Assembly (NCBI RefSeq): GCF_021134715.1
Contig: NC_060026.1
Location: 11,895,001 to 11,959,000, forward strand
Direction of reading: 5' to 3'
Source: Daphnia pulex
Taxonomy: Eukaryota; Arthropoda; Branchiopoda; Diplostraca; Daphniidae
Length of the DNA stretch: 64,000 bases
Shown here: positions 1 to 64,000 of the stretch, one piece after another
How positions within the stretch are numbered: position 1 is the stretch's first letter
How the letters are laid out: every line of letters starts with the position of its first letter
Translations under genes and position numbers: made by a program
The notes under the pieces: generated by a model
The model's input: only the letters and a program-made list of their open reading frames with translations
Told to the model about the DNA's origin: nothing
The model's database searches: none

Positions 1-238
1 GTCTATCTTGCTGCGTTCTTTCTGATTTCGACCAAAGAAACAAATTTGAACTTGGTAGGTTTATTTTTCTTGGGGGCAACATTTTTCCGAGTCAAAGTAT
101 ATTGATGATTGAGGCGAATTCATGAATTTTGGGGGTTCAATCTTCCCCCTTGGGACCAATTTTTAAAATTTTGTATTGAAAGTAACGGTTTCTTGTCACC
201 AACTAATTTTTTTTGAATTTCGCATTATTACAGGCACA

Positions 239-3200
239 ATGAGTTCTCCATTGAATCAACCAGGATCTCCAGGTAATAAATTGTGAATTTTAGAAATAAC
301 CAAGAAGCATTAAAACTCATTGAAATTGTTTATTTAGGCATGTTGCGTCGTTCGAATATGGGTCAACAAGGATCACCAGGTATACAGTTTTTAAGAATTC
401 AATGAATTAAGCGCTATATTGAATTAAAAATTACAATATCTTTCATAGTCATGTTGCGTCGCTCAATGAGCGGCAGCTCCGGATTGAACAATCTGTCCCA
501 TTCCGGAAGTTTCGTTCGTCGCAACAACGACCGCGACGGAATGGGCAACAACGTCGGAGTCAGTCCCGGTGGCAACAACGCGGCGTACCGCGCCTCATTG
601 GTCTCGCACTACGCCGAAGATTTGGATAGACGTCGCCGCGCCGAGCGAGCTGTCGAAGAGATCCGTACCGACGGAAGTAGTACATTTGATTTCATATTTT
701 CCGCTAAACAATTGTAACTATTTCGAATAACATTTTTTTTCTTCAAAAAGTGCCATCAGATAACTTGAAGATCGAGTCTGTTGAGCTGTTCCCCCGAGAC
801 AACGCCCGTGAGCATCGCACTGATCGCTACGAAATGGTTTTCGACAACGGCCGTGTAAATACAACTCATTAGAATTTTGATTCCGATTCCATTTCGCCCA
901 CAAAAAACTTATTTTTCGTATTTTTCAAACGTTAATTAGGAGATTGGATCCTCGTCCTCGATGATGATGTCCAGGTCGATGACCAACATGGCTTCCATGT
1001 CGTCGATGTCGCCAATGTTGTCGATGGACTACCGTTCATCTTGCGCTCCGTCGACAACCGTTCTTCGTCGTGGCCAGCCTTTCTTCTTTGCTGTGCGCAT
1101 GAAGGATCGTAACTTTGATCCTCGCCGGGACATCTTGAGGGCATCGTTCACTTTTGGTATGTTATACAGAGAATTACGAAAGGGATAGTCAGAAATAACC
1201 ATAGATATTATTTTTATTTTTAGGCCCGAATCCTCAGGTGACCAAGGGAACCAAAGTGGTTTTGCCTTTCCGCATGACTCAGCGCGAATTCAGCCGGGCC
1301 CCGCAAAAGTGGGATATGCGTCTCCATCAGCAGGAGGGATTCAACATCACTTTCCAAGTATAATCATTCGAAATTCAATTATTTAATCACGGAGACTATT
1401 TAAACAAAAATGAATTTATGTATAGGTTCACATTCCCGCCAACGCTTTGGTCGGATTATGGCGAGTGAACATTGAAACGACCACGACGACGCCAGGCGCC
1501 CGCGTCGACGAATTCCGTTTCAAGGATGACATTTACATCTTGTTCAACCCCTTCTGCCGCGGTACGTTGTTCTCCAAGCCAATTTACCTTTTCAATGTCA
1601 AATGATCGGTTATTCAACATGTCATGTTTTACACGCCAAACTATTTTCAAACAGACGACCCAGTTTACTTGGACAACGAGGAGCTCCGCAGGGAGTACCT
1701 CATGAACGAGACTGGCAAAGTCTTCGTGGGCACTCACCATCGCCCCAAAGGCCGCCGTTGGGTCTACGGACAGTTCTCTGACGTAGCCTTGCCAGCAGCT
1801 CAACTTTTGCTGGAACAGTCCGGTCTCAACCCAACGGAGAGAGGCAACCCCGTCCAAGTCGTCCGCGCCATTGCTTCCATCGTAATTTTCAAATATAACG
1901 TCGTTGAAATTTCTCTTAATAAAGCATTTTCTTGACCATTTTGTAATTACGACACACAGATCAACGCCAACGAAGGCTTTGGTCTGTTGGAAGGCAAATG
2001 GGAGGGCTCGTTCGAGGATGGAGTTTGCCCGTGGGTCTGGACTGGAAGCTCCAAAATCTTCGAGCACTACTTGCGCAACGGATCCAAGCCAGTCAAATAC
2101 GGACAATGCTGGGTCTTTGCCGCCGTCGCTACTTCCAGTAATTCTTATTTTTAAATGACAATTGAAATATCGAAAATAATCATCCACTTGATACATTTTG
2201 ACAGTCTTCCGCGCTTTGGGTATTCCATCTCGTCCCGTGACCAACTTCGTTTCCGCACGCGATACCAACCACACCCTGTCCGTCGACAAGTACTTTGACA
2301 TCTTCGGAGATGAGATGAAGGGTGGCCCAGATGGCGACAATCAGGATGCCATTTGGAACTTCCACGCTTGGTATGAATTTTGAATTTTAAAAATATTTTT
2401 ATAAATTGCGCCAGGATAACACAATTATTTACACGACATTGACTGAGAAGGTCTGAAGTTTGGATGTCCCGACCCGATCTCCAAGCCAACTGCAATGGAT
2501 GGCAAGCAATTGACCCCACTCCCCCACCCCATTTCTGGCAGAAGAACTCCGGTGGTATATTTTTTAAAAATAAACTACGAATCGCTTATCTATATAGAAA
2601 CGCGGATTAATTCATTTTTCAATTCATTCAGGTGACCAAAAGAGCCGTGGACCTTTGGCCGTTGAAGCCTTCCGTCGTGGCCCCTCTTCCGTCGAGTCCG
2701 TTCGTCGTGGTGACATCGGATTCGCCTTCGATACCCCATACGTAAGATTTCAGTTGAAATCATTTTACTATAAGAAACTGGCGATTTGAACAATAACCAA
2801 CAACCATTTTCAGCTGTTTGCCGAAGTCAACGCTGAAGTCAGTCACTTCCAGGAGGACGAAACTTCTCACTGGGGATTCAGGAAGATTCACGTCAACAAC
2901 TACCAGTAATTAAACAACATTTTACAGTTTCACTTTCAGACCTATATAAAGTTGATTACATAACAGGGTCGGCCGCATGATCTTGACCAAGCGACCGGGA
3001 GCGGACGATGACGTCAGCGATGCCGACGCCGAGGATATCACTAGTCTTTACAAGAACCCCGATGGCATGTCCCGCTACCAGAAGCAAGGCGACTTCAACT
3101 ACCACTTCAGTAATATGCCCTAGACAATTTGAATCCATTTAGCATATTAGAACTATTGATTTCTAACGGCGACTCGTTCATGTAAAAGACCAGGGAATGT

Positions 3201-4396
3201 CGTCACCCTATCTGGAAAGGAGAGACATGAGAGGAGGAGATTTGAGAGAAAACAGGGACATGATGCATTACCCAGGAGCATCAGTGCGCCGTTTGAGCAT
3301 CAACGACGTCAACCGCAAACCCTGGTACGATGAGTCGCGTCACCCCAACGACTCGGGCAGTTCGGCGGCGGAACGCGTTTCGGCCATGAACGCGGCTCGC
3401 AGCGTCGAACGAACTCAGCCAATGTTCGACAACCGTCCCGTCAACGAAGATGTTTACTTCGACTTGATTGAGCAAGAGAAAGTTGCCTGGGGACAGCCCT
3501 TCAATCTCCAATTTCTCATTCAGGTAATTTTGAATTTCTTTTTAAACATTTAGAATTTCGTCTTTTGATTGAATTATAAACGTACTGACTGGTTTGATTT
3601 ATCATCTCAGAACCGTTCCCAAGAAATGAGGACCATCACGACTATCCTGTCGGCCAACTCTGTTTACTACACCGGAGTCACCGCTCGTCGTCTTGGTCGC
3701 AGCGATCGTCAATTTGTTCTTCAACCCGGAGGCCGTACGTTTGAGTTTTGTCTTATTCACCTGACACATTTCTAACCGACACATTTCCTTGTCATTTGTA
3801 ACGCAATAATAGGCGAAACTCTGCAAGTGCGCATCAGCTGGGACGAATACCGCGACAAAATCGTCGACTACGGCCACATCAAGATCTTTGCCATGGCGTC
3901 CGTGCAAGAGACTAAGCAGTCGTGGAGCGAAGAGGACGACTTCCAGCTCGAGAAACCCAAATTGGACGTTCAGGTATAGTTAGAAATCAGAATACGCTGA
4001 GTGATTTGCGATGACGTCCTGAATTAAATCAAATGGCTATTTGCAGATCCGAGGAAACCCGCAGGTGGGCCAGGATTGCTTTGCCACGTTCAGTTTCATG
4101 AACCCCATTTCCGTCACTCTAACCGAGTGCGAGTTCACATTCGAAGGACCCGGTCTGGTTCGCGCTCAGACTGTCAAATACCGGTGAGTCATCACTTATC
4201 AAATGAGAGACGATTGATTTAAATTATTAATTTTTTCTTTCTTTTATTCGCCAGTGACGTGAAACCGGGAGAGATGATCAGCTTCGCCCACAAGTTCCTT
4301 CCGCGATTCAGCGGCGAGCGAAAACTGGTCGCCTCTTTCAATTCTCGCGAATTGGGCGACATTATCGGCTCTCGTCCCATTCATGTCCGTGATTAA
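239..4396 (+). CDS. Annulin-like protein-glutamine gamma-glutamyltransferase (transglutaminase)
   Basis: This calcium-dependent enzyme cross-links glutamine to lysine side chains; in arthropods the family acts in haemolymph clotting and cuticle hardening. I read 19 exons: 239-272, 338-379, 449-676, 751-854, 940-1156, 1224-1357, 1426-1561, 1655-1881, 1960-2137, 2205-2370, 2451-2551, 2632-2741, 2814-2905, 2967-3109, 3189-3523, 3611-3734, 3813-3973, 4047-4183, 4255-4396. All junctions keep frame and give about 936 residues. The catalytic triad is visible: Cys424 in YGQCWVF, His487 in WNFHAW and Asp510 in WQAIDPTP, with spacing close to that of vertebrate enzymes. An N-terminal transglutaminase domain precedes the core and two beta-barrels follow it. 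No signal peptide is seen. The protein is longer than usual because of a low-complexity N-terminus and an insert of about 110 residues encoded by exon 15. An acceptor at 232-233 implies an upstream non-coding exon. The first exons are less certain than the core. Confidence 0.93.
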
Positions 4397-5475
4397 ATCG
4401 AGATAACTCAATTTGATCATCCAACCCAACGGACGACATGGAAACCCCCTCGACATTCTCTGGACCTTGAAACGAACTTTGGACTTGCCCATGGAACAGT
4501 GTTGCAAATTAGTCAAGTAACTCTCTTATATTGCTGCCTTCTATGCACTCTTTACAACCCTACTATTTCATGACATATTTTACTCCTGCTGTATTCAATT
4601 ATAACTACTCTCTTTCCTCCTTTAACCATTGGTGTTGGTTTTTTTTACATGACTATTATAATCCTTTTCTGGTTTGTTGGTTTAGTCAGCCGGAATAAAT
4701 TTCATCAACCAGATTTCTTACGTTTTCTCATTTTACCGCATTTTACCAGTTTGTACAGCAGCCTCTGATGAATCAGTGACTTTCGCAACCTTGGAATTTT
4801 CCAAAATAGATTATTCCATGTCTTCTACTTTTTTTTAACCAAAACTAACCTTGCTCTTGCTGCGCACGTTTACAGAACATGTTTTGTGCATCTATCGCGC
4901 GCTTCATCCCGAATGACGTAACAATCAAAAAGAAAAAAGAGAAAAACCTATTTTAAGTTAAACTTTAATTTGCAAATTCTAGTCCTTTGTCTTCATCAGT
5001 TATTTATAATATTGTCCAAATTTGACATATTTTACGGAGAAGAAAAGCGCGTTTAGTTAATTATCAAATGCTTGGATTTTCGCTTTAGAAAATGTAGTAG
5101 TTAATTGAGTAAAATAGATAGATTAGAAAAATAGGATGTGAAATAGTTGATTCACAGGATATCTTTATTTACGGAAAAAATAAGGCAATCAATTACTAAC
5201 TAAGTTTTCGTGCGAGTGCGCTTCAACAAGGCCTGTCATTACATACCAATAGGATATGCCAGTATATACATGTATCCATTAAAATAAAAATTCCCATTTC
5301 CAATTTCGCAAAGCTAAAAATTAAACTTTTTTTTTCTAAATAAAAAGCAAATAAAAGTCTAAGCAATGCATATTGTAAAGGCAATGTGTCATATAATGTA
5401 CCGAGAACAAAACAACTGAGCGCCGTCTGCTGCTGATTAAAAAAAAAAATAATAATACGGACAAAGTTATGAATC
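4397..5475. other. Convergent 3' untranslated and intergenic region
   Basis: This AT-rich stretch lies between the stop codons of the transglutaminase (+) and the desaturase (-). It must hold both 3' untranslated regions. A canonical AATAAA at 4694-4699 is a likely polyadenylation signal for the transglutaminase. Several A/T-rich candidates for the desaturase lie between about 5160 and 5450. No further gene is seen. Confidence 0.6.
4694..4699 (+). terminator. Polyadenylation signal of transglutaminase
   Basis: A canonical AATAAA hexamer lies about 300 bases after the transglutaminase stop codon and is followed by T-rich sequence. The cleavage site itself cannot be read from sequence alone. 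Confidence 0.5.
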
Positions 5476-7017
5476 TTAATGTTCTTTTCCTTCCGGAATG
5501 ATTTCGCAAAACGCTTTCTCTTCCGACTTCATATCTTCCAAAGTGTACTGACTATCTTCCAAGGAGAACGGATGGGAGCCGTCTCCTGTTCGACGAGCTC
5601 GACTGCGAATAATTCTTTCCGGAACGGTCTTCAGGTCGTACGCCCAGCCAATCCAGGCGAAGAAATCGATAACCGCTTTCGTCGTGTTCATGTTGTAATT
5701 TCCCAATTCGGCTGCTTTGTAATCCCATGGGAAAACGTGGTGATAGTTGTGCCATCCTTCACCGGAAGTCAGGAAGGCCACCACTCGGTTTTCGGCCGGA
5801 TTGATCTCCCTGTTGTAAACAAGTCAATTCACATTAACGGCGGTTCTAATTGGAAACGACAAACAACAATTTATAAATTGTGAAAACTGACTTGTCGTAG
5901 GGATGGTTTCCCCAAATGTGGGCGGCGCTATTGACGAGCCAGGTAACATTCAGTGTGAACACGTATCGGAAGATGGAGGCGACGAAAAAAGCTGTTTTGA
6001 ATGACTCTCCCCAAAAGTACCAGGGAACGAGCGCTGGCATCGCAAAGGAGAGTGTCAGAACCAAAGGAATGTAGTACCTTGAACAGAAAACGAAACAAAT
6101 TATACTATCACTCTTCACTTTTTTACATGGGGAATGAACTCACTTTCGTTGGAAAATGACGACCGGGTCTTGCAGAACATCGCTCATGTCGACGGTTTTT
6201 CCGCGCCGTTTGACTTCGGGATGCTTCTTGCACAACAGCCATCCGACGTGGGCGAAAAAGAAACCGCGGCGGGCGTTGTGCGGATCAGCGTCCGTCTCGC
6301 TAAATTTGTGGTGGACGCGGTGATCTCGGCTCCATTCGTAAATGTCGTTCTTTTTTGTGTGGGAGGAACAAATAAAGCGCATCATTATATGTCGTCTTAC
6401 TATAGCTATTTGTCTAGTTGGCCATGTTGGCGGATAATAACCGTTATATATTCTCACCTGGACAGAGATTGTTTGCCCAATGGCGGCGAAGACGCGGAGA
6501 GGCCATTTGGCTTTGTAAGCGCGATGCGCCCAAAGTCGGTGAGCTCCGCCCGTTATTCCGAATCCGCCAAAGATAAACAAGGCGAAAGCTAAATATTACA
6601 AAATCAACAATATAGTAGGCCAAAACGCGGGATTTGAATGTATAGTATAGCGGACGCTAATCAAATCAACTTACACCAGCTGAGAGTCGCTAATTTGGCC
6701 GCCGCGAAGCAGAGATAGAAGCCGTAGAGGGCGGCTGCATGAAGGTAAACGAAAATCAAGACGTTTCGCCAGACAATCTGCAACGGTGGTTCTTTATTGC
6801 TATCATCGACAGCAGCCGGGCTGTTGCTGATGCTGTCCTTTAGAGGTGCGGAATGTGACACGCTCACGGCTTCAGGTGCCGTCACCCGACTGGTCACAGC
6901 GGCAGCTTTACGACGTAGGAGAGACGCTTGTTGCTTGGAGTCATTGTCCTTCTCCGTCACCACTCCGAGAATCGACAAACCAACCAAATCCGCACTGGGA
7001 TCCGCCGTGGTCCACAT
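5476..7017 (-). CDS. Delta-9 acyl-CoA desaturase (stearoyl-CoA desaturase type)
   Basis: This di-iron enzyme of the endoplasmic reticulum membrane places a cis double bond in saturated acyl-CoA, using cytochrome b5. Five coding exons on the minus strand keep frame: 7017-6675, 6588-6458, 6349-6144, 6077-5892, 5809-5476, giving about 399 residues. The three histidine boxes are present: HRLWAH (131-136), HRVHH (168-172) and HNYHH (309-313). The extra NSAAH iron-ligand motif lies in exon 4. Hydrophobic segments fit four membrane spans. I start at 7017, not at the further in-frame ATG at 7044, because a strong acceptor (TTTTTCCGCAG) ends at 7019, one base before that ATG. This means the 5' leader is spliced. 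The N-terminal 90 residues are Ser/Ala-rich and longer than in most family members. Confidence 0.93.
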
Positions 7018-7669
7018 ACTGCGGAAAAATCCGGAATAACACACATATATAAATATATAAATAATTTCGGTGAATAGATTTACAACGTCGTTATATACTC
7101 GAGCAAAAGAAAATTGAGGAAAAACAACAAAAGGAGGGAATCATAATTGTATACAGAATTAACAAGCGAAAAAAACAATTGTCAACCATTGCCAGTTTTA
7201 TTATTATGCTTCCAACTCTCCCAGACTGTAAAAGGAAAACAACCAACTAGATTGTCTATCGAGATTGTCAGAGCGTGATGCATGCGATAGAATAGACGCC
7301 GGGTATAGTTGTGTATACTATACGGTCAAAGTTGTAAAAAATGAAAAGAAGGATATTATGAAAGAAGTATGAGGACAATCGTCCCCCCTGCACCCGCATT
7401 GAATTAATAAACAGTTTCCATTAAAATATTTAAAGGAAAATGTTCATTTGAATTTTTTAACGGGCACAGGCATAGGCCGTAACGTCGAGGCTATAGAGTA
7501 CAATGCAGTTGAACCAACTAATTCACTAGAAACAACTTAACTCGATACTATAATTTATTCTATGACTAAATAAGCTCAATCCCGTTTGACGAGAGAACTT
7601 TCTGTCCGTTCGCGAAAACACCATAAATCTTAGAAATTCACTTGGGAGAAATGAACGCAAAATCGGTAC

Positions 7670-7893
7670 CTGATAATCGATTGAGTTTCGATTGTTTTTG
7701 TTTAGTTAGTTCCCGGAAGATAGACAATCAATGTCTACTTTAGCCCTTTCACCGACGGCGGTCAATATAGTCGATAACAGGTATAGAAAAACAAAACTTG
7801 CAACCAACACGCTGGGCGCTTTAAGAGAACACGAACGAGACGCTTCCAGACCAGTAATGATAACTTGGTTCGGGACTATTCCCGTTTTATATA
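7670..7893 (-). promoter_or_regulatory. Candidate desaturase promoter and leader exon
   Basis: The desaturase coding exon begins right after a splice acceptor, so a leader exon must lie upstream. On the minus strand a TATA-like TATATAAAAC sits near 7882-7893. A start about 30 bases downstream (near 7855) and a donor CAG|GTACCG after 7670 would give a leader exon of about 185 bases and an intron of about 650 bases. No transcript data were available, so this is inference. Confidence 0.35.
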
Positions 7894-10578
7894 TTTCCAC
7901 CTCCTACATCACGAGTGGGTTTTTTCGGGGATCCGGGTTCTGTTGAATCCAGTACAAGGAGGTAGGACCTTAGAGTATACACGAAGTCCCAGCTGTGTGG
8001 CGTAATGGTACTACACAGTAGGGGGATTGGGTGGGAGAGAGAGAGAGACTGTTCGGGCGTAGGATAGAAGCAAATAGAAAAAAGAGAAAAAGAAAAAAAA
8101 AGAACTGGGAAACTGTCCCGCTTTGTAGAGGTTAACGCCGTGCCTTTCGGCTATTCGGCTGATAGTCGCACACGGTCGGTCCAGCAGCTTTATTAGTATT
8201 TCCACTTGTATTTGTAATACAACATGCGCGTTCCGCTTTTGGACCGCGCGCTTCTCTCCCCTGTAATTAACTACTACCCCCTTCTTTCTCTCTCTCGTCT
8301 TCCCTTTCGTCATTTTTAGTTTCGTTTCGCACCGTTATCCCAGGAGTGAACGCACCTTAAGTAGGCCTATATTTTCTTCTTTTCTCTTTTTTGTTTTGTG
8401 GACCACATCAGCAATGAGACTTTTGTTGGAGACCAAAGCAATGGACCGTTCACCTCTCTTGTATCGGTAAAACTGGTGTATTAGCCCGTCATTGTTTTCC
8501 CATTTGCTTCAATAGATAAAATGTAACTGGTATTGTGGTATGCTGGACTTATAGATATTTAAGCTAGAGTCATGCGCTGTAGGCTAAACTAGATTCCGAA
8601 ACGGTTTTTTTTGGCAATCACTTTCTTTGTTAGTCATTCCCCAGTTCAATTTTAGGATTTAACAAAAGGATTGTACCTGGCCTTTTGACCTCTATTTGAC
8701 TGTTTCAAAACGGTTGAAAATCTGGGACGCAATATGCAAGTTCACCTAGACAACAAAGACAGAGAGACCGTGATAAAGGGCTTCGGGGGCCGTTTTCGAA
8801 CTTTGGTACGACTTTTGTTGTGCATCGGGTTTTTTTATTTTTTCACAGTCGGCCTGTATGAGTGCGCTGTGACTGAGAATACATCTATGGATGTCATGGC
8901 TACACGCGCTCCCCAAAACGAATTCACCAAATAATAATTTAACCTTATTATCTGCTGAGGCGATTCAGCAATAATGGAAGAAATGGCAATTCTCCAATGG
9001 TATTTTTAGATGTACCCTACGCAGCACAGGTGTCGGTCATATTTCTTTTTAATCTGCCCAATCAGTTAGTTGAACGAGCTGAGCGCCCGTTAACTTGCAT
9101 TCCACCCATTTGTTAAGTCAATTCATCCATTCAGGCTTTTGTTACAGATATTTCACATTGTTATTCTTAATCATCTGCGGATGACTGGCCTCCTAGCGCG
9201 ATTAACTTTTTCTGCTTGTCTACACTCCCCAGCGATCGGCTTCCAATCTCCAATGATCTCCAATAAAATAGAAGCGGAGAACCGAGAAAAAGAACGACTA
9301 AAGCCGTTATCTTTTAAAAGTCCTATTCAAAATTCTAGGCAATAAAAATCGAATAACATGGTAATCTTTTGTGACCAGAGGGCGACCATATAGGCGTATA
9401 CTGTAGATCTTGGCAAAGGCTTTTAAAAGGCTTTGTTTAGTACACCATCCACTGATTATAGATATTAAAAGGGAGGCGACAAGAAGTGTAAACCCAAAAC
9501 TGGAAAAAGGCACCCATATACAGACCTTAGGTTTGTAGCGCATATAGCCTATATAAGAGAATTGAGTAAAAACATTAACCTTAATTCCGTTTCCAGCGGA
9601 GGCATTTAGCTTCAACATGTGTTATTTACAGTTCCTTAGAAAATAATGGAATCGTTCCTATTTCTATCAGGTACAGCTTTTGTGTGGCACACAATGCGGC
9701 ACTCTGCCACCTAACAGCTAAACACACCCTTCTTTTTTTTTTAAGAGGAAGACAAAAATGTTACTACTACCTTTGGAAAATTCTCGGATGGCCAACTTTC
9801 ATTTAGCACAAAAACGTCAAAACGGAAGCGTCTTTTCTTTTTGCCACGCAATTATGTTTCTCTTTCGGGAGGGAAAAAAAAGTTTTCTTCAAAAAATATC
9901 CTACCTGTGCTGATTGCTGACTATTATTGTCGGTTGGCAGAAGGAAATCAAAGCTTTTTTATGGCTTTGAGTTGACTGTCTTCAAAGATTTAGGTGAACG
10001 ACAAAAAAGAGCACACTAAAAATACATCTAGGCTAGCTTAGCGATGATTTCAGTCTGAAGTTTCAACGCTTTATACGCGCATGAATCCACCAAATCGTGA
10101 AGGTATAATTCTCTTGGTCGGCCTGAGTTTGTATTGGCTATTTCTGTAATTTTTTTTTTGGTAAGAAAAAGAAAGGAAGAAAAAAAAACCCACAAATGGG
10201 GTGTACTGTGGTGTGGAATTAGCCATATGTGATCACGGTCGTACCCTTCGGAATCGTAAAAGTCTGCAGGATGTAAAGAGTTAGAGTCAAATAAATTTCG
10301 CCGCATTTCTGATGGCAACAACCGGTGGACCTTGTCGTTTTCACATATGGCTTAACAGTCTATCGCTTTATAGTTTTATTCGCTTACAATCATCGCCAGA
10401 ATCCATGCCATGACGACAAGTCCAAAGATAAGATGACATCCTTTCTTTCTTGTTGGATTGTGAACCGAATTTTAGAAAACGGAAATGACGTCAGCCACGG
10501 ATTTCAGGTTTCAGCCGGTTTCAGCAGATGAGTAATATTATTTTCTTTGTAGTACAGTTCAAGAAACGTGTTATTCTT

Positions 10579-11000
10579 GTACAGAACTTTCCCTTTCTTC
10601 ATGGCCAACATTTGTTTCTTTATTTTCCGGTACACGGCCATAGCTATACCGAAAAAGAAAAAAGGGAATTCGGGAGTCCCCAAGCTAATAACAATGGGAA
10701 ATATGAGACCGCAGAAAAATACGACAGGCTTGCTCTAAGCTTAAGCTTCATCAAACATTAAAATTTTAAAAATGTTCCTTTTTCATTTCCTGTTGTTTGC
10801 CCTTGAGCGAAATCGATAGATCAATACCCAATTTATGGGAAAAAAAGGTAGGCCACAAAAGAACGAACATCACATTGACAAAGGCTGGTAATGAAGTAAT
10901 TCTGAATAGTCGGATTTTTTTAAATGTAAGCACAACTTTTAAAGCGACCTGTCTTTGTTTTGTTTGCTATTATAAATCCAACAACGCAGTGATTCTGTCT
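10579..11000 (+). repeat. Dispersed repeat, copy 1
   Basis: This segment is collinear with 20067-20460 in the same orientation. Shared blocks include GTACAGAACTTTC, CATGGCCA, CCTTGA with GAAATCGATAG, and CGCAGTGATTCTGTCTA near the end. Spacing differs by about 30 bases and identity is patchy, so the copies are old. No coding capacity is seen. Confidence 0.5.
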
Positions 11001-12719
11001 ATTTACTATATACAGATAACACAGCAATTTTTCTAATGTTGGGACACCATTCACCTACGAGTGCTGACTAAATTTCAAAGAAAATTCGGCTTAATTGATT
11101 CGGATAAAAAAATGTCTGAAATTTCTAAGCTGAGTTTAAAGGCAGCATACTCTTATTGTTAATTGGTGAGATTATTCCGATGTTTTGGCTAGCAAACGAC
11201 TAGTTTGAGTGCATGATACTTCTTAGATCAATATTATAATATTAATAAAGAATGTGATAGAATTACCTGCACAAAGAATGAGATGATATTTGAAGAGGTA
11301 TTTTAATCTCGTAGTCAGGGTAGGTTCAGCTAAACATTCCTCAGTCCTCAATGAGGAATGTTGATGGCATGGTTAGTGACTTGGGTTGATGACTTGGCAA
11401 CTTTTACACTTAGAATTATAAACCATTCTCTCTTGAAACCTCATGATAAGAGGTAAAATTGTCTAGCTATTCATATTCAAAGTTGTATTCTGAATAATAC
11501 AAATGTTTATTATTTCATATTTATATGTTGTGACGTGTCATGTATGATAGAAGACACTCTAGTCTAATTACCTTTGAAAGATGGTATGGTTTTAGTTTTT
11601 TTAGTTCTTTGTAAAGTTCTGGGCAAGATATACAAGCAATCCATTCTTCACTGCTACCTAATCTCGAAGCATCTCTGGCAAGAATGGAAAAAATTTAGGT
11701 CATCATACCAGAATTGGACAAGTAACTCAGTTGCTAATTATTCAATAAATGATTAATAAATAATCCACTAAATTCAAGAGATCATCGCGACTTGCCTCAT
11801 CTTCTTCTCAATTTCCCAAAGAACTTTCGTCGAGAATTTGACTTACTTCAATATCAGCTGATGTGACCGTAGGTGTTCTTCTCTCTTTTTCTTTAAAATT
11901 AAAATAAGGTAGCAAGAGTTGAAAGAAAATTCCATTCATCATCACCGTCGTCGTATTTTTAATTACCTTCTCTTCAATAGATAATTTGAGCGAAACGGAA
12001 ACTAAATCTAAACTATACAAGTTTACAACTGACATTTGTCTCATTTGACACATGTTGTAGTGTTGTTTTACTTTGGTAGCAGTTCGTCTGCTTCATTTTA
12101 TTTTCTGCATAGACCAATCAAGAAGATCTTTCGTTGAATTAACTCTGCGCCAGCAAAACTTGCAGCAAAGCCCCGCCACGGTGCGCATTATAGTCGAGAA
12201 GTAGGCAAGTAGCACAACTTTTGGCTCTGCGGATTCGTTGTGGTTGTAACTTTCAAAAGCACTGTTGTTATCACACTGACACTGTTTATCTTGTAAGCTC
12301 TGTTACTATATCTCTCTAGTTTGATGTTATGTCTGATAATATGAATATCTGTTATAAATATATTTCGGAGAAGTCTGTTCTCTGGTGTGTTAGGACTTTT
12401 CAAATGGCTGTCGTGACCCGCGTTGTTAGCGGTTGTTATAGTCGTCATGTAGGTAGTAGGTCTCATCGATCTCATGTGTCATTCTCCTCAGCCAGTACCG
12501 GTAGCCTTATAGATGTTACATACGTCATATGTGCCACAGTAGACCAGAGTAATAGATATTTATTTTGTTTTTGTAGATTTGGCAATGAAATCAGGTTTTT
12601 CCGGGTTTTTCATGTTTCCTGCCCTTATGTTATATGTTATACTTGTTTTTTACTTTTCACGTCTACATTTTTGCAGATAAAAAAATTGGAAATTGGCTTA
12701 TGTATTCATTAAGTTCATT

Positions 12720-12898
12720 TCGCGTACACATTCAAATTTTTGTAGAGAAATCCCCACCCCTTAATGAATTAGAACCGAATTAATTTCTTTCCATTCCCCT
12801 TTAAAAATACAATGAAAAAATTCATTTTTGTGTCAATTGCCACCAGACGATTATCATTTTGCGCATTACGGTTGAGCAAGAGCGAGCAAGAGCAACAC
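12720..12898 (-). repeat. 3' flank shared with C1q gene 2
   Basis: The 3' flank of C1q gene 1 (minus strand) carries blocks also found after C1q gene 2 (19329-19575). Examples are CGTAATGCGCAAAATGATAA followed by TCGTCTGG at about 12845-12871 versus 19341-19368, and AAGGGGTGGGGATTT versus AAGAGGTGGGGATTT. The duplication therefore reached past the stop codons. Confidence 0.6.
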
Positions 12899-15800
12899 TC
12901 AAAGAGAGGCGATAATTTCCTCCTCCAACATGATACCCGTAAAATGGGTGAAGTGGAGAACGCTGTTAACCAGATACGCCTCTTCCGTAAATGGAAAATC
13001 AATCGTCACCCAGACTTTATCGCCTTTTTCCAACTTTCGCGACGAATGGAAGGCCAACAGACGAAATTCATTAGCGACGGTGTTTGCCCCCTGAACGATA
13101 TCACTAGTGAATGAAAACTGGTTCACATGAAGTTCTACTTCTAAATAAAATCCAGGTGATGACCTTGGAAATAACAACATTGCCGTGAATGAGAAGAAAT
13201 AGATTCCCGGCCGTGGGGCCGTGAATATTCCAGATGATATATCCATGGCGTTTCCCTCGTTCACCAGCTCCAAATTGAACGGAATCGGAGTGGCAGTTTT
13301 TTTGAAATCAGAATTTCTCTGGACGTAGAAATGGACTGGCGCTGATTTGACGTCGGCGTATCCGATCCATTTCTGCAAATCTGCAAATAAAAAAAATTAG
13401 GCAATCAATAAACAGGAAACGTGATCATCGAACGTTATAATATGTATAACCAGCATTTTGATTTGAGTAAAAGTTGCAGTCCACCACTTCCATCATCTTC
13501 TCCGATCCTTTCACCAAGAAAAATCCGTTGACTTCGTGCCCCATTCGCTTCAGATCTGCACAGGAGGTTGGCATCTTACAAAATTCCGCTCTCGATGTGT
13601 TTAAATGTGTTGTTTTAGTTTCCAAATGATTTAAAGTTTCTGGACCATTTCGTTCGATTAAAATAATTTCACACTTTTTAACACGAATTTTTAAAATACC
13701 TTTGCGATTTTTTTTCAGATTTTCTTCAGCGGTTTCTTGTCTGTCACCTAATCCTTGTAATTTAGCTGAATCTAATCTCAGAAAAGAGAAAAACAAATTT
13801 ATCCTTCACAAATTTTTAACATAGGCCTATGTAAACCGAATAAAAATAAAATTTAGTCTAAGAGTGGGGGTCTACTATGTTTTTATTTAGATAGTCCTGC
13901 AATTTCAAAAATATTTTTATAAAGATATAAATCTAGTTGTTCTAAAATCTCAGCAACGTCTTATATTACTCTTATTAACCTTTGAGCTCCGATGACGACG
14001 AATTTCCAGCTATGATCGTCATTTCTGCCAATTTATTTTCCGTAGCTAAATCAAATAAAAAATATACCTAATACTTTTTAAACGTTTTCGAATATTTCAG
14101 TATAAGAATGAAATACCATTTAATTTTCCTGATAAATCATCGACGGTTTTGCTAAAATCGGACATTGTTTTCTCCAACTCGATTTTTGTTTTCACCAACT
14201 CCTGTCTAGTCCCTGTGTTTAATCACATCATAATTTTGTTTAATTAGCGGCCATATTTTTGTCCAATTTTCAAATTTTTTAATTGAAATTACCTTCTAGT
14301 TTATTAGCCAAATCGATTTTCGTATTGGTGAAATCACTCTTCACATTACTCAGTTCGGTACTCGTTTCCGTCAACTTCATCACAGTTGTGTTTAAGAGTT
14401 CTCTAGTGTCTGCAACGAAATGGCAATTATTTAGTTTTAATCAAATGTTTTGTTAATCACAGAAATTGTGTAAAACCTTTGAGTTCGTCCTTCAGTTTGT
14501 GCCATTCGTCAACGACCATCAATTCTGCATGTTCCACAAATTTAATGGGCGCCGACAATTCAGCGGTCGTGTAACGGACACGGACATTGCGATCCTGAAA
14601 GGATTGAGAGTCGCGAAATTGGCCCAAATTAATTCCGCCCAGCTGCATGGGTTTGGGCACGAATTTCGCTCCGTCCCATTGGACGTGATTTCTGCTTTCT
14701 TGTAATAACTTTACTACGTCGTCGTTCATAACCTCTACCCGGCGAGAACTATCTGAATCGTTTGCTATTTTCTCTGAAATTTCTGAGCTTATTCTGTCCA
14801 CATCAACCCAACTGTTTGAGTCGTTATGTTGAATTCTCTCTTTATTCTCCAAGCTTCTATTTCGTTCATCCGAATTATTCTTTGCAAGTTCCCATTTCTC
14901 GTTTATGGAATGTTCTTTATCCAATCCGGGTGATTTTTCTATTATTTCCGATTGCCCCTCCACTTTTTGAAACATATCCGCCAGTTTCTTTTTGGTTTCT
15001 TCGTCCAATTTGTTGATGATTTCATTCAAAGTTTTCGTCGTCCTGTCCGGTCGGTTATTGTCCTCATTCCAGAAAACAGATTTCCACATCTTGTCGCTTT
15101 GCTCTTTAATGGTCGTCCTGGACGTGACCAGCAAATCCTTTAAAGCATTATAAATTTGAAGTTCCGTGTCCGGAGACCCCACCTCGAATTCATCAAATGT
15201 ATCCATTCGGATGTTGGTGGTAATTTCCACCAACATTTTCTTCTCGTCGTTGGCCGTCAGGAAAACTTCTTTTTTATCTCTGAATTTCTGTAAAAGAGAA
15301 GTGATCATTTGTCCGGAAGTGACACTGTCGATGGTGATGGTCGTCTGTTTGGTTTGCGACTTCTGCGATGACAAACTGTAGAGGAGTTTCAAATGGTCGA
15401 ATTGTTCGGGGTTGGATCGCATTTCATTGGCCAGTCCGTCGCAGACTTTCTGGTCATAACACGACAGAGAAAGCCTCAGGGTTTTGCTTCTGTCATAATT
15501 CGTCCACACTGGCGATAGCGAATAATCGGCTGTGGGTATGTTACTGGAGAGGATGACTTCTCCAAGGGAATGACTCTCACTGTATGGGATTTAATTTCAT
15601 GGCCGACGATATCATTCAAATGTTTGACTACTTCATACTGGACTTTGTCGTTCCACATTTCAATGCGAAATCTCATCTCTGGCTGTTTCGTTACGTTGTT
15701 ATATGAACTAACAGCACTATTGTGGTCCAATATCGCAATTGGGGAATAAAAATATTTTTTCTCGTTTGGAGTTGTCGTTGTCTTGCGATTATTGGCGTGT

Positions 15801-15979
15801 TCGTAAATTTCAACGAGAAAATTGCCGTACTCGATGGAACTTAACGCATCCGGTGAGATTTGCAGTTTCTCGCAAGAAGAAGAAGCGCTGATGGGGTTGT
15901 CTGATTGGCAGTTGCAACAAACGGCAAAAACCAAAAAGATTGCGATGAGGGTGTGCTGTGTAATCGTAGCCATTTTCAT
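12899..15979 (-). CDS. Secreted coiled-coil protein with C-terminal C1q domain (gene 1, frameshifted)
   Basis: This is a likely secreted, multimeric recognition protein of the C1q/TNF superfamily. Exons on the minus strand: 15979-14477, 14409-14293, 14212-14117, 14045-13980, 13765-13700, 13639-13451, 13380-12899. All internal introns are phase 1. A signal peptide is clear (MKMATITQ then a hydrophobic core ending near CCNCQ). A unique N-terminal region of about 490 residues follows, which I do not recognise. Four short coiled-coil exons come next, then a motif of the form PTSC-x-DL...GH..NGF, then the C1q domain (start KWIGYADVKS, end EEEIIASL). The large exon is open in two frames that meet near 15556-15557, where one base seems missing, so the frame breaks there. 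With that base the protein would be about 839 residues. The C-terminal half is clearly homologous to the gene at 17258. Confidence 0.8.
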
Positions 15980-16245
15980 TCAAAATAACTTACTTTATCT
16001 TTTGAAGGAAATATAATAAATTAGTTTATGGTTGTTATTCGACTGAAAGCTATTAGAATTTTCCTACCTTATCTGTAGATGATAAAAATATACGGTGACA
16101 GTATATACACAGACACAATTATAGCCGTTCCATAGACGATATTTGCTATTTTAGGCCTACTATGATGTATAATTTTATTGACACTACTGCAGAGTACAGA
16201 TGTATGTTTGAAACTGAATAGGATCTCACAGTTTACTGCGTATTA

Positions 16246-16992
16246 TTACCGAAATCTGAAGACAGACTCATTCGAATTTCGTTTTTCCAGACAGAGTCTC
16301 GCCAGTGCATGCACGTACAAGTTTGTTGAGTTGGCAAAAGTCCAGCACCAAGTGGGCGATAAAATATATAGACTAGTGCCATTTGATATCACTGCTGGCA
16401 CTTGTTGATGAAATGTATACGGGTCGAGGCAGATCATATTCATTCCGGATATACTGACAAATTTACCAACTATTTTAAACCGCATTTCGAGCAAGTAAAA
16501 TTTAAAAATTCTAATGGCCACAGCAAATTTCAAATTAAATTTTTTGCGACACAGTAAAACAATATCTAATAATGCATTATTGCTGCGGCAGGGTTCTGTT
16601 GCTGTCAACAATATTATTGTTCCTTCCAAATAGTTGGCTGGCCATATCTGGCGGCCTAAAACTGGCGCAGTGCCGCAGTCTATGGCGTGTGGATCGAATT
16701 CTACGGCTCGTCTCAATTCAATTCGAATTCTCTCTCGTGTGGTTGGTCTCAAGAAGGCTTTAACGTCCAAGATTTTCTTTAATGTGGTCATAATATAATA
16801 ACTTATGCGCATATACGCCAGCGACCCCTCTCGGAGCTGAAACATTCTGACGTTAATACAGCATCGGACAAGAAAATTAAAATAGAACACACGTGTAAAA
16901 CACCGAAAGCTATCTAAATAGGACAGCATCATGTGTAATAACGAACGATAACGAATATAATCTGACATGATAATAGGTGCGTCAACTGTCAA
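16246..16992 (-). CDS. Long unrecognised ORF between the C1q genes
   Basis: This open frame of 248 codons starts with MTVDAPIIMSDY and has no intron signals that are needed. At this base composition an ORF so long is very unlikely by chance, so it may be a real gene, a relic of one, or part of a mobile element. The product is rich in hydrophobic and basic residues and Cys, without a clear signal peptide or motif. It lies in the 1.3-kb gap between divergent C1q genes, where it would overlap their promoters. I cannot assign a family. Confidence 0.3.
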   Translation of the reverse strand: MTVDAPIIMSDYIRYRSLLHMMLSYLDSFRCFTRVFYFNFLVRCCINVRMFQLREGSLAYMRISYYIMTTLKKILDVKAFLRPTTRERIRIELRRAVEFDPHAIDCGTAPVLGRQIWPANYLEGTIILLTATEPCRSNNALLDIVLLCRKKFNLKFAVAIRIFKFYLLEMRFKIVGKFVSISGMNMICLDPYTFHQQVPAVISNGTSLYILSPTWCWTFANSTNLYVHALARLCLEKRNSNESVFRFR

Positions 16993-17164
16993 TCAAATAG
17001 TCATGATACATTCATTGCGCCATTTGGAAGAAAAAAAAAATCGGGGATTTACCTTTTAGAACATGTCTCGCACCATATGACGTTATCGTTGATTAAACTC
17101 GTAACTTATCAATAACAACAAAAGATAGCCTCCAAATGTATTTGAAATCATAATTACACTCCCA

Positions 17165-17170
17165 TATAAA
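17165..17170 (+). promoter_or_regulatory. TATA box of C1q gene 2
   Basis: TATAAA lies 88 bases before the ATG of the plus-strand C1q gene. A start near 17195 would leave a leader of about 60 bases. Position and context fit a TATA promoter, but no transcript evidence is available. Confidence 0.5.
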
Positions 17171-17257
17171 TTGCGAAGCTCTTCCATTGTGAAAAACAGA
17201 TCAAGTTCACGGCAGTTCGAAGACCTTCGAAGCAAGTAAGAGCGAGTAAGAGCAAAA

Positions 17258-19328
17258 ATGGTTCGTCATTTTAGTTTCTGTATAGGTTTATTAATAATTT
17301 TGACGAGTTGCCGTTGGACGAATTGCTCCGCTGCTGCTCTTTTATTGGAAGACAAATTTCGAGAATTAGAATTGCGACTAGAGACGACAGAGGCCAGAAG
17401 TGTCCAAGTTGAAGAAAAGGTGTCCCAACTAGAGGCTCAACTTGAACTAAATGTAAGTCTCATTAATTTGCATCAATTTGGCATTGACTACATTTAAAAA
17501 AAAAATCGTAAAATTTTGTTTTTTGTACACCAGAATGAAATAAGAAATAATTTGAAGTTTCAAGTAACAAAATTGGAGGCTAAAAATGTTCAACTAGAAT
17601 TTAAGATACAAGAGCAGGAAAAACTTTTAAATTACCTGTTGCGACAAACCAATCGCCCGGTTCCAGTAGCTGATTCATTATCAGTTCCAAATAATCTTAA
17701 AAGTCCAGTTCAATCGACTGATAGTAATAAGAGTGGAACTCCAAGGACATGCAAGGAACTCCGGGTGATTGATCCGTCACTTCCATCCGGAATGTATTCC
17801 ATCGATCCGGACGGCCAAGGCGTAGGCGAAAACCCAATCTACGTTTACTGCGACATGACGTCAGGTATAATCAAATTTTAATAATTTTTTCTTCCCTAAA
17901 AAACGAGGAAAAGGTTTTTATTTCTAAATATATTATATTAGGATCGACTTCCATTCTACATGATAGCGAATCTGCCATCAACGTGGGTCACTGCGCCGAT
18001 CCTGGATGTTATTCACGATCCATCAAATACAATGCATCTATCGGGCAGATTAAAGCTTTGGCGGAATTGTCGTTTGAATGTCACCAGTCGATTAAAGTCA
18101 GTTGGGATATTTTAATCTGCACTTTAGTTTAATAACAAAAATGATTCTTAATTAATAGTACGATTGTTACTACGCCCCGTTCGAGTTAAGTGGCTACGCT
18201 TACTCCTGGTGGAATGACAGAGACGGAAATGCGCAATACTTTTGGGCTGGCGATAACACGGAGGGAATTCACACTTGCCAGTGCGGAATTGACGGAAATT
18301 GTGTCGATAATTACGCAAAGTGCAATTGCGATGCGGCTGTTTACGCGCAATTATTCGATGATGGTAATATAGGCCTAGGGCGATACAATCTAAGAGAATG
18401 CATCAACACTTTATCCTTTTGAAAATCTTCAGATATTCTTAACTGAAAAACAATCGAACAATATGTCTACTTATTAGTTATTTTGTATGTATATTCTTAT
18501 TCTTTCCCTACTTCTACAGGAGTAATCACTAACAAAAATGTTCTGCCGGTCACTCGCCTGAATTTCGGGCGAACTCAGCTCCCAACTTCGTCAGGCATCC
18601 ACACGCTAGGCAGATTCGAATGTACTGGAACGGTCGCCCTGACCAGGATGCCCACGTCTTGCGAGGATCTTTGGTTAGTCGGCCACATCCTTAATGGATT
18701 TTATTCCGTCATGGGATCAGCGATGATGGAATCCGTTTACTGCGATTTCACTAAACTCCCTGGCAATGATGGTAAAAGTTTATTTTTACGAAAAATTCAA
18801 TTGCAATTATTATATCCATTATATAAATTCCATACTAATTGTTGAAAAGGTTTCCAGAAATGGATCGGATACGCTGACGTCAAATCAGTGCCCGTCCATT
18901 TCTACGTCCAAAGAACTTCGAATTTTAACACGACTAACATTCCGATTCCGTTCGATTTGGCGCTGGTGAACAAGGGGAATGCCATGGATTTGACGTCGGG
19001 GATATTCACGGCACCGCGGCAGGGAACTTACTACTTCTCCTTCACGGGACTGGCGCAATTTTCAGCTTCTTCATATACACTTGCGTTACAAGTTGCACTT
19101 AATTTAAATGGGGGTATAATCGGAAAGGGTCATGTCGATATGTCAAGTACCGCCACAACTCGATGGAATCAGTTGACCCTCCAGTCGACGCTGAGCTTAA
19201 AATCAGGCGATCAAGTTTGGGTGGATATTACTAGCGCATCATCAGGGGTGGCTTTGCATGACAACGGTAACCACTACACCCATTTCACGGGTTTTGTGTT
19301 GGAGGAGGATATTGTCGCGTCCCTTTGA
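17258..19328 (+). CDS. Secreted protein with coiled coil, Caspr-type fibrinogen-like and C1q domains (gene 2)
   Basis: Six exons keep frame: 17258-17452, 17534-17864, 17942-18096, 18159-18363, 18520-18771, 18850-19328, giving about 538 residues. A signal peptide (residues 1-24, ending near TNCSA) is followed by a coiled coil split over exons 1 and 2 (LEDKFRELELRLETTEAR and similar heptads). From about residue 140 the sequence matches the fibrinogen-like module of contactin-associated proteins/neurexin IV: CKELR, GMYSIDPDGQG, YVYCDM, then CQCGIDGNC and CNCDA, and VLPVTRLNFG. After it comes a PTSCEDL...GH..NGFYSV motif and a C1q domain ending EEDIVASL. No function is known for this combination; extracellular binding is likely. 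The last two exons and the 3' flank are homologous to the minus-strand gene ending at 12899. Confidence 0.88.
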
Positions 19329-19575
19329 GTGTTGATGATCCGTAATGCGCAAAATGATAATCGTCTGGTAATTGACGCGTGAACTAGTAGTGAAAAAGTT
19401 GGATGTGAATTTGTTTTATATCGGGTAATATAAGGAGAAATAGAATGAAATGCATTTGCCTCTAAATCATTAAGAGGTGGGGATTTATGAAAATTATATT
19501 GTGTATTATGCAAATGGACTTGCTTTGATAAACACATTTTCAAGTTTCTATTTGGAAAAATGTAGACGTAATACG
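19329..19575 (+). repeat. 3' flank shared with C1q gene 1
   Basis: This is the plus-strand counterpart of the block at 12720-12898. Homology continues for about 240 bases, to the AAAAATGTAGACGT block near 19556-19570, with gaps. It is probably 3' untranslated sequence. Confidence 0.6.
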
Positions 19576-20066
19576 ATAACACGATAATTCATTCGCGTCT
19601 AATCTTTTTTGCTTTTTTACCTTTTTTATTGTAGTAAATTTGAGTTGCGGAGACCCCTTCGTCTAATTCAGTTTTGGATTGGAATTTACAAAATATTTTT
19701 AAGCTGTAACATGCGCATTACCACTGGGCATTTCTTCTCAAAAACTCGCATGTCTATCTCGTGTCTATCTGCAAAAATAAGGTCAGGAGACGTAAAAAAT
19801 CCGATTTGATTAACAAATTTATTCAAATGAAATTATACATATATTTTTTTTCAATTTGTCTCTTGTCGCAGTTTAATCATGAAAAAATTCAAACATAAAA
19901 ATGAAATTAGATTTTCCACACATTTCCTTTATTTAAGCTTAATGTCTTTCACAATTCCCTTTTATTTCATTTGACAATTAATTACTAACTACGAAGGAAA
20001 TCAGCCTCGGATTTGGTTTAACTAGATGTATATTTTGTTTTCTTTCCTGTTAGTACGTGCCATTTT

Positions 20067-20460
20067 GTACAGAACTTTCATTTTCTTTCATGGCCATCAT
20101 TTGTGTCCTTTTACCGGAATCAGCTCTACTGATTTTTTGAAAAAATAAATTTAATCCAATAGGTCCCATTTTAAAAAAGGAGAAAATGTGACCATAGAGA
20201 AAGGCGAACCACGGCTTGCGCTTGCCTTTGGGCTCCATACATTCCAAATTTAAAATTTCTCCTTATTTTATTTTGCCCTTGAAAGAAATCGATAGGGCAG
20301 TGGGTAGGGTTCACAAACGGACAAGTATGGGAAGTAACAAAGGGAGGAAGTCATTTTGAATAGTAGTCAGATTTCTTTTCAAATGCGACCACAACTTTTA
20401 CCTACAACCTTTCCATGTCTCGTTTATTTTTAGAAATCCAAACACGCAGTGATTCTGTCT
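20067..20460 (+). repeat. Dispersed repeat, copy 2
   Basis: This is the partner of 10579-11000, in the same orientation and about 9.5 kb away. It shares the start block GTACAGAACTTTC, the CATGGCCA block and the end block ACGCAGTGATTCTGTCTA. Confidence 0.5.
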
Positions 20461-20958
20461 ACATTTTATTGTACATTCATTCCAAACGCATCCATTTGCT
20501 ACATACAGGTGTATAGCGGACGACCCATATATCGGCCGATATGGGGGGGGGGGGGGGTACCTGCGTGATGATTAAATTTCAATTACACTCTTTCTTTTTA
20601 AATGTTCAACTGTCCCCCAACTTATCCCGCATACCGCAATACAGCTCAACCACAAAAAGAAAAAGTGTAGGAAATGCCAATTCACAAACTAAAAAAAAGA
20701 CAATATTTACCATAATAAGAAAGTGCGTCGTCAATGATAGGTATAATATTGCACTAGAGTATAATTATACCAAAAAATATCAGGCCACCACGACATCATA
20801 ATTCGGGGAAATTCAAAAATAAAACACGCGGTAAACAGTAACGTTTTTGCACGAACCGAAAACAAAATTATCCAATCGACTTGGATGAACGAAATACATC
20901 CACCCTCTCCGGTGGGGAACTTATAAACGCAGTTTTGCATGTACGGAGGTTTAAGGTT

Positions 20959-23900
20959 TTAACTGGCGTATTTGCGGACTCGTATGATTATCAAACACAT
21001 AGTCAACAGGGCGAAAATCCAAGCTATGCTGATCAAAATTCCCGCGTAAACGTCGAGTCGTTCTATGCCCCACCCTCGCGAGAAAATCGATCTCAACGAT
21101 TCGATGGCGTAAGTCAGCGGCATGGAGTAGGCGATGCTCCGGAAGTAAAACGGCATGCCTTCAATCGGCCAGCACACTCCACTGATAACCGTGAACGGTA
21201 GAAAACTGGCCTGAGACAGTAACAGGGCGCTGTTTTCATTATCGCATAGAGTGGCAATCAACAGACCTGTAAATTTTTTTTAAAACAAAATTTTTTTATA
21301 TAAGATAAAAAATAAGGTAGTAGTAATAATTACCGAAACACATGCCGACAAGACCCTGGAGAAGTGTAATGAATATAGCTAGGACCAGATTTCCGTGACA
21401 GGGGATGTTGAAGAGCAAAAGCATGCACATGAAAACCAAGGCCGTTTGGCCCATCATCACTGTACACTGGTTAACCAAATGGCCGATCAAAACTTCAGTC
21501 ATCTGCACGCCTGTATAATAGAGGAAATAAAATAATTAATAAATTATAATTCAATTATTTAAAAAAAGATAACGATGAATTTTACCAGCCACTAAACTAC
21601 GATCGAGGAGACCTTGCTGCCTTTCAGAGACGAAGACTCCGGCAGTTAGCGAGACGGCCATGAAGTACACGATCCTTTTTATTGGAGGCGGGAAATAAAT
21701 TTATTATACGGGGTTATTATTGAGTTGTGGTCCGTCACGACATTATTTCGTGAAAACACTTACGAGATAATAAGACCAGGGGCCATAAATTCAGTGTACG
21801 GAGTGTCCTTCTGTCCATATACTGGGTCTAAAAACTGTTGGAAAATTTTTAAGGAATGCGCGATATGAAATGAAATTCTTGGCTGTTGTATATACGCACC
21901 ACTACGGGAAGGTATCCCGCTTCCGGCTCAAACATGCAGGCCTTCATGAAATCTTTGAAAAAATTACCGTAGGCTTCCAACAGCCATTTTTCGACATACA
22001 CATCAATTTGTTGATCTGAATTTAAAATTTAAAAAAACATCGTGCGTAGATTTTAAAAAATAATTTGTTTAGATATAACTTAAATTGTGTTTGATAACTC
22101 ACTGGAAGAGTCCATGTTGATGCTGATTCGACTGCGCATGATGTTTTCTAAATTGGCCGCATCTCCCTCCGTCTGGCGAACCTCAAATTCCTCGGTGAAA
22201 TTTCGCCCAAAGTGGATCACACCCCAGACGTGGCCTTTTTTGCCCGCTTCCAAAGCGTCCGGCACACTTTCGTAAGGGACCTACATTCGCCAAAAATTAA
22301 CCCATTTCTCGACATCAAATTACCCGTTCATATAGTCTCGTATATAAAAATCAGCAATAGCAAAAAGCCCAATCCAACCTGAACGATGTTGTCCTTAATG
22401 TATCGCAGGTAGCGACAGCTGAGCATCGAATAGGAGCAATCAGTCGAGTAATTGCAAATGCGTCCCTGGTTGGGGTTGATCTCCTCGTTGACGATGGCCA
22501 TTTTCAGGCCGGTGGGTTCGTGTCCGAGGGTCACGTTGAAGACGGTCGCTTGGAAAGCGGGCAAAAAGTAGAGCAGCACAAAGATCCTTCATCATCGGTG
22601 AGAGAGAATCAACAATCAGACCGTCATCATCACAGTAATAATAATACACAGCAACGCATTTGCTACGGTATTGGAAAGTAGTATTTCAAACCGCACCCAA
22701 TGTTCCGAAACGTTAGCAGAAAGTTCTTCCGAATGAGCGCGCCGAGCCGGTGCGACGATGGTAAGGCCACTCGGAAGGTGTGCGAACGACTTTTGCGGCC
22801 CGTCGTGCGGCCCCCCGATGCTGATGCCATAGCAGCAGCAACACTTCCCGGTTGTTGACTCATAGTGATGTCCGCTTCGCTAAGGTGGGTCGTGTTGCTC
22901 GTGCTGCTGATCAATTCGACGTTGACTGGTGGTTCCTATCATTTGGCGCAAATGAGATATGAGCGTTATAAAAGGGACACTTGAATTCAGTTGTGTGGAT
23001 TTCTTACTACTGAGGAATTGGTTGGCGAGGCGGGGAATTGGGGGTGTTCTACTTCCGAGACACTGATCTGACTGATGGAATCATCAAACGCCATATTAAC
23101 GTGGTCTACTGAAGGCTGTTGAGGTCGGGCCGCAGTTTGGCACGTCACAACGGGGCCAGTGGTGCTGGTGGTGTCCGCCACGACCCCAATTCGTTGTTCG
23201 ACTCGCTTTTTGACGCCGTCCCTTATGCAGATCTTCAAAAAGACGGCCTCCAATGAAGGCAGTCGGTAGGAATTCAGTAAATTTTCGGGCGACTCTTCCA
23301 CCAACAAGCGACCGGAGCGCATCATTCCAATCTATAATGCGAAAATTAAAAATTAGTGAAATTAAAATGTAAAATAAAGGTGCGGTTTTTTTAAATCGTT
23401 TGATACCGTGTTGGCCTGTCTGGCTTCTTCGATGTAGTGGGTGGTTACTATGACTGTTCTTCCATGGTCGACACTCTGGCGAATAAGGTGATTCCAAATG
23501 CTGTATCATATAATTATAAATGGGAAAATTAAGTCAATATAACCGAGAGATGCGCCCAGGCAAGATATTAATTCAGCGACGAAGGACCAAAATAAAATGG
23601 CCTTTGCAACTTTTGTAAACACGCACAAGTATAAATAATAATACAGAGAGAGAGAGAGAAACACGTCTAAGAAAAGGCTGAAAAGCTATTCGAGATTCAC
23701 CGATTAAAGCTTAGGCAACTTTCATTATTCTTTGAACAAATAAAGAAAAATGTAAAACGAGCCAATAAAAAAGGCAGTCCCCTACTTAAGATTCGAGGCC
23801 ATTGATAGAGAAAAGCATCCGCCGGCATCAATGAAAATACAACAGCAGCAGCATGCAGATAGAAACTCTCACCTGTGTCTGAGTAGAGGGTCGACTCCCA

Positions 23901-24842
23901 CCGTAGGTTCGTCCAAGATGAGCAATTCGGGCTCGTGGAACAAGGCGACGGCGAAGGAGACGCGCCGCTGTTGTCCACCGCTCAGCGTCTTGACGTAACG
24001 ATCGCTGGCAGGCAGGTCCAACAATTTGGTCAGAAACTCTAACTGCGAGTCGACAAAGGCGGCCCGCAAATTGTAGATGCGACCAAAATACTGGAGAGTC
24101 TCCTTGATGGTGAAGTCGCCGAACAAGGCCAGCTCCTGTGGCATGTAGCCAACGCGCGGGCCGGGCACGCCGCTCTCCGGAGTGCCCGGCTCGTTGCCAA
24201 GGACCAGTATCTCGCCGCTGTTCAAACTGCGACGGCCAACCAGACAGCTGAGCAAAGTCGTTTTCCCGCACCCGCTGGCTCCGAGCAACCCGTATCTGTG
24301 AACGAATTATAGAGTAGTTGGAAATTTTAGCTATAACGGTTAACGTGTCTATAACGATGAGATCAAGACTCATTCAGGAATGGAGAGGGTTCAATCAAAT
24401 TCCTCGAAAACTAAGCGTCTTGGAACGAGTTTTCATCGTGTCTGGGTCACACGCACGAATCAAATAACTTTTGAATTAAAGAATTCAACGTCTAAAACCA
24501 CATGTCTATGAATTTAACGCTAATTCAATTTTCTTTAAGAGTAGGACTGTGGATTATTTGCATGTCCAAAAATTTAAATTAAATTAAATAAGTGAAAGTA
24601 TAATCGTTAAATAATAGTTAATTGACTTACATGTCTCCTTTTTTGATCGTCATGTTCAATCCTTCGAGGACCGCGCATCGATTTTTGCCAGATCCGTACA
24701 CTTTAGTCGCATTCCGGACGACGACCGCCCGAGCGGATGCTGATGACGAACCACCTGCTGATCCGTTGTTCATCTCGTCACTAGTCGTCAGACGATGTGG
24801 TTCCACAATCACCTCCGATCCTCCGACATTATCTTCTTTCAT
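20959..24842 (-). CDS. ABC transporter, ABCH subfamily (copy A)
   Basis: This is a half-transporter with the nucleotide-binding domain before the membrane domain; it needs a partner to work. ABCH proteins are arthropod-enriched, related to ABCG, and in insects several serve export of barrier lipids. Twelve exons: 24842-24631, 24295-23873, 23500-23407, 23331-23008, 22935-22697, 22586-22379, 22280-22103, 22015-21900, 21834-21764, 21674-21586, 21510-21334, 21266-20959, about 812 residues. Walker A GASGCGKT is at 76-83, signature LSGGQ at 175-179, Walker B LLILDE at 195-200, then the H-loop VTTHYIEE. Hydrophobic spans begin at FVLLYFLPAFQAT, followed by a large loop with cysteines, and end in RVRKYAS. 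I prefer the ATG at 24842; an in-frame ATG at 24962 would add 40 very basic residues. Copies B and C have the same exon pattern. Confidence 0.92.
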
Positions 24843-27800
24843 TTTTATTTTTATTTCAAATTCCCACTTTCGGATTTTTGTTTTAAATTTTCCAAATCGA
24901 AAACGGAACAATCCGAGTCGAAAACAGCGGGTGAACTTTTTTCGATGCACTTTTCGGAGCAAAAAACCAATTAACCCACAAAATAAAAAAAAAAATAAAC
25001 CAAAACAAGTTGAGATGTTTACGGGAGAGGCAGATCTAATAGAGGACTGGGTTTGTAGCTGGGCTACGAGTGACTACATTGTGTTTGGCTCGTGGAAAAG
25101 AACATATAATACATGTAGTCCATCGCCCGGAGCGTTACACCGCTCCGAAGCCGTCTTCACTCTATGGTATTCCCTCTCACTGCTCCTGGTGGTGGTGTTT
25201 GCTGCCGCTCCATCCAGGAGGAGTCTCTAGGCACTATATAGGCAGTACACTCCCTTCCGTAATCAGGTAGACTTTACCCTCTTCCATCTCAAAGGCAATA
25301 TTGCTGCGGCATGATGGCCGCAGGCAATGGGCTACATCTTTGTGGCCACGGGGGCTTTGTGCGTGTTGGTGTATATACACAGGTGAGAAGTAGGCCTAAA
25401 AGTCTGGAAAGGAGTTGTTTTCTTTTTCTATCGATTTTCTCTTTCCTTTCTATGTATACCTGGGCGCTAGTGGTGGTGGGGTGATGGCAGCAGCAGCCAA
25501 CAACCTGCAAGCTCCACGGCGGATCTACCTGTTAGTTCGTATCTCCCGCATCCCAAGGCCGAGCACACATACCGTAAAATTTTAAAAAAATATCTAATAG
25601 AAAGAAGATATAGTGACAGCTGTTTTTTGTCACCATGATGAGCCCCGGGAACGTATCTGTATATATATACATGGGCGCCCGACATCGAAAACTTTTTTTT
25701 CCCTTTCTATTGTTGTTATATATGTATATGCCTAACCTTCACCGGCTGGCTTGACTGGCTTCCTTAACAATACTCACCTCGATGGAGAAGACCGAAAGAA
25801 AGTTTCTTCTCCGATGGATCACATGATGGAGGGGGGACCTTGGAATACCAGACATTCAAAAAAGAAAATGCCTATGCCTATAGTTGTTGATTAGTCTCCC
25901 CCAAGAAGGGCAATGCACTCTTTTGATGGATCTCAACAGGTAGATCGCTATGAAGATGTTCGATATACATAGGGACACACAAAAGAAAAAAAAGCTTGGC
26001 GCTCACCTGCGTACCGCATTATCAATCCCTCGCTCTGTACGGTCCCTCGCGGAGAAAATGGAGTGCAGCAGGGGAAATTCGATTTTCTGTTTCACACAGT
26101 TTCGCAGCGATGCGCCATTGAATTGAATTGTGATGAACTGATTGAGGTACATCGACTGGTCGATTTTGAGGCTGCATTACTCTTTCTTTGCGGTTGGAAT
26201 CAGCAGACCCCAATACCGTGATGGTTAATAATTTGTAAAAGTTTTGATTGTCAAAACTTCCCCATACATTAAACAGGTGAAAGCTAAAGTGCTGTATTTC
26301 ATCATTCCCCAGAATATACAGCTTTCCATTTGCGTTCTGCCGGATATGGCAATATTCAAGGTAAATGTATATGCAAGGTAAATTCCGACTCATCAATAGG
26401 TTCCAACATATTTTTTGGCCATGTTTTGCGTTCGCCATATAAAGTTTTTTTGTTTTTTATTTTCACAGCATATGCTGACTATTGTTTACGAAATTTTCCC
26501 CCTTCACGTGTCAGGGTCGCATCACGAGAATGATTTATAACGATGTGAATTGGAATTACTCGGCGGAATGAATTGATGGTGCTTTTTTATCCGTTATTAT
26601 TTTTTTTTTGAAACCTTCTACCTTGTTGATCTCTGGAATATAAGTATGCGCCCTTTTCTTGATCTACCCAGGAAAAAACCAAAAGAATTTCCGTGTTTTT
26701 GAAATGATGATTATGTGCGTGTTGTGAAGGTGACCGATAAGCACGTCCAGGTTGGGGCGTGCTCAACACCAAATACCATCAAAAAATTTTTCCTGCAGGG
26801 ATTACGAAGACAAGATAGCGGTACTTCATAGACCCCCCTCCATTTTTAAAAGATTATAGAAATATATAAAAAAAAAGTGAATGGGGTAACTTAATTTTTA
26901 ATAATATTTTTAAATACGCTATTTAAACACACAAAAGCTTTTAAATGTCCGCTTAGCTCATTGGCTAGAGCGGTCGGACCTATACGCGCTCAGCTGATGT
27001 GATAGTTTTGAATGAGAGCACAACTGGTAGGAGACTGAGAGTAGGACTTATTTGTCGACAATGCGCTGAATTCCAACCCAGACATTGATTCCATTTTGCT
27101 AAAAATTTGCATTTTTATACATTTGTTTGATAATAATCTTGAAAAGAAAATGTTCAGACTCCAGCGTAGGCTATACCATATTCAACTGTGTCAATGGTTC
27201 AATTTATTGAACACGCAAAAATTTTCCCGTTAGTAATAGTTAAGTAATCAACACTGCTGTTGGACGGTGAAGTGAAGAGAGTATGGCGATGAGTATATTG
27301 ATACAACCTTTAACAGCATTCCATTTTCCCAAGCATGAGGCATTTAAAGCTTTGACTTTAAGCTGCGTTATAATGATTGACAGTGACCTAACAGATAACA
27401 GATCCTACCTAATAATATGCTAATAATAGTTATACTGCTGGTGTGAGTTTCCTTCGAGATAAGTGTATGCGCTTATAGAAACCACCATTTGAAAAATTTA
27501 AATATGTTTAAATAGCCGTTGAAATTTTGACTAACGAGAATCTTCACACGACTAGCCAGTGCTAAACGATCCATGACGAAAAGAAATGAGACGCAGTGCG
27601 ACGCAACTGACTAAGAAAATGAAAAATGAAATTTTCTTCTGCGTCTCAATGCCTGTTTGTTAACGAAATCCGAATCCCGCCGAAATGTGCGGGGAGATGA
27701 ATCGCTCCAACCAACCTGCAACCGAGGACGCGTCAATTTTACGAGCGCTCAACAGTCGTGGAGAAGGGCGACAACTTGCGTGAAGGTCGAAAACATTCTG

Positions 27801-28840
27801 GGACCTAGCCGTTTGATCGTTTGGAAATCGCTAAATAGTTTGTGTGGGCGAGGTATGCTCGGCCTCGAAAAGAAAAAGACGTTGAAACGTTTAGCCATTA
27901 TCTTTTCAGCCTGCACGTCCGCCAAACATCAAATGGTGAAAGGAAGACGGACTGTGCTGTGCTCTTTGAAACGGCAGTCAAACCGTCAGCCATTTGTGCT
28001 GGTCTGTAAATCACGCACTCCACCGCTTCGGTAACGCTGGAGGAACACCTGACTTTTTTGTTTTTATCGGATAGAGTTTCCTTACGCGTTTTTTATACGC
28101 GATAGCAGGGAGATCACATTTGCATTTGGCGTCGCTTTGAAAAGTTTCCAGCTGGGCGAACCCGTCGTCACTATGCGGCCAAAAAGGACTTTGCAAAATG
28201 TTGGATAAGATTCACGAAAGATGTCACTCAGGTTGCTCGTCGTCACTCGAAGGCGGTAAATTTCAATTTGTTTAAACAATTGACCACAAATTGATATCGA
28301 CACCAATTCCAAGAGTTCACTGAACTTCGATTAATCACGGCCGAGAAGCGCTTGAGTGATTCGGTGTGATTGTCTGGCATTCTGTGTAAAAAGGAAACTA
28401 TTTATGAAATCGTTTAATTGTATTGTTATGAGAATACAAGGGACAACTTTACGTGTGTCTTGGAAAGGTTTAATACAAACACACGCAAACACAGGACAAC
28501 CCAGTGACCAACCGTCTGATTAACGAGAATACGAATATTATGCGTTCAATTGGCTAAATCAAATTGCGACAACTTACGAGCTCCAATGTGTAAAAATACA
28601 TAAATAAAATACCATAAAATTTTTACAAATAACAAGAATAAAATGCCAATAATACTCGAGTCATCATAAAACGTAAAATCCATTACCCTATAATGTTCAA
28701 AAATTCTACACATAGATCTACATCTCAATACCCAGCCATAAATATTTCCACGTAAGAAAAAGTTCATATAAAACTCAAATGTAGAAATTAAGCTGTTTGA
28801 TGAGGAACGATAACTTAAAAAAAAATCAGGTACGTCAAAT
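24843..28840. other. Upstream region of ABCH copy A; no further gene seen
   Basis: About 4 kb. The part near 24843-25500 probably holds the leader of copy A; a palindromic CTATATAG at 25236-25243 could be its TATA box, but this is weak. The rest is AT-rich with GA and T tracts and a tRNA-like head at 26947. ORFs of 60-138 codons here show no recognisable domains. Confidence 0.4.
26947..27000 (+). repeat. tRNA-like head, possibly a SINE remnant
   Basis: GTCCGCTTAGCTCA and GGCTAGAGCGGTCGGAC give a good tRNA 5' half with an internal A box (about 26953-26972). No matching anticodon arm or B box follows at the right distance. It is therefore not an intact tRNA gene and more likely a SINE head or a decayed tRNA copy. 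Confidence 0.35.
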
Positions 28841-31800
28841 TTATCGCGCATACTTGCGGATGCGCAAAACAATCAGGCACAGAATTAACAAGGCCAAAAT
28901 CCAAGCTAAGCTGATAATAATTCCCAGGTAGACGTCAGGTCGTTCTATGCCCCACCCTCGTGCGAAAACGCACCTCAAAGCCTCGATGGCGTACGTCAGT
29001 GGCATTGAATAAGCAATTTTCCGAAGGTAAGGCGGCATGCCTTCAATCGGCCAACACACACCGCTGATAACCGTGAACGGTAGAAAACTGGCCTGAGACA
29101 GTAACAGGGCGCTGTTTTCATTATCGCAGAAGGTGGCTATTAGCAGACCTGTAGGCGTAATTTAAAATCACATTAAAATCCGAATAAAACGAATGCAATC
29201 AAAAATGACGTGCTCACCGAAACACATTCCAACAAAGCCTTGAAGAAAGGTGATGAATACAGCTAGCGCCAGGTTGCCATGGCAGGGAATGTTGAAGGCC
29301 AATAACATGCACAAGAAAACCAAAGTGGTTTGACCAATCAATATAGAAAATTGGTTGATCAATTGCCCAATCAAAATTTCGGTCATCGTTACACCTGAAA
29401 ACAAATGGTCGATCTTATTCAAGAAAACAAAAAGGACCATTTAACACATTTTGTTTAAACCTACCAGCCACTAGGCAACGATCGAGGAGTCCTTGTTTTC
29501 TTTCAGAGACGAAGACGCCAGCAGTCAAAGAGACGGCCATAAAGTACACGATCCTTGAAAAATAATTTATTGTGGGTTAGTTGAATGATGTATAGAATTT
29601 TTATGTATGGGCGATTGGGCGTTTCCATTTTTACAACAGTATCTTACGAGATAATAAGACCGGGGGCCATGAATTCAGTAAACGGAGTATCTTTTTTGCC
29701 GTAAACTGGATCGAGAAACTAAATAATGGGTAAAATACAGAAACATTAAATTTTGAATTAGCGAATAATTATGAAAACCAATTTAAAAATATTGTATACC
29801 TCGACAGGGATGTAACCCGCTTCTGGCTCGTGTTGGCAAGCTCTCATAAAATCTTTGAAGAAGTCACCGAAAGCTTCCAAAAGCCACTTTTGAATAAAAA
29901 CATCAATCTGTTGATCTAATAGTGTGAGAATTTAATCAAAACGCGCATGATATTAATAATTTAGAAACATATTTTATAGATTATTTTCATCGACTATTCT
30001 TACTGGAGGAATCCATGTTGATACTGATTCGACTGCGTATAATATTGTTTAAATTGGCCGAGTCTCCTTCAGATTGGCGCACCTCAAACTCCTCGGTGAA
30101 ATTATGTCCGAAATGGATCACACCCCAGACGTGGCCTTTTTTTCCCGCAACCAAAGCGTCCGATATGTTATCGTATGGGATCTGAATTAACAGAATTATT
30201 CGTGAATGCCAAAAACAAAATGTTACTTGGATATTTTTTTAAATTCAAAATAAACAACCCGCTCTGTGAAATTTATGAAACCTGAATGATGTTGTCTTTA
30301 ACGTAGCGAAGGTATCGACAGCTGAGCATCGAATAGGAACAATCCGTCGTGTAATTGCAAATTCGGCCTTGACTCGGATCCAGCTCGTCGTTAACGACGC
30401 CAATTTTAAGGCCTTTCGGTTCGTGTCCGAGAGTAACATTGAAGACGGTGGCTTGGAAGGCTGGCATCAAATAGATGAACACGAATATCCTTTGATAAAT
30501 AAAAAAAAAAAAAATCAAACAACTGTTATTGGATTTACAATCTAGATGAAATATATCTAACCCAAGGTTGCGAAATGTCATCAAGTAATTTTTGCGGATG
30601 AGGGCCCCGAGGCGATGAATTGACGGCAACGATAATTTCAAACTGTGATTTTTGCGCTTGCGTATTTTTGCGCCTGTGGTGTCGCTGATGCCGAGATTAA
30701 ACGTCGTACTCTATAGAGATAATATTTATGAACAAATTTCCTTAATTGATTTAATTATAATAAAATTTTGATAAGCAGAATTTTTTTCTTACGGAGGAAC
30801 TGGTCGTTGAATCAATCGAACCACGGCTAGTACTGTGACGTTGACGATGTACGCTCGTTTCAGTAACATCCGTTTGACTTACGACGCCCTCCGCATAGTC
30901 CACACTATCTCCCTGAGGTTGTTGTTGTTGGGCCTCTTCTGTGTTCTGGATCGTCGCATTTGAAATGGAAGCGTTTACCATCGACTCGGTCTGCTGTTCG
31001 TCCATGCAGAGTTTCAAAAAGGCATCCTCTAAGGATGGACGTCTGAAATTTCTCATCAGATTGTTGGGCGACTCTTCCGCAAGCAAACGACCGGAGCGCA
31101 TCATTCCAATCTATTATTTTGGCAAAAAGAAAATTCACTTTCACGTAAAACGGTAATACATTCTCGCTTTTCCAATGTTGCGCATAATACCGTTGTTGCC
31201 TGTCTGGCTTCTTCAATGTAGTGGGTAGTCACTATAACGGTTCTTCCATGGTCGACACTCTGCCGGATAAGATGATCCCAAATACTACGACAATAATCAA
31301 ATGAACATAATTATTTCAGGTTGATGACTTAATAAATATAAAGAAATTTAGACAATCGAATAATTTAAATTTTGAAGTCACCTGCGTCGGAGTAAAGGAT
31401 CAACGCCAACAGTTGGTTCGTCCAAGATGAGCAATTCGGGCTCGTGGAACAAGGCGACGGCGAAGGAGACGCGCCGCTGTTGTCCGCCGCTCAGCGTCTT
31501 GACGTAACGATCGCTCGGAGGCAGGTCTAAAAAACTGGACAAGAATTCCAACTGGGAGTCGACAAAGGCCGTTCGCAGATTGTAGATGCGGCCAAAGTAC
31601 TGGAGCGTTTCTTTGATTGTAAAGTCGCCGTACAGCGCCAACTCTTGCGGCATGTAACCAATTCGGGGACCGGGCACGCCGCTCTCCGGAGTGCCCGGCT
31701 CGTTGCCAAGGACCAGTATCTCACCGCTGTTTAAACTGCGACGGCCGACAATACAACTTAAAAGAGTGGTTTTACCGCATCCACTGGCACCCAGTAATCC

Positions 31801-32176
31801 ATATCTGTTCAACAAATTGGCATTCATTAAAAATTTGTCCAGTTGAAAAAAAGTCTAAAAACATTTTTATCAAATCGTGCTTTTTGTCTTAAGTCAGCAT
31901 AAGAACACTATAAATGAAGTCTTACATGCTTCCTCTTTTAACTGTCATGTCCAATCCTTCGAGAATAGCGCAGCGGTTTTTCCCAACTCCGTAAGATTTA
32001 TTGGCGTTCCGGACGAGAACCGCTTGATCAATCCGACGAGAGCTGCCGCTCGGATTGACGTTCGTTTCACTTTCGTGTCGGCGATGAGATGAAATGGAAA
32101 CCGTAAACTCTTCCACGTCTTTCTCCATTACGTCGAAGTGTATAATTGTCTCGCGATGGTGGGGAAATTTACGCAA
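28841..32176 (-). CDS. ABC transporter, ABCH subfamily (copy B)
   Basis: This is the second tandem ABCH half-transporter, with the same role and architecture as copy A. Exons: 32176-31926, 31804-31382, 31284-31191, 31110-30793, 30710-30562, 30489-30282, 30181-30004, 29915-29800, 29718-29648, 29553-29465, 29394-29218, 29148-28841, about 793 residues. Ten of the twelve exons have the same length as in copy A (all but exon 1 and the two linker exons differ by nothing); only the N-terminal exon and the Gln/Ser-rich linker exons (4 and 5) differ. GASGCGKT, LSGGQ, LLILDEP and VTTHYIEE are intact. A second in-frame ATG at 32128 is an alternative start. Parts of exons 2 and 12 are identical in sequence to copy A over 65-71 bases, which suggests gene conversion. 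Confidence 0.92.
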
Positions 32177-33214
32177 TTGCTTTTGAAAAACGTTCGGTTA
32201 ACGAGGTCGATCTTTAGCCGCACGCTCCGAACACAGCACAGAAATAAATACAAGTCAGAGAAAGTGGGAGATGGTAAGACTTAGTCTGCGGCTGAGGAAC
32301 AAGTGACAATTTTCTGCTTTTGGGTGTCGTAGAAAAAGCAAATCTGTGGGGGGATCTAACCATAATGGAGAGTGAGTATATCGGAGCCACAACCCACAAG
32401 CGGCAGGGTGAAGCAAAAAAAAAAAGGCGCACAATCATGTAATCGTGCGCTCATGCTGTGCTGGTTTTCTCAAGGCTATAGCGAAATATACCACTTGCGC
32501 AATTTTTTTTTTTTTTTTTTCAAAAACCCATTTGTGATGAGTTTGTTCAGGAGTTTCAGGGTTTTTTCTCCAGTATAGGCAAGTGTCCTTCTTTGTTACA
32601 TACCCCAACTGCGCGTTTCAACCGACTAGAGGCCGTTCAAGAACAAATGATAAACCCGGGAAATATAAAGCGCGCTAAAGAATAAAGAATTTACCGAATT
32701 TACTATTTCACCATCGGGACACGCGCAATACGTAATAGGACAGTGAAAAAAGATCTTTTTTTTTCTTTCTTTCTTTCTGGGTCAAGATCGTGACTTGGCG
32801 TGAATCTTGGTGCAAATATACGATGCTAGTGTCAAAGTCTTTGTCTTGATTTGTTCTTTTTTTAGCCGTGGCCGCCAACAGAACGCGCACAGTCATTAGA
32901 GCCTTACTCGTATCGTCCTCGAATAAATTCTCTGGAACATCTCAAATTGTTCGATATCCTTTTTTTCTTTTATACAATAAAGTTTGATGCGTGGGATAAC
33001 TGGTATTTATAAAAATTGTAATTAACATTTTGTTACCTGAATTATTTAACGAAAATAACGACTGAATTATTATAACGCTAGAGTGTTATTGATTCTATAC
33101 TCGTCATCGAGAAAAATTTGCGCATGATATTTAAAATTTCTTTTTTATTAGAAAACTTAGCTTACCCTTATCAGAGTAGCGAAAAATTTAACTTAATGAA
33201 AATCGAATGCCGTC

Positions 33215-33280
33215 TTTGAGATTTGAACCTTGGACACCAATATGTCTTTTCAAGCCTCTACCACTGAGCTACTAGATAAG
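33215..33280 (-). repeat. tRNA-like sequence with A and B boxes
   Basis: On the minus strand TAGCTCAGTGGTAGAG (A box, 33256-33271) and AGGTTCAAAT (B box, 33221-33230) have tRNA-like spacing. The anticodon and T stems pair poorly, so this is likely a tRNA pseudogene or SINE head. Confidence 0.4.
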
Positions 33281-33362
33281 GTCAATAGAAAAGAAAAATT
33301 TGTATATTATATAAGCCAATACTGTTTTAGGATATGATCTACTTCCGGAAATAGTAAGGACC

Positions 33363-33441
33363 GGATATGCGGCCATGGTATAATGAATATAGCATCTAGC
33401 GTTGTATGAAAATGTCCCGTGTTCGATTCCCACTTCCTCCA
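33363..33441 (+). repeat. tRNA-like sequence with B box
   Basis: On the plus strand GGCCATGGTATAATG resembles an A box and GTTCGATTCCC (33421-33431) is a textbook B box. The acceptor stem is imperfect. It lies 80 bases from the oppositely oriented tRNA-like sequence at 33215. A decayed tRNA or SINE is more likely than a working tRNA. Confidence 0.4.
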
Positions 33442-33487
33442 CATTGTTGTCCCTCATATCGCCCATTCGCCCTGTATAATATAACTA

Positions 33488-33660
33488 TAACTATGCATGT
33501 ACTAACCCTAACTACTTAACCCTAACTCTCAACGACTAATACTAACTTCTAACTACTTAACCCTAACTCTCAACGACTAATACTAACTTCTAACACTAAT
33601 AACGACTAAATAACTAACACTAACAATAACTGAATCACTAACTAACACTAACTATACTAA
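33488..33660 (+). repeat. Telomere-like CTAAC-rich repeat block
   Basis: Degenerate CTAAC/CCTAA units fill about 170 bases. Inside it a unit of about 48 bases, starting at AACTACTTAACCCTAACTCT, occurs twice in tandem (near 33505 and 33552). Arthropod telomeres are TTAGG (CCTAA on the other strand), so this could be an interstitial telomere-derived or microsatellite tract. Confidence 0.7.
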
Positions 33661-34728
33661 CAACTTATATGCGCGGCCGCGGCATATAAAAAAAACATGA
33701 GATAAATTCGTTGGGGCAAGTCAGATCGATTATCATTGTAAGACGTGGGACAATCTTGTACGCCGCAGTACTCGAATGTTGGCTACTGCTGTAATAGACC
33801 GGTATGAGAGATGACGAACCCTGAACGACAAAACCTTTTTTTTTTTCTTTTTGAACGACGACATTAATGACACCTTTAACTAATTCGGAAGAGGAGATGC
33901 GCTGGGAGGTTTATTAATGATGATGACGACGCTAAAGGCTGGCGTTGTCCCATTACCCATTTAGCCCATTTTTTCATTCTATAATTTCTCCTCTGGCTTT
34001 CATCTAATTAGCGCTAATTAGAAAATAAGAAATAGGGAAAAAATCGCTATGAAAGTAAATGCGAGAGCCAGAGAATAAAACTCCGACCGTGTATAAGAAT
34101 ATATAGAGGAAAAGACGAACAGGATACATATATCTCGGACACAAAAGAGCAACAAGCGGCAAAAAGTTCTGGCCATTTTTCTGGACTTCCTCCGGTTTTC
34201 TTATACAGAGGAAACCTAGATAGAAAGTAACGCTATGTTATTTGTTCCGGTGTTTATTAGAAGGTCTGTAACAAAATAATATTTCAACAGCTGGGGAACT
34301 CAGGAGTGTCAACACGGTCGTTTTCTTCCGCATTTGTTCAGTTCCCCAGTTTTAATGGTGGTCCGAATGCAAAGGAAAATCCTCGCCGTAAAGGACAATG
34401 AAACCTTGACGGTGTAAAACGTTATTGAGAGGCTTGAACGCTTTTATCGGCGCCATTAAAAGTCTCTACGCGGTTTATTCATTTCACTTTTAAAGGTCAA
34501 TTAAAATTCGAATTTTGCACTAACATTGATTGGGTATAAGGAAACAATTCCATCGCGCCTTATTGCCTAAGAATAACGTAAGCGATTTTCCGTTTCAAGG
34601 ATTCAGTTACCAATAAATAAGGGAAAATTTTCTTTAAAGCGAGAAGAATGAAGCTGAACAAAAGAGAACGAACAAACAGCTGTGCCATGCGCAGTCTAAA
34701 AAAAAAAATAAAAATAAATACACAGTCA

Positions 34729-36733
34729 CTAATTTAATATGTGGAACGCACTCTGGCTTAATTGAATATTATTATCTGCTGTAGTATACCTGCCAAGGTT
34801 TCTCTTAGCGATCGACAGAGTGGAAATATCGTCTTTGAGAATAAACCTCCGAGTGCCCAAAACGTAAACGTCGAAATACTTTTTCCATTCGATTTCGCGA
34901 ACATCAAAGTAAAATATTTTCCGATCCTGGTCGGACATTTCTTCCATCAAGGGGATGTAGTTGTTGCTGAGAAACCGCCACTGATGCGTCGTGAAGAATT
35001 CAAACGGGAAAAAAGCTTGCGATGCCTTAGCGTACAGACGAACCTACAATAATACAAATATGCGGGAAAATAATTCAAAAAAATTAGCGCTAATATAATA
35101 GCTTATTTCGTTTAACGTTTCCCGCATCTCCTTTTTCCCCCAAAAGAATTAATAAATTTTGTTGGGGAATCATACCCATTTAGTTCGTTTGCCCGTCACC
35201 GAGTTGAACAAATCCATCAAGCGGGCCGGCAGGTCATGAAACAAAACTTGGTTAACTTTTAGTGAAACCTTGCCGACAGTCATATGGCAGCTGGGATACC
35301 ACATCATGTCTTTTGTAGGGTATTTTAACCAAGACTCCATTGTTAAACGTTTGAGAAGACCCCAAGTAAGTGGATTTTGATGGCTGGTTGTGCAGCTGTA
35401 AACTTGAACGCCAGACTGCCTGAGAAAACGGGAATAATAACCATTTTCATTCGACCAACATGTCGTTACGCACTTTTGAGTTTTACTTTAATAAATACGA
35501 TTTAAATAAAATCGTATTACCTTCGAGTGGCTTTGTACCAAGCCACAGCGATCATCAAATTAATTGGATAGTCGACGGGTATTATATCGCTGACTAGATC
35601 CTCGTTGGTTTTTATGATTCGAAAGAAGCCTTTCCCCACCCCAGCGATCGTTCCTATATAACAAATGACATTCGTCACATCTTAATGAATACAATTAATT
35701 AATGCAAGGCTAATAGGAATAGTTTTACCTGTCGTTCCGTTCATGTTGTCAACCCATCCGGGTACAGGTTCGCTCAGTGCTCCGGTAACAATAGATGGCC
35801 GGACAATCGCTAGAGGAATGTTTCCGCATTTCTCTTCGAGCAACTGCTCGGCCAAGGCTTTGGTGTAGGTATAAGTGTTTGGACAATTCCCAATAAGTCT
35901 AATTTAAAAAAAAAAAATAATATAAATTTTTAAAAGTGGACCTTGCAAATCTTTAAATCATATCATTACTGCGCTTCAATATTCTTCACTGCGTCGTCAT
36001 CAAGGCTGTCGAGCAGTTCAATGAGTTTGAGTGGATCAACTTTCGGATTCACGTAAATTTCTTCCTTTATTTCGTCCCGGTCGAGATTGTTAAAGGCAGT
36101 CGATACGTGGACAACAACCTATTTTTCATCGCGATTGTTGTAAGAGAATAAATAAGAATAGTTTATGATTCAATGAGTTTTGGTAATGCGTTATGCAAGT
36201 TAGGGCAAAGGCAAACCTCAAGACGTTTCATCTGGCGACAAACTTCGAGTAAATGCATCGGTCCCTTGACGTTCATCTCCATGGCCGCTTTGAGCTCTTC
36301 ATTGAATTTGATAGTGGCTGCCGTGTGAAAAACAACTGAAACATTTTCAATCAACAACTGCAAATCGGACGGGGAGAGTCCGAATCCCGGTGAAGTGACA
36401 TCGCCCGTTACGGCCGTGAATTTGGCCATCGCTTCTGGTTGCTTTTGTCTCACATTGTCGAATATCTGCGTTAGAATGTGTCATTGAATAAATGAACTAA
36501 CCCAAATTACAAGTTGAATAATTGTTCGTATAATATACCTGATTGCTGATTAGTCCCTGAAGACGGCTTAGAACACTTTGGTCCTTAAACGGCCTCATCA
36601 GCAGATAGAGATGCTCAATACCGGGGCATGAGCGCAACAGCTTCTCCACCAACACCTTGCCCATGAAACCGGTTGCACCCGTCACAAAAACCGAACGACC
36701 CTTGTAGTATTCAACGATGCTTGAATGCTCCAT
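34729..36733 (-). CDS. Fatty acyl-CoA reductase (alcohol-forming)
   Basis: The enzyme reduces long-chain acyl-CoA to fatty alcohol with NADPH, feeding wax, hydrocarbon or ether-lipid synthesis; it usually sits at the endoplasmic reticulum or peroxisome membrane. Seven exons: 36733-36539, 36465-36217, 36118-35970, 35898-35729, 35653-35521, 35419-35176, 35043-34729, about 484 residues. The NADPH motif TGATGFMG is at 18-25 and the catalytic YTYTK at 207-211. A C-terminal sterile domain is visible, with [12 protein letters not shown] near the end. The end comes soon after that domain, so a C-terminal membrane anchor found in many relatives is missing or weak. The gene lies between ABCH copies B and C on the same strand. 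Confidence 0.92.
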
Positions 36734-36778
36734 GTTATAGATTTAAAGGCGCAGATCGCCTTTGCGAACACCAATTGT

Positions 36779-36787
36779 CTATATAGT
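36779..36787 (-). promoter_or_regulatory. TATA box of fatty acyl-CoA reductase
   Basis: Minus strand CTATATAGA lies about 50 bases before the ATG at 36733. Transcription would start near 36752, giving a very short leader. The motif is partly palindromic, so direction is set by the gene. Confidence 0.45.
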
Positions 36788-38476
36788 AAAACTGCGTCTG
36801 GCGAGATTTTTTTTTCTTACGGGTTCCAACGTTTTTATATTTCTCATCCTATATATTCCGTTAGCTTATGACATCCGGACGCTAATTGGTGAAATTCTGG
36901 CGAGACCCAAAAGTCAAATTTCAAGCCACGCCTTGTTATCTTCTGTTACTTAACTAGACACTACACAGTCGACTGGGGCGGCCGTTCAAAGAAGATAACA
37001 ACCCCCTGGAACACAGCCGATAAGAAGCGAAAATATCATAAATTTCTCATTTTTTTGTGGCCACTTGCTTATGGGTTTAAGATGACCGTTATTAACTTAT
37101 TGCGTGGTGGCAGTGTGAAAAATAATTTTTTCGGAGATTATGCTGTTTGTGGGGGAGATATCTTGAGTAATATACTCATCAGAAATAAGCCAGGGGGTAT
37201 TTAAGTTTTTTTTTTTAAGGCTTGGGCAAGATTGTGCTGGTTAGGTATAAGCCAGTCCGACAGCCGATGAAATCGAAGTCAGAAAATGTGTTTTTTTGAT
37301 CCAGTGTTTTTCTTGATCCAGTGAACACGACGTACTGATGGTAAATCGGCGTAAATCCAGCCATAAATTTTCCACGCGAACTTGTTGGGTTAAAAAATGA
37401 TTTAAAATGAGAATGCACCCAGAAGGAAAATTGTGCGTTGAATTTGTGTTGTTTTCATAATGGGAAATTTCAGGGTCTCGGAAGTCGCAACTGGCAAGAT
37501 GACGCATATAAGCCACAATTTTCACGATCAAACGCTCACGCTTGGACGCGCCTGTTTTTTCGGCTTTTTAAAAGAGTTGACCACTAGAGCCACTAGGTGA
37601 CTGCACTCGTACGATAAGCTGTGGGTTACTTTCTCTTTTTCACGGTCATGGCCATTAAATTTCTCACGTTCCAAAGAGTCTAGACTTCCCCATAACGCGA
37701 TGTAGGCTGGTTGAATATGAAATTAATTTTAATGCAGTAAATAATTACACGCCCAGTAGTTTTTGATTAATCCGGTCTGTCAGTCCATTACATTTTTTCC
37801 AAACTGTGCAACTTTGTTTTGCTGAAATGCAAACATGATGAATTCCCTTTTACGTCATATGTTCTCCTATTTGCGGAAATCGACCAGGTTAATTGATACA
37901 AGTGTAAAATACCGCTGTATATTGCACTTTGCATTATAAACGTTTGCACTGGGGCGATTGATACAGTACCGGTTGTGTGAAGAAGCCAACATTCTATCAG
38001 GTAATAACAGAAAGAAGGCGTTTTGTGGAGCTTCTTTTTGTCTAGTAGGACGATGTTGCCATGTTGGATGGAGTGGGTGAGCGGACGTCCTTGTGTCAGT
38101 AACCCAGTGAGACTGTATATCTGTCACCCATCATGCGTTGGTATGCGTCATCCGTTTTTTTTTTTAAGCGGCAGACATTAGTTTGGGAGTAGTTTTATTT
38201 TTTTCGATTTTTTTTTATGGAAATTTTTGTTTAAAATGTTGGCCGTACCAAACCGGGAAATGCGCATGGAAATTCTTTCGGGGAAAAGTAACTAAACAGC
38301 CGTATATTTCGACAACGCTGTATTATCACAAATGAATTAAATTTAAGTTTTTAGTTAGTATAGATGTTATTCCAACCAAAAAGTATTAGTCGAGCAAAAA
38401 GTCGTGCGCAGTTTTCGCCGATGCGCACCACTGCGGCCGATAGCAGAACGAAAATTTTTATTACGCTTAACAGATG
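36788..38476. other. Intergenic region, no gene seen
   Basis: About 1.7 kb upstream of the reductase. It is AT-rich with T tracts, and ORFs of up to 96 codons show no recognisable product. It may contain regulatory DNA for the reductase. Confidence 0.4.
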
Positions 38477-38538
38477 ACGTAGGTACAATCCTTTGTTCGA
38501 GAAGCAGACGGTTCATGAACAAAGGATTGTACCTACGT
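38477..38538. repeat. Perfect 22-bp inverted repeat with 18-base spacer
   Basis: Arms 38477-38498 and 38517-38538 are exact reverse complements (the left arm begins ACGTAGGTACAATCC). The spacer is 18 bases. RNA from either strand would fold into a perfect hairpin. No flanking gene explains it. Confidence 0.85.
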
Positions 38539-38859
38539 TCGATACATCATCTTAATTTATCGATGGGGATTCCCCGGGAGGGACGATGACGCAATGAATG
38601 ATGGCTGAACTCATTAGTTCTAAGTGTGAGTTAGGTTAGACTATAGGCTATTCATATACAATTCAATTCAATTCAATTTAAAAAATTGTGGGTAGCCAAT
38701 CATCAATTAATAATCTACTAGGACTTCCGGAACTCGACACTTTCCAACCAGAAGGTCATGTAATAACAAAATTATTCCATTTTCAATTTCTATTCTAATT
38801 TTATTAGCATTTAATAGGAGTCCAATCGAGAACCGAACGGGCCAAGAGCCGTTCATCAA

Positions 38860-39115
38860 GGCCGTTTGCATAAAGTCACCAACTGCTGGGCGACGGGCGA
38901 TCGGATTCGTCTGCTGGAACAGAGCGACGCCGTCATCTTCCACGGCGGCCTGGACTACGCCGTCTACTTCTCTGATTATATTTGAAGCTGCTGGACCAGA
39001 ACGCGGCCCTCTACCTCAAATACTCGGAAAAAGGACTACGACATGCTGAGGGGTCCGCTGGATGGCTGGTGCGACCTGTGCGATAAGCTCAACGATCCAG
39101 CAGAGCCGGCCAGAG
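38860..39115 (+). pseudogene. Alpha-1,3-fucosyltransferase (GT10) relic
   Basis: Two fragments resemble invertebrate GT10 fucosyltransferases. The first reads VTNCWATGDRIRLLEQSDAV then IFH and stops at a TGA (38984-38986). The second, in another frame, reads YLKLLDQNAALYLKY, then after a further shift KKDYDML and GWCDLCDKLNDPAEPARV, which is like the C-terminal Cys-rich end of the family. The whole middle of the enzyme (nucleotide-sugar site) is missing. Frames change at least twice. Family assignment rests on remembered motif patterns, so it is moderately sure; the pseudogene nature is clearer. Confidence 0.55.
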
Positions 39116-39687
39116 TTTCTATCCACGTTACGCCAGTATGGCTCTGTTATCCCGAAGAATCTTTGATCAAAACTCAGAAGTGCTGGTGGTCGGTAACTTT
39201 GTTGACTGAGAGTTCATCGCACCCATCAAAAGAAACATTCAAAAGAACAAACGGCGTGCGTCTCTTATTTCTACCTCGCATCAATTTATTCAATTCAACA
39301 TTTTTTCCGCATATTGTCTTAAAAAATCATTCTCGCATGTTGAGTGTAATGTTTGAAAAAATTAGTAAATTTTTCCTTCTTCATCCTTTATTCCATATAT
39401 TCCTTTCGATAATAAAGACATAAGTTCAAACAATTAAGTCTTAATCTGTAGTTACAAAAAAAATTGGATTGAGAAAGGAAATTGAGACGGATATAAAATT
39501 CGAAATAAAAATTTCTTTAGAGCAGGAATTACATTGCATGATATAGAATACTGTTGTTTACCACATATCAATCAGGTCACCTCCCAGTTAAACCAAAATA
39601 CAAAATGTGGCGGGGCAAGATCAATTATATTAGAACGATAAACGAGGTTCTAATCGTTGGATTTCCAACTAAAGCAGGCCTGCAACT

Positions 39688-42600
39688 TTAACTCGCGTAT
39701 TTGCGAACGCGGATAACAATCAAGCACAGAATTAACAGTGTCAAAATCCAAGCTATGCTGATCAAAACTCCCGCGTAAACGTCGGTTTTTTCGACACCCC
39801 ACCCTCGTGAGAAAATCGATCTCAAAGATTCAATGGCGTACGTCAGTGGCATTGCATAGGCAATATTACGGAGATAAAAAGGCATACCTGAATACAAAAT
39901 GTTTTCAAACATTCAAACAATTGAAAACTTAATTTAAATTATCTACCTTCGATTGGCCAGCATACTCCACTGATAACGGTGAATGGCAGAAAGCTGGCCT
40001 GAGATAGTAACAGGGCACTGATTTCAGTATCGCAAATAGTAGCAATCAGCAGGCCTAATAAGAAAATGATATTCAAATAGAATGAAAATTGAAATAACAA
40101 AATTTGTTCAACAATTACCGAAACACATCCCGACTAAACCTTGAAGGAAAGTGATAAAAACAGCAAGCGCTAAATTTCCTTGACACGAGATGTTGAAGAT
40201 CAATAACATGCACATGAAAACCAGCGCTGTTTGGCCGGCCATCACGAAGAATTGGCTGATTAATTGACCGAACAAAATTTCTGTCATTTTTACCCCTGTG
40301 AAAGAAAGTCACGTAATTAATTGATTATTTGGTTTTTTCTGAGGTTTAAGTTTTCACTTGAACGTACCAGCCACTAAGCAACGATCGAGAAGACCTTGCT
40401 TTCTTTCCGAGACGAATACACCAGCGGTTAACGATACCGCCATGAAGTATACAATTCTAAAACACAGAAAAGATAATAAACCACAATTAAATTTCTAATG
40501 TAAGCGCATTAGCGTTTTTTCCCCCCTGTAGAGCGAATAAGTAACTTACGAAATGATAAGACCAGGAGCCATGAATTCGGTGTACGGAGTATCTTTCTGG
40601 CCGTAAACTGGGTCGAGAAACTGTTGGAAAATAAAATAAAGATTCAAAGCAAACGAAAATAGATTAGAAATGGAATTCGTACCACAACAGGGATGTAACC
40701 CGCTTCCGGCTCGAACTGGCACGATCTCATGAAATCTTTGAAGAAATCACCGTAAGCTTCCAGCAGCCATTTTTGGATGAACACATCAATCTGCTGGTCT
40801 ATATAAGAAACGCACGAGGATTCAGCTCAAAAATGAATTCACTTATTCGTCACGTTTGGTGTAACCTACTGGAAGAATCCACGTTGACGCCTATTTGGCT
40901 GCGAAGAATGTTGTCGATATTTGCGGAATCGCCAATAGACTGGCGTATCTCAAACTCTTCCGTGAAATTATGTCCGAAGTGAATCACGCCCCAAACATGG
41001 CCGTTTTTCCCCGCTTCCAAAGCGTTCGACATACTTTCATACGGGACCTAAATAAAATTAAGAATCCCAACTTATTATTATATTTTAATGGTGCAAAAAT
41101 CAACTATCAACTAAATAAAATGTCAAAATACCTGAACGATGTTGTCTTTGATGTATCGTAAGAAACGACAGCTGAGCATCGAATAGGAACAATCGGTCGA
41201 GTAATTGCAAATGCGTCCCTGGTTGGGGTTGATCTCCTCGTTGACGATGGCCATTTTCAGGCCGGTGGGTTCGTGTCCGAGGGTCACGTTAAAGACGATG
41301 GCTTGGAAAGCGGGCATGAAGTAGATGAAGATAAATATTCTGCGCCAAAGAAATATAATAACAATGAAATATTTTCCATCCACAAGTTACGCGTTTAAGA
41401 GGGAAAGCGTGAAAACCTCACCCGAAATTGCGAAACGTCAGCAGGAAATTTTTGCGGATGAGCGCCCCGAGGCGATGCAGAGATGGGAGGACCGTTGGAA
41501 AATTGCGACTGGACTTGTTACGCTTGCCGCTTCGTGTCGCTGTGGTGTCGTCGAAATGAGTTGGGCTTGTGCTACTGACGCCAAGATTCAATAGAGCATT
41601 CTGGAGAATCAGAAAATGTTATAAGATGATGTTGGAAGAAAGAAATAGATCAGATTTATGTGTTACTCCGAAGCGATCAGCAGGGGAAGCAGAGAATTCA
41701 CGGCTATTGCTGCGATTTTGACGGGTAATTCCTGTCTCAGAGACATCAAGTTGGCTGGTGCTGTGGTTAAAGGCCGGATTGACATAACTTCCTGGCAACT
41801 GTGCTGTTCGAGCCGCGTGAAGCGTCACAGGTCTAACGGGGGTTGCGGTTGCCACGATTTCAGTGCGATCTTCATCTCGATTTTCAACGTCGTCCTTCAT
41901 GCAAAGCTTGAGGAAGACATCTTCCAAAGTAGGCAAGTTGTAATTTGCTAGCAGCGTGTCAGGAGACTCTTCCGCCAACAGACGTCCGGAGCGCATCATT
42001 CCAATCTATTGCAGAAAACAAAAATCCAGATCAACGTAAGAATAATTCATCTTTCTTAATGTTTATTATATTACCGTGTTAGCCTGTCTGGCTTCTTCAA
42101 TGTAGTGGGTAGTCACTATGACAGTTCTTCCATGGTCGACACTCTGCCGGATAAGGTGATCCCAAATACTATCACAATAATAAAATGAGCATGTTAGTTT
42201 TAGGTTTGATGATTTAAAAAAATAAAAAATAAATTTAGACATTAGAATCATTGAAATTTTAAAGTTACCTGCTTCGAAGTAAAGGATCAACGCCAACGGT
42301 TGGTTCATCCAAGATGAGCAATTCCGGTTCGTGGAACAAGGCGACGGCGAACGAGACGCGCCGCTGTTGTCCACCGCTCAGCGTATGGACGTAACGATCG
42401 CTCGGAGGCAGGTCCAACAATTTGGACAAAAACTCCAACTGCGCTTTAACAAAGCTCGCCCGTAAATTGTAGATGCGACCAAAGTACTGGAGGGTCTCCT
42501 TGATGGTGAAAAAGCCGTACAGCGCCAACTCTTGCGGCATGTAACCAACTCGCGGACCGGGCACGCCGCTCTCCGGAGTGCCCGGTTTGTGGCCCAGCAC

Positions 42601-43323
42601 CAAAACCTCTCCGCTGTTGAAGCTCCGGCGACCGACAATACAACTCAAAAGTGTAGTCTTACCGCACCCACTAGCCCCGAGCAGTCCGTATCTAAAAAAA
42701 AAGATTAATCAAAATTAGAAAATAAATGTTAAAATCATTTGGTAAAAGATTCATGGAAATTAGAAACTAAATGAAATCGTTTGTGTTGTCAGACACGCAA
42801 AAATCAACGGTATGATGTCAGTCTATTTATGTCGAATGTGTTAGTACGGTGTCAAAAATGACGTTCAGCACTGACTCGTCTGAAAGGAAACAACCATTGT
42901 GAGCGAGCCACGCCTTGACGTCAACTTTAATTGACACATAATGCTCAATAGAAAGTTTTATGTCTGAGCCCCCGCCACCGCAATAAAACAAACAGTTTCT
43001 CTTTTTTTTCTTTCTTTCAATTCAATTTTACCGCGCTCAGACTTGAACTGAATATTTGTTAAATCAGACTGATTCAATCAGAAAATAATTCCATTCAATA
43101 ATTGACAGTTTAATACTTACATGGTTCCTTTTTTGACGTGCATGTCCAAAGCTTCCAGTACGGCATGGCGGTTTTTTCGCACTCCGTAGCTTTTGGTTGC
43201 GCTGCGGACGAGGACGGCCTCAGCCGGGCAAACGTCACCCGCGGCCGTTCCGTTGGTTTCACCACTGACCCGGTGCTGGGGAGACGAATCGAATGTCTCC
43301 GGTCTTCTGGCATTTTTCTTCAT
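39688..43323 (-). CDS. ABC transporter, ABCH subfamily (copy C)
   Basis: This is the third ABCH half-transporter. Thirteen exons: 43323-43121, 42691-42269, 42168-42075, 42005-41667, 41600-41422, 41339-41132, 41047-40870, 40798-40683, 40620-40550, 40456-40368, 40295-40119, 40054-39947, 39887-39688, about 794 residues. Walker A, LSGGQ, LLILDEP and H-loop are intact. Exon lengths match copies A and B except for exon 1 and the linker exons 4 and 5. The C-terminal exon, single in A and B, is split here by a 58-59 bp phase-1 intron (39888-39946). It begins GTAGAT and ends TTCAG. A 95-base stretch of exon 6 is identical to copy A. The first exon starts MKKNARRPE, with no earlier in-frame ATG needed. 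Confidence 0.92.
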
Positions 43324-46300
43324 CTTTGGAATTCACGTGTTTCGATTGGCGAATCACAACAGACGGTTGCAGAGGGAAAACGAACTTTGGTGTTGCACTT
43401 TTTTGGAGAGAGATATAAGAAATGAGAGACAGAGACAACATCAGAGCTGGTCAGCAGCTGGGCTACAAGTGGCAATGTTGTGAAGCGCGGTCGACAAAGA
43501 ATGAGGTAACTTCAAAAGAGGCTACAAGTTAACTGTCGAATAAGAAAACTTCTCTTCCTACGGGACCAGAACGATTACAGAGTAAAACGGCCGGGCGGTG
43601 AGTTTGTTAGTGTGTTGTGTTGGGGGGAGATATCGTCACAGTCTCTCCGCCTTTTCCACGGGTTCGGCAACCGTCGAGGAGTTCGTAGTAATAAAAATTC
43701 GCAACCCTCTCTAGTAGAACCGAGAAAACAGACTGAAAAAAACTCTTCGTGTTTACGTAATAACCCGAAAGCGGCGGCTATAACACAGAGAGATGTGAAC
43801 CCCCCTCCTCGCTTTCACACGGCACGTAACGAGACAAAACGGGAGGAGGTGGTGGTGGTGGTGGGCTGGGAGTGAAAAGATCCAAGTGAAAGCGAAACGA
43901 AAGGAAAAGTTCGAAAAACCAAAATTCTTTTAAAAATCCCCTTTTTTTTTATTTGGCCTCGGGTGGAATTGTGTCGCTTCCTAACTCATTTTCATTCTTA
44001 ACACAAAGATTTGTGTGTGTGTGTGGAGGCCCTCGGTCTATACACGTGAAAGAAACATTTAAAAAACAGCCTCCGGAGAGACATAACAATTTTTAAAGGA
44101 CTGAAAGGGAAAAGAATAGCAGCAGCTCTCATCAGCCAGCAGCCAACCCGGAAAGCCTTTCATTTTCATTGTGTCCTACTTGCGTGAAAGTTTTTTTGTC
44201 CGTGCGCTTGTGTGAGCATCACCTGCGACTATTAGAGAATAGAGATCGGTGCATGTGCTGGCAACCACCAGACGAATCCGGTATATAAATAATAAGCGAA
44301 ATCTTCCTTCCACCTCTAGTCAGTTTTTTTGGCGAACGGACAAATGGAAATTTCCTGTTGCGACATACGTACGCGGTAGATGACCTACTTGGGTTTCTCC
44401 CTTTTCCCCTCGACATTAAGACACGTGCAAATGAAGAGTTATATTGCTAGGTCCGTGAACAAAATTTATTGCTGGATATTAGATAGAACTGTAAAAACAT
44501 AAAGAATTTCCTTTGAATGTCGATCTCTGTGCGCACATATTTAAATCCTGACCTATAATACTTTAAAATTTTTTGCGTAATTCACGGGTGTGGGCGATGG
44601 CCTCTCGTCTTCTTTTGGGCAAGTGACTTGTAGGTTACGTCATTGCTAACTTTATCGTGCATTGTCTTGTTACAAGTTGAACGGAGACAAGGTTATTCGT
44701 GAATAATTTGGCAATCTTCTTGTCGCATTCGGTCAGAGAAATCAATTAGACAAGCTGATAGATGTACCCGTCATTCCTGTAAGCGTGACCAGCTGGACAC
44801 GGAACATGTCGATTGTCAAAGGCGTCAAACATCACACGCCACTCGTCTTCACGCCCCATCATAACGAACAGTCCACCGCAACTGAAATATTCCAGCAGGA
44901 AATGCGTACTTCATCTGACAAAAATTCAATTCGTTTTTTTTTTTCCACCGGCAAGGTGGAATAGTGAAAGTGTTTATTTCTTTATTTCTTTTCGAGTCGA
45001 GCGCTAGGCCTTATCACGATATGTCTTTCGAGTTAAAAAATGTACCGAAAGAGCGTGTAAAACTTTCCCTTTTTTCTTTCTCATGGCCAGCCCTTTATGT
45101 CGGTACTATTTCTGACGACGGCGTGACGAAATGGTTTCTCCCATCCTCGATACACTTAGGATAGGAAACCTTGAACCTCTTCTCGAAACAGCGTCGGGGA
45201 AAAAATCCTCACCAATTCTCTGAATGTCTGGAGAGATGCCGTCACCATTATTATGTAGAGGTCGAACGTCGAATCTCTATGCATCGTAGACGAACATCCA
45301 TCGACTGCAAGTAATCGTTAAAAGAAAAACCCCAAAATGAATAATGGGGTTTCCAGTCAACTATGTGTAGCTATCCTAGCTAATAAAGTAATAAATACGA
45401 AATACCGATGCGGATAATATATGGACGCTCTTTCGTCTGGGCCAGTCTGGGCATTTTTTTTTGCGCATTTTTCAGTCCGCGGACCGGGCGTCCTTGTGTT
45501 GGTGACGAAAGTATTTTGGCATAATATAATTCTATTGACCTCTTCAAGGAAAAAAAAAGAGAGAAAGAGCACTTTGAGACGGAATTTCCATTTAATATGG
45601 TATAATGTTATGCAGGATTGCAGGTTGATGGCATCCCGATTCCCGCTATATAGCCTAGTTCTTGTGCAGATGGCGAACAATCATTTATAAATCGGTCATA
45701 ATAAATCAAGAAATGGTCTCACCTTGAATTGGTCGCATAACTTTTACAAACCAAAGCGACCCTATTTTGAAGCACTAAAAATCGGCCAGGCAAATCACTT
45801 TTCCTCTCGACATCCACAAGCCAAAAATTTGACTCTGGGCGTACAATTCTCACGTGTTAGTCAAATCGTTTACGCAATAATAACGGTAAATTTTCTCATC
45901 AATTACAAGTTTACGATATGAAACCGTTATTTGACTTTCTCGTGACCCACCGTGATTTCGGCAAGATATTTTTAAAAATATAATCCGCAGCATTTGTTCA
46001 GTTATATGAAAGAATTTGGTATTACGACCTCTTTTTGGTATTGTGGAATAACAGGACGCTCCTCTGTATGGCGAACTTTCTTGTAGTTAAAAAATTCGCC
46101 TATATTTTGCTGAATCCCAAATAGAGGGAATATACGTAACGGTTCGGATTGTTATCCCTTTCTCGCATATTAAATTTTGTAATATGTATTTTTAAATTTG
46201 CAGAGAAAGCGCGCTTTAAAAAAAATAATAAAATACGAACCTGTGTGAAGAATTTTCTGCGAAATAGCTATTTAGGCTCCCACACAAAGGAATGAGGCTG

Positions 46301-46872
46301 TATAATATCAACGCGAACGTTCAACTTTGCGACCCCAATAATTTGACATTTCGCTCCTTTCATTTCTTTCGCAACATATCGCGGAATATTAAAAAGAAAG
46401 TGAAATTCAACTCGCAAATGAATATAGATTTATCAGCCAAAATTTAAACTTTGATTTTTTCTTTTTTCTCCAGAGGACACTCTGCTGAGAAATGTGATTT
46501 TATTGTTTGACGATCATCGAAAATGTTTGAACTTTCTCTTTTCATGGCCAGCTCCGGCCATGGCCTGCTCGTATAGGTTTTTGTCGGTCGACACAGCTCG
46601 CTCAAATAAGGGAACTTCCCTGCGTCTTTAGCTTCGCCCTGGCTGTGTATACCATGCTGGCCCTTGCAGGCCGGCTTCTATGTGTACACTTTGCCCTTGA
46701 GTCATGGTGGGGGGATTGGGAGAATAGCGTTTTAGACGTCTTCTGTTATAGCTGGTGCGCTCGTGAGATTTGTCCGCTCTGCCTTCAGTTCGAATTCGGG
46801 TGCAGCTGACGGAAGATATCCTTTTGTGTTTCGGAGCTGCGCTCAGTTATATCATTATTTTTTCTCAACGAG
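43324..46872. other. Intergenic region between divergent ABCH copy C and lipase
   Basis: About 3.5 kb without a recognisable gene. It should contain the promoters of ABCH copy C (left) and the lipase (right). GT-rich (43849-43863, 44005-44022), A/T-rich and pyrimidine-rich tracts are present. Two copies of a pyrimidine tract followed by CATGGCCAG lie at 45061-45090 and 46529-46551. An arthropod initiator-like TCAGTT lies at 46843-46848, just before the lipase. Confidence 0.4.
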
Positions 46873-48823
46873 ATGAAGGAACTTCATTCCACTTTTGTTA
46901 AAACTGTCATCAGTTTGGCCGTGGTTTTCTCGTTTTATCCGCCCGATAACTTGAGAGAATTGTGGTCTCCGTACAATCCTGTCGACCAACTTCAGGAGTG
47001 GTTCCTGCAGACCATCAAGCCCAACATTGAGCGTCATATTACCCAAGACCCAGAGACTTTCATGACAACGGTAACGCTTTAAATGATTATGAACATTAAT
47101 TAAATAATGTTTCTTGACTTGTGATTATTATTATTTCATTTATTTATTTATTTATTTAAATTCTACACAGCCGGAGATTATTGCTAATCGAGGGTATCCG
47201 GTGGAAATCCACCAGGTTGTTACTGATGATGGATACATTCTCGAGCTCCATCGAATCCCGTACGGACAACGGGACGGGCATTCGCACAACAGCACATTCC
47301 AGCGAAGAGCCGTTTTCCTCCAGCATGGGATGATGGGGACGGATCACTTCTGGTTGGTCGGCTCCACCAACTCATCCTTGGGCAAGTGTTAAAGTAAAAA
47401 TTGTATTGGCGATTAATTCATTTTCTTATTTGATTGCACAGCCTTTATCCTGGCAGATCATGGATTCGGTAATTATCGAAAATAAAACAACAGCTAAATT
47501 CGACATGATAATATGATTATTTAATTTGAAATTAAAAATTTTATTCAGACGTGTGGCTTGGAAATGCCAGAGGAAACACGTACTCACGCAAACACGTCAG
47601 CTTCAATCCCGATCAAGACGAAGCATTTTGGGATTTCTCGTATGATTACATAAATTATTAAATTATTTGAAATTTCTATTTTATTTTGGATTTAAAAAAA
47701 ATGAACCAGGTGGGACGAAATGGGCCAATACGACATTCCGGCCAGTATCGATTACGTCCTCAATGCAACCGGACAAGAGAAACTGGCGGCTTATTTCGGT
47801 TACTCGCTTGGCTGCAGCGTGTTTTTCATGGGCGCTTCCCAATACCCACGCATAAACGATCAGGTGGACATCATGATCGGTCTCGGTCCGACGGTCAGCG
47901 TTGCGCACCTGAATAATTATTTCCGCTACATGGCGCCATTCGTCAATATCTATCAAGTACGTAAATAACTTCAGAATAAATTAATCATTCGTTTTTAAGA
48001 GAGAAGGTATAGTTTAAAATTTTTAAACCTAGCTATTTCAACGATTATTCGGCATCGGAGAAGTTCACACGAACGACGGAGTTTTACACTCTGTCACTCG
48101 TTTGATCTGCGAGACTAGCGAATTCGGAGCGAAATTCGGCCGACTGTGGCTCTCTCAAATTTTCGGCTACTCTGACGTATTTGACCAGGTTTGAACAGAT
48201 TTGAATTATCCACTCATGGCTGATTAATAGATCCTTAATAATAATACGCAATCTGCAGTTGGAATATTATCGCTTACTGGGACATTATCCAGCTGGTGGC
48301 TCAGCCAATACCATGACCCACCTTCTACAAAACTACAACTTTGGTCAGTCTTTTTTTTTTTTAATCATAAGAGATCAAAATTAACTGAGATAGAAGCGTT
48401 TTACAGGTGAATCGTTTCTCCGTTTCGATTTTGGCGCCGAAAAAAATATGGTCCGGTATGGCACAGCTTACCCGCCCGAATACAATCTGACCAAGGTGAC
48501 CACACCCGTGTTTTTAATTCACGCAGACAGTGACCCATTCGCTCCACCAGAGGTATAAGTTAATTATTTTATTTTAAATATTATAACAGTATTATTAATT
48601 AAGTTGGCTTGTTTTTCTCTCTCTCAAGGATGTGGCCTGGTTGAAGGAAAGACTTGGAAATTTGAAGGGCTCTTTGCGGGTCGAGAGTCCGTCGTTCACT
48701 CACGGCGATTTCGTTTGGTCGCCCAGGGTGGCCGAGCTCGTTCATTTTCCCGCCGTCGATCTTCTGCCCTCGCCTTTTCTATACAAGAAAAATTACGCTC
48801 AACTACAGCCTCATTTACACTGA
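46873..48823 (+). CDS. Acid lipase (gastric/lysosomal lipase family)
   Basis: This alpha/beta-hydrolase cleaves acylglycerols or cholesteryl esters; it is secreted to the gut or lysosomal. Nine exons: 46873-47070, 47171-47381, 47442-47468, 47549-47639, 47710-47956, 48033-48188, 48259-48343, 48407-48552, 48629-48823, about 451 residues. A hydrophobic N-terminus ([13 protein letters not shown]) is a likely signal peptide. The family hallmarks are all here: [26 protein letters not shown] (oxyanion region), [10 protein letters not shown], nucleophile Ser208 in GYSLG, an acidic residue in HADSDP (379-381) and His412 in FTHGDF. Intron 2 uses a GC donor (47382-47383). Exon 3 is only 27 bases. The ORF has no lesions, so the enzyme is probably active. 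Confidence 0.94.
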
Positions 48824-51543
48824 GCTTTTGTAAACGGGTTCTGCAACGCTCATCATGTTGAGTGCTCGTTATTTTAATACCGGCTCATTATTTGCTCTTG
48901 GCCATGCACCCGCCGGTTGGAATCGATTACAAGAGAACGATTATTATTTTATTACAGAGTACCATAGGGGATTTTAATAGGGAACATGTAAGAGATGTTC
49001 TAAATTGTATTTTGAACGCTGTTGACTGTAGCCTTAGATCTGTTCATTTTACAGCATTTAAAAAAAAGGTCGTTATATGTTGTTACTATTCTGCGTGCAC
49101 TCCTAATATAGACTATGTGTAACGCGTACAAATTTAATATACATCAAACTGCGCATATATTTTACAGTCATATTTATGAATTTCGCGAACGTGTACAATT
49201 ATGTTGATAATTCCATAATAAAATGCAGGTGTAAAAAAAAAATAACGAATAATCTATGCGAAATTTTCTCTTGCGAATTTTTTTTTTCCAAACGAAGTTT
49301 CAACAGCGAAATGATCAACGAAAATAAAAGTCACACTGACGAGGCGAAATATCCTTTTATTCCATTCTTTTTCACAGGTGAACGTACCCTCTTAGTCTCA
49401 TACTGGCTGCGAGTGAAAGTAGGCGACTGTATTGTTGTCGTGTGGACAGCAGCAGCAGCAGCAGTTTTGGTGAAGCAATATTTGCCAAATCAGGTAATGT
49501 TGGCGTCGCAGGCGCCCAGCAATATACTCGAGTACCGATTTCGAAAATTTGTTACTTTCTGTTCGCAGCTTTCGTTTGATTGAGGCTAATATCTTTTTTT
49601 ACTCTGCCCTTTCTGTTTTGTTCACCGCCAGTTATTTGAGATGAAGAAATTATACTGTTTCTCCGGTATAAAAGCCAAATTATATTGATTTTGTGGTGTA
49701 TACAATAATGTTAAATTAAATCCAATGTGAATTAGACAACCCCAACTCTTCGTCGTCACAAGAACAAGATTGCCGATCGCCCACGTACGCCCTATAAACC
49801 GTTAATCGGCACGCAGACAAGGACACGAGTCCTTTTATAGTTCATAACCTCTCCTTTGAGGATACCGTATACAAGCATATGCAAAGTATGCATATATTGT
49901 ACAGCTATAAAACAAAGAGTCCTTGGCCCAGACTAGCTGAGAGGCCAACAGACATAGCATAGCTAGCATAACAGACTAGGCAAACTTTCCTCATGTATTA
50001 TGTTTTAACTAGGATCTAACATTTTTATTCACTTAGACTGCTATGTTATATAGCTAGAAGTTGTTTTATTAATCTCGTTCCATTCAGCATGGAACGCGTG
50101 ACCCGCCGTCTGTGCTCCATCTGGGACTTTCTCCTTTTACGCGCCCTTGAATGTTTCCTTGGCTGTTTGAAATCAAAAGGAAGGCTTTGGGTCACGAGTT
50201 AGGAGTTGGTATCGCTTGCGTAATGTCACTTTGTGGGCGTTAACTTCTGCTAGGATATACTGGTGTGATTTCAAGGTCAAGACTAACGTTTCAATTTCAG
50301 GTTTTTCAACTAATGCCATTCAAACAAACACTTTGAATAATGAAAATGCCGAAAGAAAAACCTGAAACCGGATTGCTGATAACGTGCTGATGGAGAGCGC
50401 AAGATAGTTAATGGAAATCCCAAGTTATATCCTTTGATAGCGTTGGCTAGTATTATGTATGTACTAAATTTTATTCCATATCTTTGGAAAGAAAAAGGTG
50501 GGGGGTCGCTGTTTGGATGTTTTAGCCGGACTTTACGGATGAAGAAGAATTCTGTCATTTTCCCTACACATTAACAAAAACTTCGGATATTCTTTGTTGA
50601 TTTAAATCATCATCCGCACCGATCCTCGCTTGGCCGATTGATTTCAACCACTTGGATTGTATTACCGCAATTTGCGGGTTTCGCGCTTATCATCTTATCA
50701 TGTAATGTGGCTTGCGTTTTCATAGGGTTCTTACCGTGTACCTATACCTTCCCAGTTCCCACAATCCGTTATTTCTCCTCTGAAGAATTGAAATTATAAT
50801 TCAGAAGCTAACACGACGATTATGCGGAATGCGGTGTACAAAGCTTGTATTAAAGAAGATGTTTTTCCAGTTTCATCCATTTTGACACGAAGTGATATGA
50901 TAATCCTTTTGAAAAGACAATAATATTGTGTTTTTTTCCGTTATAATTCCAGTTATAATAAATCGTAATAACTCAAGATCTACATTTCTTTGACACGGGT
51001 TCATGACGTTTAAGTAAACATACGTTTACATGATTTAGTTTCACATTAAGCAAGAAATGCGCTCATTAAGTCATTTTCCCTTTGAAAAATGTGTAAGCCT
51101 TTTATTGGGTTGTTGGCAGATCAAGGCTTTGATAATTCAGATGAAAAACGCAACGCAAATATTTCGAATCAGAATTCCGGCAATCAGGCATTTTGTGATG
51201 AGAAATTCCTGAGGAAAAAAAAGTAATTCGAGAAAACATCAATCGCTCATCCACCAAAAGGACCCATAAGGGAGTATTGGGTTCGTTATTAATTGACGAG
51301 CCTCTATTATTGGCCCAAAAATGCTTATCTCAGATTTGAAACGTCCACCGTTTGATATTTTCTGGTTTATATGCTGATTTCAACAATTTTAAATAAATGA
51401 CAAGAATCAAAAGCCCCAGGGCATCCATTCAAGTTCGCCTCTTTGCAATTGAATGGCATCTCTGCGCTTTTGTGCATGCAGCAGAGAGAAGAAGCAGTGA
51501 TGAATGGTGAGCACATTTATAATTAGGAACGTCGACTTCATCA
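48824..51543. other. Intergenic region after the lipase; no gene seen
   Basis: About 2.7 kb. AATAAA at 49217-49222 is a possible lipase polyadenylation signal, though other sites may lie closer. A short CAG repeat sits at 49448-49463. ORFs up to 135 codons (49176-49583) have no recognisable domain. The part near 51500 is likely the 3' region of the GPCR gene. Confidence 0.4.
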
Positions 51544-53139
51544 TCATCTGATGCTGTGAAGGAGAACGAATAACTTGTTTTTCAATTTCCAGGCAATGTG
51601 GAGGAGGGAACGTCTGAATTCGCTGCTGGTCGACATGTACATGATCGGATTATAAATGGAATGAAACAGGAAGAAATCGCGGACAAAAGACCCGACACTC
51701 AGAACGACCGCACAATCACCCTCCAGGCGGATGCACCAGTACATGGCGATCGCGTGAACAGAAACTGGAAATGTGCACAGCCAAAACGGCAGGACGTTGA
51801 CGGACATGCTAAGGGCCGCCCGCACTTCTAGACGGTTGACGTTATTGGAGTGATGCCGTTGAATCGTCCAAGGAAAACATTCGGTCGAATCGATATTTTC
51901 TTGGGCGGCGAATGAAGCGATTGGACCACCGGTGTTTTTATTTCTGACAGCTACTGATGAATTATTTCCAGCGTAATCGACGAAAACTCTTTTGGCCGAA
52001 TGCGAAGTGTCGTCCATCGTCAAAGTCGGTCCTTCTAATGATATGAAAAATACAATTTTGACGAGGTTATAATTATGCGATCTTTCATAGAGAAAATAAA
52101 CAAATGCACATTTGCCGAAAACCATTAAATTCCAAGTTGTTATGAGGCTCTTACAACTTACACATTACGCATGGAAATGTGCGAGCCATTAAATAAGCCG
52201 ATAATCGGCCATTCAAATTCATGAGCAGAATTTTGAGAGATTCGTGCAACACGCAACAACTCTGTGCGCTAATGGATTACTGATTTCAAATGTAAGCTTA
52301 TTTGCCTGTAGTAAAACCCAACGTTAGCATTTATGTTCAACAAGCGATTCGTGCTTCTCTTCCTGCCAGGCGGATTATTATTATACTGTGCAATAGAAAT
52401 TCAAAAAACGCTATACAAATACAATTTTAATACCAGCCAGATCCGTGATGGATGGTTGAATCGTTGAGTGGTTGATGAACCTGACGGTCATGGGCTCCCG
52501 GCGGTAACTCGACTTGTACTGTCGGATGAGATTCTTGGACTCGACAAAGATTTTGAAGTGGAGGATGACGCAGAGAATGCCCAGGCACAAGTCCTAGGCG
52601 AAAACATAGTAGACGTGAGCCAAATTGACGGTGCAGGTGTGGATGGAGAGATAGCCGGTCCAAAACGGGCCGGTGACAATGACGAACGTCAGGAGCGAGG
52701 CCAGGGAGAGCAACCAAACCACTCCGCCAACGGTGACGCTTTTCTTGTACCATTCGTAGCGAACGATGGACAAGTAGCGATCAAATGCGGCCAGCGACAG
52801 GCAGACCAACAGGATGGAGTAGTCGACGGAAGCTAACAGGACAAACACTCGGCAGGCTGATTGGTTTTTATAGACGATGACGGCCAGTTCGAGGACGCAC
52901 TCGGCCAAGAAGAGGCACTCGAACAGAGAAATGGCGGCCCAGAAGACGTGACGTGGGTAGCGCAATTGTCGCGATCCGCTCACCACCAGAACGACGAGGG
53001 TATTCAGAAACAATCCAACGACGACCACCAACATACGGAAGCGCTCCTGAGCTACGCTGACGTCCTGCCTCATGATGGGCAGGTCGAATGTCTTCCAGAG
53101 GGTGTCGTTGACCGAGGGAGATGAATAGAGTTCGTCCAT
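51544..53139 (-). CDS. Rhodopsin-family G protein-coupled receptor with in-frame stop
   Basis: Seven membrane spans are spread over two exons, 53139-52434 and 52034-51544, about 398 codons. Class A hallmarks: FLNTLVV in span 1, a conserved extracellular Cys pair (SACRVF, HTCTV), FDRYLSIVRY (DRY) after span 3, VVWLLSLAS in span 4, FWLCTFP in span 6 and YNPIMYM (NPxxY) in span 7. The third inner loop is long and spans the intron. The N-terminus has an N-glycosylation site (NDT) and no signal peptide. A TAG stop at 52596-52594 interrupts span 5 (VYYVFA, stop, DLCLGIL) while the frame stays open before and after. The ligand is unknown. The gene could be a null allele, a recent pseudogene or an assembly error. 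Confidence 0.75.
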
Positions 53140-54309
53140 CTTACGAGGTGCAGTAGTCGGGGCAGACTAAAAGGGCCGAGAGTCTAGGTGTAAAAATGCT
53201 GGGTCGTCATCAGCGGATGGGAATACTCGATTTTTACTTCTCTGTCATGCGCGCAGCAGATTGGATTACGCATTCAAACGAAAGTAGCTATATAGCTCAA
53301 TCGACTCGGCTAACAGGTGGCGATGCCACAGTTGCTTTTTCTCAAGTTTCAGCTTGAAAAAAGAAGAAATTTGAGACTCGATTTGCGCATATGATGATTG
53401 TAACGTTATTTTTTAAAAAATTTCATTGCGTATTAGACTTACTATTTTTAGAGAAATCAAAGGAAACAAAATGAATTGATGATTTGAATAATCACCAGGG
53501 CAATTTCGGTCGGGAGCTTCCAGAGAAAAATGCTTGTATGCGAGGATAACAAAGACGAACCGACTAGTCTATCGATCACTCTTTTTTTAAATTGTACACA
53601 GTGAACCGCGAAGAAGAGGGGCCCTACTTTCCTTATATTCATCGCGAAATTTTGTTCGGTGCCGCATATTGGAGTAAAAGCAGCACGGCTCTTTGTGCGC
53701 AAAGCTCTCAAGCGCTGTCAAGTGGATTCTTTATTGCATACGCTACAATATTTCATGGACTAGATTTTGTTTTTTCGTTGAAGAGAAAACGTGATGTTCT
53801 TGAACTGTGTAACCCGGGAAAAAAATATGTGAGGGGATTTCAGGTGGTCTCGATGGAATTAAGATAGATTTTCAAGAAAATTGCAATAGTTCGCTATACA
53901 GGTATTGGTTGTAACTTTTGTTTCAAAGTTATTTCAGAGCTACACGGTAAATTTCCCTAGTGATCTATAACTAGGTTATTGACGTGAGAGAGGTTCCAGA
54001 AGTGCACGACTGCATTTACCAGATTAAACTGGTAATGTATAGCGCGACTTTTAGCTATGACCGTTATATGACATTGATATTATATTAAAAATAACTGAAT
54101 TATAGTCCTGGTTCCTATAGGAAGGCCGATGAAGCTCCTGTGATTTGATTTCAAGAAAATAAGACGCAGGCCTTTTAGAAAATGGAGTTGGGTAATAATG
54201 TAGCGAGATGTATCGCTTTGCTGTCTTGCTGTACGACTACGGTGAAGAGAGAGCGAGATAAAGCCATAACTTTTCAGTCTCCCATGAGGTGCGAAACAAC
54301 TGCATTTTG
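53140..54309. other. Intergenic region between GPCR and inverted-repeat element
   Basis: About 1.2 kb that should include the GPCR promoter. No TATA box or other gene is evident. ORFs of up to 91 codons are not recognisable. Confidence 0.35.
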
Positions 54310-54875
54310 TATGGGGTGCGGAATGAACACTTTTTCCAAAAAAAATGTTCAATAATCGATTACCATATTTGATGTGAAAACAAATTGATAATCGATTTGA
54401 ATATTGAAATCAAGTTGAAAATATATTCAAAAATTGAAAATCTTTTGAAAACGATTTCATAAATTGAAAATGATTTTGAAAAATGAAAATGATTTCGAAA
54501 AACTAAAAATGAATTTGAAAAACTAAAATGATTTCGAAAAATGAAAACGAATTTGAAAAATGAAAATGAACTTGAAAAATGAAAATGAACTTGAATATCC
54601 ATACAATTTCGGGAGTGCGATATGACACCACCCTACTCTATCCCCAGCTCTCTCCGGATGCTATAGCCACCCCGAGACAACCGACTAGCCATTGATGGCT
54701 ATGTCGCTGATTCCAGCCAGCTAGGCCGTCAGCGATACTGTCAGCCCTTGCCGGGCGGTGCTGGCCACCGCTGCCGCCACAACGGCAGCCGCTAAAGTCT
54801 CTCTCGACCGCAGGCCGAGTATTACCCTACACAAAAATAGATTACACGATCCAACGTGAAAAGTTTCATGTTCCT
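54310..54875 (+). repeat. Left terminal inverted repeat
   Basis: Outer third: TATGGGGTGCGGA followed by ATCGATTACCATATTTGATG. Middle (about 54395-54600): tandem GAAAATGATTT-like units. Inner: a GC-rich part with GCTGGCCACCGCTGCCGCC, ending AAGTTTCATGTTCCT. Confidence 0.85.
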
Positions 54876-55079
54876 GCAGTAAATGACACACAGCCTACCC
54901 AGCAACGATGAAGACGGAACGGCCGAATGGGTGGCTTTCACCTGAGAAAAGTTCCAGTCACGCCTCCGACGGTATGACGTTCTCGCGAAGTTCTCGTCAT
55001 TCCACTAACTGCCAACTGCCCGGAAAGAAGTGTTCTGGTACGTTTCGCTGGATAGGCCTATGCGTCTTGTACTGCTGCG

Positions 55080-55385
55080 ATACTCTGCCGTTCAATCCGA
55101 CGAGAAGAAGAAGGCGGACACGCCTTCTTGCTGACGTGGATCCTCATGTTGGTGCTGGCCCTGCTGGAAATTATCCGCTATCTAAGCGGATTGGGAAGCT
55201 GGACTTCTCTATTGTCTCTACGTCTTTGCCATGTGGTCCACTTGCGCCGGAAGTGTTACCTACCCGATACTCTACGGCATTTATATAAAATTGGGCCATT
55301 CCAAGGAAGAGTTCATTGGAAGGATGGCTCTGTCTCAGCTGCAGCGACGGATTGAACACCAAAAATTGGCGCAACGTCTATCTTT
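55080..55385 (+). pseudogene. Membrane-receptor-like fragment inside the element
   Basis: Between the arms, frame fragments read AFLLTWILMLVLALLEIIRY, then after a shift LYVFAMWSTCAGSVTYPILY followed by GIYIKLGHSKEEFIGRM. The second resembles span 7 and the C-tail of a class A receptor (YPILYGIY in place of NPxxY). A frameshift and a stop after SFLP break it. It is not obviously derived from the GPCR at 51.5-53.1 kb. It may be a captured host gene fragment; the identification is tentative. Confidence 0.3.
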
Positions 55386-55518
55386 TCTACCATAATGGAG
55401 GCAGCGGACATGGCGGTGGAGGCCAAAGAAGAGGATCCAAATGGTCATGTTGCCCATGTCCGTTTCAACAGAAAAGCTTTTTTTTTTCATGGCCGGCCTC
55501 AAATAAAAGTAGTCGTAT

Positions 55519-56083
55519 AGGAACATGAAACTTTTCACGTTGGATCGTGTAATCTATTTTTGTGTAGGGTAATACTCGGCCTGCGGTCGAGAGAGACTTT
55601 AGCGGCTGCCGTTGTGGCGGCAGCGGTGGCCAGCACCGCCCAGCAAGGGCTGACAGTATCGCTGACGGCCTAGCTGGCTGGAATCAGCGACATAGCCATC
55701 AATGGCTAGTCGGTTGTCTCGGGGTGGCTATAGCATCCGGAGAGAGCTGGGGATAGAGTAGGGTGGTGTCATATCGCACTCCCGAAATTGTATGGATATT
55801 CAAGTTCATTTTCATTTTTCAAGTTCATTTTCATTTTTCAAATTCGTTTTCATTTTTCGAAATCATTTTAGTTTTTCAAATTCATTTTAGTTTTTCTAAA
55901 TCATTTTCATTTTTCAAAATCATTTTCAATTTATGAAATCGTTTTCAAAAGATTTTCAATTTTTGAATATATTTTCAACTTGATTTCAATATTCAAATCG
56001 ATTATCAATTTGTTTTCACATCAAATATGGTAATCGATTATTGAACATTTTTTTTGGAAAAAGTGTTCAATCCGCACCCCATA
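55519..56083 (-). repeat. Right terminal inverted repeat
   Basis: This is the reverse complement of the left arm, starting AGGAACATGAAACTT and ending TCCGCACCCCATA. The few differences (for example around the GAATGAACAC/GTGTTCAATC end and single bases in the GC-rich part) imply a fairly recent insertion or arm homogenisation. Confidence 0.85.
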
Positions 56084-56232
56084 ATTTTGCATGTCGCTCC
56101 TAATATTTTTTCTCTATACTTTTTACGACAAAGGCCAATGCACTCGACATTTTTGAAAATGTACAGAGGTCGTCTGCGTCAGTCTGTTCATTTCCCTTTT
56201 TGAACCATCTCATGCCTGATAGATGGATCATC

Positions 56233-56266
56233 AAAGTCTATTTTATAGACAGGATTGTGATTTGAT
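56233..56266 (+). repeat. 34-base direct repeat, copy 1
   Basis: Begins AAAGTCTATTTTATAGACAG and ends GATTGTGATTTGAT. It matches 56780-56813 with a single difference (GACAGG versus GGCAGG). Confidence 0.8.
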
Positions 56267-56779
56267 CAAGGATGATATGATAGATGACGAGTTGAGAGAG
56301 TTGAGTCTTGATCATCAAGGCTCAACTACAAGTAGGCCTATGGCCTATGCATCCACTCCAGTCTACTCCAGTGCTCTCACTCTCACACTATTCAAATCCA
56401 CAATAAAATTTATTCTCAAATTATGCAGCAGTATATAGATGCTGAATATTTACCATCAAAGGAAGTGAAACTGAACAAACAAAAATTACCAAATAATATT
56501 TTGGGAAGAAACTGCTTTCATCTTAAAAACGAAGTCAAATTTAAAACCTACATGTCCACAAATTATGGAATTATAAGTGGTGTTTGAAGAAGACTGTATA
56601 CTAAAAAAGAAAATTAATACATATGTATTTTCTTTTTTAGACTATAGTCTAAAGAACCAATTTTTTCTTGCTGAGAAAGGTTAAAGGTATCGAGCGAAAA
56701 AAAAACTATTTGCTAGTTAGCCATTGATCGATCCGGATCGATCGGTCTGTATAATAGTACAGAGGCCCCGAATCAACCC

Positions 56780-56813
56780 AAAGTCTATTTTATAGGCAGG
56801 ATTGTGATTTGAT
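56780..56813 (+). repeat. 34-base direct repeat, copy 2
   Basis: Same orientation as copy 1, 547 bases apart. The region between has no recognised gene, so the pair could flank an inserted or duplicated segment. Confidence 0.8.
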
Positions 56814-58711
56814 GTTTTCTTCAAAAGTAGAAGTAAGAGTTCCACTTCCACCCTTTTCAACTCCCTCTCTCTCCTGTCTCAACCTCACAATCTACGCATT
56901 TTTTGGAGAAACCGAGTCCTAGATATTTCTTATTGTCAGAAAGACGTCACTCTAAGCAGCAATAGACTACTGCATCTCGTTTCCATGTTATCGCTTCTCA
57001 TTTCCGCTTGGCACAGCATTCACGTGAAATCATCTTCAAGGGGGAATATGACGTAACTCTGAAGAAGTAGATCCGAGAAAACTTAAATTAGGTGTAGGCG
57101 TGAGCGGCACAACTTTCACACGTTAATTGCTAGCGTTGTATATGGTGCATGAACCTTGTGTGCTTGACGGAATTGTTTCTAGTTTTTTTTTCTGCCGACA
57201 CTTCTTAAAATGACGATGTTACAAGCTGAAATGAATATAACTCAATCCGCGTTCCTATCGCAATAATCGATAAACAGCAACTCGGTACTCGGAGCTGAAA
57301 AGGTCACGCCGGAGACTGTATGAACCCACATTCAATCAAGACAGAAGACAGAAGTTTGAAAGTCAAGAGTCAAGACTGTATTAAACAATAAGTTTGATAC
57401 TGCTGACTCAATAGAACACAGCTGAACCCAGGGTAATTGACTTTTTACCTTTGAATGATGCAGCTACCGGCTATACTTGAAAGGGAAAAACTCGCGCGAT
57501 GCGCTTATAATCAGTCGACGCATGCAATTTCCTCCGAGTAGAATAAGATGTTTGACTCATAATGCGGCTCTTGTCTTCTATCCGGCGGGTCTGAACCACC
57601 TGTCATCCCCATAAAATAACAGTCGAGAAAGTCACAAACCGGCGAAGCGTGTAGATTGTGTGCAGATTGGGAGGTCTTCAGCAACGAGACAATCTCTCCG
57701 TCATTCGCAGCGCTATATATGTTGTCGTTGGCATGTTGCCAACCAGTATATAACTCAAGTCGTCAGGGGAATGCACAATGTTTAGTTTTTTACTCGGCTG
57801 CTACATTTCAGACTTGACAGTAGCCCAGCAGAATAGTTGGCAATCCACACGGTACATTTTCCGCGCTTAAAGAAGAAGTTTGAACTCGATGACTTTTGAT
57901 GAAATTTGCCGTTTACCTTCGAATGTTTGGGTGTGAAGGAATAAAATGATTCGTTATTTTATTTTATTGCGCCACGATTTACATTTCCTTTTGCCATTAA
58001 ATTCAAAGTAAAACAGGGACATATTGATTTGTCTTGCAGCGCCGTGGAAACATTTTGTTAGACGACTCTCTCTCTTTATTGATTAATTTTATTGATTTTC
58101 AGGCAAACTAAGTCAGTTGTACTTGTTGTACTTCTGATTTTTTATTTTTATTTTGCGCATTGAGTGATTTACTATTCGTCTCTAATAATCTAGAAGTTTC
58201 TAATACCTAATACAAAATCACAGGAAATAATAAGCAACTACCTACCTCTACTTAAGAGAGTTGGTCGTTACTTTGACCGACAACGGAAATGCGCAGAATA
58301 AAGGAACACCAACGAGGATAGAGGAATCCATTAAAAGTATAAGCACCTGTAAAAGAAACAACACATCCAACGTAATAAATAATTTCATGGGATGTCACAA
58401 TCGATAGAGAGAAGAAAGGTCAGTGTTCCCAAGATTTTAACGTTCCATATTAGACAGAGAGCGGGAACTCTTTATCAAACACACCGGCAGCTGCTGGTGG
58501 AGGAAGGTAATAAATAATTTAACAAAGTTAAAAGGAAATTTAGTCCCCTGACACTTATATGTAAAAAAAAAAAGTCTTATTGCACGCTGGGGGAAGCTAC
58601 ATAAGACGGAGCAATTCGAAGAAGCTTTCAGGTCTTTACCAATATTTGACCAGCTTTCTACGCTTGAAAGAAACGCAAGTCGATTAACAATTTTTTAAAA
58701 AAGGAGAAAAG

Positions 58712-61048
58712 ATGCTGAAACTCTGCCTAACACTTTCGGTCGCTTTTGTGCTACAAGGCAGTCGCGCTTGTGAGGAGCAACTACCAATATTCAGAAAATT
58801 CATCCCAGATAACTGGAATTATGGGAAATCCTTTTACTATCAACCGAATTTGGTTGTTCCAGGTATTTGAAAAAGCAAAATTTAATTCCAGACGAAGTTA
58901 GTAAATTATGTGAGCTGAATTTGATCGATTGTATTTTAAATTAATAGAACATGCCGGTCGATACGAGTGGCAGACTCCACTAAACAATCACGGATCGCCC
59001 TTCGTAAACCCGTTTCTGGAATATTATTACAGTGAGTAGCGCAATTGTAATTTTCCCATATCTATTTCTAAATTATTGGTGGTAAAAGTACGACTTCAAT
59101 TTAAATAGACGGAGAGAGAAACCGAAATCGATTTGCCAATATCTACGGCGTGAATTCGTATGAAGAAGAGAGTCTAGAGGGACGTGCAAAAAAGCCGTTA
59201 TCCAGCAGCATCAATTCTCTTCAGAAATATTTTGTCAACAGTGAGTAAACCGCTAATGTATTTCATTAATTTTATTATTCCAGTATTACCTACGTCCAGA
59301 AAAACATTCTGAGCCATTACGTCATAATTTTAAATGTCGTTCTTCTTCATTATTCTGTAATTCACTTTTTAGAGAATGTGGTAGACGAAGAGGAGGTAAA
59401 CCAAGCGGAAAGCGAAAGCCGCTTCATTTCAGGCAACGGAATATTCAATGATCAATTGAGGCCAGGAAACAAGCTCGGGTTTCTTTTCAATCTGGCCAAC
59501 CGGATTCCATTTTCAATAATTCCTAATTCTGGACGCCCATTCGATGCCTGCACGACGCAGAATGGAGACACCGGAATCTGCACTTCAGGTTTCGTTTGCT
59601 CACTGTTCGGTGGTCGACCTAGCGGTTCCTGCTTCTTAGGGAACATTTGTTGCGTCAGTAAGACAAATAAATTTTTTTAAAATTGCGATGGGCAAAGGTT
59701 TTTAACAGCGGTTATACTCACAACAGATACGGTAAATCAGTGCGGTGGTACGGTCACACTTAACAATACATATTGGCAATCGCCAACTGTTGCGATAAAA
59801 TCTCCTACCATATGCGCACTGAATATCAAACTGGACACCAACTATGTGGAACAGCTAGGGAAACCCATTTGCCAAATCCGGTAAGTTGTTTTGCTATAAA
59901 ATTATTTCACGTTAAGTAAATTGTCCATTTTCTTCGCTTTTGCTGTGTCTATAGATTGGATTTCGTTTCGTTCTCCATCGCCCAGCCGTCAGGCGGAACT
60001 TGCACCGACAGTTTTCAAGTTGGTGGGGCAACTACCGTGGCTCCCATTATCTGCGGTGACAACAGTGGGCAGCACAGTATGTATTCACAAATTTTGTTTC
60101 TACTTCTAAAACTAATATTTGATTCATTTTAGTGTACCTGGATGTCCCATCGTCAGACGTTACATCCACCGATGTTCAGCTGATGTTTAGTTTTGCCACT
60201 GGAACCGCTGCTCCAAGTTCACGTTCATGGAATATCAAAATTGCTCTACTGCCCTGCGGCGCGGACTATCTTGGTATAGAAAAATAATTATCTTTTTTTA
60301 TCAACTACTTAATTAAAAACATTTAAAACACCCTGTTTTATATTGAACTTAAGCACCAGTCGACTGCCTCCAGTACTTCACGGCTCCCACAGGAAGAGTC
60401 AGCTCGTTTAATTGGAGAGATGTCCCAGTTAGTGCTATTCGCCAACTCAACAATCAGAATTACAACATTTGTTTCAGGACTGAACTTGTCGACCGCCAGG
60501 TTTATTATTTCTCTTTCTCCTGCATATCGATTTCAAATAATCTGACCTATTTTGTATTAAACTGCTCGGTGATTAATTCACGAGTTAGAAAGCAACCCAA
60601 ATCTGTTTATCAGTTTGCGCGACGTCCAACGCTGGGGCCGGCTATTCAATAACCACCAATGCCGTAAACGCCGGTAACTCTTTGCTAGGAGTTGGTAATA
60701 GTGCTAACGGTTATTGCACTTACGACTTTCTTGCTATCGTTGGAGCAACTGATCTCTCAACCGGCCTTGTGGGAGACCGTTTCTGTGGAGAGAAATTGAG
60801 TACAGCACGGGCACCGGGTGTGGCGGTCAACGGTCAACTGTGCAGTAAGTTGACAAACTCTCTGAAGTATTAATTTCTCTCCGTTGATAATATGTTGCTA
60901 TAACGATGTAGCCAAGATTATGCCATTCAAACTTATCTACGGAACCGATGGTACCGAAGCGGAAGTGGGTGCTCCGGCATTGGTGTCAACGCCTGCTGAC
61001 ACCAATAACGTCGGATTCTGTCTTGATTACCAAGAAAGAGCTAACTGA
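58712..61048 (+). CDS. Secreted CUB-domain protein
   Basis: This is an extracellular protein of a type common in arthropods but without known function. Ten exons: 58712-58862, 58948-59031, 59109-59240, 59373-59657, 59727-59880, 59955-60076, 60133-60273, 60354-60499, 60589-60844, 60912-61048, about 535 residues. It starts with a signal peptide (MLKLCLTLSVAFVLQGSRA). A variable region and a small Cys-rich segment follow (ACTTQNGDTGICTSGFVC ... GNICCV), like the clip-type motif before such CUB domains. The CUB domain begins near NQCGGTVTLNN, and a second beta-sandwich part ends FCLDYQERAN. For exon 9 I chose the acceptor ending at 60588 because the nearer CAG ending at 60612 breaks frame. Exon 9 is thus the least sure junction. 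Confidence 0.85.
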
Positions 61049-61555
61049 GTTGATGGGGGGAAACTTATTTCTGCAAATTAATGTTAACAAAAATTGAGTA
61101 ATATTTAGAGACCAACAATAATTCCCCAGAAAAAATTTTTAGCTTTTAGTATGACTGTTATTGGTTGGCTGGTTTTGTGTAAACGCCGTAAGATGACTGA
61201 ATAAATATTATGAGTTTATGACCCAACTTTAAAATTATAAATTGTGATATTAGATTAGGTTTTTTAACCAACTGAAATGGCGACCGAATACTATAGTAAG
61301 AAAAGTAGCAATTTCACGGTTTGGATAACGAACAACACCGAATAAAAGAATAAATAATTTAAAATAAAGAATAAAAATATTGTGCGATTGATAATGATTT
61401 ATATTCAAATGACTCAATATGGTACATAAGTTGAGCATCTGAGAAACTACAAGGTCAACAGACTCGTGCTATTGGATATAAAAGTAAGAATAAGTGTTGA
61501 TAGCTGGGTCTTTCTATACCTCAGTCCTTAATGTTTGAAAAATTATAAGGACGAA
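61049..61555. other. 3' regions of the CUB gene and ferritin 1 (convergent)
   Basis: AATAAA at 61200-61205 is a likely polyadenylation signal for the CUB gene. On the minus strand the ferritin 3' untranslated region also ends here. No gene is seen. Confidence 0.5.
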
Positions 61556-62209
61556 TTAGGACTGCAGTTCCTTGTCATACAGGAAGACACCTAGACCATC
61601 TCCAACACGGACCAAGTTGGTGTGGTGTTTGGCCAACTTGTTGATAGACTCCACTTGTTCATCCAAGAAATGCTCCTCCAAATAGTTGGTAAGATGGGGG
61701 TCTTCATGGCTACTAGCCACCTTGTGCAAATCTAGCAGAGACTAGAAAAGAAAAAAAAACATTCAGTCCCTTAATTCTGAAATAAAATCTATAGTGTGAA
61801 AAATGTAATACCTGGTTGACTTGTTTTTCCAGATTGAGAACAAATTCAATTGCGACTAGAGGAGTTGCCCATTCTTGTTGAGCTGGACGGTTAATAGCAG
61901 AAAATACAACTCGTCCTCCACGAAGATTCTGATATTTCATGAGTTTTTCAGCATGTTCGTGTTCTTCTTCAGAACTTTCTTTGAAAAATTTGGCAAATCC
62001 TTTGAGAGCTACGTCGTCACGATCGTAATAGGACGCCTATAGAGAAAGAAATGGTTGATTGAAAATGTAAAGACGCAAAAAAGAAGAACGCAGTTTTGAT
62101 AACTTACCAGAGCCATGTACTGGTAATGAGCATTGAGCTCAATGTTGATCTGCTTGTTGATGCAGGCTTCAGACTCCTCATGGTAGTTTTGACGAACTTT
62201 GTTGGCCAT
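61556..62209 (-). CDS. Ferritin heavy chain-like, cytosolic (gene 1, frameshifted in last exon)
   Basis: Ferritin stores iron in a 24-subunit shell and oxidises Fe(II) at the ferroxidase centre. Exons on the minus strand: 62209-62108, 62036-61812, 61742-61556. No signal peptide, so it is of the cytosolic type. Ferroxidase ligands are visible: Glu and Tyr in [10 protein letters not shown] and the Glu/His of EEEHEHA. The last exon is 187 bases, one more than the 186 in the neighbouring paralogue. A run of four T (61681-61684, minus strand TATTTTGG) has one T too many in the codons for NYLEEHF. As written, the frame shifts and stops soon after, losing the end of helix D and helix E. The rest of the exon is well conserved to KELQS. 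Confidence 0.85.
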
Positions 62210-62275
62210 TTTTTCTTGAGTTTGAAGAAATTGGGTCGCTTAATTGGAAAATATTGTAAAAGAGAGTTGGAAATC

Positions 62276-62307
62276 CTGCTTGTTCGTGCACTGACGAAGC
62301 TAAACAG
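62276..62307 (-). promoter_or_regulatory. Iron-responsive element in ferritin 1 leader
   Basis: On the minus strand the hairpin has a perfect 5-bp upper stem (TTCGT/ACGAA) closing the canonical six-base loop CAGTGC. Below it are an AGC/C internal loop, as in ferritin elements, and a 6-bp lower stem (CTGTTT/AAGCAG, one wobble). It lies about 65-100 bases before the ATG and a few bases after the predicted start. Iron regulatory protein would bind it at low iron and block translation. Confidence 0.88.
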
Positions 62308-62337
62308 ACGAATGACAGGAGATGCGTCAAAGCAGCC

Positions 62338-62344
62338 TTATATA
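62338..62344 (-). promoter_or_regulatory. TATA box of ferritin 1
   Basis: Minus strand TATATAA followed by GG. It predicts transcription from about 62313, so the iron-responsive element would be cap-proximal, as needed for translational control. Confidence 0.6.
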
Positions 62345-63268
62345 CTACATCCCTTCGATGTTGCCAAGCAATCGATAGCGCGGGCGTTGGGTTTCTTTTG
62401 AAAACGCCAACTCACGCTCACTTGCAACTACTGCGCTGAAATACGTCATTCGTATTGCACGTGATAGCTATGCTGTGTACACGTCGCAGAACGCGTATAG
62501 AACCGGCTTCAACTAGTTTTTAATTTCGTTTAACTTTTTTTCATTTATTTGCAGCGCATTTGAGTAGAGTTGTTAATTTTACTTGATTTTTATTTTTCAC
62601 AAACAGACTGTGTTATGTCTTCTAAAAATTCAGCCATCTATAATATGATGAAAAAAGTAAAGCGAAAAAATGATGCAAAAAACTGGCAAATTGCGCAGAA
62701 TGTGTACGTGACGTTTCAACACTTTTGCCCAGTTCAGTTTCGAGATAACAAGCTCGTATCCTTTACCACCGAGTTTGTCACCGTTCAAACAGTCTCACAT
62801 TTAACATTTTTCCCATGATATTGCGCCATAAAGCAATATGCTGCTTGAATACGTCAATCAACGGAAATCCAAGCAAACAGACGCATTTGGCATTTCGACC
62901 TGAAACAACAACAGGGCTGACGGTAAGTCGACGAAAGATAATCGTGTTTTGACGTTTAAATTTATTATTTTATTATGTACTTAATTCGTGGCGGTTATAT
63001 TGTCAGTCAAATTTTGAAAAAGTAAAAATTAACAAAATTCTGCATTTTGATAACTGATTTTATTTTAATGCCCCACTTTATTTAATGATTCTCAATTGTA
63101 TTTTGCGAGATTCTACTATACATTTAACACACACCGACGAGAATTTCGACTTTTTATCTGCAATAAGTTTTACATCGTTAATCCATCAACAGATTCAGTC
63201 GTATTATTGCCATCAGTCATAATAATAGGCTAGGCCTAGTTAACTGACTTTAATTTATTGATTTCAGT
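62345..63268. other. Region between the two ferritin genes
   Basis: Holds the distal ferritin 1 promoter and the 3' end of ferritin 2. The frame at 62570-62818 on the plus strand has a plausible acceptor and a start MSSKNSAIYNMMKKVK, but no recognisable domain, so it is not called as a gene. Confidence 0.35.
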
Positions 63269-63946
63269 TTAACAATGCAGTTCCTTGTCATAGAGGAACA
63301 CTCCGACGCCATCTCCCAAACGGACTAAGTTGGTGTGATGTTTGGCCAGCTCGTTAATAGACTCTACCTGATCCTTCAAAAATTCACCTTCAAGATAGTG
63401 GCAAAGGTGAGGATCGTTGCGCTTGGATCCCATAGCGTGCAAGTCCAATAGTGACTGCACATTTAAACACATTTATGACATTTAACCGTTACAAAGTTTA
63501 AACGTTACAAGTTGGGTTATAATTGACTAGACACTCAATAGTGACTTACTTGATTGACTTTCTTTTCTAAATTGAGGGCGAATTCGATGGCTGCCAGAGG
63601 AGATGGCCATTCTTGTTCAGCGGGAGGGCCAACTTCGTTCAAAACCACACGCCCTCCTCGAAGATTCTGATACTGGATCAGCTTCTGAGCGTGCTCATTT
63701 TCCTCTTCGGCAATTTTCTTGAAGAATTTTGAAAAGCCGCTCAAAGCTACATCATCACGACCGTAAAATGCGCCCTGTATTAATTTGAATTAGTAAGATT
63801 TTTAAGACTTGAAGTTGAATGACTTAATTAGGATTTCAACTCACCAAGGCCAAATATTGGTAGTAAGCGTTCAGCTCGACGTTGATCTGCCTATTCACGA
63901 GAGCTTCAGACTCTTCGTGATAGTTTTGGCGACTTTTACTGGACAT
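63269..63946 (-). CDS. Ferritin heavy chain-like, cytosolic (gene 2)
   Basis: Three exons on the minus strand keep frame: 63946-63845, 63774-63550, 63454-63269, giving about 170 residues, the usual length. Ferroxidase ligands are in place: Glu24 and Tyr31 in NVELNAYYQY, Glu59 and His62 in EEENEHA, the Glu in helix C (AAIEFALNLEK) and Gln in KDQVESINELAKHH. No signal peptide is present, so it is cytosolic. Intron positions match gene 1, so the two are tandem duplicates. Only about 54 bases of leader lie within the window; no iron-responsive element is seen in them, but one may lie beyond the edge or in an upstream exon. Confidence 0.93.
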
Positions 63947-64000
63947 TTTCTTGTAGAAATTTGTTTCAAATGTGGATGTCAAGCTTTATTATTTAAGTTC

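Follow-up and report, generated by a model that had tools for sequence, protein, structure and literature searches.

Known ferritin elements and the hairpin of g1

Control of translation by an iron regulatory protein (IRP) through an iron-responsive element (IRE) is known from arthropods, as with the IRE of Drosophila SdhB. The ferritin IRE of vertebrate FTH1 and FTL is a hairpin in the ferritin 5' leader with a five-base-pair upper stem, a CAGUGC-type loop, and an internal-loop C8 (PMC8466369), and the hairpin of the Daphnia ferritin gene g1 is alike in all of these. The 5' side of the internal loop differs, being UGC/C in the vertebrate ferritin IRE (PMC4184891) and AGC/C in g1. Closer in lineage are the ferritin IREs of crayfish and Pacific white shrimp, which are also crustacean ferritin elements, and PMC4184891 reports that the crayfish IRE is bound by a crayfish IRP1-like protein. 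At position 8, these decapod elements are reported to have a bulged G instead of a C (PMC4184891; PMC8466369, section 3.6), whereas the six Daphnia elements described here have C8. In insects, Fer1HCH has an IRE under this type of control (PMC1940262); unlike that element and the one of SdhB, the Daphnia elements sit on cytosolic Fer3-type ferritins. In another arthropod lineage, the iron response of the tick intracellular ferritin HlFER1 was ascribed by its authors to IRE/IRP translational control (PMC3940913).

IREs in crustacean ferritins are therefore already known, and what is added here is the C8 and a paralogue, g5, with a dead loop. Although the accessible parts of PMC1940262 and PMC2234263 do not describe an IRE in a Daphnia ferritin leader, one may well be known already. 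With the present elements, the classical IRP/IRE switch is placed on the cytosolic ferritins of a branchiopod-like animal, in a form with the canonical C8, the described decapod elements being of the G8 kind. The loop-dead g5, which comes from one assembly, is more interesting than the g1 IRE.

The window, that is, the whole stretch of DNA analyzed, is 64,000 nt long (C10:11895001-11959000), and the genome searched comprised 133.19 Mb in 13 contigs. Feature coordinates are collected in Table 1. The preliminary description of this DNA had called the g1 hairpin a canonical ferritin IRE and predicted IRP control from it; sequence, position, the covariation seen between paralogues, and the presence of an IRP1 gene all support that reading. 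We consider it very probable that the hairpin, close to the predicted cap in the leader of a cytosolic ferritin mRNA, is a ferritin-type IRE through which IRP1 controls translation.

Table 1. Coordinates of ferritin features in the window (numbered from its first base) and elsewhere in the genome (contig or locus given)
Feature	Position	Strand	Details
Ferritin g1	61556..62209	(-)	exons 62108-62209, 61812-62036, 61556-61741; 170 aa
IRE of g1	62276..62307	(-)	RNA 62307-62276: CUGUUU AGC UUCGU CAGUGC ACGAA C AAGCAG
g1 IRE, lower stem CUGUUU/AAGCAG	62302-62307/62276-62281	(-)	6 bp, one G-U
g1 IRE, internal loop AGC/C	AGC 62299-62301 opposite C 62282	(-)	includes C8
g1 IRE, upper stem UUCGU/ACGAA	62294-62298/62283-62287	(-)	5 Watson-Crick bp
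g1 IRE, loop CAGUGC	62288-62293	(-)	
TATA box TATATAAG	62337..62344	(-)	first T 37 nt upstream of IRE base 1
Initiator-like TCATTC	62310..62315	(-)	predicted cap A62313
Predicted 5' leader of g1	62210..62313	(-)	104 nt, no intron required
Tandem paralogue g2	63269..63946	(-)	ATG 63946; three exons, 170 aa, 70% identical to g1
IRE of g2	C10:11959000-11959031	(-)	window base 64000 and 31 bases beyond the edge
IRE-like hairpin of g5	C3:1211823-1211853 (L036:6823-6853)	(+)	loop AAGAA instead of CAGUGC
g8 leader	C12, L033 about 8100-8250	(-)	decayed IRE remnant at the aligned place, CAGUG loop absent

Volz (2021) lists five features of an IRE, namely the C14-G18 pair with A15-G16-U17, a pyrimidine at position 19, C8, and a five-base-pair upper helix (PMC8466369). 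Checked against this list, the g1 hairpin has all five: its CAGUGC loop provides the cross-loop C14-G18 pair and A15-G16-U17, position 19 is C (U or C being called for), C8 lies in the AGC/C internal loop, and five of five upper-helix pairs are formed. The anatomy first proposed for it, a 5-bp upper stem, CAGUGC, AGC/C, and a 6-bp lower stem, is confirmed.

How often such a hairpin would arise by chance was assessed in 80 Mb of simulated first-order Markov sequence with the dinucleotide make-up of the window. With a strict setting (C8, CAGUGH, five of five upper and six of six lower pairs), the real window gave one match and the simulated sequence none. A looser setting (at least four upper pairs and six lower) gave three matches per 80 Mb, or about ten per genome of this size, so hairpins that lack one upper pair, like those of four IRE-bearing leaders out of six, are expected about ten times genome-wide, which counts against the IRE reading. 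Folding, which had been suggested as a check, gave pairing probabilities for the g1 hairpin, in the context of the leader and 30 nt of coding sequence, of 0.89 for the upper and 0.76 for the lower stem. Its folding energy of -7.5 kcal/mol is unremarkable (z -0.97, with 33 of 200 shuffles equally stable). The energy z-score, not being significant, was dropped as proof of the g1 IRE.

An IRE predictor had also been proposed; the Rfam IRE models missed the g1 element. No Rfam family reached its gathering score in the window, neither IRE_I nor IRE_II matched at E <= 10 in 62100-62500, and the sole Rfam match at that level in this interval was to an unrelated family (E 9.6). Genome-wide, RF00037 gave two weak matches, none of them at ferritin loci (82 of 50,640 first-look candidates scored). 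In being unmatched by the Rfam IRE families, the g1 element is again unlike the vertebrate one. A covariance model, R2, was built from the leaders of g2, g3, g4, g6, and g7 with g1 left out, and it finds the g1 element at 37.3 bits (E 3.1e-6, E-values being rough), the runner-up within the window scoring 13.8 bits (E 1.1). The hairpin could in principle be functionless and due to chance, as the ordinary energy and the missing Rfam match would suggest; we regard this as extremely improbable, given that 80 Mb of simulated sequence held no hit of equal quality, that the same type of element occurs with covariation in five other ferritin leaders, four of them similarly spaced from a TATA-like box, and that a model trained without g1 recovers it.

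A pattern shaped on the six IREs, which measures specificity only since it was derived from those elements, had eight matches in the whole genome, the six IREs and two copies of another 20-mer, and its reversed control had two. The two copies of the other 20-mer, at L043 and L044, were rejected as IREs; their surroundings are near-identical, and one frame resembles, by eye, the gag knuckle of a retroelement. A looser pattern, with 20,847 matches forward and 20,894 in reverse, was too unspecific to be used.

Predicted start site and leader of g1

As the preliminary description had it, the hairpin lies on the sense strand between the TATA box TATATAAG (62344-62337) and the ATG at 62209. The initiator-like motif TCATTC would place the cap at A62313, at a distance of 31 nt from where the TATA box begins (its first T). 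For mouse promoters, the shortest effective distance between TATA box and start is given as about 29 bp, and positions slightly upstream of -31 are described as still viable (PMC1779604). We infer, by analogy, that the mouse spacing is valid in Daphnia too. In vertebrate ferritin mRNAs, a few tens of nucleotides separate the IRE from the cap; the g1 hairpin starts about 6 nt after A62313, in line with the earlier placement within about 10 bases of the predicted cap. A hairpin some 10 nt or less from the predicted cap suits a block of cap-bound initiation.

The position of the g1 cap, the binding of IRP, and the dependence of translation on iron are put forward by analogy with the established IRP/IRE system. 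When cytosolic iron is low, IRP1 lacking its Fe-S cluster would bind the CAGUGC loop together with C8, and bound beside the cap it would block entry of the small ribosomal subunit (43S). When iron is high, IRP1 would gain a 4Fe-4S cluster and release the hairpin, and ferritin would be made.

Further upstream, a 20-bp block, GAGCGTGAGTTGGCGTTTTC, at 62400-62419 (minus strand) is common to the promoters of g1 and g5, and TGAGTTGGC there is reminiscent of an antioxidant-response core. Two ACGTG cores also lie 5' of the g1 TATA box, at 62458-62462 and 62480-62484 on the minus strand, and may be hypoxia-response sites.

Element variants among the ferritin paralogues

The g1 protein matches PF00210 with 126.4 bits, and its best solved-structure match scores 237.7 bits. 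No signal peptide was seen by eye, and from its ferroxidase residues we take it, also by eye, to be an H-type ferritin. A genome search with PF00210 gave 14 matches, which correspond to eight three-exon cytosolic ferritins (g1-g8), one Fer1HCH-like gene, and one Dps-like frame. The ferritin introns are short, from 65 to 99 nt in the seven genes assembled, and the genes form a two-intron family, expanded in this genome, that may be compared with the one treated in PMC1940262. A scan of viral contigs did not find ferritin relatives. In an unrooted protein tree, the eight form two four-gene groups, g1/g5/g6/g7 and g2/g3/g4/g8, inside both of which the order is mostly unsettled. Since both groups hold members with an IRE and one loss each, the presence of the IRE is probably ancestral. 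Two of the genes, g3 (C3:1191198, L035) and g4 (C3:1209725, L036), are 98% identical, lie about 18.5 kb apart, and both carry an IRE; they are probably a recent duplication.

A CAGUG hairpin with C8 and a three-base/C internal loop is found in six of the eight cytosolic ferritin leaders, those of g1 and g2 (C10), g3 and g4 (C3), g6 (C7), and g7 (C12). These six make up alignment A2, which thus compares paralogues of one genome, and leaves out g5 and g8, both of which are without CAGUG. C8 and CAGUG are each present in six of six, and the invariant columns of A2 are G8 and C9 before the upper stem, CAGUG, C26 opposite, and two single T columns. Of its 66 cells, 92.4% are paired, with changes on both sides in seven of the 11 base pairs. 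Among 500 shuffles of A2, none matched the pairing value or the two-sided count, and six reached the number of further pair types; sliding the partners lowered pairing to 30-50%. A TATA-like box stands 32-38 nt 5' of IRE base 1 in six of seven leaders (g1-g5 and g7, with g6 lacking one).

The covariation also bears on the reading of the near-palindromic TTCGTCAGTGCACGAA as a transcription-factor site in the DNA at the start site, not an RNA element. Its place directly at the predicted core promoter would fit such a site, but the stem letters vary among paralogues while pairing is kept, and neither a conserved loop nor an asymmetric internal loop is expected of a DNA palindrome, making this reading very unlikely.

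Under the reading as a ferritin-type IRE, the six elements differ in quality. Position 19 is C in g1 and g6, U in g7, and A in g2, g3, and g4. The upper helix has all five pairs in g1 and g7 and four of five in g2, g3, g4, and g6, where pair 9-24 is open (A.A in the first three, C.U in g6); in g6 the outermost lower pair is unpaired as well. Pairing probabilities (upper/lower stem), which are nearest-neighbor estimates for RNA without protein and with the cap set 6 nt upstream of each hairpin, are 0.97/0.91 for g7 and 0.61/0.81 for g4, and weak for g3 (0.06/0.60) and g6 (0.48/0.36).

The tandem paralogue g2 had been described as without an element in its visible leader, and a possible difference in control between the two tandem copies had been suggested from this. 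Reading beyond position 64000, a check that was asked for at the time, shows that the g2 leader does carry an IRE; only its last base, at 64000, falls inside the window, so the element was taken as absent, and the suggested difference was an artefact of the edge. In the g2 hairpin, the A.A mismatch sits at the foot of the upper stem; in context, this stem pairs with a probability of 0.27 and the lower one with 0.13. Given these features, the g2 element may be a weaker IRE than that of g1.

Two paralogues have lost the loop or almost the entire element. The g5 protein is 88% identical to that of g1. Both genes have the promoter block and the TATA box, and both read CATTCGTCTGTTTAGCTTCGT, after which g5 has AAGAA and g1 CAGUGC. 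In g5, all five upper-stem pairs are retained along with the AGC/C bulge and six pairs of the lower stem, and two one-sided changes keep the pairing (probability 0.68 upper, 0.66 lower, the loop being absent), and a six-leader model trained without g5 still matches it at 27.1 bits (E 0.0012). Without CAGUG, recognition by IRP is predicted to be lost, and g5 would thus have escaped IRP control, its loop change being seen in one assembly. In g8, the element has decayed further (Table 1).

These losses, in two of eight paralogues, show that loss is tolerated in the lineage, and raise the question of whether the g1 hairpin is itself an inherited relic, an IRE-like fold on a ferritin that is mainly under transcriptional control (by metal, hypoxia, or oxidative stress), with IRP control of g1 weak or absent. 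Also in its favor are the GAGCGTGAGTTGGCGTTTTC block common to the g1 and g5 promoters and D. pulex arrays in which some ferritins respond at the transcript level to arsenic or cadmium (PMC1940262 and PMC2234263). However, C8, CAGUG, and the opposite C are invariant across six divergent leaders while the stems covary, which is unexpected of a relic, and the genome encodes an IRP1 with most of its contact residues; we therefore find a relic improbable.

Taking the g1 element as a working IRE, the cytosolic ferritin duplicates might be split into translation-controlled and iron-uncoupled members, an idea that we hold tentatively and rate as somewhat less than probable. If it is true, g5 would be made regardless of iron status and g8 would be without the element, control of g2, g3, g4, and g6 (pair 9-24 open) would be less strict than that of g1 and g7, and in one genome similar proteins would come with IREs of naturally graded strength. 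With full, mismatched, loop-dead, and lost variants on similar proteins, a division of labor between duplicates through escape from iron control becomes testable.

IRP1 and other iron genes

The 21 matches to PF00330 in the genome fall into three loci, on C3, C4, and C6. The C3 gene, as an 885-aa spliced model that omits a small exon seen in the DNA and has about 12 wrong residues there instead, matches human IRP1 at 1346.8 bits, IRP2 at 1130.1 bits, and mitochondrial aconitases at up to 176.1 bits. It keeps the cluster cysteines C437, C503, and C506. Of 11 IRP contact residues taken from PMC8466369 and PMC4184891, ten are kept (R269, S371, T438, N439, S681, P682, R713, R780, D781, W782), as counted by eye on an alignment with the human protein whose chain numbers are one below those of the literature. 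The remaining one, K379, is replaced by R, as it is in the earthworm IRP, where the authors called the same change probably not crucial (PMC4184891). The C4 locus (L071, C4:8006001-8013500) is IRP1-like, with an exon series similar to that of the C3 gene and an in-frame stop, and is probably a decayed duplicate. By eye, the C6 locus looks like a mitochondrial aconitase.

On the gene strand, no CAGUG hairpin with at least four upper pairs was found at the three aconitase-type loci, nor in 15 kb around the Fer1HCH-like gene, including about 9 kb upstream, and the 3.3-kb SDHB locus has no CAGTG on its gene strand. IREs at SDHB, the aconitase-type loci, and upstream of Fer1HCH were accordingly rejected, with three-pair sites at most. 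The IREs found are all on cytosolic ferritins, in a search that is blind to G8-type or atypical elements, distant leader exons, and genes outside the fetched loci.

On C7, a secreted ferritin light-chain-like gene has exons at about 6300-8210 of L031 (minus strand). With its exons crudely joined, its best solved-structure match is the ferritin light chain of 1z6o (E 1.7e-4), with none in Pfam. It stands head-to-head with the Fer1HCH-like gene (ATG L031:9167), about 1 kb away and divergent, as in insects. The strand of L031 that holds the light-chain-like gene has two CAGTG sites, with two and three pairs. As of 2007, no crustacean Fer2LCH had been found, according to PMC1940262. The Dps-like frame that matches PF00210 is in L074 (C1:1140001-1150000), whose 10 kb hold 11 open frames of at least 120 aa, all on one strand, among them, by eye, ribonucleotide reductase, dCMP deaminase, and glutaredoxin. 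This stretch resembles a large phage inside an animal contig and is likely contamination or a chimera.
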